NCBI RefSeq assembly: GCF_003339525.1
Contig: NZ_CP031124.1
Span: 1,054,001 to 1,118,000 of the forward strand
DNA from: Ephemeroptericola cinctiostellae
GTDB lineage: Bacteria > Pseudomonadota > Gammaproteobacteria > Burkholderiales > Burkholderiaceae
Reading direction: 5' to 3'
DNA: 64,000 bases
Shown here in pieces: positions 1-64,000 of the stretch (position 1 is its first letter; each line of letters starts with the position of its first letter). The notes beneath the pieces are model-generated. The model was given only the letters and a program-made list of their open reading frames with translations, made no database searches and was not told where the DNA came from. Both the position numbers and the translations under genes were made by a program.

Positions 1-1
1 G

Positions 2-334
2 CGCACAGCTCACCCTCAGCTGTTGGTACTGGCTTTTTCTGAAGAGGAAAAAGGGCGGCTTGATTTAAATGAGTTGTGGGCGTATTTCTATTCACGGCAG
101 ATCAATGAAGTGCATGTTGAGGCGGGTGCCATTCTGAATGCGGCCTTATTTGAAGCGGGTTTGGTCGACGAGGTGTTGATGTATGTTGCGCCCCGTGTTG
201 TGGGGGCGGGTAAGCTGGTGGCCGCTTTTGATGAGGGTGTCAATTTAGATGCACTTGTTGAAGAGGGGCATTGGCATTGGTCAGCGCCTGCATTGTTGGG
301 CGGTGATTTGAGGTTGATTTTAAAGTTAAATTGA
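2..334 (+). CDS. ribD: RibD reductase domain, 3' end (partial)
   Basis: This is the last ~110 residues of a protein whose 5' part lies outside the window; the frame is open from base 2. The segment INEVHVEAGAILNAALFEAGLVDE, read in pieces as VEAGA, LNAALFEAGLVDE and then MYVAPRVVGAG, matches the C-terminal reductase domain of RibD. That enzyme is a bifunctional pyrimidine deaminase/reductase of riboflavin biosynthesis and reduces the ribosyl group using NADPH. The end, GGDLRLILKLN, is a normal RibD terminus, so the gene is complete at its 3' end. No other riboflavin gene follows. The only doubt is that the deaminase domain cannot be seen here. Confidence 0.85.
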   Translation, partial: RTAHPQLLVLAFSEEEKGRLDLNELWAYFYSRQINEVHVEAGAILNAALFEAGLVDEVLMYVAPRVVGAGKLVAAFDEGVNLDALVEEGHWHWSAPALLGGDLRLILKLN

Positions 335-520
335 GTTTTTAGATGGGTTTTCTCCTTTGAAATCAGGGCGGTTGATTTAAAAGATTCGCTGTGATTTGGG
401 CTCTTTTTTTAATATTGTCTTGGGTGTGAAATGTATTTAATTTAATAAATTATTAAAAAATCCAAGTAAAAACCACACTAAAGGGCTGGGTTTTAAGTGC
501 AAAAACGGTTACAATATGGA

Positions 521-548
521 GGTTAATGGCTTTAACCGTTGTGCGGTT
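521..548. promoter_or_regulatory. Overlapping inverted repeats upstream of ccoN
   Basis: GGTTAA (521-526) and TTAACC (532-537) form a perfect inverted repeat with a 5-base spacer. AACCG (534-538) and CGGTT (544-548) form a second one that shares bases with the first. They lie 40-70 bases upstream of the ccoN start. They do not match the FNR/Anr consensus TTGAT-N4-ATCAA usually expected at cco operons. They could be a regulator site or alternative mRNA hairpins; the sequence alone does not decide. Confidence 0.3.
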
Positions 549-590
549 AGGGTCAAGTCAAATTTGTTATTTTTTAAACTGGAGCATGGT

Positions 591-2024
591 ATGTCAGCAC
601 AAGCCACAACCTATAACTACCGAGTGGTGCGCATGTTCGCCATTATGTCGGTTGTGTGGGGAATCGTCGGGATGTTGGTGGGGGTTTTTATTGCCTCGCA
701 ATTGGCGTTTCCTGAGTTAAACTTTGGAGTGCCTTGGTTGTCCTTTGGACGCTTACGCCCTTTGCACACCAATGCTGTGATTTTTGCATTCGGTGGTTGT
801 GCTTTGATGGCAACATCATTTCACGTTGTGCAACGAACGAGCAATGTTCGTTTGTTTGGTGGTCGTTTGGCTGATTTTGTCTTTTGGGGTTACCAGCTGG
901 TTATCGTGTTGGCGGCCATTACCTTGCCCATGGGCTTCACCCAAGGCAAAGAGTACGCTGAATTGGAGTGGCCGATTGACTTATTGTTAACGGTCGTTTG
1001 GGTGGCTTACGCTGTGGTGTTTTTTGGCACGCTGGCGATTCGCAAAGTGTCTCACATTTATGTGGCGAACTGGTTCTTCGGTGGCTTCATTTTGACTGTG
1101 GCGTTGTTGCATTTGGTCAACAGCGCTGCAATTCCTGCGGGCATGTGGAAATCATACTCTGCTTACGCAGGCGCAGCTGATGCGATGGTTCAATGGTGGT
1201 ATGGTCATAATGCGGTGGGCTTCTTTTTGACGGCAGGTTTCTTGGGCATGATGTACTACTATGTGCCTAAACAAGCAGGCCGCCCCGTTTATTCATATCG
1301 CTTGTCAGTGGTTCACTTCTGGGCTTTGATTTTCACTTACATGTGGGCAGGTCCGCATCACTTGCATTACACGGCGTTGCCTGATTGGACGCAATCGTTG
1401 GGTATGGTGTTTTCTCTGATTCTCTTGGCGCCAAGCTGGGGTGGGATGATCAACGGCATGATGACCTTGTCAGGCGCTTGGGATAAGCTCCGCGACGACC
1501 CAATCTTGAAATTCCTTGTTGTGTCATTGTCATTTTACGGTATGTCGACTTTTGAAGGCCCGATGATGGCCATCAAAACAGTCAATGCGTTGTCTCACTA
1601 TACCGACTGGACTGTTGGTCACGTTCACAGTGGTGCTTTGGGTTGGGTGGGTTTCATATCGATTGGTTCTTTGTATTACCTCATTCCCCGTACATTCAAT
1701 CGTGAAACCATGTACAGCACACGTTTAATTAATTTACATTTTTGGATTGCAACCATCGGTGTGGTGTTGTACATCACGTCAATGTGGATCTCTGGTGTGA
1801 TGCAAGGCATGATGTGGCGCGCGATTAATCCTGACGGCACTTTGGTTTACACCCATATTCAAAGCATTGCAGCTTCTAAGCCGCTCTATATTATTCGTGT
1901 GTTGGGTGGTGTGATGTACCTCGGCGGTATGATCATCATGGCCTACAACGTCGTTCGTACGATCATGGCTGGTAAAGCCGTTGATGCGCCAATTCCTGAA
2001 CTGAGCTACGACGCACACCACTAA
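591..2024 (+). CDS. ccoN: cbb3-type cytochrome c oxidase subunit I (CcoN)
   Basis: CcoN is the catalytic heme-copper subunit of the high-affinity cbb3 oxidase, which reduces O2 at the inner membrane under low oxygen. The protein is ~477 residues with about 12 membrane segments. Expected ligands are visible: the His of [10 protein letters not shown] for low-spin heme b, [10 protein letters not shown] and GPHHLHYT for Cu[11 protein letters not shown] for the hemes, and the Tyr of YGMSTFEGP that cross-links to a CuB His. The frame is open upstream, but the ATG at 591 is preferred because [16 protein letters not shown] is a normal CcoN start with GGAG a few bases upstream. It is the first gene of ccoNOQP. 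Confidence 0.95.
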
Positions 2025-2050
2025 TTAGACATTGTTTGGAGAAATGCACC

Positions 2051-2665
2051 ATGAGTTTTTTATCACAAGATAAGGTTGAGCGTAAAGTCGGTTGGTTGAT
2101 TGCTTTGACTTTGCTGACTGTTTCATTTGGCGGGTTGGCTGAAATCGTTCCCCTGTTTTTTTCACATTCAACAACTGAACCCATTGAAGGTGTCAAGCCT
2201 TATAACGCCTTGCGTTTGGCTGGACGTGATGTGTTCATTCGTGAGGGTTGCTACAACTGCCACTCACAAATGATTCGCCCTTTCCGCGCTGAAACATTGC
2301 GTTATGGTCATTATTCTGTTGCAGGTGAGTCTGTGTATGACCACCCGTTTCAATGGGGTTCTAAACGAACTGGGCCTGATTTGGCTCGTGTTGGCGGTCG
2401 TTATTCAGATGAATGGCACCGAGTCCATTTGAATGATCCACGCGCTGTTGTGCCTCAATCCAATATGCCATCTTATCCATGGCTGTCAAGTGGAAAGGTT
2501 GATGGGGAAACCATTCAAACCCATATGCGTGCATTGACTAAAGTGGGTGTTCCTTACACAGAACAAGAGATTGCAGATGCGCCTAAGTTGGTCGAAAACA
2601 AAACCGAACAAGATGCATTGATTGCATATTTGCAAGGTCTTGGTTTGGCACTAAAAGATAAGTAA
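2051..2665 (+). CDS. ccoO: cbb3 oxidase subunit II, mono-heme cytochrome c (CcoO)
   Basis: CcoO is the membrane-anchored mono-heme cytochrome c subunit that passes electrons to CcoN. It has ~204 residues with an N-terminal membrane anchor (about residues 14-36). The single heme-binding motif CYNCH is followed by [10 protein letters not shown], the family signature. The likely distal Met ligand is in NMPSYPWL. The start at 2051 has GGAGA upstream. The gene begins 26 bases after ccoN and ends just before ccoQ, consistent with one transcript. Confidence 0.95.
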
Positions 2666-2669
2666 AGCC

Positions 2670-2846
2670 ATGGACAGCTTAACGATCATCCGCATCATTG
2701 TGACTGTGGTCAGTTTTTTGTGCTTTTTGGCTTGGATTGCTTGGTTTCTTAATAAAGACAACAAATCCAAATACGATCAATATGCAAAAGACTTGATTGA
2801 TGACAATGACACCACGCCGAATCCAAGTGATGCGGTTGTAAAATAA
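2670..2846 (+). CDS. ccoQ: cbb3 oxidase small subunit CcoQ (FixQ)
   Basis: This 58-residue protein begins MDSLTIIRIIVTVVSFLCFL. It has one N-terminal membrane helix followed by a short charged tail containing WFLNKDNKSKYDQYAKD. This is the size and layout of CcoQ, a single-helix subunit that stabilises the cbb3 complex. Position is the strongest evidence: it starts 4 bases after the ccoO stop and precedes ccoP. CcoQ sequences diverge strongly, so the call rests on context as much as on sequence. Confidence 0.88.
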   Translation: MDSLTIIRIIVTVVSFLCFLAWIAWFLNKDNKSKYDQYAKDLIDDNDTTPNPSDAVVK

Positions 2847-2917
2847 TGATTAGTGTTGTGGCTTGGTTTGAGTGCAACCATAAATGATTGAACCACAGTT
2901 GAATTGAAGGAAATAAA

Positions 2918-4090
2918 ATGAGTGATTTTACCAGCCCATTCTGGTCTTATTGGATTACTGCGATTGCAGTGGGTGGCGTGATTTTTTGTATCGCCATTCT
3001 CGTTTCTCAAATGAGAGCAAAAACCAATAAACCTGGTGAAGAGCACCTTCAACCCCATGTTTGGGATGACACTCTGCAAGAGTACAACAACCCAATGCCG
3101 CGCTGGTGGTTGTTCATGTTCGTGGGTGCCATTATATTTGGCATTGGTTATTTTGTGGCTTACCCTGGTTTGGGTAACTACAAAGGCTCTTTTGGCTGGA
3201 CTCAGCAAGGCGAATACGAACAAGAAACGGCTAAATTAGAAGCTCAAGTGGCCCCGAAATACAATCAGTTCATGAGCACGCCGATTGAGCAGTTGGCGGA
3301 CAATAAAGAAGCAATGGAATTGGGTCAGCGTTTGTTTTTGAACAATTGTGCACAATGTCATGGTGCCGATGCAGGTGGCTCAAAAGGCTTTCCAAACTTG
3401 ACTGACAGCGATTGGTTGTATGGTGGTTGGCCAACTGCCATTGAACATTCAATTTTGAGTGGTCGTAACGGCGTGATGCCCTCTCAGGCTGATGCTTTAA
3501 AATCACCTGTGGCCATCAATGATGTGGCAAACTATGTGATGTCTTTATCAAACAGCCCACATGATGTAGTGGCCGCAGCACGCGGTAAAGAGAAGTTTAC
3601 ATTGTGTGCCAGTTGCCACATGGTCGATGCTAAAGGTGCGATTTCTGATCCAACTGGTGCTCAGCGTGGTGTGGGTGCCCCTAATTTGACAGACAAAACC
3701 TGGTTGTACGGTGGTGACATCAAGACCATTACTGAAACAGTGACCAAAGGTCGTAATAACGTCATGCCATCATGGGACTGTTTCCTTGGTGAGTCTCGCA
3801 TCCATGTTTTGGCCGCTTATATTTGGCAGCTGAATCGTGATGAAAATGGCACAGTGTTGAATCCAGTCAAAGCGCCTGACTCATTGGCAAAAGGCATCGC
3901 AGAAGACCAAGTGGCTTGGGACAAAACAGTCGCCGATGCAAAAGCTCAAGGAAAGCCAGTCTGTTCTGCCATTTCCATTCATGTGCAGAACGCAGCGAAA
4001 GCTGCTGCTGATGCACAGAAAGCCAAGGAAGCGGCGGCTGCTGCACCCGCCGCTGGGGCTGCTGGTGCGGTACCCGATGTAAAAAAATAA
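2918..4090 (+). CDS. ccoP: cbb3 oxidase subunit III, di-heme cytochrome c (CcoP)
   Basis: CcoP is the di-heme cytochrome c subunit that accepts electrons from soluble cytochromes. The 390-residue protein has two N-terminal membrane segments (around residues 9-30 and 62-85). Two cytochrome c domains follow, with CAQCH and CASCH motifs and Met ligands in the repeated NGVMPS and NNVMPS segments. The start is supported by AAGGAAA upstream. The last ~35 residues are an Ala-rich, Lys-containing tail ending in VPDVKK; this tail is not part of the conserved fold and looks disordered. An intrinsic terminator follows directly. Confidence 0.95.
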   Translation: MSDFTSPFWSYWITAIAVGGVIFCIAILVSQMRAKTNKPGEEHLQPHVWDDTLQEYNNPMPRWWLFMFVGAIIFGIGYFVAYPGLGNYKGSFGWTQQGEYEQETAKLEAQVAPKYNQFMSTPIEQLADNKEAMELGQRLFLNNCAQCHGADAGGSKGFPNLTDSDWLYGGWPTAIEHSILSGRNGVMPSQADALKSPVAINDVANYVMSLSNSPHDVVAAARGKEKFTLCASCHMVDAKGAISDPTGAQRGVGAPNLTDKTWLYGGDIKTITETVTKGRNNVMPSWDCFLGESRIHVLAAYIWQLNRDENGTVLNPVKAPDSLAKGIAEDQVAWDKTVADAKAQGKPVCSAISIHVQNAAKAAADAQKAKEAAAAAPAAGAAGAVPDVKK

Positions 4091-4094
4091 CATT

Positions 4095-4128
4095 AAAAAG
4101 CGTTCAATTTGATTGAGCGCTTTTTTTT
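4095..4128 (+). terminator. Intrinsic terminator after ccoNOQP
   Basis: AAGCGTTCAA pairs with TTGAGCGCTT (one G-T pair) and the hairpin runs into eight T's. It lies a few bases after the ccoP stop and separates ccoNOQP from ccoGH. Confidence 0.8.
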
Positions 4129-4221
4129 AACTTAAGTCAAAAAAGGTGTTGTTTTGCAGACATACTTTTTTTATTTTACAATTTGACTGGGGTTGGATTG
4201 ATTTTTGCACTGTAGTGGTTT

Positions 4222-4255
4222 ATGATTATTTAATCATTTCAGTAATTTCTGAAAT
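4222..4255. promoter_or_regulatory. Two abutting palindromes upstream of ccoG
   Basis: ATGATT-ATTT-AATCAT (4222-4237) overlaps ATTTCAG-TAATTT-CTGAAAT (4236-4255). Both are perfect. They lie 65-100 bases upstream of the ccoG start in an AT-rich intergenic stretch that probably contains the ccoGH promoter. The first resembles an FNR-type site but has six rather than four bases between the TGAT and ATCA half-sites. Function is inferred from position only. Confidence 0.35.
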
Positions 4256-4320
4256 ATAAAAATTTAACGGCTGATGTGTTTCAGCTATTTATTATATTAA
4301 GTAAAAAAAGAGAGAGCACC

Positions 4321-5805
4321 ATGCGTCAAATCTTTTACGCAAAAGTTGAAGAGGCTGCTGCAGCATCCAGCAGTGTGGATAAAGATCGTCGAGAAAAGAA
4401 AGATAAACAGCCACAAGGCTTGTTCGCCGCCAGAAAAAAATTGTATGTTCGTGATGTTAAAGGTTTTTTTGATAATTGGCGTTGGATTTTTGTGTGGTTG
4501 ACTCAAATTGTGTTTTACGGTTTGCCTTGGTTGCAGTGGAATGGGCGACAAGCACTTTTGTTTGACTTAAATGAGCACAAATTTTATATTTTTGGTTTGA
4601 TTTTTTGGCCATCCGATGTGGTTTATATGACCATATTGTTGATCATCTGTGCTGTAGCCTTGTTTCTATTTACAGCAGTGGCGGGTCGCTTGTGGTGCGG
4701 TTATGCTTGTCCGCAGACCGTTTACACCGAGATTTTCATGTGGGTGGAAAGCAAAATAGAAGGCAATCGTGTCGCTCGCATGCGTTTGGATAAAGCACCG
4801 TTGTCAGCGAATAAAATAATGCGCAAAGGATTCAAGCATTTTATTTGGGCGGTTATTAGCTTGTGGTCTGGTTATACTTTGGTGGCGTATTTCACCCCGA
4901 TGCGTGAGCTTTTTCTTGAGACGGTTAATTTCACACTGTCTGTTTCTGAAGTGTTTTGGATCTTTTTTTATGGTTTCATGATGTATTTGTTTGCGGGTTG
5001 GATGCGCGAACAGGTGTGCAAGTACATGTGTCCATACGCCCGTTTTCAAAGTGTCATGTTTGACGCAGACACTTTGATTGTGACGTACGATGTGAAGCGT
5101 GGTGAGTCACGGGGTCCGCGTAAAAAAGGGGTCGATCCGCGTGAACAAGGTAAAGGTGATTGCATTGACTGCGGTGTGTGCGTTGATGTGTGTCCAACGG
5201 GCATTGACATTCGCGATGGCTTACAATATGAGTGCATTGGTTGTGGTGCATGTGCGGATGGTTGCGACGACATCATGGTGAAAATGGGTTATCCCAAAGG
5301 TTTGATTCGCTATGATACGGAAAATGGTGTGCAGCAGAATTCAAGTAAAATGGACATCATGCGTCGAATTTTACGAGGTCGAGTTTTGCTTTATACGGTG
5401 GTTTTGCTGGCTCTCGTGATTGGTTTGGCTTACAGTTTGGGGCAGCGCAGTGTGTTAAAAATGCGCGTTGAACGAGATGCGCGCACTGTGGCGCGGGTTG
5501 TCGAAAGTGGCATGGTGGAGAATGTTTATCGAATTCAATTGTCAAATGCAGATGAAAAAAATCATACCATTTCAGTCAGCGTACATGGATTGAATGGTAT
5601 TTCAATCAAAGGCGTTGACAAGGTTGAGCTGCCCGCATTGAGCACCCAAACCTTGGCTTTGAAAGTGCAGGTTGACCAGACCAAAGCACGCACAGCAGGT
5701 GGCACATCGGGTACGAATCCGATTGAAATTCGTCTTTCTCCAATTGACTTTAAAGATGATGTGCTGAGTGAAAAAACCATATTTATGTTACCTAAACAAG
5801 ATTGA
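4321..5805 (+). CDS. ccoG: Cytochrome oxidase accessory iron-sulfur protein CcoG (FixG/RdxA)
   Basis: CcoG is a membrane ferredoxin-like protein needed for cbb3 maturation; in characterised homologues it helps reduce and deliver copper. The 494-residue protein has a cytoplasmic N-terminus, several membrane helices, and the Cys motifs CGYACPQTVYTE and CKYMCPYARFQS. Next comes a 2x[4Fe-4S] segment, CIDCGVCVDVCPTG and CIGCGACADGC, then a periplasmic immunoglobulin-like C-terminal domain. The ATG at 4321 is chosen because it follows an AGAGAGAG purine run and starts MRQIFYAKVEE. The longer open frame begins at a GTG at 4276 without a good ribosome site. ccoH follows within 6 bases. Confidence 0.94.
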   Translation: MRQIFYAKVEEAAAASSSVDKDRREKKDKQPQGLFAARKKLYVRDVKGFFDNWRWIFVWLTQIVFYGLPWLQWNGRQALLFDLNEHKFYIFGLIFWPSDVVYMTILLIICAVALFLFTAVAGRLWCGYACPQTVYTEIFMWVESKIEGNRVARMRLDKAPLSANKIMRKGFKHFIWAVISLWSGYTLVAYFTPMRELFLETVNFTLSVSEVFWIFFYGFMMYLFAGWMREQVCKYMCPYARFQSVMFDADTLIVTYDVKRGESRGPRKKGVDPREQGKGDCIDCGVCVDVCPTGIDIRDGLQYECIGCGACADGCDDIMVKMGYPKGLIRYDTENGVQQNSSKMDIMRRILRGRVLLYTVVLLALVIGLAYSLGQRSVLKMRVERDARTVARVVESGMVENVYRIQLSNADEKNHTISVSVHGLNGISIKGVDKVELPALSTQTLALKVQVDQTKARTAGGTSGTNPIEIRLSPIDFKDDVLSEKTIFMLPKQD

Positions 5806-5810
5806 GTTAA

Positions 5811-6320
5811 ATGAGTTCTTCAGATTTGAAATTGGCGATTGAGCCGTGGTATAAGCATCGCATTGTTTGGCTGATGTTGGGTTTACCTTTGGTGGTAGTT
5901 GTGGCATCGTTTATCACGCTGTATTTGGCGATTAAAACAGATGATGGTGTGGTTGACGATGATTATTACAAACAAGGTTTGGCGATCAACCAAGATTTGG
6001 CAAGGGATGATAAAGCGAAAGCCCTCGGATTGTCTGCGCAATTGCAGTTTTCTGGTACAACTGCGAACCTGAAGTTGTCTGCATTGACCCCAGCATCTTT
6101 AGTGGGTGTGCCAATTCAATTGTTGGTTCAGAACGTGGGGGTTAAAACAAAAGATCAGGTTGTTGCACTGGTGCCGACTGGCAATGGTATGTGGCGTGGT
6201 CAATTGCAGCAACCCTTGATGGCTGGGCATTGGCAAATTCATTTGGAAGCACAAGACTGGCGCTTGCTTCAAACAGTCAAAGGCGATGTCACTGTGCCAA
6301 TTGTTTTTAGTGCTAAATAA
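5811..6320 (+). CDS. ccoH: FixH/CcoH family oxidase assembly protein
   Basis: The 169-residue protein has one N-terminal membrane helix (about residues 19-43) and a periplasmic domain. The segment DDGVVDDDYYKQGLAINQDL is the FixH family hallmark. CcoH binds CcoP and stabilises the maturing cbb3 complex. The ATG at 5811 lies 6 bases after the ccoG stop, so the two are probably co-translated. There is no ccoI (copper ATPase) or ccoS gene next to it, so those functions must be encoded elsewhere if present. Confidence 0.88.
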   Translation: MSSSDLKLAIEPWYKHRIVWLMLGLPLVVVVASFITLYLAIKTDDGVVDDDYYKQGLAINQDLARDDKAKALGLSAQLQFSGTTANLKLSALTPASLVGVPIQLLVQNVGVKTKDQVVALVPTGNGMWRGQLQQPLMAGHWQIHLEAQDWRLLQTVKGDVTVPIVFSAK

Positions 6321-6323
6321 TAA

Positions 6324-6353
6324 AAAAGGCCAGCATGTGTGCTGGCTTTTTTT
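6324..6353. terminator. Bidirectional terminator between ccoH and ssb
   Basis: GCCAGCA-TGTG-TGCTGGC is flanked by an A-run on the left and seven T's on the right, so it can end both ccoGH (+) and ssb (-). Confidence 0.88.
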
Positions 6354-6382
6354 ATGGGTAACAACCATCAGAGTGGTGTTTG

Positions 6383-6841
6383 TTAGAATGGGATGTCGTC
6401 GTCTAAGTCGTCCATCGCAGCAGGTGCAGGTTTTGCGCGAGGGGCAGGAGCCGATGAGGGAGTTGAACGTGATTCGCCAGCGGCAGGCATGTCATATGGT
6501 TCACCGCCACCACCGCCCGATGCTTTGCCGCCCAGCATTTGCATGCTTTCAGCAATGATCTCAGTGGTGTAGCGTTCAACGCCGTTTTTGTCAGTCCATT
6601 TTTGAGTGCGTAAGCGACCTTCGACGTAGACTGAAGAGCCTTTTTTCAAATATTCACCCGCCACTTCGGCTTGGCGACCAAAGAACACTACGCGATGCCA
6701 TTCGGTTTCAGGTTCGCGATCTTTGGCTTTGTAAGTGGTGGCGATGCTGACTGTGGCAATCGCCATATTACTGGGGGTATAACGAATTTCTGGGTCGCGG
6801 CCGAGGTTGCCGAGGACGGTGACTTTATTGACGGATGCCAT
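6383..6841 (-). CDS. ssb: Single-stranded DNA-binding protein
   Basis: SSB coats single-stranded DNA during replication, repair and recombination. The 152-residue protein has an N-terminal OB fold (residues 1-110: [20 protein letters not shown], then [17 protein letters not shown] and [11 protein letters not shown]). A Gly/Pro/Ala-rich linker follows, and the acidic tip ends DDLDDDIPF, which recruits partner proteins. The start matches the family exactly. It is monocistronic and converges on ccoH across a shared terminator. Confidence 0.97.
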
Positions 6842-6977
6842 TTGAGTTCCTTGAAAATAAAAAATGAATATGGGGCAAACTTGATGTGGGCGTTGTAATT
6901 CAACCGATGTTCACCATCATGAAATGTTTTTGACAGGTGTAAGCGGTGTTTTAAAACGTTTCACATTGTACCGTTTT

Positions 6978-7616
6978 TTATGGGGCGAGTCGGACGATTT
7001 GCCAGTTCCCATCTTCGGCGAGTTGATAAGCAATGCGGTCATGCAAGCGTGATGCGCGGCCTTGCCAAAATTCAAAGTAAGTTGGTTTTAAGATGTAGCC
7101 CCCCCAGTGTGGTGGCCGTGGCGGTTGATTGCTGAATTCAGATGTGTAACGTTGCATTTCAGCTTCAATCACTGAGCGATCAGCAATCACTTGGCTTTGG
7201 GGCGAGCTCCAAGCTCCCAGTTTGCTGTTAATGGGGCGGCTGTGATAGTAAGCATCAGATTCTGCGTCATTCACCCGACTGACAATGCCTTCAACGCGCA
7301 CCTGTCGTTCAAGTTGTTGCCAAAAAAACAACAATGAGGCTTTGGGTTGCTCTCGCAAGTCATGGCCTTTGCGGCTGTCGTAGTTTGTGAACCAAACAAA
7401 ACCATCTTGGCGGGCTTCTTTGATCAAAACAATGCGTGCTGATGGTTGATTGTTGGCATCTACGGTGGCCAACGTCATGGCATTGGGTTCAGGCACTTGA
7501 GCGTCTTGTGCTTGTTTGAACCAATTTGCAAATTGAACGAGTGGGTTGGGGTTGACATCAGATTCTGACAGTTCTGCGTTTAAATAATCTTGACGAAGTG
7601 TGGTTAAATCAAGCAT
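6978..7616 (-). CDS. pdxH: Pyridoxamine 5'-phosphate oxidase
   Basis: PdxH is an FMN enzyme that oxidises pyridoxine or pyridoxamine 5'-phosphate to pyridoxal 5'-phosphate, the last step of vitamin B6 supply. The 212-residue protein is the usual size. Diagnostic segments are NAMTLATVDANNQPSARIVL, VWFTNYDSRKGHDL, the SKLGAWSSPQSQVI region, and a C-terminus FEFWQGRASRLHDR followed by IVRLAP. The ATG at 7616 is preferred over an in-frame extension to 7667 because MLDLTTLRQDY is the normal start and AAGG lies upstream. Confidence 0.95.
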   Translation of the reverse strand: MLDLTTLRQDYLNAELSESDVNPNPLVQFANWFKQAQDAQVPEPNAMTLATVDANNQPSARIVLIKEARQDGFVWFTNYDSRKGHDLREQPKASLLFFWQQLERQVRVEGIVSRVNDAESDAYYHSRPINSKLGAWSSPQSQVIADRSVIEAEMQRYTSEFSNQPPRPPHWGGYILKPTYFEFWQGRASRLHDRIAYQLAEDGNWQIVRLAP

Positions 7617-7799
7617 GATGACTTTTTTGCCTTTCTTGCAGTGAAGCAAGTGAAATTTACAAATCACCCGATGTTTTGAGCTGATTTGTTTATGGGGTGT
7701 TTCAATGTGTTGCGCGGCTTTTCTCGCTCAAAAATTTTAATGTGAAACATCACAAAAGCATGGAATTGCTTGTGTGAAGTGTTTTAAACATCGGATGGA

Positions 7800-8915
7800 A
7801 TGGGTCATCATACCATGTCAGAATTTGAAAAAAGTACTGAAGAAATCACTTTCACGGTTGAAAATCATGTGGGTGTTGTGACGCTGCATCGCCCGACAGC
7901 ATTGAATGCGTTGTCTTTTCAAATGATTTGTGCCATGCGTCGGCAATTGCTGGCTTGGCAGACCGATGATCGCATCGCTTGGGTTTTGGTGCGCAGCGAT
8001 TCGCCGCGTGCCTTTTGTGCAGGTGGTGATGTGCGTGCATTGTATGAAATGGCCGATGATTTACTCGCCTGTGAAACGTACTTTATCGAAGAGTATCGCC
8101 TCAATCACCTTACACACTTTTATACCAAGCCGTACGTTGCCTTGATGGATGGCATCGTCATGGGGGGAGGGATGGGCATAGCGCAAGGTGCGGGTTTGCG
8201 CATTGTGTCTGAAAATTCACGCCTCGCGATGCCTGAAACAGCGATTGGCATGGTACCTGATGTGGGTGGTTCATATTTCCTTTCACGCACGCATGACGAT
8301 CCCGCCATTGGTCGTTACCTTGCATTGACAGGCACGATCATAAACGCGACAGACGCATGCCATTGGCGATTGGCAGATGCCATGGTGGCGCAGTCTGTTT
8401 GGCCGCATTTGACTCAGGCATTGATTGATTGTGTTGACCCGACATGGGCGGGCTTACGTGCCGTAACTGAATCATTTGCTCGTGGTGATCTGTACCCTGC
8501 TTTTGAGCCCATGAGTGCGTTTGAATCTTTGATTTTAGAAGTATTTGATGAACAATACGATCTCGCTGAAATCACTGCACGCTTGCGGCACCTCTCGACA
8601 GAGGAAAGTACAAATGGCCGTTGGGCAGCCAATGCCTTGGCTCAGGTCAGTTACAACAGCCCGATTGCCATGCGTTTGGCATTACACAATCAACACTTGG
8701 GTCGTGCGATGTCTCTGGCAGACTGTTTGCGTTTGGAATTCAACTGCATCTCCAATCTCTTGCGTCTGGGCGAGGCCCCTGAAGGCATTCGCGCCAAAAT
8801 TGTGGACAAAGATGGTGGGCCAAACTGGCATGTGACTGATGTGGAGCAGACTTTTGAACAACTTAAAACAGCCCCTTACCCTGTTAACCAGCATCCATTG
8901 TTTGAATTGAATTGA
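7800..8915 (+). CDS. Enoyl-CoA hydratase/isomerase family, 3-hydroxyisobutyryl-CoA hydrolase type
   Basis: This is a crotonase-fold protein of the HIBCH subgroup, which hydrolyses 3-hydroxyisobutyryl-CoA in valine breakdown. At 371 residues it is longer than a plain enoyl-CoA hydratase. Key segments are FCAGGDVRALYEM, DGIVMGGGMGIAQGAG (oxyanion hole), and RLAMPETAIGMVPDVGGSYF with the Glu and Asp expected in HIBCH. The start may be the ATG at 7800 or the one at 7815 (MSEFEKSTEE); both have G-rich sequence upstream. No other branched-chain degradation gene adjoins it, so the exact substrate is inferred from family only. Confidence 0.82.
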   Translation: MGHHTMSEFEKSTEEITFTVENHVGVVTLHRPTALNALSFQMICAMRRQLLAWQTDDRIAWVLVRSDSPRAFCAGGDVRALYEMADDLLACETYFIEEYRLNHLTHFYTKPYVALMDGIVMGGGMGIAQGAGLRIVSENSRLAMPETAIGMVPDVGGSYFLSRTHDDPAIGRYLALTGTIINATDACHWRLADAMVAQSVWPHLTQALIDCVDPTWAGLRAVTESFARGDLYPAFEPMSAFESLILEVFDEQYDLAEITARLRHLSTEESTNGRWAANALAQVSYNSPIAMRLALHNQHLGRAMSLADCLRLEFNCISNLLRLGEAPEGIRAKIVDKDGGPNWHVTDVEQTFEQLKTAPYPVNQHPLFELN

Positions 8916-8954
8916 GGCGAACTCACCGTGCCAGAGACTTGTTGGCTTTGCACT

Positions 8955-8983
8955 TTGTGTTTACCCGCCCGTGGTGGTATAAT
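8955..8983 (+). promoter_or_regulatory. Predicted sigma-70 promoter of the thrS operon
   Basis: TTGTGT (8955-8960) and a perfect TATAAT (8978-8983) are separated by 17 bases. The promoter lies just after the hydrolase gene and ~50 bases before the leader peptide described next. Confidence 0.7.
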
Positions 8984-9034
8984 ATCGCCTTAACATCAAA
9001 TCGCAGTTGCGCTGCTGTTTGGATACACTCTTTT

Positions 9035-9103
9035 ATGATTGGCAAGACGATGGCTTTTGTTTCATTTGACACCACAACCACCACGCACAAGCTTGCGCGG
9101 TGA
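9035..9103 (+). CDS. Threonine-rich leader peptide of thrS
   Basis: This is a 22-codon ORF starting ATG at 9035 and ending TGA at 9101-9103. It encodes MIGKTMAFVSFDTTTTTHKL followed by AR. Five consecutive Thr codons (ACC ACA ACC ACC ACG) occupy 9071-9085. GGA at about 9021 is a weak ribosome site; a second in-frame ATG at 9050 is an alternative start. It lies between a strong promoter and an attenuator-like pair of hairpins upstream of threonyl-tRNA synthetase. The likely role is to make the ribosome stall when charged tRNA-Thr is scarce. No function of the peptide itself is implied. Confidence 0.72.
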   Translation: MIGKTMAFVSFDTTTTTHKLAR

Positions 9104-9154
9104 GCCGTCATTGGTGTTTGAAACAATGCAGCTCACTTCAAGTGGGCTTTTTTG
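9098..9154 (+). promoter_or_regulatory. Transcription attenuator of thrS (antiterminator/terminator switch)
   Basis: The terminator is AGCTCAC (9130-9136), loop TTCAA, GTGGGCT (9142-9148), running into six T's (9148-9153). The competing antiterminator pairs GTGAGC (9100-9105) with GCTCAC (9131-9136) and CATTG (9109-9113) with CAATG (9124-9128). Both structures use 9131-9136 and so exclude each other. The 5' arm of the antiterminator overlaps the stop codon of the Thr-rich leader. A ribosome finishing the leader masks it, so the terminator forms. A ribosome stalled at the Thr codons leaves it free, so transcription reads through. The pairing is seen directly; the mechanism is inferred from known amino-acid attenuators. 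Confidence 0.72.
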
Positions 9155-9288
9155 CGCTTGATGCAGTCATTTTTTGCTGGTGGACATGGGTGCAATACCG
9201 GTTCTTTGAAATTTCTAATTCAATCATCAAAAAACAATTGAGTTGAATTTACGACTGATTTTTTTGATAACTTTCTTTTAAGGCTTTT

Positions 9289-11196
9289 ATGATCAATATC
9301 ACATTACCAGATGGTTCGGTTCGTAGTTTTGATGCGCCTGTGACGGTGCATGGCGTTGCCGCCAGCATTGGTGCGGGTTTAGCGAAAGCTGCGTTGGCAG
9401 GGTGGGTCAATGGTGAGTTGGTCGATACCTCTTTCTTGATTGAGCATGATTCGAGTTTGGCGATTGTCACGGATAAGGATGCCGATGGCGTTGATGTGAT
9501 CCGTCATTCAACGGCGCATTTGTTGGCCTATGCTGTTAAAACATTGTTTCCTGATGCTCAAGTCACCATTGGTCCTGTGATTGACAATGGTTTTTATTAC
9601 GATTTTGCTTACAAACGCCCATTCACCCCTGATGATTTGGTTGCGATTGAAGCCAAAATGAGTGAGTTGGCGAAAAAAGATGAACCTGTGACACGTGAAA
9701 TCTGGCGCCGCGATGATGCGGTTGAGTTTTTCAAAGCGCAAGGCGAGGATTATAAAGCAGAAATTATCAGCAGCATTCCAGCCGATCAAAACATCAGTTT
9801 GTATCGTGAAGGTGACTTTATCGATTTGTGTCGGGGGCCGCATGTGCCGTCAACAGGCAAGCTCAAAGTGTTTAAGCTCATGAAAGTGGCGGGTGCATAC
9901 TGGCGCGGTGATTCAAACAACGAAATGCTTCAGCGCATTTACGGCACGGCATGGGCAAAAAAAGAAGATCAAGCGCAATATTTGCACATGCTTGAAGAGG
10001 CTGAAAAACGTGATCACCGCAAACTGGGCAAAGCATTGGACTTGTTCCACATGCAAGATGAGGCGCCTGGTTTGGTGTTTTGGCATGCCAAAGGTTGGAC
10101 GATTTGGCAAGAGGTTGAGCAGTACATGCGCCGTGTGTACCGTGAAAATGGCTACCAAGAAGTCAAAGGTCCTCAAATCCTTGACCGCACGTTGTGGGAA
10201 AAAACGGGGCATTGGGACAATTACAAAGACAATATGTTCACAACGGAATCTGAAAATCGCAGCTATGCGCTCAAACCGATGAATTGTCCGGGTCATATTC
10301 AGATTTATAACACAGGTTTACACAGTTACCGCGATTTGCCTTTGCGCTACGGTGAGTTTGGTCAATGCCACCGCAACGAAAGCTCGGGCGCATTGCACGG
10401 CATCATGCGTGTGCGTGGTTTCACACAAGATGATGGTCATATTTTCTGCACGGAAGACCAAATTCAAGCCGAAGTTTCAGCATTCAATGCATTGACGCGT
10501 AAAGTCTATGATGACTTTGGTTTCCATAATGTGGCAGTCAAATTGGCTTTGCGTCCCGACAACCGCATTGGCTCGGACGAGGCTTGGGATAAAACCGAAA
10601 ATGCCATGCGCGAAGCCATTCGTGCTTCAGGTGTAGAATGGGAAGAGTTGCCGGGTGAAGGGGCCTTTTATGGTCCTAAAATCGAATACCATTTAAAAGA
10701 TTCGATTGGTCGCTCATGGCAGTGTGGCACCATGCAGGTTGATGCGTTTATGCCTGAGCGCCTTGGTGCAACTTACATCGATGAACATGATCAGCGCAAA
10801 ACCCCCATCATGTTGCACCGTGCCATTGTTGGTTCATTGGAACGTTTTATCGGTATTTTGATTGAGAATCATGCGGGCGCATTACCGACTTGGTTGGCAC
10901 CTGTTCAGGTCGTTATTGCCAATATTTCGCAATTTCAAGCCGAATATGTCGCACAAGTGGCACAAGAGTTGGAAAAACAAGGGCTTAGGGTGCAATTAGA
11001 TTTGCGTAATGAGAAGATAACGTATAAAATTCGCGAGCACAGTTTACAGAAGGTGCCTTATATCTTGGTCGTCGGTGACAAAGAGCGTGATCAACACGCG
11101 GTTGCCGTCCGAGCCCGTGGCAACCAAGACTTGGGCGTGATGGACGTGGATGCGTTTATCGCTCACATCACCGCTGAGGTTGCTGCAAGAAAATAA
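9289..11196 (+). CDS. thrS: Threonyl-tRNA synthetase
   Basis: ThrS charges tRNA-Thr and edits mis-charged Ser. The 635-residue protein is full length. It has an N-terminal TGS domain (1-60), an editing domain with HSTAH and CRGPH motifs, and a class II catalytic core. The core shows motif 2 (GQCHRNE) and motif 3 ([12 protein letters not shown]), and the zinc ligands in MNCPG, DDGHIF and MLHRA. The C-terminal anticodon-binding domain contains [15 protein letters not shown]. The ATG at 9289 follows TTTTAAGG. It heads the conserved thrS-infC-rpmI-rplT-pheS-pheT-ihfA cluster and is preceded by the proposed Thr attenuator. Confidence 0.97.
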
Positions 11197-11357
11197 CGAA
11201 TTTCGCTAAAAAGCCACAATGGTGCTTCATTGTTGTGGTTTAAGCCCGATTTTCCCTAAGTTTTTCGAGGAATTCTCGCGAAAAACTTCAAACTGAATGG
11301 TTGAAAACCAAAAAAAGTAGGTTTTCACTTTTTTTGATAAATTATTGGAGATTTACT

Positions 11358-11888
11358 ATCGCTACGCAAGCAAATAAAATGCAACATCGCATCAACGGTG
11401 AAATCACTGCACGCGAAATTCGCCTGATTGGCGTGGACGGTGAACCCATCGGCATCACCCCAACTCGTGAAGCAATGCGCATGGCAGAGGAAATTGACAC
11501 CGATTTGGTTGAAATTTCCCCCAATGCTGAGCCGCCCGTATGCCGTTTGATGGATTACGGCAAATTCAAGTTTCAAGAGCAAAAGAAAGCCGCTGAGGCT
11601 CGCGCCAAACAAAAAGTCATCCAAATCAAGGAAATTAAGTTCCGTCCGGGTACAGATGAAAATGATTACAACGTCAAGTTGCGTAACATCAAACGTTTCC
11701 TTGAAGATGGCGATAAAGTAAAAATTACTTTGCGCTTCCGTGGTCGTGAAATGGCTCACCAAGAGATTGGTATGCAACAATTGATTCGTGTGCGTGATGA
11801 GTTGGCTGAGATTTCTCAAGTGGAATCAATGCCTAAGCTTGAAGGTCGCCAGATGATCATGTTATTGGCGCCACCACGAAAAAAATAA
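11358..11888 (+). CDS. infC: Translation initiation factor IF-3, AUC start codon
   Basis: IF-3 binds the 30S subunit and enforces correct start codon choice. The ~176-residue protein has the N-domain [16 protein letters not shown] and the C-domain [20 protein letters not shown], and ends MLLAPPRKK. The conserved N-terminus has no ATG, GTG or TTG at the right place. The best start is ATC at 11358, with GGAG at 11347-11350, 7 bases upstream, giving (M)[15 protein letters not shown]. Rare AUU/AUC/AUA starts on infC are a known autoregulation device, because IF-3 discriminates against its own start codon. The alternative TTG at 11301 would add a non-conserved extension. Confidence 0.93.
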
Positions 11889-11932
11889 AATTCATTCGTG
11901 CAAAGTGAAATCGCTTTTGTGCTTGAATTGAC

Positions 11933-12156
11933 TTTTAGATGGGCTGGATTGATCTAAAATGGCTGTGAAATATAGCCTTATCCCTTAGGATGGGGCTCAA
12001 AAATTATTCAAACGCGATGTTGTGGGTTTGAATAAGGCTGAATGAAGCGCGTCAGGCCACGCCATGCGCTGACATTCAAACAAGGTGAACCAGTGGCTCA
12101 GGCTTGAGTTTCATTTGGTTTTTCCTTGATGTTGTGTGGGGTTCCCGCACAGCATC
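11933..12156 (+). promoter_or_regulatory. Structured leader between infC and rpmI
   Basis: This 386-base gap has no gene but is rich in hairpins. TTTTAGAT (11933-11940) pairs with ATCTAAAA (11952-11959). CAAGG (12081-12085) and AACCA (12088-12092) pair with CCTTG (12124-12128) and TGGTT (12116-12120) around a CTCA/TGAG tetraloop stem. Immediately after comes a 13-bp stem, 12128-12140 with 12144-12156, that has a 3-base loop and only two G-U pairs. None has a following T-run. In enterobacteria L20 represses rpmI-rplT through a leader pseudoknot in this place; a similar role here is an inference from position. Confidence 0.45.
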
Positions 12157-12274
12157 TCAAAGTGCATATCAAAAAATAAGTGTCTTTGTTTCTTGATTGC
12201 AAATAATAAGTGAATAGGGTTCCCAAGTGTCTCGTCGTAGAGTCCACCTGTATTCATGTTAAAACGGAGTTGTT

Positions 12275-12472
12275 ATGCCTAAAATGAAGACCAAAAAAAG
12301 CGCGTCAAAACGCTTTGTGGTGCGTCCAGGCGGGACTGTTAAACGCGGTCACGCTTTCAAACGTCATATTTTGACTAAGAAGACCACCAAAACCAAACGC
12401 CAATTGCGTGGTGCGACGAGTGTCTCTGCTGCTGATTTACCAGCAGTGAAGTCTTTGTTACCTTACGCGTAA
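12275..12472 (+). CDS. rpmI: 50S ribosomal protein L35
   Basis: This is a 65-residue basic protein beginning [20 protein letters not shown], with [17 protein letters not shown], the standard L35 sequence. CGGAG lies upstream of the ATG. It is followed 26 bases later by rplT, and the two are probably translationally linked. Confidence 0.97.
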
Positions 12473-12498
12473 CCCCAAACTAATCCAAGGAGTATTAC

Positions 12499-12855
12499 AT
12501 GCCTAGAGTAAAACGTGGGGTCACCGCAAGAGCCCGTCATAAGAAAGTCATCGCCCTCGCAAAAGGTTATCGTGGTCGTCGTAAGAACGTCTATCGTGTC
12601 GCTAAACAAGCGGTCATGAAAGCCGGTCAGTACGCTTACCGTGATCGTCGCAACAAAAAGCGCGTATTCCGTGCTTTGTGGATTGCGCGTATCAATGCAG
12701 CCGCTCGTCAAAACGAAATGACTTACAGCAAATTCATGAATGGCTTGAAAAAAGCATCGATTGAAATTGACCGTAAAGTCCTCGCTGACTTGGCCGTGTT
12801 TGATAAACCAGCCTTTGCAGCGATTGTTGCAAAAGCGAAAGAAGCGTTGGCATAA
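12499..12855 (+). CDS. rplT: 50S ribosomal protein L20
   Basis: This 118-residue basic protein begins [20 protein letters not shown] and contains [17 protein letters not shown] and [14 protein letters not shown]. It is full-length L20, needed early in 50S assembly and, in other bacteria, the translational repressor of its own operon. GGAG lies 8 bases before the ATG. A strong terminator follows. Confidence 0.97.
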
Positions 12856-12878
12856 GTCGTTTTAAAAGCCAAAAAGAT

Positions 12879-12911
12879 CGAGGCAAACCGTCTGGTTTTG
12901 CCTCGTTTTTT
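12879..12911 (+). terminator. Intrinsic terminator after rplT
   Basis: CGAGGCAAACC, loop GTCT, then GGTTTTGCCTCG (one bulged T) runs into six T's. It may be a partial terminator, since pheS follows in the same direction only ~135 bases later. Confidence 0.8.
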
Positions 12912-13047
12912 CTTCAGTCGAGTCTGCGCACCACTGAAATCTCATCAGTCAAACTAAAAATTAAAACGGTGGAGTCACCACAAGGTTTATTTTTTTAAAC
13001 CGCTTTTGGCGTTTTAAAAAAGCAAATCCAACCAAACGAGAATATTC

Positions 13048-14064
13048 ATGAGTGATTTAAACCACATCGTTGACGACGCGCGTGTCGCTTTCGCCAGCGC
13101 CACCCGTCCAGCCGATTTAGAAAATGAAAAAGCCAAGTTTTTGGGCAAAGACGGTGCTTTGACCAAAGAACTGAAAGCATTGGGTGCTTTGCCCGTCGAA
13201 GAGAAAAAAATCCGTGGTGCGGCTGTCAATCAAGTCCGTCAGCAGGTTGAAGCATTGCTGAATGAAGCACGCAATGCCTTGGCTGAAGCCGCCTTGAATC
13301 AAAAACTCGCCACAGAGCAATTGGACGTGACTTTGCCGGGTCGCGGTTTGGCTGCGGGTGGCATTCACCCCGTCACGCGCGTGACACGCCGCGTCGCTGC
13401 AATTTTTCGTTCAATGGGATTTGAAGTGGCCGATGGCCCAGAAATTGAAAATGACTGGTATAACTTCACTTCATTGAACAGCCCTGAGAATCATCCCGCG
13501 CGTTCAATGCAAGATACTTTTTATGTTGAAGACAAAGATGAGCACGGTCGCCCACTGGTTCTGCGCACGCACACCAGCCCGATGCAGGTACGCTACGCAC
13601 GTCAACACACGCCACCGATTAAAGTCATCGCCCCTGGTCGTACCTACCGCGTCGATTCAGATGCCACCCATTCGCCGATGTTTCATCAGGTTGAAGGCTT
13701 GTGGATTGACAAAGCCATTAGTTTTGCTGACCTGAAAGGCGTGTACACCACATTCCTGATGCGTTTTTTTGAAGACGACAACATCCAGCTGCGCTTCCGC
13801 CCCTCGTATTTCCCGTTCACCGAACCGTCGGTTGAAATTGACATGGCGTTTGGTAGCGGGCCGAATGCAGGTAAATGGCTTGAGATTTCAGGCGCAGGGC
13901 AAGTGCACCCGACGGTGATTCGTAATTTTGGCCTCGACCCCGAAGAATACATGGGCTTTGCCTTTGGTTCGGGCTTGGAACGATTGGCGATGTTGCGCTA
14001 TGGCGTGAACGATTTGCGTCTGTTCTTTGAAAATGATTTGCGGTTTTTGGGGCAGTTTAAGTAA
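13048..14064 (+). CDS. pheS: Phenylalanyl-tRNA synthetase alpha subunit
   Basis: PheS is the catalytic subunit of the alpha2-beta2 PheRS. It has 338 residues: an N-terminal coiled coil (about 1-90) that binds tRNA, then the class II core. Conserved segments are [47 protein letters not shown] (motif 2) and [19 protein letters not shown] (motif 3). The ATG at 13048 gives [12 protein letters not shown], a normal start. The stop is followed by an unusually long gap before pheT. Confidence 0.97.
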
Positions 14065-14464
14065 AAAATTATTTTGGTTTTAGATGCGTCTGTTTAGGCC
14101 AGCGGGTGACACTGGTGGTTCAACTCCACTGAAAATTCTATGCTTGACCCTTTTTGTTATTGTATTCGGTTGTTTTAAAAGCTATTTGCAATCAAACATA
14201 ACTGAGTGCGACTGTCACTCAAGAAAGAAAAAAGGTATCAACATGAACAATATTAATCGTCGTGGTTTTAAATTTAAGTTGTTGTTAACAGCAATTTTTG
14301 ATTCTTTACATGGGGTAAGTATTGGAATTTGGCTCGGTGCAGTGCTGCCCTAAGCAGATGCTAGATATAACCAATTCGTATGCGATTAGTAGGTCGCTGA
14401 GATTCGGCACGTCTAAGATTTTCAAGACGTTTTATAACGTCCATTTTATAAATTTGAGAGAAAC
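14065..14464 (+). other. Atypical 400-base spacer between pheS and pheT
   Basis: pheS and pheT usually lie close together, but here they are 400 bases apart. The spacer is more AT-rich than its neighbours. It contains small hairpins, for example GAGTG/CACTC near 14200-14217 and GACGTT-TTAT-AACGTC near 14428-14443, and one short ORF (next entry). No terminator with a clear T-run or insertion-sequence end was found. Confidence 0.5.
14243..14353 (+). CDS. Possible small protein, 36 residues, unknown
   Basis: The ORF starts ATG at 14243 with AAAAGG 6-8 bases upstream and encodes MNNINRRGFKFKLLLTAIFD, continuing SLHGVSIGIWLGAVLP. A basic N-terminus followed by a mostly hydrophobic half could insert in the membrane. 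The same frame is open from an upstream ATG at 14084 but without a ribosome site. I do not recognise the protein. It could be a real small protein or a leader ORF, or chance; only conservation in relatives would tell. Confidence 0.3.
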   Translation: MNNINRRGFKFKLLLTAIFDSLHGVSIGIWLGAVLP

Positions 14465-16882
14465 ATGCAATTTTCAGAACAATGGTTACGCACTTGGGTG
14501 AACCCAAGCATCACGACAGAGCAACTCGCCGACACGCTGACGATGGGTGGTTTGGAGGTGGAAGAATGCCATCCTGCCGCGCCTGCTTTTAGTGGCGTGG
14601 TGGTGGGGCAGATTGTGTCGATGGAGAAGCATCCCGATGCAGATAAGCTCAATGTATGTCAGGTGGATGCTGGCACGGGCGAGTTATTGCAAATCGTGTG
14701 TGGTGCGCCGAATGCTGCGGTGGGGATTAAGATTCCTGCGGCTCTGATTGGCGCTGAGTTGCCGAATGATTTTAAGATTAAAGCGGCGAAGTTGCGCGGT
14801 ATGGCGTCGAGCGGTATGTTGTGTTCGGCACGTGAGTTGGGCATCAATGATGAAGCCTCGGGTTTGATGGAGTTGCCTGCGGACGCGCCTGTCGGTGCGA
14901 GCATTCGTGACTATTTGAATTTGGACGATCACGTGTTCACCATTAAACTCACGCCCAACCGTGCGGATTGTTTGAGTATTCGCGGTGTGGCGCGTGATGT
15001 GGCGGCGATGACGGGTGCGTCTTTGCAGCCGTTTACAGCATCTGCGGTGGCGGCAACGATTGCGGATGAATTGCCGATTCGCATTGATGCGCCTGCTGTG
15101 TGTGGTCGTTTTACGGGGCGCGTGATGACTCATGTCAATGCGGCTGCGCCGACACCGTTGTGGATGGTGCAGCGTTTGGCGCGCGCGGGCGTGCGACCGA
15201 TTTCGGCTTTGGTCGACATCACCAATTATGTGATGCTGCATTTGGGACAACCGATGCATGTGTATGATTTGGATGCAATTCAAGGCACACTGCATGTGCG
15301 TATGGCGCAGGCGGGTGAAAAAATTGAGTTGCTCAATGATCAAACATACGAGATGCAAGACGACGTGCTGGTGATTGCCGATGATTCAGGTGCAATTGGT
15401 ATGGCGGGTGTCATGGGGGGAAATTCAACCAAGGCGGAGTTGCATACGCAAAACATTTTCTTGGAAGCCGCATTTTTTGCGCCTGAGGTGATTCAAGGTA
15501 AATCACGCCGCTTCCGTTTCAGTTCTGATGCGTCACACCGTTTTGAACGCGGGGTTGATTTCATGGGACAAGTGGAGGCCTTGGAGTTTGCCACTCGCTT
15601 AGTGCTTGATGTTTGTGGCGGTCAAATCGGGGCTGTGTCTGAAGTGGTGGGTCAATTGCCGCAGCGCGAACAGTTGAACATGCGCGTGGCGCGTGCGCAA
15701 AAAGTCATTGGTGTGGCGATTCCAGCGGATGACATGGCGCAGTATTTAGGCCGTTTGCAGCTGGATGTGAGCCGTCGCATGGATGATCAACAAGGTGAAA
15801 TCCTCAGCGTGACGGCACCCAGTTATCGTTTTGACATGGCGATTGAAGAGGATTTGATCGAGGAAGTGGTGCGTTTGTTTGGTTACAGTAACATCCCACT
15901 CAAACCGCCTGTGGCGACCCAAACCATGTTGCATGTTCCAGAGTCTGAGCGTCAAGCCGATGCGATTCGTGATGCTTTGGTTGCTTTGGATTACCAAGAA
16001 GTGATTAACTTTAGTTTCGTTGATGAGGCGGTGGAGCGTGATTTTGCGGGTGCAAATGTGCGACCGATTAAATTATTGAACCCAATCGCTTCATCGCTTG
16101 CCGTGATGCGCACGCAGCTGGTTGGTTCTTTGGTTGGGAATTTAAAAACCAATCTTGCACGCAGTGCCAATCGGGTGCGCGTCTTTGAGTTTGCCAAAGT
16201 GTTTCATCGCGATGCGACCGTTCCGGCCTCAGAAAATACAGTACCCAACATTGCCCAACCTTTGATGCTGGCCGGTTTGGCCTATGGTTCTGCCGTACCA
16301 GAACAATGGGCGGGTGCGGATGTTGATGTTGACTTCTATGATGTCAAAGGCGACATTGAACGTCTTTTTGCACCACAAACAGTGCGTTTCGAAGCTTTTG
16401 CACATGTGGCCGCACACCCAGGGCGTTGCGCGCAGTTACTGGTGGACGGGCGACCTGTGGGCTGGTTGGGACAAATGCACCCCCGTTTACAACAAGCATA
16501 TGATCTGCCCAAGGCGCCGATGTTATTTGAAATGGAGGCCGAAGCGGTGTTTGCCCGTCGTGTGCCTGTGGCCACAGATGTCTCAAAACTGCCCATGGTG
16601 ACCCGTGATTTGGCTTTAATTGTGGCACGTGAGGTCAGTGCACAGCACATTTTTGATGCTTTTGTAAAATTTATTGCCTTAGAACCAACGGCTTACATTA
16701 TTCGTGATGTACAATTGTTTGACGTTTATCAGGGTGAGCATGTGGCTGCCACCGAAAAGAGCATGGCCTATCGTATCAATTTGCAAGACATGAGCGCCAC
16801 TTTGCAGGATGCACAGATTGATGCTTTGATGCAAGCGGCGCTTGCGCATTTGCATTCTGAAGTGGGCGCACGATTGAGATAA
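14465..16882 (+). CDS. pheT: Phenylalanyl-tRNA synthetase beta subunit
   Basis: PheT partners PheS and carries the tRNA-binding and Tyr-editing domains. The 805-residue protein is full length. The N-terminal EMAP/OB-type tRNA-binding domain shows VVVGQIVSMEKHPDADKLNV. The B3/B4 editing domain contains ISALVDITNYVMLHLGQPMH. A B5 domain and catalytic-like core follow, and the C-terminal anticodon-binding domain contains KLPMVTRDLALIVAREV. The start at 14465 follows TTTGAGAGAAAC. ihfA follows after 238 bases, in conserved order. Confidence 0.97.
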   Translation: MQFSEQWLRTWVNPSITTEQLADTLTMGGLEVEECHPAAPAFSGVVVGQIVSMEKHPDADKLNVCQVDAGTGELLQIVCGAPNAAVGIKIPAALIGAELPNDFKIKAAKLRGMASSGMLCSARELGINDEASGLMELPADAPVGASIRDYLNLDDHVFTIKLTPNRADCLSIRGVARDVAAMTGASLQPFTASAVAATIADELPIRIDAPAVCGRFTGRVMTHVNAAAPTPLWMVQRLARAGVRPISALVDITNYVMLHLGQPMHVYDLDAIQGTLHVRMAQAGEKIELLNDQTYEMQDDVLVIADDSGAIGMAGVMGGNSTKAELHTQNIFLEAAFFAPEVIQGKSRRFRFSSDASHRFERGVDFMGQVEALEFATRLVLDVCGGQIGAVSEVVGQLPQREQLNMRVARAQKVIGVAIPADDMAQYLGRLQLDVSRRMDDQQGEILSVTAPSYRFDMAIEEDLIEEVVRLFGYSNIPLKPPVATQTMLHVPESERQADAIRDALVALDYQEVINFSFVDEAVERDFAGANVRPIKLLNPIASSLAVMRTQLVGSLVGNLKTNLARSANRVRVFEFAKVFHRDATVPASENTVPNIAQPLMLAGLAYGSAVPEQWAGADVDVDFYDVKGDIERLFAPQTVRFEAFAHVAAHPGRCAQLLVDGRPVGWLGQMHPRLQQAYDLPKAPMLFEMEAEAVFARRVPVATDVSKLPMVTRDLALIVAREVSAQHIFDAFVKFIALEPTAYIIRDVQLFDVYQGEHVAATEKSMAYRINLQDMSATLQDAQIDALMQAALAHLHSEVGARLR

Positions 16883-17120
16883 TTGAATCCATGTTGTCAT
16901 GGAAAAGTGAAATTTGCTTTCCAATGGTTGATATGGTGTTTTTTGTCTGAGAACCCAGACAAAACACAGAGTAAGATCAAATGTGTGGCACAGCATGTAA
17001 ATAACACACGGTGCCACACGAAAAAATATCTGGATGACTCGAACTGATTCGATGTGTCCTGGTGTTTTTTATTTTGACTGCATTGAATAATAATACCCGC
17101 ACATCGGCGAGGAAAAAAAT

Positions 17121-17510
17121 ATGGATATGAACATTGAAGAGGACGTGATTAAAGCGACCCTAAATGACTTGATGATTGACAATGGTGGCTCATTCACCTT
17201 AACCAAAGCAGAACTGGCTGAATTGTTATTTGCCCAAGTCGGACTGAATAAACGCGAAGCCAAAGAAATGGTAGAGGCATTTTTTGAAGAAATCCGCAAT
17301 TCATTGGAAGAAGGTGAATTGGTTAAATTATCAGGTTTTGGCAATTTTTCGGTGCGTGATAAAGCATCGCGTCCAGGACGAAACCCAAAAACAGGTGAAA
17401 TGGTACCGATTGCGGCTCGCCGTGTCGTGACCTTTCATGCCAGTCAGAAATTTAAAAATGCTGTCGAAGGCATTGTTGACGCCCAACCTTCGGTCAGCTT
17501 GACCGCGTGA
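17121..17510 (+). CDS. ihfA: Integration host factor alpha subunit
   Basis: IHF is a sequence-specific DNA-bending heterodimer used in transcription, recombination and replication. The 129-residue protein has the HU/IHF fold, with [41 protein letters not shown] and [16 protein letters not shown]. Both ends extend beyond the ~100-residue E. coli protein: an N-terminal [20 protein letters not shown] and a short C-terminal tail. GAGGA lies 7 bases before the ATG at 17121. Location directly after pheT is the typical place of ihfA. Confidence 0.95.
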
Positions 17511-17524
17511 GCAAGAGGTAGCAT

Positions 17525-18064
17525 ATGACGCAACCGCAAGGCTATGTCTTGACCCAAGACTTGCCCGCCATTCCAGCAAAGCGCTATTTTACAATTGGTG
17601 AAGTCAGCCAGTTGTGTGGTGTGCGCTCGTATGTGTTGCGCTATTGGGAGCAAGAGTTTGACCAGCTGCGCCCAATGAAACGACGTGGCAACCGCCGTTA
17701 TTACCAGCACCATGAGGTTGTTTTGGTGAGGAAAATTCGCCAGCTCTTATATGAGCAAGGCTATACCATTCAAGGCGCACGTCAGCAACTGGATGCAAAA
17801 CATGTTGTAGTGGGTGTGGTGGATGAAGTGGAATCATTTCAATTGCTGGACAATGCGACTGAGTTGGACGTTCATGATGACAACAGTTTTGCATTTGAAG
17901 ATGATGGGCCCGTTGAGTCAAATGTTGAATTGGAGTCGATTGTGCTTGCGCTGGAAGAAGCAAAAGCCAACCCTGTGCCTTCATCGAAAATATTTGGTTT
18001 AGATGCCGTCATCAATGAGTTAAAAGCCATTCGGGCTTTGCTCATAGGCAGTATTGATAAATAA
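17525..18064 (+). CDS. MerR-family transcriptional regulator
   Basis: This 179-residue protein has an N-terminal winged helix of the MerR type (about residues 20-90): KRYFTIGEVSQLCGVRSYVL, RYWEQEFDQLRPMKRRGNRR and YYQHHEVVLVRKIRQLLYEQ. The rest is acidic and lacks a metal-binding Cys pattern, so the effector is unknown. It begins 14 bases after ihfA and is commonly found in this place in betaproteobacteria, suggesting co-transcription. A terminator follows. It is more like the short MlrA/HspR-type members than the metal sensors. Confidence 0.88.
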   Translation: MTQPQGYVLTQDLPAIPAKRYFTIGEVSQLCGVRSYVLRYWEQEFDQLRPMKRRGNRRYYQHHEVVLVRKIRQLLYEQGYTIQGARQQLDAKHVVVGVVDEVESFQLLDNATELDVHDDNSFAFEDDGPVESNVELESIVLALEEAKANPVPSSKIFGLDAVINELKAIRALLIGSIDK

Positions 18065-18067
18065 GAT

Positions 18068-18096
18068 AAAAAGCGCGCGAATAGCGTGCTTTTTTT
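18068..18096 (+). terminator. Intrinsic terminator after the ihfA-merR unit
   Basis: AAGCGCGC-GAATA-GCGTGCTT (one G-T pair) runs into seven T's directly after the MerR-family gene. Confidence 0.85.
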
Positions 18097-18207
18097 ATGA
18101 TGTTAATTGAAAAAAATCAATATAAGTAAGTATCGATTGATATTAGAATGGCAGAATCCAATGTTTTGTTCTTAATATTAAAAAAACAGCCTTAGAAAAA
18201 AATATAT

Positions 18208-18879
18208 ATGCAAAATTTACCACAAACCCGTTTGATTGTCTTTGATTGGGATGGCACTCTTTTTGATTCCACCGGCGTGATTGCACACAGTTTGCAGAAA
18301 GCATGTGAAGCGCTGGGGTTGGCAGTACCAACGCTTCAGGAGGCGAAACATGTCATTGGCTTGGGCTTCAATGAGGCGATTGCGCAGCTTGTGGGGCCGC
18401 TCAATGCAGAGCAATCGGCTGCATTCATGACGGCTTATCGACGCAATTACTTTGCCGGAGAGTCGTTGGTGACATTGTATGATGGTATTTTGGAGTTGTT
18501 AAACGGTTTGCAATGGCAAGGCCGTTTAATGGCGGTGGCGACGGGGAAGTCGCGTGCGGGTTTAAATCGAGTGTTATTGGATGGTCATTTAAGGTCTTAT
18601 TTTGATGCAACGCGAACGGCTGATGAGACGGCGTCGAAGCCCCATCCACAGATGCTGTTTGAGTTGCTTGATGAGCTGGACGTGCCGCCACATCAAGCGG
18701 TGATGGTGGGTGACACGACGTATGATATTGACATGGCGAATGCCGCAGGTATGGCTTCCGTTGCAGTTAAATATGGGGCGCATGATGAGAAGTTGCTGTT
18801 GGCATCTCGTCCGACGGTTGTGGTTCATGATGTGAACATGCTGGCTAAGGTGCTGGGTGTGCAGAAGGCGTTGTTATGA
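18208..18879 (+). CDS. HAD-superfamily hydrolase, phosphoglycolate phosphatase-like
   Basis: This is a phosphatase of the HAD IA subfamily, 223 residues. Motif I is VFDWDGTLFDS (nucleophile D13, acid D15). A helical cap follows, then motif II ATGKSRAG, motif III Lys in ASKPHP, and motif IV MVGDTTYDIDMANAAG. It resembles Gph-type phosphatases, but the substrate cannot be read from sequence. Its stop overlaps the start of the next gene (ATGA at 18876-18879), so it is translationally coupled to the sensor kinase. That pairing is uncommon. Confidence 0.88.
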   Translation: MQNLPQTRLIVFDWDGTLFDSTGVIAHSLQKACEALGLAVPTLQEAKHVIGLGFNEAIAQLVGPLNAEQSAAFMTAYRRNYFAGESLVTLYDGILELLNGLQWQGRLMAVATGKSRAGLNRVLLDGHLRSYFDATRTADETASKPHPQMLFELLDELDVPPHQAVMVGDTTYDIDMANAAGMASVAVKYGAHDEKLLLASRPTVVVHDVNMLAKVLGVQKALL

Positions 18880-20870
18880 AATTATTTTTTAATAAGGAGA
18901 GGGGCTGGACAACGCTCATCATCGTGCTGTTGTTGTTACTGTTGTGGTCGGTCATCGCTCTGTTTCAACGCGTTTCTTCCAATGAAAAAGAGCAAAATGT
19001 CATCACGACGGCATCTGATTTGTATTGGTTTGATCAAGCGATCAATACCCGCCTGAATCATGCTCAATTGCAAGTGTGGGGACTTGCACGTGAGATTGAC
19101 AACGGTTCATTGAGCATTGAAAATTTTAATAAGCGTTCGGAAAGCATTTTAAACGATGCGCCTGAGTTGACTAACATCATCTGGCTTGACGCAGATGGGC
19201 AGACCAAAGTGCGTGCGTCAAATGTACAGGCACAATTACCTAAAGAGCCGATCGCACGTGATTTGGCCGAACAAAATGCATTGCGACGTGCCGCTGAAAC
19301 ACATGAAACGGCCAGCACTGAACCGATTAAAATGACCAATGACAGTTATGAAGTGGCTTTGATTCAACCCTTTTATGATAACAAAAATCAAATCATGGGG
19401 TTTATTAAGGCACAGTATTCATTGACGCAATTGTTCAATGGCACCGTACCCGATTGGTTTTCTAAGAAATATTATTTGCACGCGTATTACACAGAAAACA
19501 CCATTTATTCTACGGCGCAAGACGAGACGGTCACTTTTGACCCAAATTTACCGACCGCCGAGCGCAATATGTACATCAGCACAACACCGATTTTGATGCG
19601 AGCACAATTGTATCCTGATCGCCAGTTGTGGGTGTTGCGGGGCTTGTTTGCGGGTATGGTGCTGCTTTTATTGGCTTTGCTGGGGAGTTTGATTGCTTTG
19701 ATTCGCGACATGCGCCGCCGTCGATTGACAGAAAAAGAGTTGAGAACCCAATACAATTTACGCCATGCAATTGAGAAATCCTTGACGGTTGGTATTCGAG
19801 CACACGCATTGGATGGGACAATGTTTTATGTTAATCCTGCATTTTGCGAAATGATTGGCTACGAAGAGGAGGAGATCATCAACATCCAACCGCCTTTGCC
19901 GTACATTCCAAAAGAAGAAACTGAAAAGATTTTATGGATTCGTGACACCTTGCTTGAGGATCCAGAAGCCATAACGGTGACGGACATTAAAATGCGCCGT
20001 AAATCGGGTGAGGTCATCGACACCATCATGCGCGGTGGGCCGCTGTACGATGAGAAGCAAAGCCAGATTGGCTGGATCACCTCGGTGGAGGACGTGACTG
20101 AACGCCGACGTTTGGAGCAGTTTCAAGCCGATGAGCAAAAGCGTCTAGAGGCCGTCAATCATTTGATTAATATGGGTGAAATGGCTTCCGTCATCGCCCA
20201 CGAGTTGAACCAGCCATTGTCTGCTATTTTGGGTTATACCACAGGTTTGTCCAACTACATTAAAAAGGACACAGGTTCATTGAGCGGTGAAAAATTGATA
20301 GATGTGACTGAAAAAATTCGTCGTCAGGCCGATCGTGCTGCCAATGTGACGCGACGAGTGCAACAATTTGTACAGCAAAAATCAATTGCACCTGTGGCCA
20401 TTGATGTTTCTAACTGGATTAGCCAAACCATAGAATTTATGGAGTTGGAGTTTAAAAAACAGGGTGGACGGGTGATTAATCACGTTGAGCCAAAGGAGGT
20501 CAGCCCCGTCCTAATTGACATCACCATGTTGCAACAAATTTTAATCAATTTGTTGCGCAATGCCCTTGAAGCGATGGTTGAATACGGAAGTTCGCCAAGA
20601 GAGGTACATATTTATGCTGAAAACTACTCGCTGCACCATGTTTTGATTCAAGTGATAGACAATGGTCCGGGGATTTCAGTTGATAAGGTGGAGACGATAT
20701 TTAATCCTTTTTACACAACAAAAACGCATGGCGTTGGTATAGGTCTTAATATTTGTCGTACAATGATGGAGTCGAACGGAGGTCGACTGTGGGCTAGGGC
20801 AGATTTAAAAGGTGGGGTGTTTTATTTAACCCTCCCGATTGCAGCGGAAGGCATTCCTTTAGCTGACTAA
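18876..20870 (+). CDS. PAS-domain sensor histidine kinase
   Basis: This 664-residue membrane kinase has a membrane helix near residues 12-32, a ~210-residue extracytoplasmic sensor domain, and a second helix near 250-272. A PAS domain follows (about 295-410, FYVNPAFCEMIGYEEEEI and RRKSGEVIDT). Next are the HisKA domain with phospho-acceptor H442 in VIAHELNQPLSAILGY, and the ATPase domain with LINLLRNALEA, VIDNGPGI and GVGIGLNICRTMMESNGG. The DctB/FixL-like HELNQPLSA box pairs it with the FixJ-type regulator 55 bases downstream. The signal is unknown; I see no heme-binding FixL signature. It overlaps the HAD gene by 4 bases. Confidence 0.92.
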   Translation: MKLFFNKERGWTTLIIVLLLLLLWSVIALFQRVSSNEKEQNVITTASDLYWFDQAINTRLNHAQLQVWGLAREIDNGSLSIENFNKRSESILNDAPELTNIIWLDADGQTKVRASNVQAQLPKEPIARDLAEQNALRRAAETHETASTEPIKMTNDSYEVALIQPFYDNKNQIMGFIKAQYSLTQLFNGTVPDWFSKKYYLHAYYTENTIYSTAQDETVTFDPNLPTAERNMYISTTPILMRAQLYPDRQLWVLRGLFAGMVLLLLALLGSLIALIRDMRRRRLTEKELRTQYNLRHAIEKSLTVGIRAHALDGTMFYVNPAFCEMIGYEEEEIINIQPPLPYIPKEETEKILWIRDTLLEDPEAITVTDIKMRRKSGEVIDTIMRGGPLYDEKQSQIGWITSVEDVTERRRLEQFQADEQKRLEAVNHLINMGEMASVIAHELNQPLSAILGYTTGLSNYIKKDTGSLSGEKLIDVTEKIRRQADRAANVTRRVQQFVQQKSIAPVAIDVSNWISQTIEFMELEFKKQGGRVINHVEPKEVSPVLIDITMLQQILINLLRNALEAMVEYGSSPREVHIYAENYSLHHVLIQVIDNGPGISVDKVETIFNPFYTTKTHGVGIGLNICRTMMESNGGRLWARADLKGGVFYLTLPIAAEGIPLAD

Positions 20871-20925
20871 TTTCTGCACTTAAAACATTGAAATCACTGC
20901 ACTTAGAAAAAAAAGCGAGAAAAAA

Positions 20926-21534
20926 ATGCAAGTTTATATCATCGATGATGAAGAAGTTTTACGAGACTCCCTGTCTTGGTTATTGGAGTCGCGGGACTTA
21001 AGTTGTAAAACTTTTGCCTCGGGAGAATTGTTTTTAGCGGCTTTGCCTGTGTTGCCGCGCAATACCCCGAGCTGTATCATTTTGGACATCCGTATGGAGC
21101 CGCTCATGTCAGGCATCGAGCTGTTTCATCAATTGGCTGATGTCCGTCAAGATTGGCCGATCATCTTTTTATCAGGACATGGTGACATCAGTTTGGCCGT
21201 GAATGCGGTCAAACAAGGGGCTTTTGATTTCCTTGAAAAGCCTTTTGCCGACAATCAATTGGTAGATCGTGTTTTTGAGGCTTTGGCATTGAGTCGTCAA
21301 CGCGTGGTCATTTCGGTACAATCCAATGCCATTCGCCAACGTTTGGAAACCATCAGTCCCCGCGAGCAATCCGTGATGGAGTGCATTTTAAACGGCCGTT
21401 CAAGTCGAGAAGCTGCCGAGGAACTGGACATGGCGGTGCGCACGGTTGAAGTGCATCGTGCCAGCTTATTTAAAAAAATGGGCGTTAAAGGTGCTGTTGA
21501 ATTGATTAATTTGTTACAGGTGTTGGAAGTTTAA
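20926..21534 (+). CDS. Two-component response regulator, FixJ/LuxR type
   Basis: This 202-residue protein has a receiver domain (1-120), with acidic pocket DDEE at 7-10, phospho-acceptor D54 in IILDIRMEP, and K105 in FLEKPF. A LuxR-type helix-turn-helix follows (about 140-200: SPREQSVMECILNGRSSREA, then MAVRTVEVHRASLFKKMGVK). This layout matches FixJ/TtrR regulators that activate promoters when phosphorylated. The cognate kinase is the preceding gene. The spacer contains a 9-base direct repeat (CTGCACTTA at 20874 and 20897). The target genes are unknown. Confidence 0.93.
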   Translation: MQVYIIDDEEVLRDSLSWLLESRDLSCKTFASGELFLAALPVLPRNTPSCIILDIRMEPLMSGIELFHQLADVRQDWPIIFLSGHGDISLAVNAVKQGAFDFLEKPFADNQLVDRVFEALALSRQRVVISVQSNAIRQRLETISPREQSVMECILNGRSSREAAEELDMAVRTVEVHRASLFKKMGVKGAVELINLLQVLEV

Positions 21535-21663
21535 TTGGATTTGGACAGGCATTTTGCAGTGAAATTTGTAAAATAATCAAATGTTTTATTTTATGGTCGC
21601 AAAAAGGTTTACTTCGCGATGAACTGTAATTGTTTGGTTTGATATTTTTAAAGTGCCTCATTT

Positions 21664-21701
21664 AAAAAAGCCCCAGAGCGTTGATGTCTCTGGGGCTTTT
21701 G
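21664..21701. terminator. Bidirectional terminator between response regulator and ZIP gene
   Basis: AAAAGCCCCAGAG and CTCTGGGGCTTTT form a long GC-rich stem flanked by A's and T's, serving the convergent regulator (+) and transporter (-) genes. Confidence 0.88.
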
Positions 21702-21703
21702 AT

Positions 21704-22552
21704 TTACATGGGTGCTGTATTTGAATGTACATCCATGTGGGCGTCTTCATGTGCATGATGATGCTCATCGCCCTGCATCGTGAACCAAACGATGGCCACA
21801 CCAACGAACAGCATGGCGATCTGTATTAAGCCTTCACGCACACCTTTAAAAATGCTCATTTGCGGAATCAAATCGGCCACAGAAATGTACAAGAAAGAGC
21901 TTGCAGACACAACCAAAACGTAAGGAATCCATGCTTCTAAGTCAGATAAAATGAAATACCCCAGCAGCCCACCTAGCACGGCCATTAAGCCCGATGATAA
22001 TGTGTAAACCAATGCGCGTTGACGGTTAAATCCTGTATTAATGAGCACAATAAAATCGCCCAATTTATGCATCACCTCATGCAATGCCACGGCCAGTGCG
22101 GTCGCCCAGCCCAGCTTGATGTCGGTTAAAAATGCCGCCGCAACCAATAAACCATCGGTTAAATTATGAATCCCACTGCCCACTAAAATCATCCAACCGC
22201 CATGACCTGCAGAATCCTCATCGAAACCGTGGTGGTGGTCATGCCCATCGTGCTCATTGTGGTGGTTGTGGCGAAACAAAGCCAAGCGTTCGAGCAGGAA
22301 AAAGCCAAGGATGCCCATCAGCAAAAACTTGAATATATCGGTTGCATCTAAGCCTTGCGCCATCATGCCTTCTTGTGCTTCTGGCAGCAGGTGCAAGAGG
22401 GCCATGGACAGCAAGGTCCCCGCAGCAAGGCTGATTAAATGTTGCAATACTTTTCGTTGAAGCCATACACCTGCGGCCGCGGCCAGTGACATGCTTAACA
22501 CGGTTGCGACCAAGTTTGCCGCAATAATTTGCAGCAATAAAAATAAAGACAT
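21704..22552 (-). CDS. ZIP-family divalent metal transporter
   Basis: This 282-residue inner-membrane protein with about eight helices is predicted to import divalent metal (Zn, Fe or Mn). Helix 4 contains GSGIHNLTDGLLVAAAFL, the ZIP metal site. Helix 5 has HEVMHKLGD, where most ZIPs have HExPHExGD, so a Pro is replaced by Met and a Glu by Lys. A His-rich cytoplasmic loop (RHNHHNEHDGHDHHH) and a His-rich C-terminal tail (DEHHHAHEDAHMDVH) suggest metal binding. No Zur or Fur box was recognised upstream. Confidence 0.88.
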   Translation of the reverse strand: MSLFLLLQIIAANLVATVLSMSLAAAAGVWLQRKVLQHLISLAAGTLLSMALLHLLPEAQEGMMAQGLDATDIFKFLLMGILGFFLLERLALFRHNHHNEHDGHDHHHGFDEDSAGHGGWMILVGSGIHNLTDGLLVAAAFLTDIKLGWATALAVALHEVMHKLGDFIVLINTGFNRQRALVYTLSSGLMAVLGGLLGYFILSDLEAWIPYVLVVSASSFLYISVADLIPQMSIFKGVREGLIQIAMLFVGVAIVWFTMQGDEHHHAHEDAHMDVHSNTAPM

Positions 22553-22669
22553 GCTTCTTTTCCTTTCAGCGAAAAGATGTTTAATTTTTCTTAATTGTTT
22601 TTTAGACGAAAAATTTTAGTGTAAGTTTAGTCAATTACCATGATTGGCATGAAACAAATGGCTTTTCAA

Positions 22670-22742
22670 TCAACTCATTCATTTATCATGATAACAGGCC
22701 TGTCAAGCCCTTTTGTTTGGAATTATTGCATAAATGAGTTGA
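22670..22742. repeat. Inverted repeat upstream of etfB
   Basis: TCAACTCATT (22670-22679) and AATGAGTTGA (22733-22742) are perfect 10-base complements 53 bases apart. The right arm overlaps the -35 of the predicted etf promoter. The 382-base gap between the ZIP gene and etfB holds nothing else recognisable. Confidence 0.4.
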
Positions 22743-22767
22743 TAAAAAAGAACGACTGTGCTATTTT
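22739..22767 (+). promoter_or_regulatory. Predicted sigma-70 promoter for etfBA
   Basis: TTGATA (22739-22744) and TATTTT (22762-22767) are separated by 17 bases. This is the best match in the gap; the transcript would have a leader of about 160 bases. Confidence 0.4.
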
Positions 22768-22934
22768 GTCAACTGGATGGATTAATATTAAATGCGGGAG
22801 TCCAATCATGCCCAAAATACAAGTGATGGCGTATAATTGTGACATCATGGATGGGGCGCATGATTCAGTCGGTGCGGCTTATTTTGTTTGAAAAATGGAT
22901 TTGAACTCTCAACTTATCATTGGAGACACACAGT

Positions 22935-23684
22935 ATGAAAATTTTGGTAGCCGTAAAGCGAGTGGTCGATTACAACGTTAAAGTGCGTGTGAACGCCGAT
23001 CAAACGGATGTGGACATTGCCAGTGCAAAAATGTCGATGAATCCCTTCGATGAAATCGCAGTTGAAGAGGCTGTTCGTCTTAAAGAAGCTGGCATCGCTA
23101 CTGAAATCGTTGTTGTCTCTGCGGGCGTTGCCCAATGCCAAGAAACACTGCGCAGTGCGATGGCACTCGGCGCAGATCGCGCGATTTTGATTGAAACAAC
23201 AGAGCTCTTGCAACCCTTGGCTGTCGCCAAATTACTGGCTGCAGTGGTTAAAAATGAGCAGCCTGGTTTGGTCATTTTAGGCAAACAAGCGATTGACGAT
23301 GATGCCAATCAAACAGGTCAGATGGTGTCGGCTTTAACTGACTTACCTCAAGCGACATTTGCTTCGAAAGTGGTGATTGCGGACGGTAAAGCCACGGTGA
23401 CGCGCGAAGTTGATGGTGGTTTAGAAACATTGAACATGGATTTGCCCGCCATTTTGACGACTGATTTGCGTTTGAACGAACCACGTTATGCCACGTTGCC
23501 AAACATCATGAAAGCAAAGAAAAAGCCGCTGGATGTCACGACCCCAGAAGCTTTGGGTGTTGATGTGACCCCTCATTTGAAAACTTTGAAAGTCACCGAG
23601 CCACCCGTGCGCAGCGCAGGCATCATTGTGCCTGATGTGGCGACATTGATTGAGAAGCTGCGCAACGAAGCCAAAGTGATTTAA
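22935..23684 (+). CDS. etfB: Electron transfer flavoprotein beta subunit
   Basis: EtfB pairs with EtfA to carry electrons from acyl-CoA dehydrogenases to the ETF:quinone oxidoreductase. The 249-residue protein begins [19 protein letters not shown] and contains [35 protein letters not shown], and the AMP-binding end [20 protein letters not shown]. The ATG at 22935 has GGAGACA upstream and is preferred over an in-frame upstream start at 22920. The acyl-CoA dehydrogenase gene downstream fits this role. Confidence 0.96.
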
Positions 23685-23700
23685 ATTTAAAAAATAAGGG

Positions 23701-23744
23701 CCTTGATGCCGCATTTGCTTACAATTGGCAAATGGGTTTCAAGG
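23701..23744 (+). other. Stem-loop in the etfB-etfA spacer
   Basis: CCTTGA (23701-23706) pairs with TCAAGG (23739-23744), and CATTTGC (23712-23718) pairs with GCAAATG (23728-23734). The structure has no T-run. It may affect mRNA stability or relative translation of the two subunits, which is inference. Confidence 0.45.
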
Positions 23745-23800
23745 GCAGCAGACAATCGACCAAACCACGGCCTATTGAAGGCATTTTTGGAGCACAATTC

Positions 23801-24730
23801 ATGACCATTTTAATCATTGCCGAACACGACAACGGCAGCTTACGTAAATCAACTTTAAACACCGTCGCTGCGGCGCAACAGATTGGTGGCGACATTCATG
23901 TGGCTGTGATGGGTTCAGGCGTTGCGGATGTGGCTCAACAAGCAGCAGCTGTTGCTGGCGTGAGCAAAGTCTTGACGTTTGACGATGCCGCTTTGGCTCA
24001 AGCCACCAGTGAAGCCATTGCTGCACAGATCCTCAGCGTGGCAGCTGCATACAGCCACATCTTGGCACCTGCCACTTCCATGGGTAAAAGCACATTGCCA
24101 CGTGTCGCGGCGCGATTGGATGTGGCACAAGTGTCCGACATCGTCAAAGTGGAGTCGGCAGACACGTTTGTCCGCCCAATTTATGCAGGCAGCCTGTTGG
24201 CGACCGTCCAGTCAATGGATGCTGTTAAAGTCATCACTGTGCGCACGACGGGCTTTGATGCCGCCGCAGCAACAGGCGGTTCTGCGACAATTGAACCACA
24301 AACCGTTCAGGCCGTTGCTCACAGCGCACGTTTTGTTTCAAGTGAGATGGCGAAGTCGGATCGCCCAGAGTTGACGGCGGCTTCGATTGTTGTTTCAGGC
24401 GGACGTGGCTTGGGCTCAGCTGAGAATTTTCACATCCTCGAAACATTGGCTGATAAACTGGGTGCGGCTTTAGGCGCATCACGCGCAGCCGTGGATGCGG
24501 GGTATGTGGCCAATGATTTACAAGTCGGTCAAACGGGTAAAATCGTTGCACCGCAGTTGTACATTGCTGTGGGCATTTCAGGTGCGATTCAGCATCAAGC
24601 GGGCATGAAAGATTCAAAGGTCATTGTGGCCATCAACAAAAACCCAGATGAACCCATTTTTCAAATTGCGGATTATGGCATCGTAGGTGATTTGTTTGAA
24701 GTGGTGCCTCAATTGACCGCCGCACTTTAA
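23801..24730 (+). CDS. etfA: Electron transfer flavoprotein alpha subunit
   Basis: EtfA carries the FAD of the ETF heterodimer. The 309-residue protein begins MTILIIAEHDNGSLRKSTLN. It ends with the FAD-binding domain: GGRGLGSAENFHILETLADK, GASRAAVDAGYV, VGQTGKIVAPQLYIAVGISG, AIQHQAGMKDSKVIVAINK and PIFQIADYGIVGDLFEVVP. The ATG at 23801 has TTTGGAGC upstream; a longer frame from 23732 is not conserved. A terminator follows. Confidence 0.96.
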   Translation: MTILIIAEHDNGSLRKSTLNTVAAAQQIGGDIHVAVMGSGVADVAQQAAAVAGVSKVLTFDDAALAQATSEAIAAQILSVAAAYSHILAPATSMGKSTLPRVAARLDVAQVSDIVKVESADTFVRPIYAGSLLATVQSMDAVKVITVRTTGFDAAAATGGSATIEPQTVQAVAHSARFVSSEMAKSDRPELTAASIVVSGGRGLGSAENFHILETLADKLGAALGASRAAVDAGYVANDLQVGQTGKIVAPQLYIAVGISGAIQHQAGMKDSKVIVAINKNPDEPIFQIADYGIVGDLFEVVPQLTAAL

Positions 24731-24736
24731 ATACAG

Positions 24737-24768
24737 AACCCAGTCTGATTGAGCAGGCTGGGTTTTTT
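24737..24768 (+). terminator. Intrinsic terminator after etfA
   Basis: AACCCAGTCTG and CAGGCTGGGTT form a stem (one G-T pair) running into six T's. Confidence 0.85.
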
Positions 24769-24875
24769 ATGCGTATAAAAAAGCACAATCGTTCTGTTTG
24801 TTTGAGCGTTGATTGTGTGTTGGATATGGTGCGACATACGATTCGTTGCCAAATGATTTTAATTCGGAGAAAAAA

Positions 24876-26657
24876 ATGCCTTACATTGTTCCTCAAAAAG
24901 ACATGCTGTTCACTTTGGAGCATGTGGCCAACTTGAGTCAAGTGTTTGCAGAGCTCAACATTGATTTGGATGCAGAAACTGTTGCAGGTGTGTTGGATGA
25001 AGCAGCGAAGCTGAATCAAGACATCGTCGCGCCAACCAACCGTACTGGTGATTTGCAGCCTTCTTATTTGAAAGACGGTAAAGTCATCACCAGCCCTGGT
25101 TTTAAAGAGGCGTTTCAGGCTTATACACAAGGTGGTTGGCAGGGGTTATCGCATCCAGAAGAGGTGGGTGGACAAGGCTTACCTAAACTGCTGGCAACCG
25201 CGTGTTCAGAGATGCTTAATTCATCCAATTTGTCTTTCGCATTATGTACTTTATTGACCGATGGCGCGATTGAGGCTTTGCTGACGGCGGGCTCGGATGA
25301 GATGAAGCAGCAATACATCCCACGCATGATTTCTGGTGAATGGACGGGTAGTATGAACTTGACCGAGCCACAAGCTGGCTCGGACCTTGCACTGGTGCGC
25401 AGTCGCGCTGAGCCACAAGCCGATGGCAGCTACAAAGTGTTTGGTACAAAAATTTTCATCACTTACGGTGACCATGACTTGGCTGATAACATCGTGCATT
25501 TGGTGTTGGCTCGCACGCCGACGGCCCCCGAAGGTATTAAAGGCATTTCATTGTTTGTCGTACCGAAAATATTGGTCAATGCCGATGGTTCATTGGGTGC
25601 GCCAAACGACGTGGCGTGCTTGTCACTGGAGCATAAATTGGGCATCAAAGCCAGCCCAACAGCCGTTCTGCAGTTTGGTGATCACGGCGGTGCAACGGGT
25701 TATTTGGTGGGCGAGGAAAACCGTGGGCTGGAGTACATGTTCATCATGATGAACGCAGCGCGCTTTTCAGTGGGTATTCAAGGCTTGGCGGTGATGGAGA
25801 CTGCGTATCAAATGGCGCGTGACTATGCCGCAGAACGCTTGCAAAGCCGCCCTGTGGATGGCAGCGCGCGCGAAGCTGTGGCCATCATTCATCACCCCGA
25901 TGTGAAGCGCATGTTGTTGACCATGAAGGCCACGATTGAAGGGTGCCGTGCCATGTCGTATTACACGGCGGGTTTGTCCGACATTGCGCACCACCATGCG
26001 GATGCCGCCACCCGTGAAGCAGCACTTGCACAGTATGAGTTTATGGTGCCTTTGGTGAAAGGTTTCAATACCGAGCAATCGGTTGACATCACCAGCGTGG
26101 GTGTTCAGATCCATGGTGGCATGGGTTTCATCGAGGAAACGGGTGCTGCGCAATTTCACCGTGACTCACGCATTTTGCCGATTTATGAAGGCACAACGGC
26201 GATTCAAGCGAATGATTTGATTGGGCGAAAAACATTGCGCGATGGAGGGGCGGTGGCATTGGCTTTTGCGGATCAAATTGACGCGACCGCAGCGGAATTG
26301 GCGGGACATGATGCGCTGAAATCGATGGTGCAACCTTTGTCAGACGCCAATCATGCGTATCGCAATGTGGTGGCGCACGTGTTGGCACACACAAAAACCA
26401 ATCCAAACAATGTGTTTGCGGGTTCAGTGCTTTACTTGAAATTGGCAGGCATGTTGATGGCGGGGTGGCACAGCGCGCGGGCTGCATTGGCGGCGCAATC
26501 GCTGTTGTCGAGCGGCACGGATGTGGCATTTTTGCAAGGAAAAATAGGCACGGCTCAATTTTACATGCAGCACGTGTTGCCGCAAACAGGTGCACTGGCG
26601 AAAGCAATCCTCGATGGTGGCGAAGCCGTGGCAGGGTTCGATGTGGCTTTGTTTTAA
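24876..26657 (+). CDS. Acyl-CoA dehydrogenase, long (~590-residue) family
   Basis: This FAD enzyme oxidises an acyl-CoA to the 2-enoyl-CoA and passes electrons to ETF, whose genes lie just upstream. The 593-residue protein has an N-terminal helical domain, WTGSMNLTEPQAGSDLALVR (FAD-binding segment), the middle domain with TKIFITYGDHD, and QIHGGMGFIEETGAAQFHRD. RILPIYEGTTAIQANDLIGR contains the probable catalytic Glu, and a C-terminal extension is typical of the DmdC/AcdH-like group. The start at 24876 has CGGAGA upstream. Substrate chain length cannot be told; DmdC (methylthiopropionyl-CoA) is one possibility but not proven. Confidence 0.9.
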   Translation: MPYIVPQKDMLFTLEHVANLSQVFAELNIDLDAETVAGVLDEAAKLNQDIVAPTNRTGDLQPSYLKDGKVITSPGFKEAFQAYTQGGWQGLSHPEEVGGQGLPKLLATACSEMLNSSNLSFALCTLLTDGAIEALLTAGSDEMKQQYIPRMISGEWTGSMNLTEPQAGSDLALVRSRAEPQADGSYKVFGTKIFITYGDHDLADNIVHLVLARTPTAPEGIKGISLFVVPKILVNADGSLGAPNDVACLSLEHKLGIKASPTAVLQFGDHGGATGYLVGEENRGLEYMFIMMNAARFSVGIQGLAVMETAYQMARDYAAERLQSRPVDGSAREAVAIIHHPDVKRMLLTMKATIEGCRAMSYYTAGLSDIAHHHADAATREAALAQYEFMVPLVKGFNTEQSVDITSVGVQIHGGMGFIEETGAAQFHRDSRILPIYEGTTAIQANDLIGRKTLRDGGAVALAFADQIDATAAELAGHDALKSMVQPLSDANHAYRNVVAHVLAHTKTNPNNVFAGSVLYLKLAGMLMAGWHSARAALAAQSLLSSGTDVAFLQGKIGTAQFYMQHVLPQTGALAKAILDGGEAVAGFDVALF

Positions 26658-26682
26658 TGTGTTTGACTGTAAGTGCATGCTG

Positions 26683-26729
26683 TTTCAATAAAAAGCGCCA
26701 GACTCATGTTCTGGCGCTTTTTATTGAAA
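26683..26729. terminator. Bidirectional terminator, perfect 20-bp stem
   Basis: Bases 26683-26702 and 26710-26729 are perfect complements with a 7-base loop. The core is AAAAAGCGCCAGA and TCTGGCGCTTTTT. It lies between the convergent acyl-CoA dehydrogenase and argH genes and serves both. Confidence 0.93.
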
Positions 26730-26737
26730 ATGACGGC

Positions 26738-28162
26738 TTATCCGTTGTTTCTCAAGCGAGCAATGGCTGCACGCACTTGGTTGGGTGCGGTGCCACCAAT
26801 GTGATCGCGAGCTGCCACGCTGCCTTCTAAGGTCAAGCAATGGCCGACATCAGCGCCAATCAAAGCCTGCTGCTCAGTGGTTAAATCTGTTGCTGCGCGC
26901 AACTCTTCCAAGTTTAGATCGGCCAAGTCACATTTTTTTTGAGTGCAGATTTTAACCGCATGCGCCACCGCTTCATGTGCATCGCGGAAAGGCAAACCTT
27001 TTTTGACCAAGTAGTCGGCCAAATCGGTGGCTGTCGAAAAACCTTGTAAAGCCGCTGCGCGCATGTTTTCAGGTTTAACGATGATGCCCTGAACCATTTC
27101 TGTGAAAATAATTAAAGTTTCCAAAACGGTGTCGGCAGCATCAAATAAAGGTTCTTTATCCTCTTGGTTGTCCTTGTTGTAGGCCAATGGTTGACCTTTC
27201 ATTAACGTCAACAAACTCATCAAATCCCCATAAACTCGACCTGTTTTGCCTCGTGCCAGTTCTGGTACGTCGGGATTTTTTTTCTGTGGCATGATCGATG
27301 AGCCTGTGCAAAAACGATCTGCAAGATCGATGAAGCCGACACGTGGGCTCATCCAATTGACCAATTCCTCAGAAAAACGCGACACGTGCATCATCACCAA
27401 GGAGGCCGCAGCACAAAACTCAATCGCAAAATCCCGATCAGACACAGCATCCAAAGAGTTTTCGCATACCCCTTCAAAGCCCAGTTGCGCAGCAACAAAT
27501 TCACGGTCAATGGGGTATGTTGTGCCCGCTAAAGCAGCAGCACCAAGAGGTAAACGATTGACGCGACGACGACAATCGCTCATGCGCTCGAAATCACGTG
27601 CAAACATATTGACGTAAGCCAACAAATGGTGACCAAAAGTGATCGGCTGAGCGACTTGTAAATGCGTAAAACCCGGCAAAATGGTATCAGCCTCACGCTC
27701 GGCAACGGTCAATAAACCATTTTGCAATCCACGCAAAGCTGCGCAAATGTCATCAATTTGTGCGCGCAGCCACAAACGAATGTCGGTGGCCACTTGATCA
27801 TTGCGTGAGCGACCCGTGTGCAAACGCTTGCCAGCCGCACCGACCAAAGCCGTCAGGCGTGCTTCTATGTTCAAATGCACGTCTTCAAGATCAAGCTGCC
27901 AGTCGAATTCACCAGCATCAACTTCTGATTTAATTTGTGCCATACCGCGTTGTATGTCGGCAAGGTCTTGTGCACCGATAATGCCTTGTTGAGCGAGCAT
28001 GCTGGCATGCGCCAAAGAACCTTCAATGTCAAATAAAGCCAAACGTTTATCAAAGTTGACTGAGGCGGTATAGCGTTTAACCAATTCGCTCATGGGCTCA
28101 GAAAAAAGGGCAGACCAGCCGCTGGTTTTGTTGTGCAGTTGAGAATTTGAAGCGTCGCTCAT
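26738..28162 (-). CDS. argH: Argininosuccinate lyase
   Basis: ArgH cleaves argininosuccinate to arginine and fumarate, the last step of arginine synthesis. The 474-residue protein contains [36 protein letters not shown], and the fumarase/lyase signature [12 protein letters not shown] with the catalytic Ser loop. The C-terminus is typical. The ATG at 28162 gives [20 protein letters not shown], a usual betaproteobacterial start. It is a single gene, convergent with the acyl-CoA dehydrogenase. Confidence 0.97.
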
Positions 28163-28411
28163 GTTTGTCCTAAAAAAGAAAAGTCAATTCAAATGAATCT
28201 TCTATTTTAAAGCAAAGGCTGTTGGGAGTGGGATAAACTGTAAAGCAATTCCATTGTGTTCAATTAATGTGTATAATGCCACTTGTTGTCTTGCAATGAA
28301 TTAACAAGGGTTTTGCATGTAAAAACCAGTTCTATCAAGGGCTTAAGCGATAAAGTCCGCTGCAAGCCGCACCAGATCGTCATTTTAAGAAAATTTTTTT
28401 GAAAAAATGTC

Positions 28412-28441
28412 TTGACGGGGAAGTTAAAAGCATGGTTTAAT
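28412..28441 (+). promoter_or_regulatory. Predicted hupB promoter with extended -10
   Basis: TTGACG (28412-28417), 18 bases, then TTTAAT (28436-28441) preceded by TGG as an extended -10. The leader carries a hairpin CTCGTT (28446-28451) with AACGAG (28460-28465). A second TATAAT at 28272-28277 further upstream lacks a good -35. Nothing else was recognised in the argH-hupB gap. Confidence 0.55.
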
Positions 28442-28535
28442 TCGCCTCGTTGTGAATGAAACGAGCGTTCTTGTCAGTCTGAGGCTTTGTTGATTTTCAA
28501 GGACTTTACAAATGATTGCTGGTGGAGAATAAGAT

Positions 28536-28808
28536 ATGAATAAGTCAGAATTGGTAGATTTTATCGCAGCAGAAGCAGAAGTTTCTAAAGCAGCAGCAGG
28601 CCGTGCATTGGATGCAGTGACTACGGCAGTGAAAAAAACCTTGAAAAAAGGTGATTCAGTTACCTTGGTTGGTTTCGGTACTTTTTCAGTTGGTAAGCGT
28701 GCAGCACGTGTTGGTCGTAACCCACAAACTGGCGCAGAAATTAAAATTAAGGCAGCTAAAGTGCCTAAATTCAAACCTGGTAAAGGTTTGAAAGATGCAG
28801 TAAATTAA
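28536..28808 (+). CDS. hupB: DNA-binding protein HU
   Basis: HU is a non-specific DNA-bending nucleoid protein. The 90-residue product begins [20 protein letters not shown] and contains [30 protein letters not shown] and [16 protein letters not shown], a full HU fold with the DNA-binding arm. GGTGGAGAA lies upstream of the ATG. It precedes a tRNA array in the same direction. Confidence 0.96.
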
Positions 28809-28828
28809 AAGTTTTATTTTTTAAGATT

Positions 28829-28904
28829 GGGTGTTTAGCTCAGTTGGTAGAGCGGCGCCCTTACAAGGCGTAGGTCGGGAGTTCGAGCCTCTCAACACCC
28901 ACCA
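28829..28904 (+). tRNA. tRNA-Val (anticodon TAC), copy 1
   Basis: This 76-base cloverleaf begins GGGTGTTTAGCTC and has anticodon loop CTTACAA, T-loop TTCGAGC, acceptor AACACCC and an encoded CCA end. It is identical to the copy at 29068. Confidence 0.96.
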
Positions 28905-28922
28905 GTCTTAAAAAAGCAGTTT

Positions 28923-28999
28923 GGAGTGGTAGTTCAGTTGGTTAGAATACCGGCCTGTCACGCCGGGGGTCGCGGGTTCGAGCCCCGTCCGCTCCGCCA
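28923..28999 (+). tRNA. tRNA-Asp (anticodon GTC), copy 1
   Basis: This 77-base cloverleaf begins GGAGTGGTAGTTCAG and has anticodon loop CTGTCAC, T-loop TTCGAGC, and an encoded CCA. It is identical to the copy at 29173. Confidence 0.96.
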
Positions 29000-29067
29000 A
29001 AAAATAGAACATGATTTTCGTGTTCGTTTCCATGTGATATTGGAATGTGATAAGCAAGTGAAAATGC

Positions 29068-29143
29068 GGGTGTTTAGCTCAGTTGGTAGAGCGGCGCCCT
29101 TACAAGGCGTAGGTCGGGAGTTCGAGCCTCTCAACACCCACCA
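29068..29143 (+). tRNA. tRNA-Val (anticodon TAC), copy 2
   Basis: The mature sequence is the same as at 28829-28904, while the flanking spacers differ. Confidence 0.96.
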
Positions 29144-29172
29144 CGCATTTTTATGAGCAAGAAGTATATGTT

Positions 29173-29249
29173 GGAGTGGTAGTTCAGTTGGTTAGAATAC
29201 CGGCCTGTCACGCCGGGGGTCGCGGGTTCGAGCCCCGTCCGCTCCGCCA
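29173..29249 (+). tRNA. tRNA-Asp (anticodon GTC), copy 2
   Basis: The mature sequence is the same as at 28923-28999. It is the last tRNA of the Val-Asp-Val-Asp array, followed by a terminator. Confidence 0.96.
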
Positions 29250-29255
29250 GTTAAG

Positions 29256-29286
29256 AAAAAAGGTGAACTTTGGTTCACCTTTTTTT
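29256..29286 (+). terminator. Intrinsic terminator after the tRNA array
   Basis: AGGTGAAC-TTTG-GTTCACCT is followed by a T-run and preceded by A's. Confidence 0.9.
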
Positions 29287-29409
29287 GTGCTTGTTGTGTC
29301 TAATCTATGCTGGCTGAGTGCGGGGGTGGCTTAGTTGGCTGAACAGCGATATAATGATGAACTTTTATTGAGCCGTGTGCGCGGCGGCAGCTCGGATTAA
29401 GGGAATGAC

Positions 29410-30981
29410 ATGTTTAATTTTGTGCATAAACACAAGCAAATAATTCAACTGATTTTAGCGGTGATGTTTATTCCGTTTATGTTTTCAGGCGTATCAAATT
29501 TGACGACCATGGATTTTAATGGGGATGTGGTTGCGAAAATAGGCAAGCAAAGCATCACCAAGGCGGTGTTTGAGCAAAACTTTAATCAATACAAAGATAA
29601 AGTGCGTGCTCAAATGGGCGATAAATTCAGCGAAGCAGATTTTGATACCTTTGAGCAAAGAACCGCTTTTCTTAATGAAATGGTCGATGAGTACACAGTG
29701 TCTGAGGCTGTACAATCTGAGCATTTGACGGTCAGTGATGCGCAGTTGGTCAGCGCACTGCTTAAAGACCCCATCGTGAGTCGTGATGCACAAGGCAATA
29801 TTGACCGTGCCAAATACGAAGCCTTGCTGAAACAGAATCATTTAACGGAGGCGCAATATGAAAGCAGTGTACGCAATCGTTTGTCAACGGGTTTGATTGA
29901 GCAAGTTTCGGGTTCTGGTTTTAATTTACAGCCTTTACAGCAGGCTGCCATTGGTGATGTGTTGACACAAGTGCGTTTGGTTGAGATCAAGCCAATTGAC
30001 TTGACCCCGTATATGGCAAAAATCACAGTGGGCTCAGATAAAGTTGATGCCTATTATCAATCACATGCTGCTCAGTTTACAAAAACTGAGTCTTTTGATG
30101 TTGATTACGTGGTGATTCCTGTGTTACCTGCAAATTATGTGCCCAATGATGTGGATATCAAATCGGCTTTTGGTGGCACACCAACGGCAGAAGAAATCAA
30201 TAAAGTTAAGAAAGACCCTGCTTTAATTAAAGATGTATTGGCAAAAACCGCATTGGCTAAAATGGAGGCTGTGGCCAAGGACATCGATGCGACCAGTGCC
30301 AAAGCGCCACAAGATTTGGCTGCGATTGCATCTCGGTTTGGCGGTAAAATTGAATCTGCAAAAAATGTCACACGCACGGGTGATGATGCTTTACCTGAGT
30401 TGTTGAAATCAGCCGATGTTCGCTTGGCTTTGATCACAGGTACACAAGTGGTGGGTAAAGCCATCAGCTCTCCTGTCAAGTTAAATGACACAAGCTTGAT
30501 CGTCGGTCGCGTGAGTAAACAAACACCTGCAGGTTTATTGCCTTTGGCCGATGTTCAGGCTGAAATCGAAAAAACGTTGAAACAAGAGTCTGTCGTGGCT
30601 CAAGCCCGTGGGGATGCACAAAAGCAAATAGCCTCCATGGCGGCCAGCACCTCGATTGGCACACCCGTTGCGGTTGGCCCTTTGTTGAATAGCAATTTAA
30701 ACCGCAGTACAGTGGCTCAAGTATTGGCTTTGGGGGCAAAGGATGTGCCCAAGTTATTGGTCAGTGATGATGCAAGTAGCGTCAGTATTGTGCGTGTGAT
30801 TGGTGAAGATCCGAGCAAGCCAGCGTCAGATAAGTTTGTGGGTCTGAAACCTGCGCTACAACAATGGGGTGGGATTTCAGGGGCGTTGCAGCAGCGTGCT
30901 TATTTAAATGTATTGCGTGAGCGTTTAGGCGTTAAACTGTACCCAGAGCATTTGGGCGGGACTGAAAAGAGTAAAGCCTAA
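29410..30981 (+). CDS. PpiD-like periplasmic chaperone, apparently without parvulin domain
   Basis: PpiD is an inner-membrane-anchored periplasmic chaperone of outer membrane and secreted proteins. The 523-residue product has the PpiD N-terminus: cytoplasmic MFNFVHKHKQ, one membrane helix (about 10-28), then a SurA_N-type chaperone region (VVAKIGKQSITKAVFEQNFN). After YYQSHAAQFTKTESFDVDYV, a parvulin domain would be expected. The usual parvulin motifs (a HILI-type strand and a GGDLG-type loop) are absent. Instead ~100 residues of Lys/Ala-rich helix lead to the C-terminal region. The protein is about 100 residues shorter than typical PpiD. It is likely a chaperone without isomerase activity. 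Confidence 0.85.
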   Translation: MFNFVHKHKQIIQLILAVMFIPFMFSGVSNLTTMDFNGDVVAKIGKQSITKAVFEQNFNQYKDKVRAQMGDKFSEADFDTFEQRTAFLNEMVDEYTVSEAVQSEHLTVSDAQLVSALLKDPIVSRDAQGNIDRAKYEALLKQNHLTEAQYESSVRNRLSTGLIEQVSGSGFNLQPLQQAAIGDVLTQVRLVEIKPIDLTPYMAKITVGSDKVDAYYQSHAAQFTKTESFDVDYVVIPVLPANYVPNDVDIKSAFGGTPTAEEINKVKKDPALIKDVLAKTALAKMEAVAKDIDATSAKAPQDLAAIASRFGGKIESAKNVTRTGDDALPELLKSADVRLALITGTQVVGKAISSPVKLNDTSLIVGRVSKQTPAGLLPLADVQAEIEKTLKQESVVAQARGDAQKQIASMAASTSIGTPVAVGPLLNSNLNRSTVAQVLALGAKDVPKLLVSDDASSVSIVRVIGEDPSKPASDKFVGLKPALQQWGGISGALQQRAYLNVLRERLGVKLYPEHLGGTEKSKA

Positions 30982-30986
30982 TTTGT

Positions 30987-31015
30987 AAAGCACGCTGAAT
31001 ATTTCGCGTGCTTTT
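30987..31015 (+). terminator. Intrinsic terminator after the PpiD-like gene
   Basis: AAAGCACGC and GCGTGCTTTT form a stem around TGAATATTTC, ending in four T's. Confidence 0.75.
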
Positions 31016-31326
31016 ATGTTTTCGATTTTGATTTTGCTGGTGTGCAATGTTATAGCAAAAGCCATCACTTCCCTGATTGTTTGAGGTGTGGGTTTGTGTT
31101 TTTTCATCGGTTTTATGCAGATTTGATGTTTTGCTTCACAAGGATGCTGATCTGCACTGAAATTTTGCTGGTTTTTCTGTTCAAAATCTATAATCTTAAT
31201 GCAGTCACGAGGCAGGGTTGCTTTGTGATTAACCATAGAAAATGTGAGCAAATCCATTTTCTTTAATGAGTTGATTTATGTGGCTGAGTTCAAAGCAGCT
31301 CGATCACAATCAATTGCTTTTGTCTG

Positions 31327-31361
31327 ATTTCTGTTGGCAAGTCTGACAGAAATGCTAACAT
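31327..31361 (+). promoter_or_regulatory. Predicted ybiT promoter with overlapping inverted repeat
   Basis: TTGGCA (31334-31339), 16 bases, then TAACAT (31356-31361). An inverted repeat, ATTTCTGT (31327-31334) and ACAGAAAT (31346-31353), overlaps the -35 and spacer, as an operator would. The rest of the 440-base gap between the PpiD-like gene and ybiT holds only a terminator. Confidence 0.4.
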
Positions 31362-31425
31362 TTAAGCACGGATAAAGGGATTTTTACTTTTCCGTCTTTT
31401 CTGTACTATTTATTTGGAGTTTCCC

Positions 31426-33027
31426 GTGTTATCAGCAGCGAATATCACCATGCAGTTTGGCGCCAAGCCTTTATTTGAAAATATCAATGTTAAGTTTGGT
31501 GAAGGCAATCGTTATGGCCTCATCGGGGCGAATGGTTGCGGTAAGTCAACATTCATGAAAATTTTAGGTGGTGATTTGGATCCATCTGCAGGTTCTGTTG
31601 TGATTGAGCCCAATGTGCGTTTGGGTAAGTTGCGTCAAGATCAATTTGCATACGAGGATTTACGCGTATTGGATGTGGTTTTGATGGGGCACACGGCCAT
31701 GTGGGAGGCCATGTCTGAGCGCGATGCCATTTATGCCAATATGGAAGCGACAGAGGACGATTACATGCGCGCCGCCGAGTTGGAGGGGGTGTTTGCGCAA
31801 TACGATGGTTATACGTCTGAGGCTCGTGCCAGTGAATTGCTGCTGGGTGTGGGGCTGCCGATTGAGTTGCATCAAGGTTTGATGTCCGCTGTTGCCCCTG
31901 GTTTGAAAGTACGTGTGTTGTTGGCGCAGGCTTTATTTTCTAATCCCGATGTGTTGCTGTTGGATGAGCCGACCAATAACCTGGACATCGATACGATTCG
32001 TTGGCTTGAACACGCGTTGGATGAAAAAGATTGCACAATGATCATCATTTCACATGATCGCCACTTTTTGAATGGTGTGTGCACCCACATGGCGGACATG
32101 GATTTTGGTACTTTAACCGTCTATTCGGGCAATTACGACGATTACATGCTGGCGTCTGCCGAAGCGCGCGCTCGCCAAATGGCCAGTAACTCAAAGGCCA
32201 AAGAGCGTATGGCCGAATTGCAAGAGTTTGTGCAGCGTTTTGCAGCAAACAAGGCCAAGGCGCGTCAAGCCACTTCACGCCAGAAAATGATTCAAAAAAT
32301 TAAAGCCGATACGGTTGAAATGAAACCATCATCGCGTCAAAACCCATTCATTCGCTTTGAGCAAAATAAAGTGTTGCATCGCTTGGCTTTGGAAGTTGAG
32401 ACGGTCAGCAAAGCCTTTGATCATCCAATCATCACGAAGTTTTCCACGATGATTGATGCGGGCGACAAAGTTGCCATCATTGGTGGCAATGGTGTTGGTA
32501 AAACGACGTTATTACGTGTTCTGCAAGGTGATTTGGCGGCTGATTCGGGTGTTGTGAAATGGTCTGAGAATGCCGATGTGGGTTATATGGCGCAAGATGC
32601 AGCCGAACAATTTGACAGCGATGAGTTGGTGTTCGATTGGATGGGTAATTTCCGCCAGCAAGGCGATGACGATCAAGTCATTCGTGGCGTGTTGGGTAAA
32701 TTATTGTTTTCTGGCGATGATGTGACCAAGTGTGTGCGCATTTTATCGGGTGGTGAAAAGCACCGCATGAGTTTTGGTCGATTGTTGTTGGGGCGACACA
32801 ATGTGTTGATGCTTGATGAGCCAACCAACCATTTGGACATGGAGTCGATTGAGTCATTGCAGTTGGCGTTGGAAAAGTATGCGGGCACGGTGTTCATTGT
32901 CTCTCATGACCGTCAATTCATTGACAACGTGGCCACACGCATCATTGAGGTCAAGGGTGATGGTACTTTGGTTGACTTTAAAGGCGATTATGAATCGTAT
33001 TTGGACAGCCAAGGCTTAAACGGTTGA
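31426..33027 (+). CDS. ybiT: ABC-F family ATPase YbiT
   Basis: ABC-F proteins bind the ribosomal E-site region and relieve stalled translation. The ~533-residue protein has two ABC domains in one chain: Walker [10 protein letters not shown] and GGNGVGKTT, Walker [12 protein letters not shown] and [11 protein letters not shown]. The first signature is the atypical [19 protein letters not shown] of YbiT; the second is [12 protein letters not shown]. The linker between the domains contains [20 protein letters not shown], also YbiT-like. It has no membrane segment. The start is GTG at 31426, with TTTGGAG upstream giving [12 protein letters not shown]. Confidence 0.92.
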
Positions 33028-33063
33028 TTCTCCACCAGAGTAATGTCCTTTAAAGAGTAGATT

Positions 33064-33969
33064 ATGCCCGTTCTTCAGATTATTGCACCATCAGGTTATC
33101 CTCAAGATCAAGATTCGGTTGCACGTGCAGTCGCCTATTTTGTTGAGCGTGGCTGGACCGTGCGTGGACAAGGCTCTGCTTTGCGACATTTTCAGCGCTT
33201 TGCAGGGGGGGATGCCGAACGTTTGGCTGAAATCAATGGTTTGGCGCGGTTTGGTGGTGGTCAAGAGAAAAAACCGGATTTGGTCATGGCGTTGCGTGGC
33301 GGCTATGGTGTGTCTCGATTTATGGACTTGATCGACTTTGATGCTTTGGCTCAAGCTGATTTGCGTTTCATGGGGCACAGTGATTTTACGGCTTTTTGCT
33401 TGGCTTACTATGCAAAGACAGGGCGTTCTTCTTATATTGGCCCAATGGCCTGTTTTGATTTTGGCCTTGAAGTGCCTTCTGTTTTTATGGAGGCGCATTT
33501 TTGGCAATTGCTCGCTCGTGGACATGATGTGGTGATTGTTGATGCCGCACAACCCCACCAATTTGAAGCTGAGGGCGTGTTGTGGGGAGGGAACTTGACG
33601 ATGGTGAATCAATTGGTGGGAACGCCTTTTTTACCTGATGTCAAAGGCGGCCTTCTTTTTCTGGAAGACATCAATGAGCACCCTTATCGGATTGAGCGAA
33701 GCTTGTATCAATTGCGTGATGCGGGTATTCTTGAGCAGCAATCCGCCATCATCCTTGGCCAGTTCAATGGTTATAAGCTGTATGACAACGATCATGGTTA
33801 TGATTTTGATGAAATGGTGATGCACATGCGCAGTCGCTGTGATGTGCCAATTTTGACAGATTTACCTTTTGGTCATGTGCGTGATAAAGTGACTTTACCC
33901 ATTGGGCAGGTGGCTCAACTGAATGTTTTGGGCGATGCGGGTTATCGTTTAACGGTACACGCCATTTGA
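33064..33969 (+). CDS. ldcA: LD-carboxypeptidase (peptidase S66)
   Basis: LdcA removes the terminal D-Ala from muropeptide tetrapeptides during cell wall recycling in the cytoplasm. The 301-residue protein has the S66 triad: Ser in FMGHSDFTAF, Glu in LFLEDINEHPYRIERSL, and His in DLPFGHVRDK. The conserved VMALRGGYGVSRFMDLIDFD segment is also present. There is no signal peptide, as expected. It starts 36 bases after ybiT and faces a lytic transglycosylase gene; the two may act in one recycling pathway. Confidence 0.92.
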   Translation: MPVLQIIAPSGYPQDQDSVARAVAYFVERGWTVRGQGSALRHFQRFAGGDAERLAEINGLARFGGGQEKKPDLVMALRGGYGVSRFMDLIDFDALAQADLRFMGHSDFTAFCLAYYAKTGRSSYIGPMACFDFGLEVPSVFMEAHFWQLLARGHDVVIVDAAQPHQFEAEGVLWGGNLTMVNQLVGTPFLPDVKGGLLFLEDINEHPYRIERSLYQLRDAGILEQQSAIILGQFNGYKLYDNDHGYDFDEMVMHMRSRCDVPILTDLPFGHVRDKVTLPIGQVAQLNVLGDAGYRLTVHAI

Positions 33970-34033
33970 CTGATTGACTGGAACTTATGTTCTGCGGGTT
34001 GAATGAATCGAAATCTGGCTGTGTGTGTCAATT

Positions 34034-34612
34034 CTAACGAAGATAATAAGTTGTTCGCAGCATTTTAATTCGTGCAATGTAGTTTTGTGTTTCCTCTGGC
34101 ATTTTGATCAGGCGGAAACGGTCATAGGTGCTGCCATTGGTTTTTGGCTTGATGTAATTGTCAACATTGCCCATGCCCCAATTGTAGGCGGCCAAAGTTA
34201 ATTCCACATTGTTATTGTAACGCTCATAAAGTTTGTTTAAATATTCAGAAGCTGCGCGTGCAGACTCTTCTGGGTGTGTGCGATCAGCCAAGCCCATGTC
34301 GCGTGCTGTTGGGCGCATGAATTGAAATAAACCTTGTGCACCTGCACGGCTTTGGGCATTTGGGTCGCCTGCCGACTCTTGGTGCATTACTGCGGAGAGC
34401 AGGCCACGTGGTAAACCATTGTCTTTTTCCAAGGCTTCTAGCTTTAGCTTCTTCCGCCATTCGTACACGCGTTCAGCCACTGCATCATCACCGGATTGAT
34501 AACCCAGTTCTTTTAAGATAGGCCACAATGCAAATGCACAAGCCACGACCGCAATGGACATGATGAGCCACTGGATGCGTTTTTTTGGTGTTCTGTAAAT
34601 CAGTTTGACCAT
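34034..34612 (-). CDS. Membrane-anchored lytic transglycosylase (SLT domain)
   Basis: The enzyme cleaves peptidoglycan glycan strands to form anhydro-muropeptides. The ~192-residue protein has an N-terminal membrane anchor (WLIMSIAVVACAFALWP). The SLT/lysozyme-like domain contains catalytic Glu in VMHQESAGDPNAQSRAGAQG, LFQFMRPTARDMG and LAAYNWGMGNVDNY. The frame is open to 34699, but the ATG at 34612 (MVKLIYRTPKKRIQW) is a better start. It has no SPOR or LysM domain, making it a small member of the family. It converges on ldcA. Confidence 0.87.
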   Translation of the reverse strand: MVKLIYRTPKKRIQWLIMSIAVVACAFALWPILKELGYQSGDDAVAERVYEWRKKLKLEALEKDNGLPRGLLSAVMHQESAGDPNAQSRAGAQGLFQFMRPTARDMGLADRTHPEESARAASEYLNKLYERYNNNVELTLAAYNWGMGNVDNYIKPKTNGSTYDRFRLIKMPEETQNYIARIKMLRTTYYLR

Positions 34613-34667
34613 TTGTGTGGTTTTTAGGTTTCTTTGTGAAAAAGCTAAAGCATAGCTTGAGGGCAAT

Positions 34668-34693
34668 AAAAAAGCCACCAAAAGGTGGCTTTT
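34668..34693 (-). terminator. Intrinsic terminator of rpmB-rpmG
   Basis: On the minus strand AAAAGCCACC-TTTT-GGTGGCTTTT is followed by further T's, 20-45 bases after the rpmG stop and just before the transglycosylase gene. Confidence 0.85.
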
Positions 34694-34711
34694 CAACAAA
34701 AAAACATGGAA

Positions 34712-34867
34712 TTATTTAATTTTAGTTTCTTTGTAAATGACATGCTTACGTGCCACTGGATCAAATTTTTTGATTTCCATTTTTTCAGGCATGTTGCGTT
34801 TGTTTTTGTCGGTCGTGTAGAAGTGACCTGTACCAGCTGTTGATTCGAGTTTGATTTTATCACGCAT
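34712..34867 (-). CDS. rpmG: 50S ribosomal protein L33
   Basis: This 51-residue protein, [20 protein letters not shown] then [20 protein letters not shown] and [11 protein letters not shown], is L33. It lacks the CxxC pairs of the zinc-binding form. GGAG lies upstream of the ATG. It follows rpmB by 11 bases in one operon. Confidence 0.96.
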
Positions 34868-34878
34868 GATAGGGCTCC

Positions 34879-35112
34879 TTAGATTTCGCCACGGGCGCGC
34901 AAGTCAGATAAGACTGCGTCGATACCGTTTTTGTCGATGGTGCGTAAAGCTGCATTCGAAACGCGCAAACGCACGAAACGGTTTTCAGACTCTACCCAAA
35001 AACGGCGGTTTTGCAAGTTAGGCAAAAAACGACGTTTGGTTTTATTGTTTGCATGAGAAACATTGTTCCCAGACATCGGGCGTTTACCCGTTACTTGACA
35101 TACGCGTGCCAT
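34879..35112 (-). CDS. rpmB: 50S ribosomal protein L28
   Basis: This 77-residue protein begins [20 protein letters not shown] and contains [20 protein letters not shown], the L28 signature. It is the first gene of rpmB-rpmG, the usual order in proteobacteria. Confidence 0.97.
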
Positions 35113-35328
35113 GATGATTTCCTTATTTCAGCTAATTTCAAACCAAATGATTGTTGTTGATTCAAGCGTTTAAATCTTTGTTTTGTAATGGTTTTGCGCA
35201 TAAAATCGAGCCAACACACAACAGGCCATAAGATTTCGCGCTAAACAAACAACAAAAATTTGAAAACTGTTTGTACCGAGACATTCGATTATAAAGTATT
35301 TTTGCTAAAAAAACAATGTGTTTGTCGG

Positions 35329-35364
35329 TCTGTATGCTATTTTCAGACGAAAATAGCATACAGA
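35329..35364. repeat. Perfect 16-bp hairpin downstream of the glutaredoxin-like gene
   Basis: TCTGTATGCTATTTTC (35329-35344) and GAAAATAGCATACAGA (35349-35364) are perfect complements around AGAC. It begins 18 bases after the stop of the minus-strand gene at 35382. It lacks a T-run in either direction, so it is not a classical intrinsic terminator; mRNA 3' end protection is possible. Confidence 0.6.
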
Positions 35365-35381
35365 AAAGAGGATAAAAGGGC

Positions 35382-35615
35382 TTAGGGTTCTTGTAAAACC
35401 AATGGGTCAAGTCGTCCAAAACACAGCAATCGGCCTTGAATTGTGGTCAGTGCGGGTACCATTGAGTCATATTTTTCCTTTAATTCGGGATGTTCGTCAA
35501 TGTCGATGATTTCAAATTGAAAGTCGAGGCGTGTTTGCCAAAGCCGTAAATCTTCGTGCATGTCGTGACAGAGGTGGCAGTTTTCTCGACTGTACAGTTG
35601 GTATTGTGTCTTCAT
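35382..35615 (-). CDS. Glutaredoxin-like protein (DUF836 type)
   Basis: This 77-residue thioredoxin-fold protein begins MKTQYQLYSRENCHLCHDMH. It has a CxxC redox pair (CHLC), then FEIIDIDEHPELKEKYDSMV and the cis-Pro in MVPALTTI. This is the small glutaredoxin-like family often seen in betaproteobacteria. The partner is unknown. It lies 30 bases downstream of the DegP-like gene and may be in its operon. Confidence 0.87.
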   Translation of the reverse strand: MKTQYQLYSRENCHLCHDMHEDLRLWQTRLDFQFEIIDIDEHPELKEKYDSMVPALTTIQGRLLCFGRLDPLVLQEP

Positions 35616-35645
35616 CTGGGTGTTTTGAGTGGTTTTTTAATGGGC

Positions 35646-37007
35646 TCATTCGGCCACATTGATGCCAACAAATTGGCGAGCATTGTTGCGAACAACGTAG
35701 ATGAATACGGTGTCACCAGCCGTTAGGTTCTTTGCTGCAACATTCAATTGTTCAACAGATTTGATGTCTTGTTGATTGATGTTGAGCACAAAGTCACCGA
35801 CGGATAAGCCTGCGGCGACGGCGGGTTCTTGAATGGCGGTGATTTGTACGCCAGAGTTGGTGTTGGTGCTGGCTTTTTGGGCTGGGCTCATGGCGCGAAC
35901 CTTGAGTCCTAATTTTTGCCAAATGAAGAAGTTGGCTTGATCAAAAGCATTTGTACTTTTTGGGATGATAAATTTGATCGGCTTTCGATCGCCATCGCGC
36001 AACACTGTGAGTGTGACCTCATCATCTTGTGAGAGAAAATCACGCAAGGCACTGAGGTCGGATACGTCGATGACCCGTTGTGATTCAATGCCGACAATGA
36101 TGTCGTTCTTTTGGAGACCTGCTCGTCCTGCGATGGAGTTTGGTATGATCGATTTGACCCGTGCACCAGTGGCATCTGCAAGGCTGAGTTCGGTTTGCAA
36201 TTTTTCATCGACATTGGTCGCTGAAAATCCCAATTGTTGCCAATTTTGAGGCAAATTTGCACTGAGGTCTTGGCTGTTAACCAATTTGCTGACCAATACG
36301 TGCCGGGTTAGACCCATTGGCGCTTTGAGCAAGTTGGAATTCATGGCCAACACTTCACCTTTGGTGTTGAGAAGCGGGCCACCTGTGTTGCTGGCGTTGA
36401 TGTCCACATCAGTGACCAAGCCTTGAGATTTGTTGTTGGTTGGGTTGCTGATGACGACCCCTGAGGATATGCCGTTTTTATTGGCGCCGATGGCAAGTAC
36501 CCATTCACCTTCGCTGACTGTTTCGGCAAGGGGTAGGGCAGGTAAGCTGCCACTGGCAACTTTTAAAATGGCCAAGTCTCTTTTGGATTCACTGCGCAGC
36601 AGGGTGGCTTTGAGTCGTCGTTTGTCGGACAGTTGCACGTAAATTTCGTTGGCGTCGATGACGGTGTGGTAGTTGGTGACGATGACACCATTCGGGGCGA
36701 TGATGAAGCCACTGCCTTGGACTTTTTTCTTGATGACTGGTGCGGCAGTGGTTGAGCCAACAGGGGGCGTATCCGCGTCACTGAACATGCGTGAAAAGAC
36801 TTGATACACGGGGTCTTGAGTGATCCCTTTGTATTGTTCGGGCACTTTGATTTTGACCCATTGAATGGCTTGCACGTTAACGATGCCTGCAGCACTGGTG
36901 TTGACGATTTGTGCAACATTGGGGGCTGCATAAGCCATCCCGATGAGACTGAGGTGTGACAATCCAAAAAACAGTTTAAAAAGGTGTGGTGCTACGGTTT
37001 TGGGCAT
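35646..37007 (-). CDS. DegP/HtrA-like periplasmic protein with Thr at the catalytic Ser position
   Basis: HtrA proteins are periplasmic serine proteases and chaperones. This ~453-residue product has a signal peptide (MPKTVAPHLFKLFFGLSHLS, cleavage near AYAA), a chymotrypsin-like domain and two PDZ domains (about residues 255-345 and 365-450). Triad His (H114, TNYHTVIDA) and Asp (D144, SKRDLAILKV) are present. The nucleophile motif GNSGGP reads SNTGGP, with ACA (Thr208, bases 36384-36386). Protease activity is therefore doubtful; it may act as a chaperone or adaptor. The ATG at 37007 has GAGGA upstream. Confidence 0.88.
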   Translation of the reverse strand: MPKTVAPHLFKLFFGLSHLSLIGMAYAAPNVAQIVNTSAAGIVNVQAIQWVKIKVPEQYKGITQDPVYQVFSRMFSDADTPPVGSTTAAPVIKKKVQGSGFIIAPNGVIVTNYHTVIDANEIYVQLSDKRRLKATLLRSESKRDLAILKVASGSLPALPLAETVSEGEWVLAIGANKNGISSGVVISNPTNNKSQGLVTDVDINASNTGGPLLNTKGEVLAMNSNLLKAPMGLTRHVLVSKLVNSQDLSANLPQNWQQLGFSATNVDEKLQTELSLADATGARVKSIIPNSIAGRAGLQKNDIIVGIESQRVIDVSDLSALRDFLSQDDEVTLTVLRDGDRKPIKFIIPKSTNAFDQANFFIWQKLGLKVRAMSPAQKASTNTNSGVQITAIQEPAVAAGLSVGDFVLNINQQDIKSVEQLNVAAKNLTAGDTVFIYVVRNNARQFVGINVAE

Positions 37008-37166
37008 GACCCGTCCTCGATGAAATTCATGGATTGATTTGAACTCATATTGTAGCAATTCTAAGCCTTGTCATGGCGTTGGATGCGTATTTGTCGTGGG
37101 TTTACGCCGTAAGGTGGTCGTTTTATGCTAAATTACCACATCGTTTATTTTGCCTTGAGGTTTTCC

Positions 37167-38525
37167 ATGTTGAAGAATAACAGTTGCTCCTTTTCACGCC
37201 GTTGGTCTGGACTTGTCTTGTTTGTCGTTGGTTTTGGCTGCACGGGGGCGGCGCAAGCGAAACGTGTGAATCCAAATGCTTTGCCCAATCAACAGGTGCA
37301 ATATGTTTTGACCGATCCCGTGTCGGATCTGCCTTTGGCAAATACCCCTTATGTGTTGATGACCCCCCATGGCAATAAAGAGGTGCCAATAAAGCCCATG
37401 TTGACTGATGACAAGGGGCGTACACGGGAGGTGAAAGAGGCTCAAAAGTATGATTTGACTGACCCTGCTGCGCCAGTCGTCTTGGTACAAGCCGAGGGCA
37501 ATGGCTCGCAATTGTTACTGTTGAATCTGAATGATGCCAATCGTGATCCAACTGAGGCCGATGCTGGGGAGGTGGTACCAAGCCATGTGCCCAAGGCAGC
37601 ACCGTATATGATTTGGAACAAGGACAGCAATCAGGCTTTGTGTGGTCGTGCCAATGCACAGGGTTTTACTCAAGCTTATTTTGTACCAGCCAATGGTGTT
37701 TGGAATGAGGGCAATTATATTCTGCATTTGAAAAATGGAGCTTCATGTGCGGACGCACGCGTGGCGATGGCGGAGCTGAATGACGACATGGATTCGGATG
37801 CTTTTGAGCGGGGTCATGCTTATGCGCGCGAACATTTTGTGTTGACGAACAAACAAGCAGATGGCTTTGTGTATGAACATGCCAGTGATTTGATCCGCAA
37901 CCCATCGGCGGATATTGAGCATGGGGCCAATAAGCGGGCCCTTGAGCGTGCGATTGATTTGGCCAAAGGCAAGCGCGATGCCGCGCAGCTGAACATGTTG
38001 GGCTATGGTTTGGGTTTTGAGCGGCATGCATATAAACGCAGCTTACCGTTGCTCACAGAAGCGTTGAACATTGAACCAAACGATTGTTATTATTTGAATA
38101 GCAAGGGTTATGTGTTGATGCGTCAAGGGGATTTAAAAGCGTCACGTGAATTGTTGCAAGCATCCGATGTGGCCTGCCAAGCGGCTCGAATCCATGGTGG
38201 GACTGAGGTGCGAGATCAAGATCCCGCGTATCCGATTGCGGTCAACTATGCCCATTTGGCGGAAAACTATGGCTTGAGCGGCGATGTGTATATGGCCAAT
38301 GAGTTTTTAAACCGAGCTTTGAAAGAGGGGGCCGTGCGTGCCAAGGATGAAATTTTTGAAGTGCTAAAAAACCTTGGTGAGAAAAAAATGGTCAGCGATG
38401 CCAACTTGCAATTGTTTGCATTGTATTTGAGTTATGTTGAGAAGACCGAGGCCAAAAATAAAACAGCTGTTGAAGGGGCAACGAAAAAAAATGGCAAGGC
38501 CGTTGTGAAGCCAAAGGGTCAATGA
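37167..38525 (+). CDS. Secreted TPR-containing protein of unknown function
   Basis: The 452-residue protein has an N-terminal signal peptide (core GLVLFVVGFGCTGAAQA, cleavage after AQA). Next is a beta-rich region resembling a domain for substituted/grafted loops (PVSDLPLANTPYVLMTP). TPR-like helices follow: KRDAAQLNMLGYGLGFERHA, SLPLLTEALNIEPNDCYYLN and AHLAENYGLSGDVYMANEFL. The tail is Lys-rich. The ATG at 37167 has TTGAGG upstream. TPR proteins mediate protein contacts in the periplasm; no specific function can be named. It is divergent from the DegP-like gene. Confidence 0.7.
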   Translation: MLKNNSCSFSRRWSGLVLFVVGFGCTGAAQAKRVNPNALPNQQVQYVLTDPVSDLPLANTPYVLMTPHGNKEVPIKPMLTDDKGRTREVKEAQKYDLTDPAAPVVLVQAEGNGSQLLLLNLNDANRDPTEADAGEVVPSHVPKAAPYMIWNKDSNQALCGRANAQGFTQAYFVPANGVWNEGNYILHLKNGASCADARVAMAELNDDMDSDAFERGHAYAREHFVLTNKQADGFVYEHASDLIRNPSADIEHGANKRALERAIDLAKGKRDAAQLNMLGYGLGFERHAYKRSLPLLTEALNIEPNDCYYLNSKGYVLMRQGDLKASRELLQASDVACQAARIHGGTEVRDQDPAYPIAVNYAHLAENYGLSGDVYMANEFLNRALKEGAVRAKDEIFEVLKNLGEKKMVSDANLQLFALYLSYVEKTEAKNKTAVEGATKKNGKAVVKPKGQ

Positions 38526-38565
38526 TCTGTTGATGATGCGGTCATCATGGTGATCATTTAAATAT

Positions 38566-38597
38566 AAAAAAACCGTTCGTCTGAACGGTTTTTTTAT
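38566..38597. terminator. Bidirectional terminator between the TPR gene and glpM
   Basis: AAAAAAACCGTTC-GTCT-GAACGGTTTTTTT has A- and T-runs on both sides and overlaps the glpM stop codon. Confidence 0.92.
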
Positions 38598-38920
38598 GTG
38601 CGGTAGTAAATCAAGATCGCTGCTGCGAAGCACCAGAAAATAGCGGCGAGTGTGAGTGCGGGCCACAAGGACATTTTATCAACCAAAAAGTAGGCCGCAA
38701 TCAGATAGACCGCATAAGGCAGTAGCGCCCACAAACCGAATGCAATGGTGGCTTTGAGGTCTTCGCGGCTGCGTTCGACACCGACAATGTAATGGCTGAT
38801 GAGTGCAAAACTTGGGAACAGTGGAACGAGGCCAGCAATTAAAAAATAACGGCTGCGCGACAGCAATGCAATGGCGATGACGATGGCTGCGCCCAGCGCC
38901 GCTTTGAGCAGTAAAGACAT
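38594..38920 (-). CDS. glpM: GlpM-family inner membrane protein
   Basis: This ~108-residue protein has four membrane segments. RYFLIAGLVPLFPSFALISH and YIVGVERSREDLKATIAFG are the GlpM family hallmark, first described in Pseudomonas as affecting alginate and glycerol phenotypes; the molecular role is unknown. The ATG at 38920 (MSLLLKAALG) is chosen; a TTG at 38941 would add seven residues. Confidence 0.88.
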   Translation of the reverse strand: MSLLLKAALGAAIVIAIALLSRSRYFLIAGLVPLFPSFALISHYIVGVERSREDLKATIAFGLWALLPYAVYLIAAYFLVDKMSLWPALTLAAIFWCFAAAILIYYRT

Positions 38921-38956
38921 GAGAACACTTTCTTGTGTCAATGTGTGAAGGGTGGT

Positions 38957-39688
38957 TTACATCAATTGGGCGCAAATCGGTGCATGGTCTGAGCGGCTGC
39001 GCCAAATGGATCCGCTGTGTATTTTTGCTGATTGTACACTTAAACCTCGAACGTATAAACGATCGAGTTTGAACCATGGCATGAGGCTTGGAAATGTGCG
39101 ACCCACTTCGGTTTCTTGTAGGTGTTCAACGGCATCTATGACTTTTAAATGTTGGGTTAAGGCGCGATGCACATGTAAATTCCAGTCGTTGAAGTCACCC
39201 GCAATGATCAATGTGGCATCGTGCGGCACATGTTTTTCAATGTGGGCGATGAGCGCTTGGGCTTGGCGATTGCGACCGCCTTTGAATAAGCCAAAATGAA
39301 CGCAAACAACATGCAAGTCGCCGTGGCGAGGGTGGTCAATTTGGGCGTGCAATAAGCCCCGTTGCTCCAGTCGATGGTCGGACACATCGATATTTTGCCA
39401 CGAGACGATGGGGTATTTCGACAAAATGGCATTGCCGTGATCGCCGTGTCGGTAAATGGCATTGGCGCCATAAACACAAAATGGATAGTGGTTGTCATGC
39501 AGGCTGGCGAGCTGAGATTGACCCCAAATGGCGTGGTTGATGGTGCGTTTGGTGTTGATTTCCTGCACTTCTTGCAAGCAAATGATGTCAGCGGCCAGTT
39601 CAGCCAAACCTGCTTTGAGCTGAACGATGCGGGAGCCTTGGGTCATTGAATGACCTTTGTGGATGTTGTATGTGGCGACGGTGAACAT
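38957..39688 (-). CDS. Endonuclease/exonuclease/phosphatase family protein
   Basis: This ~243-residue metal-dependent phosphoesterase of the EEP fold has TYNIHKGHS, LAADIICLQEVQE (metal Glu), GNAILSKYPIV, LIIAGDFNDWN (catalytic Asp/Asn) and SDHAPICAQL (catalytic Asp-His). There is no signal peptide if the ATG at 39688 is used; the frame is open to 39763. Substrates in this family range from DNA to phospholipids and cannot be told here. It is separated from btuF by ~135 bases. Confidence 0.88.
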   Translation of the reverse strand: MFTVATYNIHKGHSMTQGSRIVQLKAGLAELAADIICLQEVQEINTKRTINHAIWGQSQLASLHDNHYPFCVYGANAIYRHGDHGNAILSKYPIVSWQNIDVSDHRLEQRGLLHAQIDHPRHGDLHVVCVHFGLFKGGRNRQAQALIAHIEKHVPHDATLIIAGDFNDWNLHVHRALTQHLKVIDAVEHLQETEVGRTFPSLMPWFKLDRLYVRGLSVQSAKIHSGSIWRSRSDHAPICAQLM

Positions 39689-39822
39689 GGTGTGAATCCG
39701 AGGGGAGCTTGAAAATGTGTTGAGCTGCGGATGTCGTATGGCGGATCTATTGAGTGCGCCCATTTATAATTCATGGGTAGATCGTGAGCGCATATTGAAT
39801 CATCCTTTCATTTTATCGTTTG

Positions 39823-40713
39823 CTACGAATGAAGCACATTTAATCTGACTTGGTCGACTTTTGTGCACAGCTCATGTGTGGCCGTCAGTGTGCGCAATGT
39901 TGCACGGTTCATGCTGTCGGCATCGGTGTAGATGAGGCCTTGAGCCCGTATGGCAGGCAAGTCCACCCATTGTAACCATTCTTTCAAACTGTCATCGGGT
40001 TGTCCGCCAGGCGTTGCTGTGGCAATGATGCTGGGCTTTAAACGCAACACCTCCTCGACGTTCACCGTCGGTGCAGTCAAGGGCAGGTCTGCAAAGACAT
40101 TGTGTGCCCCACAGCGCGCCAAAGCATCGCTGACCCAACTTGAACCATTTAACGTCATCAGTGGGGCATGCCACACTTGATAAAATGTGGGCATGACAGG
40201 TTGGCGGGCATCGCGCAATAGAGGCAAGGTACGGTAAGCATTTAAAATGATCGGAGCCGCGCTGCTTTCCACGCCCGTTAACTGTGCCAAACGCATCAAT
40301 GCGACAGGAATGTCGGCTAAAGTTTGCACGCGATGAAAATACACAGGGATGTTTAAACGTTCCAAAGCCGCCAATTGAGCCGGTGAATTGCCACCTTGCC
40401 AAGCGATGATGACGTCGGGTTTGAGGGCGGCAATGCGCTCGAGGTCAAGGCTTTGGTAATCACCAATGATGGGGATGTTTTTGGCGGTGGCAGGAAAGTC
40501 GCTGTACGTCGTTGTGCCGATGATGCGATCACCCGCACCGATTGCGAACAGGTTTTCTGTGATGGATGGCGACAGTGCGATGATGCGTTGAGCGGGGGCG
40601 TTTATGCTCAGTGTGTGTCCTGTGTCATCGTTGACTTCAAAAGCATGGGCGTTGATGGCAAATGCACAGGTCAATGCCATGCCACAGCCCATGATCGTTT
40701 TTAAAAAAGTCAT
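39823..40713 (-). CDS. btuF: Periplasmic cobalamin-binding protein (BtuF-like)
   Basis: This 296-residue protein has a signal peptide (MTFLKTIMGCGMALTCAFAI, cleavage near AHAF) and the class III solute-binding fold. Motifs include APAQRIIALSPSITENLFAI and GDRIIGTTTYSDFPATAKNI, characteristic of BtuF. It binds vitamin B12 or a related corrinoid, or possibly a siderophore, in the periplasm. The ATG overlaps the exbD stop by 4 bases (40710-40713). It therefore belongs to the tonB-exbB-exbD-btuF unit that powers outer membrane uptake. No BtuCD permease genes are seen in the window. Confidence 0.88.
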   Translation of the reverse strand: MTFLKTIMGCGMALTCAFAINAHAFEVNDDTGHTLSINAPAQRIIALSPSITENLFAIGAGDRIIGTTTYSDFPATAKNIPIIGDYQSLDLERIAALKPDVIIAWQGGNSPAQLAALERLNIPVYFHRVQTLADIPVALMRLAQLTGVESSAAPIILNAYRTLPLLRDARQPVMPTFYQVWHAPLMTLNGSSWVSDALARCGAHNVFADLPLTAPTVNVEEVLRLKPSIIATATPGGQPDDSLKEWLQWVDLPAIRAQGLIYTDADSMNRATLRTLTATHELCTKVDQVRLNVLHS

Positions 40714-41132
40714 TTTGTTGTGCCACCGCTTTGTGTCAGGAAGCTGACTTTTGATAATCCCGCTGTTTGCGCGGCCGTCAACGCATGTGCCACCTTGGCA
40801 TAAGGCACGGCTTGATCGGCGCGAATGTGCACTTGGGTTTGTGCGCTTTTAGCGGCCAATGCAGTGAAAGCACCCGATAAGTCCGTATCTTTGACCGCAT
40901 GGTTGTCGATGAAGTATTGACCTTGGGCATCGATCGACAACACCACGGGTGAGCTGTCTTGCTGTGCGCTTTGGGCTTTCTCATTGGGTAAATCCACTTT
41001 GACCGAATGTGTCAGCAAGGGGGCCGCCATGATGAAAATCACCAGCAGCACCAGCATCACATCCACCATGGGGGTGACATTGATGTCTGCCATGGGGCGA
41101 TGACCTTGATTTTTTTGAGAATTGAATGCCAT
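40710..41132 (-). CDS. exbD: Biopolymer transport protein ExbD/TolR
   Basis: This 140-residue protein has a short cytoplasmic N-terminus, one membrane helix and a periplasmic domain. INVTPMVDVMLVLLVIFIMA contains the essential membrane Asp of ExbD/TolR. With ExbB it forms the proton-driven motor energising TonB. Order exbB-exbD with tonB upstream favours ExbD over TolR, though the sequences alone are close. Confidence 0.9.
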   Translation of the reverse strand: MAFNSQKNQGHRPMADINVTPMVDVMLVLLVIFIMAAPLLTHSVKVDLPNEKAQSAQQDSSPVVLSIDAQGQYFIDNHAVKDTDLSGAFTALAAKSAQTQVHIRADQAVPYAKVAHALTAAQTAGLSKVSFLTQSGGTTK

Positions 41133-41175
41133 GATGGTTCGTTTATCCCGATGTGAATGGATGTGAGTGTGTGTG

Positions 41176-41808
41176 TTACTGAATGTGAGTGTGCTGGGTT
41201 TGGTTGTTCAAAATGTCATGTGCAAACGCATCCAGCTCGGTTTGATGCGTTTGGTTGTTGCGACTGAAAAAATTGTAAGCAAACAGGGCAGGCAAGGCCA
41301 CGGCCAAGCCAAAAGCCGTCATGATCAAAGCCTCTCCGACAGGGCCGATAATGTTGGCGATCTCCATTTGACCTTGTGCCGCAACTGTGGTCAAAGTGCG
41401 ATAAATGCCCCACACCGTACCGAGCAAACCGACAAAGGTGGCCGATGAGGCCACGGTGGCCAGCAACGTCAAACCTTTATCAAGGTGTTGGTTGGCGACA
41501 CGCACGGCATGGGACAATTTGCGTTCCAAAGTGGGTGCATCAACCGATTGTGTGGCGAGTTGAGCGATGGGCATCAACAGATTTTCTTTATCAAAAGGTT
41601 TGAGTGCAGACATGCGCGTGTCGCTGTCTTTGTTGTGCCAAAAAACGGCCAAACCTTGTCCCAGATCGCGCAGGCGCATGAACATCGACAAGCGCATGAA
41701 AATCACGCCCCAGCTCAAAATCGACATGAGTAAAAGCACGATCACAGTGAAGTGGTTGAAAGTGTCGCCTTGCGACCAAAAATGTTGCAAATTAAAAGAA
41801 GTGTTCAT
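41176..41808 (-). CDS. exbB: Biopolymer transport protein ExbB/TolQ (MotA family)
   Basis: This ~210-residue protein has three membrane helices. VGLLGTVWGIYRTLTTVAAQ and IANIIGPVGEALIMTAFGLA are the MotA/TolQ/ExbB proton channel signature. It forms the pentameric channel around ExbD. The start is either ATG at 41808 or GTG at 41817; the ribosome site is weak in both cases. It is followed 43 bases later by exbD. Confidence 0.91.
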   Translation of the reverse strand: MNTSFNLQHFWSQGDTFNHFTVIVLLLMSILSWGVIFMRLSMFMRLRDLGQGLAVFWHNKDSDTRMSALKPFDKENLLMPIAQLATQSVDAPTLERKLSHAVRVANQHLDKGLTLLATVASSATFVGLLGTVWGIYRTLTTVAAQGQMEIANIIGPVGEALIMTAFGLAVALPALFAYNFFSRNNQTHQTELDAFAHDILNNQTQHTHIQ

Positions 41809-41891
41809 ACGTTTCACTAAAAAAGTTGCTCAAAAAATTGTTTGGAGGGGATTAACCCCTTCATTGTAACAAGGGTTGACATCGGATGGTC

Positions 41892-42656
41892 TTAATCCGA
41901 GCCGCAATCAAATATCAGTTTAACATCGGCATAACTGGCCACGACAGTGCCTGCTGCATTGCGTACTGTGGGGAATTTTAAACGCATCGCCTGTTCATGG
42001 GCGAGTTGGTTCATGGTGGCGTCTTGGCTGTTGCCATCGATGTGTGCGGCTTGAACAATGCCGCTGGAAGCAATTTGCACATGTGCCATGACCTGACCGA
42101 TGAGGCCTTGGCGCTTGGCGCTGGCGGTGCACGTCATTTGCTTGGTTTGTGGGCGGTTGCGCACAGGAGACGTGTCGTCGTTTGCATCGCGTGCGGCGGC
42201 GGCTGAAGTGCTGATTGAAGCGTGCTCGCCTTGCATCGCAGTGGTTGGGGTGACTGAAGTTGATGGGGCCAGTGCTGCAGATGGGCTTTTGCTTGAATGT
42301 GCATTGGAGGGCGCACCATCGGATGGTGTGTTGGAGGCCTTCGCATTTGTGCGCACGACATCATGGGCTGGGTGTTCTGGAGCTGGCGAAATCTGAGACG
42401 AGGCCGTTTGAGGGTTGTTTTCGGCCATGTTTGCGATCGCCTGAGTTGCTGTTTCAGTGGTCGATACAGGGCTTGCTGTGGATGTGTTTGGTTTTTTTGT
42501 GAGTGCCACCTCAGTTAAAAGGGTGGTTTGGGTTTCTGATAAAGTGTTTGTGTGGAGGAGGGGCTCTGGTGTCGGAGCGTTCAGCAACAGCCCTGTGAGC
42601 AAGCACAAATGGAGCAGTACGCTGAGGACAAAGCTTGAGGTGCGCATGGGGGTCAT
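41892..42656 (-). CDS. tonB: TonB-like energy transducer (divergent)
   Basis: The 254-residue protein has an N-terminal membrane helix (SSFVLSVLLHLCLLTGLLLN) with the His expected in TonB. A ~130-residue Ser/Thr/Ala-rich spacer replaces the usual Pro-rich one. A C-terminal domain (KRQGLIGQVMAHVQIASSGI, then LRMKF-like MRLKFP) follows. Two Cys (in MTCTAS and IFDCGSD) could form a disulfide. The C-domain lacks the YP motif of classical TonB and could be TolA-like. Context upstream of exbB-exbD-btuF favours TonB. A hairpin sits directly upstream of the start. Confidence 0.72.
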   Translation of the reverse strand: MTPMRTSSFVLSVLLHLCLLTGLLLNAPTPEPLLHTNTLSETQTTLLTEVALTKKPNTSTASPVSTTETATQAIANMAENNPQTASSQISPAPEHPAHDVVRTNAKASNTPSDGAPSNAHSSKSPSAALAPSTSVTPTTAMQGEHASISTSAAAARDANDDTSPVRNRPQTKQMTCTASAKRQGLIGQVMAHVQIASSGIVQAAHIDGNSQDATMNQLAHEQAMRLKFPTVRNAAGTVVASYADVKLIFDCGSD

Positions 42657-42657
42657 T

Positions 42658-42683
42658 GAAAACGCCCAGCGTGGGCTGGGCGC
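42658..42683 (-). terminator. Terminator of dapB abutting the tonB start
   Basis: On the minus strand CGCCCAGC-CCAC-GCTGGGCG is followed by TTTTC and, within six bases, by the tonB ATG. It may end dapB transcripts and also hide the tonB ribosome site in read-through transcripts. Confidence 0.65.
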
Positions 42684-42704
42684 GATGATGAGTCAATCAT
42701 TCGA

Positions 42705-43505
42705 TTAGTCTTTCAAGCCCAAAACATCTTGCATGTCATAAAAACCAGCGGTGTTTTGATTCAAAAATTGTGCAGCACGCATGGCGCCTGTGGCATACGT
42801 CATGCGGCTGGATGATTTGTGCGTGATTTCAATGCGTTCACCCATGCCCATGAACATGACGGTGTGGTCGCCGATCACATCACCGCCACGAATGGTTGAG
42901 AAGCCGATGGTGCTGTCTTCACGCACACCAGTGACACCTTCTCGGCCATAAATGGCGCATTCTTTTAAATCACGTCCCAAAGCGCCCGCAACCGCTTCAC
43001 CCATCATCAAGGCCGTGCCTGATGGCGCATCGACTTTCAGGCGATGGTGGGCTTCAATGATTTCGATGTCGTAACCCGTGTTTAAAATTTTAGCAGCCAT
43101 TTCGAGCAATTTGAGTGTGACATTGACACCTGTGCCCATGTTGGCCGCAAAGACCACGCCGATGTGTTTGGATGCCGCGTGAATGGCAGCTTTACCCGCA
43201 TCGTCAAACCCCGTGGTGCCGATGACGGCATTGACCTTGTTGGTGATGCAAATGTTCAAGTAGTCCAATGTGGCTTCAGGGCGGGTGAAGTCAATCATGC
43301 AATCGGCACCAGCGAGCACTTCGCTTGCATTGTTGCTGATGAGCACGCCTGTGGTGCGGCCGAGAAAGTCGCCCGCATCCTTACCTAAAAAAGCACTGCT
43401 GGCTGAATCGAGTGCGCCGTGAAGGGTGATGCCGTCGGTGGCGAGTGCCGCTTCAATGAGCATGCGCCCCATGCGCCCAGATGCGCCGGTGATGACTAAT
43501 TTCAT
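42705..43505 (-). CDS. dapB: 4-hydroxy-tetrahydrodipicolinate reductase
   Basis: DapB makes tetrahydrodipicolinate for lysine and peptidoglycan synthesis. The 266-residue protein begins [20 protein letters not shown] (NAD(P)H-binding). [20 protein letters not shown] holds the catalytic His and substrate-binding Lys, and the [20 protein letters not shown] segment follows. bamE lies upstream and fur is divergent beyond it, the conserved betaproteobacterial order. Confidence 0.97.
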
Positions 43506-43652
43506 AATGGAATAGGTGAACGAGAAAAATGGATTGAAATATTGGCTTTAAATTCATCGGCCTCATTCGGGTGCGCTTTAAAATTAAAGCGTGAATTCAT
43601 GAGGTCGATGATGCCCAATGGGGGCTTTGATGTGATTGTTTAGCTAAAGTTA

Positions 43653-43994
43653 TTACTTGACTGGCACTGTTTCGACGGGTAAATCACGTTCGATTTTTGT
43701 GGCAACACCATTTTGAAACCATATTGTGATGCGGCGTTGCTCTACTTTTTGATAATGGCGGTCTAAGCGGTAAATGTAGTCCCAGCGATCTGCATGAAAG
43801 ATGTCTTGTAAAATGGGTGAACCAACCGCATTGGCAACCTCGACCTTGCTCATGCCCTCACGAATCAAGGGCACACGTTCGGGTTCAATCACATTGCCTT
43901 GCTGCGTGGGTGCTTTGTAGGGCAAGTTAACACAGGCAGTGAGTGACAATGTTGCAACGGCAACCAAACACAGTTGAGACAGTGATTTTTTCAT
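43653..43994 (-). CDS. bamE: Outer membrane assembly lipoprotein BamE
   Basis: BamE is a small lipoprotein of the beta-barrel assembly machine. The 113-residue precursor has the signal MKKSLSQLCLVAVATLSLTA with lipobox LTAC. The SmpA/OmlA fold follows: VPLIREGMSKVEVANAVGSP, ILQDIFHADRWDYIYRLD and RITIWFQNGVATKIE. AAGGA lies upstream of the ATG at 43994. It is divergent from fur, as usual in betaproteobacteria. Confidence 0.94.
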   Translation of the reverse strand: MKKSLSQLCLVAVATLSLTACVNLPYKAPTQQGNVIEPERVPLIREGMSKVEVANAVGSPILQDIFHADRWDYIYRLDRHYQKVEQRRITIWFQNGVATKIERDLPVETVPVK

Positions 43995-44160
43995 GGACAG
44001 TCCTTCATGGAAGATGATGAATACAGGCGCGAGTGACGAGACAATGGGGGAAACAGGGGTAAACACAGCTAAAGCCTCGCTTGCGCGCCCAATTTGTTGT
44101 AAGATTACCATAAATTGACAATAAGGAGCGGCAAAAGCCGTTCAAATCAGAGGTAACAAC

Positions 44161-44598
44161 ATGGATAAAACGCACGAACTCAAAAGCAGTGGGCTGAAAG
44201 TCACGCTGCCGCGTTTGAAAATTTTAGAGCTTTTTCAAAACAGCGTGGCGAATGGTGAGCGTCATTTAAGTGCAGACGATGTGTATCGCGTCCTCATGGG
44301 CGAACAGATGGACATTGGCTTGGCGACGGTGTATCGCGTCTTGACACAGTTTGAGCAGGCGGGTATTTTGCTGCGTCGCAATTTTGAATCAGGCAAAGCA
44401 TTGTATGAACTGAATGAAGGTGAGCCGCACGATCATTTGCTGTGCTTGAGTTGCGGTAAGGTGGAGGAGTTTTCCGATGCACAGATCGAAGCGCGTCAAC
44501 ATGAAATCGCTGAACAACATGGTTATGTGTTGCATGAGCGTGCCATGAGCTTGTATGGCGTGTGCGCCGAGTGCCAGACGAAAGTCAAACGCCGCTAG
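44161..44598 (+). CDS. fur: Ferric uptake regulator
   Basis: Fur represses iron uptake genes when loaded with Fe(II). The 145-residue protein has the DNA-binding domain ([40 protein letters not shown]) and the dimerisation domain with two zinc Cys pairs (CLSC and CAEC). The usual His cluster reads [17 protein letters not shown], with Pro at the first position. It is divergent from bamE and followed by a terminator. Confidence 0.95.
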
Positions 44599-44612
44599 CA
44601 TGATCCGATCAC

Positions 44613-44636
44613 AACAGCGCAACGCGCTGTTTTTCT
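44613..44636 (+). terminator. Intrinsic terminator after fur
   Basis: AACAGCGC-AAC-GCGCTGTT is followed by TTTC and further T's. Confidence 0.75.
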
Positions 44637-44719
44637 TTGTCGGTTTTTTGTTTTAATCGCCTTTTTAGGCATTCCTGTTGTCATAATTAGCGTTTGTATG
44701 GTCGCTCTGTTCATTGATC

Positions 44720-44784
44720 CGTCATGCCACGCTTGACGCGGTATCTCCCAGTGCATAAGGTTGCGCGTCAAACTCGCAATGACG
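44720..44784. repeat. REP-like nested palindromic element
   Basis: CGTCAT (44720-44725) pairs with ATGACG (44779-44784), and TTGACGCG (44733-44740) pairs with CGCGTCAA (44764-44771). The overall layout, with GTCATGCC at one edge and a central loop, resembles the intergenic palindromic repeats (REP/MITE type) of many proteobacteria. Only this copy is seen in the window, so its repetitive nature is an inference. Confidence 0.5.
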
Positions 44785-44913
44785 TTTTAAATTGCAATAA
44801 CATGTCGGATTAAATAGCAGAGTGGTATGCGTCATGCTTAAGCCACAATGTCTGTTTATGACCGTTCAATGTCTCTGATTCGTGCTTTATATTGATTCCA
44901 AAAAGTTTATTAT

Positions 44914-45753
44914 ATGAACCAACCTCATATCTCAACTCACTCCTCAACTCATTCATCAAATTCTTTCCATACCATCACGGCTCGGCGTTTTGCAGGGTTG
45001 GATCGCTTGTATGGTGAAGGTGCCGCGCAAAAACTCAGCCAAGCGCATGTGTGTGTCGTGGGTGTGGGTGGTGTGGGTTCATGGGCAGTTGAGGCTTTGG
45101 CGCGTTGCGGCGTGGGTGAATTGACTTTGATTGATGCCGATCATGTGGTCGAATCGAATGTCAATCGACAAATTCAAGCAACTGAGTTGACCTTTGGTAA
45201 AGCAAAAATCACAGCTTTGAAAGAGCGCATTGGTTTAATCAATCCCGATTGCATTGTGCATGAAGTCGATGATTTTATTGATGAAGACAATTTGAATTTG
45301 ATGCCTGCCTCAGCGCAGGTTATTCTGGATTGTGCCGATCAGGTGCGTGCAAAATATGCCATGTTGCTTGAAGCACGTCAGCGTCGTCAACCATTGCTGT
45401 GTTGTGGTGCGGCAGGGGGGAAACAGGATGCAACGCGAATTGTTCAATGTGATTTGTCGCAAAGCATTCAAGACCCCATTTTGGCAAAAATTCGCTCACG
45501 GTTGCGTTCACATTTAAAGCAAAGCGGGGCGAATTTGGGCAAGAAATCAGCCACGACCGTTGCGAAACTGGGTGTGCCCGTGTTGTTTTCGGATGAGGCC
45601 GTGCGTTACCCAGAAGCCGTGTGCGATGTGGGTGATGCCGCGCCCCAAGGTTTAAACTGCGCGGGTTTTGGTTCTTCGGTGATGGTGACCGCCAGCTTTG
45701 GTATGGCGGCGGCACAATGGGCGGTCGGACACATATTAAGGGAGAAAAAATGA
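44914..45753 (+). CDS. tcdA: tRNA threonylcarbamoyladenosine dehydratase (TcdA/CsdL)
   Basis: TcdA, an E1-like enzyme, cyclises the t6A37 base of ANN-decoding tRNAs to ct6A. The 279-residue protein has a low-complexity His/Ser/Thr N-terminus, then RRFAGLDRLYGEG. The ATP-binding GVGGVGSWAVEALARCGVGE and LIDADHVVESNVNRQ follow, and later ILDCADQVRAKYAML. The end, LNCAGFGSSVMVTASFGMAA, is typical. The stop overlaps the start of the MOSC gene (ATGA at 45750). Confidence 0.91.
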   Translation: MNQPHISTHSSTHSSNSFHTITARRFAGLDRLYGEGAAQKLSQAHVCVVGVGGVGSWAVEALARCGVGELTLIDADHVVESNVNRQIQATELTFGKAKITALKERIGLINPDCIVHEVDDFIDEDNLNLMPASAQVILDCADQVRAKYAMLLEARQRRQPLLCCGAAGGKQDATRIVQCDLSQSIQDPILAKIRSRLRSHLKQSGANLGKKSATTVAKLGVPVLFSDEAVRYPEAVCDVGDAAPQGLNCAGFGSSVMVTASFGMAAAQWAVGHILREKK

Positions 45754-46610
45754 GTGCTTTGGATGCTTTTGATGTTCGGGGACGCATCGATGCGTTGTAC
45801 GTTCACCCAGTGAAATCGTGCGCAGCGGTGGCGGTGGATGAGGCGGTGCTGACACCCACAGGTTTGCAATTTGATCGAGAATGGATGGTGGTCGATGCAG
45901 CGGGACGATTCGTGAGCCAACGTGAGTTACCACGCATGGTGTTGATTCAGCCGACATTGGCCGAAGAGGCGTTGATCTTAAATGCGCCAGCCCAATCGCC
46001 ATGTGCCATTCATTTCAACCAAAGTGGTGATGCGTTACAAGTGACGATCTGGGATGATGTTGTGGCGGCATTTGACATGGGTGATGCCGCGGCACTATGG
46101 CTCAGTGATTTTTTAGGACAAAATGTGCGCTTGGTGCGATTTGATCCCATGCATGAACGTGTGTGCAGTGAGAAGTGGACGGCAACACACCGTGCCACCA
46201 CGAAATTTGCCGATGGGTATCCGATTTTGGTGTCCAGTGTGGCTTCGATGGATGAACTCAACACCCGCTTGCATGATGTAGGAAGTCCTGCTGTCAATGC
46301 CTTGCGCTTTCGGCCGAACATCGTGCTGTCCGATGTGGCCGCTCACGATGAGGATTTGATTGATGTCTTGCACATCGAGGATGAGCGCATTCAGCTGAAA
46401 AATGTCAAACCGTGCACCCGTTGCCCGATTCCAAACGTTGATCCGATGAGCGCGGAGATCGATCCGATGATCAGTGATGTGTTGCTGACGTATCGCCGCA
46501 ATGCAAACATGGAGGATCAACTGACTTTTGGCGTGAACGCGATCGTGCTGGCAGGTGCTGGACTGACGTTGAGGGTGGGGCAGTCTGTGGGCGCTGATTA
46601 TGTATTTTAA
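45750..46610 (+). CDS. MOSC-domain protein (YcbX-like)
   Basis: This ~286-residue protein has MOSC N-terminal beta-barrel (IDALYVHPVKSCAAVAVDEA, LQFDREWMVVDAAGRFVSQR) and MOSC domains. The Cys-containing core is KNVKPCTRCPIPNVDP. MOSC proteins bind sulfur and molybdenum cofactor; YcbX reduces N-hydroxylated bases. The typical YcbX ferredoxin domain is absent, so it would need a separate electron donor. The ATG at 45750 has GGGAGAAAA upstream and overlaps the tcdA stop. Confidence 0.88.
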   Translation: MSALDAFDVRGRIDALYVHPVKSCAAVAVDEAVLTPTGLQFDREWMVVDAAGRFVSQRELPRMVLIQPTLAEEALILNAPAQSPCAIHFNQSGDALQVTIWDDVVAAFDMGDAAALWLSDFLGQNVRLVRFDPMHERVCSEKWTATHRATTKFADGYPILVSSVASMDELNTRLHDVGSPAVNALRFRPNIVLSDVAAHDEDLIDVLHIEDERIQLKNVKPCTRCPIPNVDPMSAEIDPMISDVLLTYRRNANMEDQLTFGVNAIVLAGAGLTLRVGQSVGADYVF

Positions 46611-47016
46611 AAAAAGGATCTTTTACTCATCAGTACAGGTTGGGTTCAAATAAAACCAGCCATGATGGTTGGTTTTATTTGCGATGTGGTGGTGAAAAAG
46701 CATATCCAGCAATACCCATTTGTGAAAAAACTGCTTTTTAAAGGATTCGCGGAATAAGTCGTTTTGTAAAAACATAGACCCAATAAAATTTAATGACTTA
46801 CGTTGTTTTTTTGCAAACTGTGGACTTGTTTCGTGATTCCTTAACTTTTGAATGTCAAGTTAAATGCAAGCCAATAAGCGGGTTGTACAGTCTCGGACCG
46901 CTCAATAAAGGCAGCCTGTTTTCGATAAATGCTTTTTGGTTTATGCTTGGTGTGCTGGGCAATGGGTTAAACAATGGGCAGTTGAAACCAATAAACAAGA
47001 GCTTACAGGAGCATAA
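46611..47016 (+). other. Gene-free stretch with one inverted repeat
   Basis: CAAATAAAACCA (46647-46658) and TGGTTTTATTTG (46670-46681) form a 12-bp stem 40 bases after the MOSC gene and probably end that transcript. The remaining ~330 bases show no convincing ORF, RNA or promoter. Confidence 0.6.
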
Positions 47017-47889
47017 ATGCCACTTTCTATATTTTCCCCTATCATCTATTTATTATTTGGTCTAATTTTAGGCAAGTTCCCTATTGAACTTAAAGGGCGT
47101 ATTTCCATGCTCTTGACGAAAGTTGTCATCCCATTGGTTATCATTTATAACATTGCAACGCATCAAAGCGGGACTTTTGTCATTATGGCTGGAATCATTG
47201 TCATGATGTTTTTGATGCTGTGCTTGAGCAGAATGGTCACAAAAGACCCCGTACAAAACCTATGTTTTTTTTATTTAAACATCGGTTGGCTCGGTTTGCC
47301 GATTGCCAGTACGCTGTTTGGCGATGGTGCGGCGATGGTGATTATTGCTGCGTATGTGGGCAGCTCATTGTTTGGAAACTCCATTGGTGTCGGTTTGATG
47401 GCGCACGGGCAAGACATTAAAACGAGAATCTGGCAAACATTACAAGCCCCGCCTGTATGGGCTTTATTGGTTGGTATTTTATGCTTGCCACTTCATAACA
47501 GCATTGAAGCTCTGAAGCCCATCTACGATGTTCTAAAATTTTTAATGGGGTTTATGGGGATGGTGGTTTTGGGAATTTGGTTATCGTCTACCAAAATCAC
47601 AGCCTCGGATTTTAAATCAGCATTGATTCCATTTTTTATACGTTGTATGACTATTTTTGTTTTTGTGAGTTTATTTATTTTGGTATGCCAATATTACGAT
47701 ATTGCATTGGTATTGAATAATAAACCCACGTTGTACCTGCTTTGTTTATTGCCACCTGCCGCTAATATCATTGTGCTAGAAACCCATTATATGAAAAGTG
47801 GGCGTTCGGCCAGCATGATTGCTTGTGGTACGTGTTTAAGTATTGCAGCGATTGCTGCTTATGTCGCATTTGTGTTGTTAAAGATGTAG
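47017..47889 (+). CDS. AEC-family permease
   Basis: This 290-residue protein has about ten membrane helices in the bile acid/auxin efflux carrier fold. Conserved features are the start IFSPIIYLLFGLILGKFPIE, FFYLNIGWLGLPIASTLFGD in the first half, and PPAANIIVLETHYMKSGRSA in the second. The latter is the cross-over helix region of AEC proteins. Substrates are often small organic acids such as malonate or malate; none can be assigned here. ACAGGAG lies 8 bases before the ATG. It stands alone. Confidence 0.82.
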   Translation: MPLSIFSPIIYLLFGLILGKFPIELKGRISMLLTKVVIPLVIIYNIATHQSGTFVIMAGIIVMMFLMLCLSRMVTKDPVQNLCFFYLNIGWLGLPIASTLFGDGAAMVIIAAYVGSSLFGNSIGVGLMAHGQDIKTRIWQTLQAPPVWALLVGILCLPLHNSIEALKPIYDVLKFLMGFMGMVVLGIWLSSTKITASDFKSALIPFFIRCMTIFVFVSLFILVCQYYDIALVLNNKPTLYLLCLLPPAANIIVLETHYMKSGRSASMIACGTCLSIAAIAAYVAFVLLKM

Positions 47890-48016
47890 ACGATGGTTTT
47901 TTATGTGCGGGCCTATTTTTGTTTGTATAGCTCATCCCATACACAGCCTTATTGTTGGTGTTTTTAGGGGGTATTCTGAAAAGCAGCCATCAATTGATCA
48001 GCACAGTATTTGAAGA

Positions 48017-48703
48017 TCAAGGTAAAAACCGCATCACCCCATCTTGCAGTGGGCTGAATGCTGCCGTTTTTATCCCTGCATGTGCCAGCGTTTTGCGTGT
48101 CCATTCATTGCATGTTGTGAAAATGGAGTACCGTCCCGTGGCTTCGTAAAAGGCGTCGTGATCGTTGTAATTGGCTGTGGTGTTGATGTGTTCAACTTGG
48201 TTGTGCGCGTCGAATTTGAAGCTGCGGTCAATGTCAGCAACTATGGATTGAAAGGCGGCCTCGCTGATGCGCAGGTGGCGGATGGTGGGGCTGATTTTGG
48301 GCTGTTCGATGGCTTCGATGTGCATGGCGGTGCTGCCTAAACCTGTGGCTGCAATGAACGCGGTGGAGGCTTTGAGTTCTGCCCATGTCGGTGTGTCGAG
48401 GTAAAAGCCTTTGTCTCCCCAGCCAAATGAAATGTATGACAAATGTCCATCCGTATTGTGCAGGTCTGCGGGTGGGATCATGTTTGACCAGTCGCGTATT
48501 GCTGTTTTTGCAGGTAAAACGATGTCGGTGTGCACGCCGTTGGTGCGCACATAAATGTCGACGCCTGCTTGATCGGTGGGGAGTGACGCAAAATTCGCAT
48601 GCAAGGGGATGCGGCTGAGCGTGACAACAGTGAGTGCATAGAGGGCAACAAAAGCCACAATGCCCAAAAGTAAGTTGCGTAGGCTGTACAGAATTTTTTT
48701 CAT
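48017..48703 (-). CDS. DUF2459-like membrane-anchored protein
   Basis: The ~228-residue protein has an N-terminal membrane helix (YSLRNLLLGIVAFVALYALT) and a periplasmic domain. VDIYVRTNGVHTDIVLPAKT, YISFGWGDKGFYLDTPTWAE and FTTCNEWTRKTLAHAGIKTA match the TIGR02117/DUF2459 group. Conserved His, Cys and Asn positions suggest a papain-like fold of unknown activity. Its ATG lies one base after the stop of the upstream acetyltransferase, so the two are translationally coupled. Confidence 0.8.
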   Translation of the reverse strand: MKKILYSLRNLLLGIVAFVALYALTVVTLSRIPLHANFASLPTDQAGVDIYVRTNGVHTDIVLPAKTAIRDWSNMIPPADLHNTDGHLSYISFGWGDKGFYLDTPTWAELKASTAFIAATGLGSTAMHIEAIEQPKISPTIRHLRISEAAFQSIVADIDRSFKFDAHNQVEHINTTANYNDHDAFYEATGRYSIFTTCNEWTRKTLAHAGIKTAAFSPLQDGVMRFLP

Positions 48704-48704
48704 A

Positions 48705-49358
48705 TTAAGGTTTTCGTGGGGAGCTGATGCGGCTCTCGTGTTGACGCAGCTTAAATTCAAGGTGTGTTTTAACCGTTGCCCATTCCGTGGCGATGATCGA
48801 ATAAACGGCGGTGTCCCGTATGTTGCCATTGGGCATGATGCGTTGTGCGCGCAAAATGGCGTCAAGTTGTGCACCAAGACCCTCAATGGCGCGGCGGCTT
48901 TGGCTGTTCAAACGGTGGGTGCGCAGTTCGACGGCGATGGTGTGCCATTCTTCAAAAGCGTGTTTCAGCATCAAGTATTTGGCCATGGTGTTGATCCCCG
49001 TGCCTTGTGCAGATTGTGCATACCATGTGGCGCCAATTTCAACGCGCTGGTGGGTGGCCGATCGGTCAAAGTTGAGGAATGTGGTCATGCCGACGATGGT
49101 GTCGATGCCATTGTGGGTTTGGATGACGGTGAATGGGATCATTTCACCGAGTGCAAACTGTTCCAAACGGCGCTCAATTTCTGCAGCAACACCGTCCACC
49201 GTGGGGGCGTAGGTGTAGTGTAACTTCCACAACTCCCCATCGGCGGTGGCGGCTTGTAATCCCAGTGTATGATCCAACGAGGACAGCTCCAGACGAACAT
49301 GCCCATTGGACAATGAAGGGGCGGTCAACGTGTTCAAGTGTTTTTTGATGTGCAGCAT
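48705..49358 (-). CDS. GNAT-family N-acetyltransferase, paralogue A
   Basis: This 217-residue protein resembles RimJ/RimL-type acetyltransferases. It begins near HVRLELSSLDHTLGLQAATA and contains DTIVGMTTFLNFDRSATHQR and VEIGATWYAQSAQGTGINTM. That last segment covers strand 4 and an atypical acetyl-CoA loop. HRLNSQSRRAIEGLGAQLDA and GNIRDTAVYSIIATEW complete the C-terminal half. It is clearly paralogous to the gene at 49494, aligning over the whole length. The substrate is unknown. Confidence 0.88.
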   Translation of the reverse strand: MLHIKKHLNTLTAPSLSNGHVRLELSSLDHTLGLQAATADGELWKLHYTYAPTVDGVAAEIERRLEQFALGEMIPFTVIQTHNGIDTIVGMTTFLNFDRSATHQRVEIGATWYAQSAQGTGINTMAKYLMLKHAFEEWHTIAVELRTHRLNSQSRRAIEGLGAQLDAILRAQRIMPNGNIRDTAVYSIIATEWATVKTHLEFKLRQHESRISSPRKP

Positions 49359-49493
49359 TTTATTTTAAGGACGCACGGAAAAAGTAAATATCTGTTTTTT
49401 AGTGCTTTAAGTTGGGATTTTTGTCAGAAACCGCCAGACAGAAATGAAGCAAAATGACAGGCTGCTCAGCGGGCTGTGCTTGGGTTTTTGCGA

Positions 49494-50126
49494 TTAAGCA
49501 TGGCGCAATTGTTCAATTTTGAATTCAAGGTGTGTCTTGATGGTGTTCCACTCATTGGCGGTGATGGAGTAAACGGCGGTGTCGCGTAAAGTGCCGTTGG
49601 GCATGATTTGATGCGCACGTAAAACACCATCCAGTTGTGCACCAAGCCGTTCAATGGCGCGCCGACTTTGAGTGTTCAAGCGGTGGGTGCGGAATTCGAT
49701 TGTGATGACTTTCCAATCTTCGAATGCGTATTTCAACATCAAATGTTTCACTGCTGTGTTGAGTACCGTGCGCTGCACGGTCGGTGAATACCATGTTGAG
49801 CCGATCTCTGCGCGTTGGTATAAGGCGGTTTGTTCGATGTTCATGAAGCTGGTCATGCCGACAATTTCATCTGCACCGTTCATCGTGCGGATGATGGTCA
49901 ATGGGATCATTTTGCCTTGCTCGTATAAACCCAAACGGCGCGTGATTTCAGCAGCAACACCTTCAACGGTCGGTACCGCGGTGTACCACAGTGTCCACAA
50001 TTCGCCATCGGCCGTGGCTTTTTGTAAGCCCGCCACATGCTCAAGCGATGACAGTTCTAAACGGACAAATTCGTTGCTTAAAGTGAGTGCGGGCAGTGTG
50101 CTCATGAGTGTTTCTTTCTTTAACAT
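49494..50126 (-). CDS. GNAT-family N-acetyltransferase, paralogue B
   Basis: This ~210-residue paralogue of the downstream acetyltransferase shares VRLELSSL, ATADGELW, GVAAEI, EIG.TWY, HRLN.QSRRAIE.LGAQLD and IMPNG. Starts align exactly if the ATG at 50126 is used, which overlaps the stop of the DinB-like gene; an internal ATG at 50105 is the alternative. The acetyl-CoA loop reads STWYSPTVQRTVLNTAV, where paralogue A has SAQGTGINTM. Here the Gly residues expected for pyrophosphate binding are missing. It may have changed activity. Confidence 0.87.
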   Translation of the reverse strand: MLKKETLMSTLPALTLSNEFVRLELSSLEHVAGLQKATADGELWTLWYTAVPTVEGVAAEITRRLGLYEQGKMIPLTIIRTMNGADEIVGMTSFMNIEQTALYQRAEIGSTWYSPTVQRTVLNTAVKHLMLKYAFEDWKVITIEFRTHRLNTQSRRAIERLGAQLDGVLRAHQIMPNGTLRDTAVYSITANEWNTIKTHLEFKIEQLRHA

Positions 50127-50662
50127 TCAATGTCATCGGGAATCAACAAAACCAAATCGGTGTCGCCAAAGTCTACACCATTTTGTGACAATAAAGTACT
50201 CACTTGACCGCGATGATGGGTTTGGTGATTGAAGAAATGCATAAGTAAGGCAAAGAAATTTTTGTGTGCAATGACCCCTTTCATATTGGCATACACCACT
50301 GTTTCATCTAAATCACCATCTGAAATGGCCTCAACCCAACGAATGATCTGTGCATCCAGCATGCTGCGATACCCAGAAAGTTCGGGCAGGGTGTTGAATA
50401 AAAATTGATTGAGCTTGCTGGGTGAGGGGAGTGTATGAAACACTTGCGATTCAGGATGCTTCGCTGTGTGTCCAGCAAAGCGTTTGAGCCAAATGGTGTC
50501 GCCAACGGCGATGTGGTTGAGCGTGCCCAGAATCGACCCAAAAAATGCACCTTGATTGGTGGTCAATTGCTCATGGCTTAGGCCTTGTGAGGCCGTGAAT
50601 AGGGTGTTATTCATCCACTGATTATAATTCGCCATGAGGCGAATGTGAGTGGTGCGGTGCAT
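50120..50662 (-). CDS. DinB/YfiT-like putative metalloenzyme
   Basis: This ~180-residue four-helix bundle protein has metal-binding His in LGTLNHIAVGDTIWLKRFAG and MHFFNHQTHHRGQVSTLLSQ, the DinB superfamily pattern (H in helix 2, HxxxH in helix 4). Members are thiol-dependent transferases or of unknown function. The ATG at 50662 has a strong GGAGG 5 bases upstream and heads the acetyltransferase/DUF2459 unit. Confidence 0.88.
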   Translation of the reverse strand: MHRTTHIRLMANYNQWMNNTLFTASQGLSHEQLTTNQGAFFGSILGTLNHIAVGDTIWLKRFAGHTAKHPESQVFHTLPSPSKLNQFLFNTLPELSGYRSMLDAQIIRWVEAISDGDLDETVVYANMKGVIAHKNFFALLMHFFNHQTHHRGQVSTLLSQNGVDFGDTDLVLLIPDDIEC

Positions 50663-50981
50663 GTGTGCCTCCAAAAAAACAGTTGCGGGTCAATGTGTTG
50701 AAGTGGGTTAACATGTGAATCGCCAACTTAAACCTCACTTTACGCTTGTTTAATTTGAGAGGCTTGAGGTGGGAAATCCGCAGGACATTCAGATGAACCC
50801 AAATCAATCCATCAACCAAAGCATCGGATGTTTGCGGGTTTGAACCTGTTTGTAAATTACCCCTATTTCTCAAACTCACCATACTCACCATAACAGGCGA
50901 TGACGCCAATGTTTTTTTGACGGTGGTTTTCGAGTCAATCACGTGAATGCGATTGACCCTGTGGCCGTCATGGGAGGTGCA
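50663..50981 (-). other. Gene-free stretch upstream of the DinB-like gene
   Basis: It contains a 9-base tandem repeat (ACTCACCAT at 50874 and 50883) and an inverted repeat, GTCAATC (50935-50941) with GATTGAC (50952-50958), near the lolA 3' end. An open frame runs through part of it, but its composition and lack of similarity argue against a gene. Confidence 0.5.
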
Positions 50982-51605
50982 TTACTTGCTTTGAATCGCG
51001 CCCTCAGGTGCTGAGAAGCTAAAGGTGCTCGCTGCTGCGCCAGAGTTTTGGCTCACGCCTGAGAAATTCAGAACGGTGACTTGCCCAAGCGTGTCGTACA
51101 GCTCCATGGCATCTGGTAAACCATTGCGCAGGCCAATGTTGACTTTGGTGAAATTGCCGCTGCGTGATTTGGGTACAGCCGTGACCCATGCACGACCATC
51201 GGCTTCGCCCCCATCGCTTAATGTGAAATTGGCCGATAAATCCGAACCACCAAACAAAATCGCAGCGGGCGATGAGCCGATTGCACTACCCAAACTGCGT
51301 TTGGTGACTTGATTCAAATCTTTATCAAAGATGATCAATGTTTTGCCATTGCTGACCAAAACTTGCTCGTATGGATGTGTGTACGTCCAACGAAATTTAC
51401 CCGGGCGGGCAAACACAAATGAGCCCGAGCTGATTTTTTTTGCCGCGCCACTTTTGCCGATGACTTTTTGAGTGAAGCTACCCGATGCATTTTTGGTGTT
51501 GCGGTTGAATTGTTGCAAGTCATCGATGGGCGTGGCATTGGCAAAACCCGCTGCAGAGGTCAAAACAGCTGCGGTTAAAACTTTAGTTAAAACAGATTTA
51601 AACAT
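50982..51605 (-). CDS. lolA: Outer membrane lipoprotein carrier protein LolA
   Basis: LolA ferries lipoproteins across the periplasm from LolCDE to LolB. The 207-residue precursor has a signal peptide (MFKSVLTKVLTAAVLTSAAG, cleavage near ANA). Mature segments ASGSFTQKVIGKSGAAKKIS, SSGSFVFARPGKFRWTYTHP, YEQVLVSNGKTLIIFDKDLN and NGLPDAMELYDTLGQ match LolA. It follows the helicase gene by ~150 bases in the same direction. Confidence 0.94.
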   Translation of the reverse strand: MFKSVLTKVLTAAVLTSAAGFANATPIDDLQQFNRNTKNASGSFTQKVIGKSGAAKKISSGSFVFARPGKFRWTYTHPYEQVLVSNGKTLIIFDKDLNQVTKRSLGSAIGSSPAAILFGGSDLSANFTLSDGGEADGRAWVTAVPKSRSGNFTKVNIGLRNGLPDAMELYDTLGQVTVLNFSGVSQNSGAAASTFSFSAPEGAIQSK

Positions 51606-51752
51606 GACGTGTCTCTATTGAGTTGAAGATGGGGATGTTAAGGTGTGGCCATTGAATATGGTTGACGAATTTTTTTAAAGGCCGATGCGTGGGTACACAA
51701 TTTAATTGCTAAGGCCATGATTTTACATAAAAATGCAATGGTTTGCGCGGGG

Positions 51753-53741
51753 TCATTTTTTTTCATTAAAAAACGCTTGCACCACATCTTCTTGACGCGT
51801 GCGGGCAAACGAAGGCAAGCTTTGCCAAATTCGACGGCCGTACGGTTTGGAAATGAGGCGGGTGTCACAAATCATCAAGACACCTTTGTCTGTTTCTGAA
51901 CGAATCAATCGACCTGCACCTTGTTTGAGACTGATCACGGCTTGTGGCACTTGATAGGCCATGAAGCCATTTTCACCTCGCTCTTCAATCGCTTTCAAAC
52001 GAGCAGCCAGCACGGGATCATCGGGCGGGGCGAAGGGCAGTTTGTCGATGATGACCACGGACAGTGCTTCTCCGCGCACATCCACGCCTTCCCAAAAACT
52101 TTGTGAACCGACTAGCACAGGGTTTGTGGCTGCGCGATATTGGTTGAGGATTTCGGTGCGAGAGGCCGTGCCTTGAACCAACAGCGTCCATGGTAAATCA
52201 TGCGCTTTGATTTGTTCATCCAGCCATGCGGCGTAACGTTTGACTGCGGCCAAAGTGGTGCAAAGCAAAAAGGCACGACCATTTGAGGCTTGCAATACAG
52301 GCCAAACTTTGGCCAACATGGCGTTACCAAAAGCGCGGTTCGATGGTTCTGGTAAACCGTCGGGCACGTACAATAAACCTTGATTGGCGTAATCGAAAGG
52401 GCTGTCCCAGCTCGCAGTGGTGGCGTCGCTCAAGCCCAATTGCTCGGTGAATAAAGAGAAATCTTTTTTCACCGATAAAGTGGCTGAAGCAAAAATCCAT
52501 GTGCGCATGTGATCGGATTCACGCTGCCGAGTGAAGCTTTCGGCAACCGACAGCGGGGTGGCGTTCAGGCGCACGGAGTAAGTCAGCGCCTCCACCCAGC
52601 GCACCATGTCACTGCCCGTTTGACCTTGCCATTGTTCATATGAGGCGATGAGGCTGCTTAAACGTTCGGCGCATTGTGCCAATGTTTCGGCGCGCACCGT
52701 GGTTGGTTCGATTTTTGCCAATGATTCATTCAAAATCGTCAACATCGTGTCCAGCGCACCCCACAATGGTGAGTCTGTGGGCAACTGAGAGACGCTCCAG
52801 CGGCCATTGTCATCCCCGCACGCGATGCGAAAATCTTTTGCAGCGCGTTCCATCGTGTCTTTGAGTGCACTCCAATCCAGCGCATCACGGGCGTGGGTGA
52901 TGCCTTCGGCCAGTAAGTCCCGTGCCAAATCAATGATTTGTGCGCTGGTGACCTGTTGACCAAAAAACACACTGGCGATGTCGGGCACTTGATGCGCTTC
53001 GTCAAAAATCACGGTGTTGGCCGCAGGCAGCAGCTCAGCAATGCCTTCTTCACGTAACATCACGTCGGCAAAAAACAAATGGTGATTGACCACCACGACA
53101 TCGGCGGCTTGCGCATCTTTACGCGCTTGCATGACGAAGCATTCTTTGTGGTTTGGGCAGTCTGATCCGAGGCAGTTTTCGCGTGTGGAAGTGACTTGTG
53201 CCCACACTTGCGCATCGTCTGGAATTTCAGGCCATTCGGCTTTGTCGCCCCGTTTGACCAGGTTGATGTTCTTTTTGATGCTGTTTAAATGCTTGACGTC
53301 TTCGCGGCCAAACAGTCGACCATTCATCAATGTGCGCTCAAGGTGGTAGTGGCACACGTAATTTGAACGGCCTTTGAGTAAAGTAATGGAAACAGGTGCA
53401 GCGAGGACGTCGCGCACTGTTGGCAAATCACGTTCAAACAGCTGATCTTGCAGGGTTTTGGTGCCTGTCGAGACGATCACTTTGCCGCCCCACATCAATG
53501 CAGGGGCGAGATAGGCAAACGTTTTACCTGTGCCTGTACCTGCTTCGAGGACGGCGCAACCCACTTTATTTAAGGCGTGGGTCACAGCTTCAGCCATCTG
53601 AATTTGTTCTTGACGCGAGTGGTAATGTGGGAGGCGTTGTGCAAAAGAACCACCTTCGCCGAAAATGCGGGACAGGTGGTTCTGTTGTTCAAACGGTAGC
53701 GAGGAGGCTGAGTTGGGTGAAGTGTTTTCGGTATCTGACAT
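51753..53741 (-). CDS. ATP-dependent DNA helicase of the DinG/YoaA family
   Basis: This XPD-like superfamily 2 helicase (5'-3') has 662 residues. Walker A is EAGTGTGKTFAYL and motif II is VIFDEAHQ. The iron-sulfur cluster Cys are C in NYVCHYH and the three in ENCLGSDCPNHKECF. C-terminal motifs include FWEGVDVRGEALSVVIIDKL and QGAGRLIRSETDKGVLMICD. It likely processes replication forks or R-loops. YoaA is favoured over DinG by length. The start gives MSDTENTSPNSASS. Confidence 0.93.
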   Translation of the reverse strand: MSDTENTSPNSASSLPFEQQNHLSRIFGEGGSFAQRLPHYHSRQEQIQMAEAVTHALNKVGCAVLEAGTGTGKTFAYLAPALMWGGKVIVSTGTKTLQDQLFERDLPTVRDVLAAPVSITLLKGRSNYVCHYHLERTLMNGRLFGREDVKHLNSIKKNINLVKRGDKAEWPEIPDDAQVWAQVTSTRENCLGSDCPNHKECFVMQARKDAQAADVVVVNHHLFFADVMLREEGIAELLPAANTVIFDEAHQVPDIASVFFGQQVTSAQIIDLARDLLAEGITHARDALDWSALKDTMERAAKDFRIACGDDNGRWSVSQLPTDSPLWGALDTMLTILNESLAKIEPTTVRAETLAQCAERLSSLIASYEQWQGQTGSDMVRWVEALTYSVRLNATPLSVAESFTRQRESDHMRTWIFASATLSVKKDFSLFTEQLGLSDATTASWDSPFDYANQGLLYVPDGLPEPSNRAFGNAMLAKVWPVLQASNGRAFLLCTTLAAVKRYAAWLDEQIKAHDLPWTLLVQGTASRTEILNQYRAATNPVLVGSQSFWEGVDVRGEALSVVIIDKLPFAPPDDPVLAARLKAIEERGENGFMAYQVPQAVISLKQGAGRLIRSETDKGVLMICDTRLISKPYGRRIWQSLPSFARTRQEDVVQAFFNEKK

Positions 53742-53746
53742 GAATT

Positions 53747-54454
53747 TTATTGGGGTGATGCGACCGCCGCGGCCGCAGACTTTGCGGCTTTTTCGGCGGC
53801 ATCTGCGCGCGCTTGCGCAGCTTCAGCACGTTTCCTTTGTATATCCAGTATTGTATTGCGTTTTGCCTCGAACAACGTCACGTTTTTTTTGCGTTCTTCT
53901 GGTGTCAATGGATCGGGTTGCGCCAATTTTTCGGCATAGGCTTTGAGTTTGGCTTCATATGCGGCTTTGCTGGCCAAACGGGTGGCGGCTTGTGCCGCTT
54001 GTTCACGCCGGTATGCGGCAATTTTTTGCTCTAAAGCCACTCGGCGTTCGTTGGCTTCATATTGACGAATGAAATAACGTGCGGAAGTGCGATCCAATTG
54101 CGCGGTGTCCCATAGGTCATTGCGCACCGCTGTGACCTTATTGATGCAACGGTTGACCAAAAATATTTTATTGCATGCGACTTTATCAATCATCAAGTTG
54201 GCATCGGCCAAATTTTGTACTTCAATGGCTTTGTTTTCTTGGGTTTGTGCTTGTTTAAGGGTTTTGATGCTTTTTGCGCGTTCGACTACTTTTTCGTTTG
54301 ACAGTGCATCGTCGCTGATGGCGTTGGTGAATTGAGAAGTTGCGCTCGCACACCCCGATAGGCTCAGAACTATGGCACAATACGCGACGAATTTAATCCG
54401 TTCATGTGAGGATGATCGGATTTCTTTCGAATTATTTGTATGTACATACATCAT
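53747..54454 (-). CDS. Predicted lipoprotein with coiled coil, unknown function
   Basis: The 235-residue protein has an N-terminal signal with lipobox LSGC (YCAIVLSLSGCASATSQF). Two further Cys follow (DKVACNKIFLVNRCINKV), then a long Ala/Lys/Arg/Glu-rich helix (about residues 135-230), probably a coiled coil. GGAG lies upstream of the double ATG at 54454. It is 5 bases upstream of the helicase start, so the two are probably co-transcribed. I do not recognise the family. Confidence 0.7.
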   Translation of the reverse strand: MMYVHTNNSKEIRSSSHERIKFVAYCAIVLSLSGCASATSQFTNAISDDALSNEKVVERAKSIKTLKQAQTQENKAIEVQNLADANLMIDKVACNKIFLVNRCINKVTAVRNDLWDTAQLDRTSARYFIRQYEANERRVALEQKIAAYRREQAAQAATRLASKAAYEAKLKAYAEKLAQPDPLTPEERKKNVTLFEAKRNTILDIQRKRAEAAQARADAAEKAAKSAAAAVASPQ

Positions 54455-54575
54455 CTGGCTCCGCTATTTGCTTGGCAAGTATTTCATTGTGCTAATTATC
54501 CATTAAATCTTAATTGGTTTGTATAATTATACCGAGCATTTGTTGGTCTGGAACACTATTTCGTGAATATATAAT

Positions 54576-56951
54576 ATGACTTTAAACAATCAAGATGTTG
54601 CAAAAGTTTTGCAAGACCGTATTATCACCCAAATCGCGCAGGATTTGCAGATTCGTGCTGAACAAGTCCGTGCCACGGTCGAATTGTTGAATGAAGGGGC
54701 AACCGTTCCTTTCATCGCCCGTTACCGTAAAGAGGTCACGCAAGGGTTGGACGATACGCAATTACGCAATTTAGACGAACGTTTAAGCTATTTGCGTGAG
54801 CTGGAAGACCGCCGTGCGACGATTGTTAAATCAATCGAGGAACAGGGTAAGCTCACTCCTGAGTTGGCAGCAGCCATCAATGGTGCAGCCACCAAGCAGT
54901 TGCTTGAGGATTTATATTTACCTTACAAACCAAAACGCCGCACCCGCGCGATGATTGCGCGTGAAGCGGGTTTAGAACCTTTGGCTTTGGCCTTGTTGGC
55001 GGAGCCAACACTGGATCCGCACATTGAAGCCGCCAAGTATTTGAACCTCAATATTGAAGTGCCGATTGCCGATGCCAAGGCTGCTTTGGATGGTGCGCGT
55101 GATATTTTGGCGGAAAATTTTGCTGAAAATGCAGAGCTGTTGGCCAATTTACGCAGTTATTTGAGCAAGGGTGGCATCGTTTATGCGGCTGTGGTTGCAG
55201 GTAAAGAGGCTGAAGGGCAAAAATTTCAAGATTATTTTGCATATGATGAAAGGCTGTCAAACATCCCTTCGCATCGCGCTTTGGCGATGTTCCGTGGGCG
55301 CAACGAGGGTGTGTTAACCGTGCGTTTGGGGTTGTCTGAGGAGCTTGAGGCCATCACGCCGCACCCATGTGAAACCGTGATTGCCCAGCAATTCAACATT
55401 GCCGACATGGGACGCGCTGCGGATGCTTTTTTGCTCAACTGTTGTCGTTGGGCTTGGCGTGTGAAATTGCAATTGCACCTTGAAACGGATCTGCTTGGTG
55501 ATTTGCGCGAAAGGGCTGAAGCAGAAGCGATCACTGTGTTTGGCAGTAATTTGCGTGATTTGTTGCTCGCCGCACCTGCGGGGCACAAAGCGATTTTAGG
55601 CCTCGATCCAGGCATTCGCACGGGCTGCAAAGTTGCGGTGATTGATTCGACCAGTAAATTGTTGGCAACCGATACGATTTACCCACACCAGCCACGCAAT
55701 GATTGGGATGGTTCATTGCACCGTCTTGCTGTGCTGTGCAAAATGCATGGTGTGCAATTGATCGCCATCGGCAATGGCACGGCCAGTCGTGAAACTGAAA
55801 AACTTGTGCTCGATGTGATGAAAGCACATCCTGAGCTTGGTTTGCAAAAAATTGTTGTTTCAGAAGCGGGTGCATCTGTGTATTCGGCCTCTGCATTGGC
55901 TGCGGCCGAGTTTCCAGACCTTGATGTGTCGATTCGTGGTGCGGTCTCGATTGCCCGTCGTTTGCAAGACCCACTGGCTGAGCTGGTCAAAATTGATCCA
56001 AAATCCATTGGTGTTGGCCAATACCAACACGATGTGAATCAGCGCGAGTTATTGCGTGGCCTGGATGCTGTGGTTGAAGATTGCGTGAATGCGGTCGGTG
56101 TGGATGTGAATACCGCATCCGCGCCGTTATTGGCTCGTATCTCAGGTTTGAACAGCATTTTGGCAAAAAATATTGTTGAATACCGTGATGCCAACGGTGC
56201 TTTCGCCAACCGCAAGGCCTTAAAAAATGTGCCACGTCTTGGTGAGAAAACGTTTGAACAGGCCGCAGGTTTCTTGCGCATTTCCAGCAGCACCCCAGAA
56301 GCCAATCCGCTGGATGCTTCATCGGTTCACCCTGAAGCGTATCCCGTGGTGGAAAAGATTTTGGCCAAAATCAAGCAAAGCATTCGCGATGTGATGGGTA
56401 AAAAAGAAGCCCTTAAAGGCATTTCCCCTACTGAGTTCACCGATGAAAAATTTGGTTTGCCCACGGTGATGGATATTTTCAATGAACTTGAAAAGCCTGG
56501 CCGCGATCCACGCGGCGAATTCAAAACGGCAACGTTCTCAGATGGTGTGGAAGACATCAAAGACCTCAAACAAGGCATGATTTTGGAAGGTGTGGTCACC
56601 AATGTGGCCGCTTTTGGCGCGTTCGTCGATATTGGTGTGCATCAAGATGGACTCGTGCATGTGTCGGCCTTGTCGACTAAATTTGTTCAAGACCCTCGTG
56701 AAGTGGTGAAAACGGGGCAGTTGGTCAAGGTCAAGGTCATGGAGGTTGATGTCCAACGCGGTCGAATTGGTTTGACCATGCGCTTGGATGATGAGGCCTT
56801 ACCGACGCGGAATGAACGCCATGCAACGGCTGCACCTGATCGTCGAAATGACCGTGGCAACTCACGCCCGCAGGGAGGGCAACGCGGTGGTCAATCTTCT
56901 GCGCCACCAAATACTGCATTTGCACAGGCATTTGCGAAGCTGAAAAAGTAA
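54576..56951 (+). CDS. tex: Tex family RNA-binding transcription accessory protein
   Basis: Tex is a conserved nucleic-acid-binding protein implicated in transcription and stress tolerance. The 791-residue protein has the helical N-domain ([20 protein letters not shown]) and a YqgF/RNase H-like domain ([20 protein letters not shown]). A helix-hairpin-helix ([19 protein letters not shown]) and a C-terminal S1 domain ([38 protein letters not shown]) follow. An Arg/Gly/Gln-rich tail adds ~40 residues. The gene is monocistronic with a terminator after it. Confidence 0.95.
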
Positions 56952-56964
56952 AGTGAAGTGAGGG

Positions 56965-56992
56965 ATGGGCATGCAGGGCATGCTCATTTTTT
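56965..56992 (+). terminator. Intrinsic terminator after tex
   Basis: ATGGGCATGC-AGG-GCATGCTCAT (one G-T pair) runs into six T's. Confidence 0.85.
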
Positions 56993-57151
56993 ATGTTCAA
57001 TTTTTCATGCCCAATCGATCGACACAAAAGTCTTGCTTAGAAATTAAAGCGAGGCATTTTTAGTCAAAATAAAAAGCATGTTGTATTGATGTTGGTTGAA
57101 TGTGGTGATGTTTTATTCGTTGTATCCACAGAAACATGTGCTATTGAATGG

Positions 57152-57184
57152 AATGGCATTCGAATGCCATTTGAACGTGTTCAA
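57152..57184. promoter_or_regulatory. Two adjacent palindromes, 20 bp and 14 bp
   Basis: AATGGCATTCGAATGCCATT (57152-57171) is a perfect 20-bp palindrome with no spacer. Directly beside it, TTGAAC-GT-GTTCAA spans 57171-57184. Such paired dyads are typical of operators or of strong cruciforms. The nearest gene is the FkbM methyltransferase 375 bases downstream; no promoter was recognised between 57000 and the palindromes. Confidence 0.45.
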
Positions 57185-57559
57185 CCGAAAGTATTCAAAG
57201 CCCACTGATGGTGTTTTTTATCATTTAATCTGCACAAAATAAGCGTAACCGTGCAAGCAGAGCATGAACTGATATCAATAAGTGGCATTTTTGGGCTGAC
57301 GCACTCATTTATTTTAAAAGGATGGGCTTTGCTTCAATCATTTACAAGTAGAATGCAGGCATTCAGTTGACATGCTTTGACTGTTTTCACGTGGTCGACA
57401 CGTGATCGACGCTTGATTTCAAATCAGACTTCTGCTCAATTTGTGCCATGATTTTTAGAGTGGCTGAAGTGAACAAACACGGTTGATTGGTGCAAAAAAT
57501 AGGCATGCGGAAAAGTCTTACACTTTATAATAAATGAATGATTTTTACTTGGAGAATAT
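57185..57559 (+). other. Long gene-free stretch upstream of the FkbM gene
   Basis: It includes an 11-bp tandem repeat (ACGTGGTCGAC at 57389 and ACGTGATCGAC at 57400), with an embedded inverted repeat TCACGTG...CACGTGA at 57387-57405. A TATAAT at 57526-57531 lies ~30 bases before the FkbM start but has no good -35. No ORF or RNA was recognised. Confidence 0.5.
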
Positions 57560-58294
57560 ATGCAAGTTGAACCCAATACAAATAGTATTTTGAAATTGTT
57601 AACCGCTTTATCTCCAAAGAATTGTGACACATTAAGTAAGGTTCGAGTGGGGTTGTCAGCGGATGGTGGTTATGTGCTGCCTGACGACTTTGATGGTGTT
57701 CAGGGGATGTTGTCGATCGGTGTGGGGCCTGATGTTAGCTTTGATCATGCGCTGGCACAAAAAGGGATTCCATCGTATCAATACGATCATACCGTTGAAA
57801 AAAATCCAATTGACCATGAGTTGTTCCATTTTCATAAACAAGGTTGGGCTGCTGAAACATCGGGTGATTTTGTGAGTTTGGCGGACATGCTTGAACACAA
57901 TAACTTGTCAGATAAAGACGATTTGATCCTTAAATTTGATGTCGAAGGGGCTGAGTGGGATGCATTTACATCCATTTCGGTTGAAACTTTGTCCAAGTTT
58001 CGTTTGATCGTGTGTGAGTTACATGATTTTACCCAACTATACGATGCCCATTTTTTTGCCAAAGTGCATGATGTCATCACCAAGTTGACACGCCATCACA
58101 CATGCGTTCATACGCATGCAAACAATTACGGTGGGATTTCTTTGCTGCATGGCATGGCCATGCCTCGGGTGATGGAGTTTAGTTTCATTCGAAATGACCG
58201 TGATGCTTTTAGTCCGAGTTTTGATCCCATTCCAGGGCCATTGGACATCCCAAATAATCCGAATGAACCAGACTATGTGTTGAGGTTGTTTTGA
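57560..58294 (+). CDS. FkbM-family methyltransferase
   Basis: This 244-residue SAM-dependent methyltransferase-like protein has VGLSADGGYVLPDDFDGVQG, MLSIGVGPDVSFDHALAQKG (SAM-binding region) and LILKFDVEGAEWDAFTSI, the FkbM hallmark. It ends NEPDYVLRLF. FkbM proteins typically O-methylate sugars, glycans or small molecules. It stands alone between long gene-free stretches, not in a polysaccharide or secondary metabolite cluster, so the substrate is unknown and horizontal acquisition is possible. TTGGAGAA lies upstream of the ATG. Confidence 0.85.
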   Translation: MQVEPNTNSILKLLTALSPKNCDTLSKVRVGLSADGGYVLPDDFDGVQGMLSIGVGPDVSFDHALAQKGIPSYQYDHTVEKNPIDHELFHFHKQGWAAETSGDFVSLADMLEHNNLSDKDDLILKFDVEGAEWDAFTSISVETLSKFRLIVCELHDFTQLYDAHFFAKVHDVITKLTRHHTCVHTHANNYGGISLLHGMAMPRVMEFSFIRNDRDAFSPSFDPIPGPLDIPNNPNEPDYVLRLF

Positions 58295-58419
58295 AATGGC
58301 AGGGTGTACCTGCTATCTAAATTTTTCAAACGTTTTCATTTTTTTGAGTTAAAGTTTTTTTAAGTTGAGGTTCTTTCTTGCTCCATGCCTTATACATTAC
58401 AGATGCTCTGGATCAAATC

Positions 58420-58455
58420 AAAAGCCCTTTCAATGCCATTGAAAGGGCTTTTTTT
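58420..58455. terminator. Terminator between FkbM and the merR-like gene
   Basis: AAAAGCCCTTTCAAT-GCC-ATTGAAAGGGC is followed by seven T's. The A-run on the left allows it to serve both strands. Confidence 0.9.
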
Positions 58456-58538
58456 ATGCAAGAAAGATTGTTGCGGCAAAGAAAAATGTATTGTGTGGTT
58501 AAATATTTTGAGCGGTATTTTGATTAATGAGCGACATG

Positions 58539-58967
58539 CTAACGTATGGTGTTTGTATCTGTTTGATTGATGTGTGCGATGATGGGGCAACATTCATTTT
58601 CGTCGCTGTGTTCACACTCATTGATCCAGCGTGTCAACGTCATTTCGACAAAATCCAAATGCCGCCGTGTCTCCTGAACTTGTGTCAAGCGCATTTGTGT
58701 CAATTCGCGTATGCGGTTTTTATCACTGGCTTGATCGGTGAGGGCGAGCAAGGCGGCGATGTCGGCGAGGGTGAAAGACAGTTGTTGTGCACTTTTGATG
58801 AAGTGGATGCGGGTGATGAGGGTGTCATCATAACGCGTGTAACCTTCGAGTGGTTTGGTGGGTTTGGGCAGGAGACCGCGAGATTGGTAGTAGCGGATGG
58901 TTTCAATGTGCACGCCAGCGGCTTTGGCGAGCTGACCAATGGTGAGGGTGGGGGCCGTGTTGTTCAT
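58539..58967 (-). CDS. MerR-family metal-sensing regulator
   Basis: This 142-residue protein has a MerR winged helix (TIGQLAKAAGVHIETIRYYQ, SRGLLPKPTKPLEGYTRYDD), a dimerisation helix, and a C-terminal metal loop with C118, C126 and C127 (INECEHSDENECCPII). CPII aligns with the metal-loop Cys of MerR, ZntR and CueR. The Cys at the start of the dimerisation helix (Cys82 in MerR) is absent, as in monovalent copper/silver sensors. It is divergent from a multicopper oxidase, with a mer-like operator between them. Copper or a similar soft metal is the most likely signal. Confidence 0.87.
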   Translation of the reverse strand: MNNTAPTLTIGQLAKAAGVHIETIRYYQSRGLLPKPTKPLEGYTRYDDTLITRIHFIKSAQQLSFTLADIAALLALTDQASDKNRIRELTQMRLTQVQETRRHLDFVEMTLTRWINECEHSDENECCPIIAHINQTDTNTIR

Positions 58968-58972
58968 TCTGC

Positions 58973-59004
58973 TTGACTCCGTAGTTAAGTACTGAGATTA
59001 CAGT
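58973..59004 (+). promoter_or_regulatory. MerR-type operator/promoter of the multicopper oxidase
   Basis: TTGACT (58973-58978) and TACAGT (58999-59004) are 20 bases apart, the stretched spacing typical of MerR-controlled promoters. A dyad, CTCCGTAG and GTACTGAG, lies between them. TTGACTCCGTA matches the start of the Tn501 mer promoter. It points toward the oxidase and sits 6 bases from the merR-like start, so it can also autoregulate. Confidence 0.65.
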
Positions 59005-59162
59005 GTACCTGTACTGCTGATGGGTGTTTATCTTTTTCATTGGCATGCTGTTTTATGCTGCATGCGGGTCTCATTTCCACGTGTGTTTGATGGGTATATT
59101 ATGGCCTGTTGTATTGGCTGGTATTGAATGTTGAATGGATGTGATGTTCTGAAAGGGAAATT

Positions 59163-60686
59163 ATGGATCGTCGTCAATTTTTAAGTCGAGGCGTGGGGTT
59201 GCTGGGGGTGGCTGTGATTCCTGTCGCCTGTGCCAAGGTGGGTTCAGACCATGGTATGCCTTCAATGCAGGGCATGAAAGGCATGGGAGGCATGGCAGAT
59301 CCTTCTGCTTTGGCGGCTTTGGACGTGCTGCCAACTGGGTTGGCAGTGCCCAGCTTGCCGTTATTGATCAATCAAAGCACCGATGTCAATCATTTTAAAG
59401 CGACGTTGACTGCTGCGCCGATGCAGCATGCGTTCATTGCAGGCAAGCCAACGACGGTGTGGGCGTATAACGGCAGCCCCACGCCGTTGTTGATTGAGTT
59501 GATTGAGGGCATGTCTGTGGAAATTGAGCTGATCAATCAATTGCCACAAGAAACAACCTTGCATTGGCATGGTTTACCCGTACCACCCGAGGAGGATGGT
59601 GGACCACAGGAAGCCGTACCGCCACAAGGGCGACGAACCTATCGTTTCGTTTTGCCTGAGGCGTGTGCGGGGACGTATTGGTTTCACCCTCATCCCCATG
59701 GCACAACGCATGAACAGGTGTTTCGTGGTTTGGCTGGCGCCATCATTGTTCGACCAAAACTGACGTCGAGTGATGCGTTGGGTGTTCTGCCTGAAACGCA
59801 TTTATTTGTGACCGATTTGAAGCTGAATGCCGATGGCAGCATCGCTGACAATGACATGAACGATGAGATGAATGGGCGTGAGGGGCAGTTTTTGTTGGTC
59901 AATGGTGCTTATCAGCCCGCAGTTTCACTGGCTCAAGCGACCCGCGTGCGATTGTGGAATGCGACCAATGCGAGGTTTTTGAATTTGCAATTGCAAGACA
60001 TGACAGGGCAGGCGGCGAAGTTGGTTCAAGTGGGCACGGATGGTGGTTTGTTGGCACAGGCGCAGCAGGCTCAAACCGTGTTGGTCAGCCCCGCAGAGCG
60101 AGTGGAATTATGTTTGTCATCGAAAGAGGCCGCAACCTTGAACCTGCATGCGCTGACATATTCACAAGGCAAAATGGGCATGGTGCAACCGACGCCCGCC
60201 CGCAAATTATTGGCGGTTCAATTGGCTGCAAGTGCCCTTGTGTTGCCCCAACGCTTACGTGACATCATGCCTTTGGGTGCCGCTGTACGCCAACAAAGGG
60301 TTCGGTTGAGTGAAACCATGAGCATGGCGGGGGGTATGCACAACATGAGTTTTTACATCAATGACAAACAATTTGACATGAGTCGCATTGACTTCACCAG
60401 CAAGGTCGGCGAAGTTGAGGAGTGGGTGATTGACAACACCTCGGACATGGATCACCCCGTGCACATTCATGGCGGGCAGTTTCAATTGCAGCGGCGTGAG
60501 TGGATTGATGCCAGTCGTGGTGCGCCAACTCAGTATGCATTGTCTTTAAAAGACACTGTGAATCTGAGGTCTGGCGAACGTGTGGTTTTTAAAATGATTC
60601 AACGGCATCAAGGCGTGCGCATGTTGCATTGTCATATCCTTGAGCATGAAGATGCTGGGATGATGGCCAATGTCAGTGTGGTTTAA
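59163..60686 (+). CDS. Multicopper oxidase (CueO/CopA-like laccase)
   Basis: The 507-residue periplasmic enzyme probably oxidises Cu(I) and phenolics. A Tat-like signal (MDRRQFLSRGVGLLGVAVIP) is followed by a Met-rich stretch (MPSMQGMKGMGGM). Three cupredoxin domains carry the copper motifs HWHG, HPHPHG, HPVHIHG and HCHILEHEDAGMM, all complete. The signal ends VACAK, so lipid attachment is also possible. It is divergently transcribed from a MerR regulator and followed by a terminator. Copper detoxification is the likely role, by family and context. Confidence 0.92.
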   Translation: MDRRQFLSRGVGLLGVAVIPVACAKVGSDHGMPSMQGMKGMGGMADPSALAALDVLPTGLAVPSLPLLINQSTDVNHFKATLTAAPMQHAFIAGKPTTVWAYNGSPTPLLIELIEGMSVEIELINQLPQETTLHWHGLPVPPEEDGGPQEAVPPQGRRTYRFVLPEACAGTYWFHPHPHGTTHEQVFRGLAGAIIVRPKLTSSDALGVLPETHLFVTDLKLNADGSIADNDMNDEMNGREGQFLLVNGAYQPAVSLAQATRVRLWNATNARFLNLQLQDMTGQAAKLVQVGTDGGLLAQAQQAQTVLVSPAERVELCLSSKEAATLNLHALTYSQGKMGMVQPTPARKLLAVQLAASALVLPQRLRDIMPLGAAVRQQRVRLSETMSMAGGMHNMSFYINDKQFDMSRIDFTSKVGEVEEWVIDNTSDMDHPVHIHGGQFQLQRREWIDASRGAPTQYALSLKDTVNLRSGERVVFKMIQRHQGVRMLHCHILEHEDAGMMANVSVV

Positions 60687-60738
60687 GTGGCTTTTTGAAA
60701 GTTTTTAAACATTTTATATTGCAGTTGAACGATGACAG

Positions 60739-60763
60739 AGTCCGCATTTTTGCGGACTTTTTT
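60739..60763 (+). terminator. Intrinsic terminator after the multicopper oxidase
   Basis: AGTCCGCA-TTTT-TGCGGACT is followed by T's. Confidence 0.88.
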
Positions 60764-60845
60764 GTTGGGGTACGTATTTATATTTCTGCATTGCAACATC
60801 GAAAGTTGTTTTCAATGCGGACGTTTTGCCTTATCATTTGCCCAC

Positions 60846-60867
60846 TTGCTTTACATTTGTAAAGCAA
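60846..60867. promoter_or_regulatory. Palindromic operator upstream of the polyol ABC operon
   Basis: TTGCTTTAC (60846-60854) and GTAAAGCAA (60859-60867) are perfect 9-base arms around ATTT. A possible promoter overlaps it: TTGCCT at 60826 and TTTACA at 60850, 18 apart. A TATAAA at 60887 is an alternative -10. Arms and spacing suit a dimeric sugar repressor or similar. No regulator gene lies in the window. Confidence 0.55.
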
Positions 60868-60953
60868 TAAGGCGGTGAAAGTGGCATATAAAAGCCATTA
60901 CGAGTCCAACTCGAACACATTAATCTAAATATATTCCTTTTAGGAGACATGAA

Positions 60954-62336
60954 ATGATACGTAAACTCAGTTTAGCTGTTGCAGTTGCTGGTTTGTTGGC
61001 GGCTTGTGGTGGCGAAAAAAAACCAGAAGCGGCACCAGCAAAAGCAGCTGAAGGTGCACCAGCTGCTGCAGCACCTGCTGCGGGTCAAACCACATTGACT
61101 GTAGCAACCGTCAACAATGGTGACATGGTGGTGATGCAAGAGTTGTCAAAAAAATTTGAAGCGGCCAATCCAGACATCAAATTGAACTGGGTTGTACTTG
61201 AAGAGGGCGTTCTCCGCCAAAAAGTCACAACGGACATTGCTGCCAAGGGTGGTCAATTTGACGTCATGACCATTGGCATGTATGAAGCACCGATTTGGGC
61301 AAAAAAAGGTTGGTTGACAGAAATGAAAGACCTTGGTGCAGGTTACGATGTGGATGATCTGATCAAGCCAATGCGCGATGGTTTGTCTGTTGATGGTAAA
61401 TTGTATGCGTTGCCATTCTATGGTGAAACATCAATGACTTACTACCGTAAAGATTTGATGGATGCCAAAGGTTTGAAAATGCCAGTCAAGCCAACTTGGG
61501 ATGACATTGAAAAATTTGCAGCAGCAATGAATGACAAAGAAAAAGGCATTTATGGCATTTGCTTGCGCGGTAAAGCAGGCTGGGGCGATAACATGGCTTT
61601 GGTGTCAACCATGGTCAATGCCAACGGTGGTCGTTGGTTTGACGAAAAATGGCAGCCGCAGTTGACCACGCCAGAGTGGAAAAAAACCATCACCCAATAC
61701 ATCAATTTGTTGACCAAATACGGCCCTCCAGGCGTGTCATCGAACAGCTTTAACGAAAGTTTGGCTTTGATGCAAGAAGGCAAATGTGGCATGTGGATTG
61801 ACGCTTCTGTAGCGGCAGGCATGTTGTATGATCCAAAAACATCAAAAGTGGCTGATAAAATTGCGTTTGCACCATCGCCTGTAGGCAGCTACGCCAATGC
61901 ATCAGGTTGGTTGTGGGCTTGGTCTTTGGCTGTGCCAGCCAGCTCAACCAAACAAGAAGCTGCGAAGAAATTCGTGACTTGGGCAACGTCTAAAGAGTAC
62001 ATCGCTGAAGTGGCGAAATCTAAAGGCAACTGGGGTGCGGTTCCTCCAGGCACGCGTAAATCAACTTACGCCAACCCTGAATACCAAAAAGCAGCACCAT
62101 TCGCCTCTTTCGTGATTGATGCGTTGAATAAAGTGGATCCTGCACATGCAACGGCTCAACCAGTACCTTATGTGGGTGTTCAGTATGTGGGCATTCCTGA
62201 GTTCCAAGCGATCGGTACACAAGTGGGTCAATCCATTTCAGGCGCATTGGCTGGCAAAATGTCAGTGGATGATGCTTTGAATGCAGGTAACGAAGCAGCG
62301 AAAAAAGCAGTTGAACAAGGCGGCTACTTGAAATAA
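60954..62336 (+). CDS. Polyol/sugar ABC transporter substrate-binding lipoprotein
   Basis: The 460-residue family 1 solute-binding protein has a lipoprotein signal (MIRKLSLAVAVAGLLAACGG, lipobox LAAC). An Ala/Pro/Lys-rich linker of ~25 residues follows, then the binding fold: FDVMTIGMYEAPIWAKKGWL, LYALPFYGETSMTYYRKDLM, GKCGMWIDASVAAGMLYD and GWLWAWSLAVPASSTKQEA. It resembles mannitol/sorbitol binding proteins (SmoE/MtlE). The start at 60954 follows TTTTAGGAGACATGAA-type context. Two permease genes follow; the ATPase is beyond the window. Confidence 0.88.
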   Translation: MIRKLSLAVAVAGLLAACGGEKKPEAAPAKAAEGAPAAAAPAAGQTTLTVATVNNGDMVVMQELSKKFEAANPDIKLNWVVLEEGVLRQKVTTDIAAKGGQFDVMTIGMYEAPIWAKKGWLTEMKDLGAGYDVDDLIKPMRDGLSVDGKLYALPFYGETSMTYYRKDLMDAKGLKMPVKPTWDDIEKFAAAMNDKEKGIYGICLRGKAGWGDNMALVSTMVNANGGRWFDEKWQPQLTTPEWKKTITQYINLLTKYGPPGVSSNSFNESLALMQEGKCGMWIDASVAAGMLYDPKTSKVADKIAFAPSPVGSYANASGWLWAWSLAVPASSTKQEAAKKFVTWATSKEYIAEVAKSKGNWGAVPPGTRKSTYANPEYQKAAPFASFVIDALNKVDPAHATAQPVPYVGVQYVGIPEFQAIGTQVGQSISGALAGKMSVDDALNAGNEAAKKAVEQGGYLK

Positions 62337-62352
62337 TCAATCGTCATCTCGA

Positions 62353-62385
62353 TGCAACCGTTCTCGCTTAGGCGAGGTGGTTGCA
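62353..62385 (+). other. Intra-operon stem-loop after the binding protein gene
   Basis: TGCAACC (62353-62359) pairs with GGTTGCA (62379-62385), and CTCGC (62363-62367) pairs with GCGAG (62372-62376). No T-run follows. A structure at this place often protects the 3' end of the highly expressed binding protein mRNA. Confidence 0.6.
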
Positions 62386-62526
62386 GGGAAATGCTGATGG
62401 TGAGGTGAATCGGGGGATCTAACTCACTTGATTGCTCAAGCAACAACAATTATCACGCACACAATTTAGTTGAATAAAAGCAAAAATCAATATGATAAGC
62501 TTTTTGACAACGCCCTTTAATGGTTC

Positions 62527-62585
62527 GAAGCGCGGTCACAAGTTTCTTTGTCTCCGGTAACCCAGTGCCGCGCTTCTCTTTTTAT
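62527..62585 (+). terminator. Terminator-like hairpin just before the first permease gene
   Basis: GAAGCGCGG (62527-62535) pairs with CCGCGCTTC (62568-62576), extended by CAC/GTG, and is followed by TCTTTTTAT. Located 16-75 bases before the permease start, it could reduce downstream expression relative to the binding protein. Confidence 0.5.
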
Positions 62586-62601
62586 AAGAAAGGAGAATGC
62601 C

Positions 62602-63504
62602 ATGTCAGCTTCAATCAGTACCTCAAGTTCAAAGAAAAGCAATCCCAAGTTGTTGCTTGCACAGCTCATGCTAACGCCAGCAGTGGCGATGCTGTTCATT
62701 TGGATGGTGGTGCCATTGGTGATGACGTTGTATTACTCTCTGCTCAATTTCAATCTGTTGAGCGCGGATACGACATCATTCGCATGGTTTAATAATTTTA
62801 AGTACCTCGTTAAAGACGCCGATTTTTGGGTCTCAATTTGGAACTCCATCTTGATGATTGGTACCGTGTTGCTGTTATCGGTGGTGCTGGGTTCACTGTT
62901 GGCGTGGTTGTATGATCAAGATTTCAAAGGTCGTAACATTGCCCGTTTGTTCGTGATTGCACCGTTTTTTGTCATGCCAACGGTGAGTGCATTGTTGTGG
63001 AAAAACATGATGTTTCATCCTGTGTACGGTGTTTTCGCAGCGATTTCACATTTCTTTGGTTTGCCTGCAATCGATTGGTTCAAAGACTATCCAATGCTGT
63101 CCATCATCATCATCATGACATGGGAGTGGATGCCTTTTGCCTTCTTGATTTTATTGACGTCGATTCAATCGGTGGATTCGGAGCAAAAAGAAGCAGCAAA
63201 GCTTGATGGTGCGAAACCTTGGCATATTTTCTGGTTCATCATCATCCCACATTTGAAACGTTCGATTTCTGTGGTGGTCATGATTGAAGCGATTTTCTTG
63301 TTGAGTGCATTTGCTGAAATTCACATCACCACGGGTGGTGGCCCAGGTAATGCAACGACCAACTTGACATATTTCGTTTTCTTGCGTGGTTTGGCTCAGT
63401 TTGACATTGGCTTGGCTTCAGCGGGTGGCGTGATTGCAGTGATTTTGGCCAACATCGTGTCGTTCTTCTTGATTCGCACGGCCTCTAAAAATTTAGAAGC
63501 TTAA
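62602..63504 (+). CDS. Polyol/sugar ABC transporter permease 1
   Basis: This 300-residue inner-membrane permease has six helices. LLAQLMLTPAVAMLFIWMVV marks the first. The EAA loop EQKEAAKLDGAKPWHIFWFI contacts the ATPase. ITTGGGPGNATTNLTYFVFL is typical of the MalF/SmoF type. The ATG at 62602 has AAGGAG upstream; the frame is open further upstream to 62548 but without a good ribosome site. It is probably paired with the next permease. Confidence 0.93.
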   Translation: MSASISTSSSKKSNPKLLLAQLMLTPAVAMLFIWMVVPLVMTLYYSLLNFNLLSADTTSFAWFNNFKYLVKDADFWVSIWNSILMIGTVLLLSVVLGSLLAWLYDQDFKGRNIARLFVIAPFFVMPTVSALLWKNMMFHPVYGVFAAISHFFGLPAIDWFKDYPMLSIIIIMTWEWMPFAFLILLTSIQSVDSEQKEAAKLDGAKPWHIFWFIIIPHLKRSISVVVMIEAIFLLSAFAEIHITTGGGPGNATTNLTYFVFLRGLAQFDIGLASAGGVIAVILANIVSFFLIRTASKNLEA

Positions 63505-63514
63505 GGAGCACACC

Positions 63515-64000
63515 ATGAAAAATTCAAAATTTCAAACCCTGATGATCACGATTTTTGGTTGGGCGATTGCTTTAATCGTGTTTTTCCCAATTTTCTGGAT
63601 GTTTTTAACCAGTTTCAAAACCGAAGAAATGGCAATTTCTTCACCGCCATTGCTCTTTTTCTCGCCAACATTGGATGGTTATCACGAGATCATGTCGCGT
63701 GTGAATTATATGCATCACATGGGTAATTCGATATTGATTGCTTTTGGTGCCACACTGTTGTCGATTCTGATTTCAGTGCCTGCAGCGTACTCAATGGCTC
63801 TGTATCCGACCCGCCGCACACAAGATATTTTGTTGTGGATGATGTCGACCAAAATGATGCCTTCAGTCAGTGTGTTGTTGCCGATTTATGTGGTGTTTCA
63901 AAAATTCAGTTGGTTGGACAATGCCGCTGCGATGATTGTGGTGTATACGCTGATGAATTTGCCGATCACTGTGTGGCTGATTTACTCGTACTTCAAAGAT
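63515..64000 (+). CDS. Polyol/sugar ABC transporter permease 2 (5' part)
   Basis: The first 162 codons of the second permease are in the window; the rest, including the EAA loop, is cut off at 64000. It begins MKNSKFQTLMITIFGWAIAL. MFLTSFKTEEMAISSPPLLF and NSILIAFGATLLSILISVPA are typical of MalG/SmoG-type permeases. TTAAGGAG lies upstream, 10 bases after the first permease gene. Confidence 0.93.
   Translation, partial: MKNSKFQTLMITIFGWAIALIVFFPIFWMFLTSFKTEEMAISSPPLLFFSPTLDGYHEIMSRVNYMHHMGNSILIAFGATLLSILISVPAAYSMALYPTRRTQDILLWMMSTKMMPSVSVLLPIYVVFQKFSWLDNAAAMIVVYTLMNLPITVWLIYSYFKD

Follow-up and report, generated by a model that had tools for sequence, protein, structure and literature searches.

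Sequence evidence for a probable threonine-codon leader peptide attenuator ahead of thrS in Ephemeroptericola cinctiostellae and other Burkholderiales

The DNA ahead of thrS in Ephemeroptericola cinctiostellae very probably encodes a ribosome-mediated transcription attenuator that senses the charging of tRNA-Thr and controls thrS, perhaps together with infC-rpmI-rplT-pheST. The element lies in a stretch of 64,000 nucleotides (contig NZ_CP031124.1, positions 1,054,001 to 1,118,000 of the forward strand), here called the window, to which the coordinates below refer. Sequence and computation together establish its anatomy, its spacing, its mutually exclusive folds, its conservation, the coordination between arms 2 and 3 and its amino-acid specificity. 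A preliminary description of this DNA had read the region as a Thr-leader attenuator for thrS, and this reading is supported by conservation within the genus and by complementary arms across clades. Three features go beyond that description, i.e. a protector hairpin over the Thr codons, a link to tRNA-Val in relatives and the breadth of the distribution.

Architecture of the thrS leader region

The features of the region and of its surroundings are:

7800-8915, enoyl-CoA hydratase family gene (Pfam ECH_2), upstream flank of the leader region
8955..8983, + strand, probable leader promoter with the -35 hexamer TTGTGT at 8955-8960, a 17-nt spacer and TATAAT at 8978-8983
9035..9103, + strand, leader peptide reading frame of 22 codons, MIGKTMAFVSFDTTTTTHKLAR, with ATG at 9035 and the stop codon TGA at 9101-9103
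9071..9085, + strand, control codons, five Thr codons (ACC ACA ACC ACC ACG) read from the sequence
9079..9102, + strand, protector hairpin 1:2 from folding, arms 9079-9087 and 9094-9102
9099..9137, + strand, antiterminator hairpin 2:3 from folding, outer stem 9099-9105/9131-9137 and inner stem 9109-9113/9124-9128
9130..9153, + strand, intrinsic terminator 3:4 predicted from sequence, stem 9130-9137/9141-9148 and T run to 9153
9289..11196, + strand, thrS, threonyl-tRNA synthetase of 635 aa (Pfam TGS, tRNA_SAD, tRNA-synt_2b and HGTP_anticodon)
11358..16882, + strand, downstream genes infC, rpmI, rplT, pheS and pheT, on the same strand as thrS
from 11358, + strand, infC (Pfam), probable AUC start
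12275-12472, + strand, probable rpmI, named from the sequence of its reading frame and the E. coli gene order
12499-12855, + strand, presumably rplT, named in the same way
13048-14064, + strand, pheS (Pfam)
14465-16882, + strand, pheT (Pfam)

Leader, antiterminator and T-run terminator stand in the order described ahead of thrS, which is the only gene in the genome with a full-length ThrS match, and the 22-codon leader with five consecutive Thr codons was recovered as reported. A second in-frame ATG at 9050 would give a peptide of 17 aa; by eye, no clear Shine-Dalgarno site was seen ahead of the ATG at 9035, and the Thr codons show, likewise by eye, synonymous differences among relatives. The protector hairpin overlaps the last Thr codons and the leader stop codon. 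Arm 2 (GGTGAGC, 9099-9105) contains the stop codon, as had been claimed, and arm 3 (GCTCACT, 9131-9137) lies within the 5' arm of the terminator hairpin at 9130-9148. Both of the alternative pairings proposed for 9131-9136 are present, the one with 9100-9105 being Watson-Crick throughout and the one with 9142-9147 including one T-G pair. The last Thr codon starts 16 nt ahead of arm 2 in the window, and the distance from its first base to arm 2 is 10, 13, 16, 16, 16 and 18 nt in the six genomes of the genus, which agrees with the spacing that had been put forward for ribosome-mediated control. In five of these six genomes arm 2 includes the leader stop codon, and in L010 the codon stands directly ahead of the arm. 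The region thus contains a leader reading frame with Thr codons, a terminator sequence and an exclusive antiterminator at the spacing of a leader-peptide attenuator.

The promoter proposal fared less uniformly. TATAAT and the 17-nt spacer were found where they had been placed, and TGG at 8975-8977 precedes TATAAT to form the extended -10 element TGGTATAAT at 8975-8983, but the -35 hexamer has only three of six consensus bases and the element at 8955-8983 is missing from the list of a promoter scanner. From its sequence, and given the weak -35 box, this is plausibly a promoter that is not strong. The closest congener, L006, shares the element; in the three congeners with a tRNA gene in front, a TATAAT, TACAAT or TATACT hexamer is instead seen, by eye, before tRNA-Val.

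Judging from gene order and strand, infC-rpmI-rplT-pheST are perhaps co-transcribed with thrS. The probable start codon of infC is an AUC at 11358 with TGGAG ahead of it (11346-11360). E. coli infC has a rare AUU start codon and, by analogy, the rare AUC codon would fit self-control by IF3. Elsewhere in the window, at 28829-29246, four tRNA genes have alternating scores of 71.3, 65.9, 71.3 and 65.9, as if a pair had been duplicated in tandem.

Proposed switch and predicted folds

We suggest that the element would work as follows: (i) when Thr-tRNA is plentiful, the ribosome would pass the five Thr codons, reach the stop codon and cover arm 2, and with arm 2 covered arms 3 and 4 would pair and transcription would stop at ~9153; (ii) when Thr-tRNA is scarce, the ribosome would pause on the Thr codons, leaving arm 2 just beyond its front edge, and the free arm 2 would pair with arm 3, so that the terminator would be blocked and thrS read; and (iii) when the leader is not translated, the 1:2 hairpin would occupy arm 2 and termination would occur by default. 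We infer that the leader is translated, that polymerase terminates at ~9153, that threonine starvation releases this termination and that the effect reaches downstream genes.

In folding calculations with a ribosome placed on the leader, we assumed a distance of 14 nt between the first base in the A site and the downstream front edge. For the window sequence, the antiterminator is the best fold when the A site holds the last Thr codon (-16.1 kcal/mol), and the terminator is the best fold when it holds the stop codon (-9.7 kcal/mol). All six genomes of the genus yield the terminator in the stop-codon state and the 2:3 hairpin when the nascent RNA is cut off ahead of arm 4; in L007, where the spacing of 10 nt between Thr codon and arm 2 is tight, the 2:3 hairpin is full with the front edge at 11 nt and partial at 14 nt. 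At equilibrium, the stalled state folds into the terminator in four of the six genomes (L007-L010) and, therefore, the switch must be kinetic in those four. E. coli thrL and pheM, treated in the same way, likewise have the terminator as equilibrium fold of the stalled state.

The combination of Thr run, leader and terminator is unusual and the terminator alone is not. A stretch of 5 kb contains 14 terminator-like sites as compared to 6.1 expected from shuffles and, therefore, the terminator at 9130-9153 is unremarkable by itself. The pattern (ACN)5 has a single copy in the window (0.18 expected; at least one copy in 16 of 100 shuffles) and eight copies in the 2.72-Mb genome, in which the reversed pattern occurs 194 times. 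Four of the eight copies lie in the Thr frame of an ATG reading frame of 8-60 codons, and the thrS copy is the only one of these four with a terminator within 100 nt. The fold of 8990-9155 has a z of -2.5 relative to shuffles, 3 of 200 of which were equally good. Finally, an ATG reading frame with at least three Thr in six codons is found in 46 of 86 thrS upstream regions (the six of the genus and the 80 closest of 583), compared to one to three such frames in each of ten rounds of dinucleotide shuffling of the same regions, a comparison in which no terminator was required.

Conservation and distribution of the leader

The genus set comprised six genomes including the window's own, one of them 85% complete. 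The conservation of the Thr codons in close relatives had been named as a check on the attenuator reading, and a layout with a Thr-rich leader and alternative pairing is kept in all six genomes. The run has five consecutive Thr codons in three of them and seven in L009, and is interrupted in L007 and L010. GGTGAGC and GCTCAC are invariant in all six genomes at a mean column identity of 63%, and six of the seven pairs in the outer stem of the antiterminator are invariant. Because arms 2 and 3 hardly vary in the genus, a pair count over the six genomes did not support 2:3 by covariation (184 of 500 shuffles reached its score). In the same alignment, two of the eight terminator pairs changed on both sides (39 of 500 shuffles reached the score), and in the protector hairpin, in which 83% of cells are paired, two of eight pairs did so (23 of 500 shuffles). 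Coming from six related sequences, these two-sided changes lend the two stems weak support.

Given the near-invariance of arms 2 and 3 within the genus, a swap test across clades was adopted. In the genus, GGTGAGC is matched by GCTCACC or GCTCACT; Massilia, Undibacterium and Janthinobacterium have GCTAGTCG and CGGCTAGT, Paraburkholderia and Burkholderia have TCGAGG and CCTCGA, and Roseateles has GCCGCG and CGCGGC. Different but mutually complementary arms thus recur in other Burkholderiales clades, across which the preliminary description had suggested a check for covariation. For 21 cluster representatives, the native 2/3 duplex was at -13.8 kcal/mol compared to -11.0 kcal/mol for swapped arms (p 5e-5); when the set was enlarged to 35 representatives and the arm-2 window shortened, the values were -11.7 and -10.1 kcal/mol (p 1.2e-4), and the difference persisted when the own genus was left out of the larger set (n = 32, p 0.0014). 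This larger set and the sliding profile described below were drawn from 63 leaders (45 + 18), which include those from the closest 80 of 583 loci. The native duplex beats the swapped mean in 35 of 44 loci. The nine loci in which it does not include the window itself (native -11.5 versus a swapped mean of -11.9), four Cupriavidus loci, Roseateles L051 and L085. Along the leader, complementarity to arm 3 peaks in windows whose centres fall 0-15 nt beyond the first base of the stop codon (mean -9.4 to -10.8 kcal/mol) and is -6.2 to -8.9 kcal/mol elsewhere (12-35 loci per point). This peak is the region that a ribosome on the leader stop codon would cover.

To follow the leader beyond the genus, we used a detector that masked tRNA genes and accepted a leader only if a terminator followed no more than 100 nt from its stop codon. 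Ahead of thrS, a Thr leader with terminator was found in 45 of 86 loci, i.e. in all six of the genus and in 39 of the 80 named loci, which are those closest in ThrS among 583 confirmed; the next amino acid by the same detector was Arg with nine. As these 80 loci were selected for closeness in ThrS, 45 of 86 overstates the frequency, and a fairer figure is given by an order-wide sample with 18 of 98 regions (next amino acid Ala, four). With at least four Thr in six codons, the counts are 28 of the same 86 loci (next amino acid three) and 10 of the 98 regions (next amino acid one). By this strict definition, 41 of the 86 loci and 80 of the 98 regions lack the leader with at least three Thr in six codons. 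The order sample excludes the own genome and includes two second copies of thrS; G094, where the N-terminus is incomplete, and a G065 fragment were left out. In the order and class samples, thrS starts were set by a simple rule instead of by annotation. In other orders of the class, no Thr leader was found before thrS in 31 regions, a sample of 31 of 86 non-own places that are mostly those closest in ThrS, not random, and one of which had 126 usable bases. A tally of the order sample made without asking for a terminator (Val 41, Arg 32 and Thr 30 of 98) was distorted by tRNA sequence and is superseded by the tRNA-masked count.

As a control, the detector found E. coli thrL before thrA and pheM before pheS, and it found no Thr leader in the DNA upstream of E. 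coli thrS; thus, it does not find Thr leaders everywhere. Carriers include Massilia, Undibacterium, Janthinobacterium, Cupriavidus, Ralstonia, Paraburkholderia, Bordetella, Achromobacter, Roseateles and Acidovorax. The leader peptide contains MTPRTTT or MTPRTLT in many of the named carriers; outside the Thr run its sequence differs by clade, and its length is variable.

The sequence ATGACACCGCGAAC, which encodes MTPRT, is almost fully conserved at the DNA level in many Burkholderiales, among them several of L016-L090. It is also kept where no Thr run follows (L076 and L084), and in L079 the start codon is changed to ATA. Coding for threonine does not by itself explain this conservation, and one guess is that a protector pairing of CGA-A-CTA with TAGTCG may be the reason.

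Alternative explanations and known systems

In L008, L009 and L010, the distance from the end of a tRNA-Val(GAC) gene to the leader ATG is 10, 17 and 10 nt, and a same-strand tRNA-Val gene lies within 350 nt of 26 of the 63 Thr leaders, a set that includes those from the closest 80 of 583 loci, ending 2 to 92 nt ahead of the ATG in these 26. Its position directly ahead of the leader in these three congeners, together with the 26 cases, speaks for a reading in which the hairpin does no more than terminate an upstream tRNA-Val gene at its 3' end, or is left over from such a terminator, with the Thr codons incidental. In three genomes, i.e. the window genome (G000:C1:2632196-2632272), G001:C15 and G005:C11, tRNA-Val(GAC) lies apart from thrS. 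By eye, the detached gene has a plain hairpin behind it and no Thr leader, whereas leader and terminator stay with thrS behind a separate TATAAT, and this argues against the hairpin being merely the end of a tRNA gene. Moreover, the terminator arm lies a median of 61 nt and at minimum 17 nt from the thrS start and is within 35 nt of it in 16 of 63 cases, leaving little room for a separate thrS promoter. As this view also leaves the Thr specificity and the 2:3 coordination unexplained, we regard it as very improbable. It is an evenly balanced proposition that a betaproteobacterial tRNA-Val(GAC) terminator became a threonine-charging switch, such that one promoter would provide tRNA-Val constitutively and, when Thr-tRNA is short, the same transcript would continue into thrS-infC-rpmI-rplT-pheST, with the window's genus in the midst of a split between leader plus thrS and the tRNA gene. 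If true, an operon for a translation factor and ribosomal proteins would be tied to threonine charging.

The remaining alternatives concern how the leader RNA acts. Translational autorepression by ThrRS is established for E. coli thrS and, given the extensive hairpins in the leader described here, ThrRS might repress its own mRNA via a tRNA-like hairpin. An operator of this type would have no need for a recurring Thr run, an arm at the stop codon or a T-run terminator, and the E. coli thrS upstream DNA lacked such a leader in the same scan; we consider this mode highly unlikely as the explanation of the leader; it may act as an additional layer. A T-box riboswitch that reads uncharged tRNA-Thr directly would follow the logic that Firmicutes use on the same target gene. 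A coding Thr run is not known to be part of a T-box, and Rfam at gathering level returned no leader or T-box family in the window and ten relatives (the matches were tRNAs and one marginal antisense RNA). A scan of 8900-9300 with E up to 5 gave three weak matches, without Thr_leader or T-box among them; Trp_leader was the only leader family (E 2.5, 15 bits versus a cut-off of 41). The probability of a T-box is therefore close to nil. A trans-acting role after termination has been proposed for rhizobial trpL, and the product here could similarly act as a peptide regulator or, in trans, as a short RNA, with attenuation secondary. Termination would free a short RNA of an estimated ~165 nt if transcription starts near 8990, and ATGACACCGCGAAC is kept more closely than coding for threonine requires in many Burkholderiales. 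Against this, the peptide outside the Thr run varies by clade in sequence and in length, and arms 2 and 3 change together in cis; there is little chance that this reading is correct.

Among known systems, the attenuator proposed here is close in layout to E. coli pheM-pheST, in which a leader rich in cognate codons precedes an aminoacyl-tRNA synthetase operon and which the same detector recovers. The pheM-pheST mechanism consists of competing hairpins and a terminator. In contrast to the window, pheM has Phe codons and controls pheST inside the same gene cluster, whereas Thr codons precede thrS in the window. E. coli thrL, the thrABC leader (Thr_leader in Rfam), combines a Thr-rich leader peptide with a terminator as in the window; unlike the leader in the window, it precedes the biosynthesis gene thrA and its Thr codons are mixed with Ile codons. 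The E. coli thrS operator acts on the same gene by another principle, i.e. on translation through ThrRS.

In Streptomyces lividans, a putative Thr leader peptide, thrL, has been described before thrS (PMC8079986). By its authors' description, it differs from the leader in the window in having two Thr codons, a leaderless start, one hairpin and no uridine-rich sequence (PMC8079986). In a survey of premature terminators, E. coli ThrRS appears as a self-regulating RNA-binding protein (PMC2965389), and a survey of Actinobacteria lists attenuators at Streptomyces trpS and leuS and compares them with gamma-proteobacterial pheST (PMC1262725). The preliminary description knew of no Thr-leader attenuator on thrS in this group; in the literature examined, the putative leader peptide in S. 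lividans (PMC8079986) was the only one seen before thrS. Attenuation on aminoacyl-tRNA operons was surveyed in 2010, and thrS of Betaproteobacteria may already be among the cases listed there.

If the attenuator reading is correct, a widespread bacterial group would gain a definite mode of thrS control, unlike the textbook cases of E. coli and Firmicutes. It would show that one synthetase gene can be under the control of protein binding, a T-box or a leader peptide depending on lineage. In relatives, genes for a tRNA, a synthetase and translation factors may be linked in one switchable transcript. The leader reading frame and the terminator are targets for annotation in many Burkholderiales genomes.

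A further Thr leader, unrelated to the one described here, precedes a second thrS gene in two genomes of one genus (L199, G037:C5 near 16782; L203, G082:C13 near 18959). It has six consecutive Thr codons, ends in STAT and lacks a T run. In the predicted folds, a ribosome stalled at Thr leaves a hairpin of the GAGGTAGCC/GGCTGCCTC type complete, and once the ribosome sits at the stop codon, CTCC is released and pairs with GGAG ahead of the start codon. These folds suggest that the leader of the second thrS would be a translational version of the switch, possibly an independent invention on the same gene.
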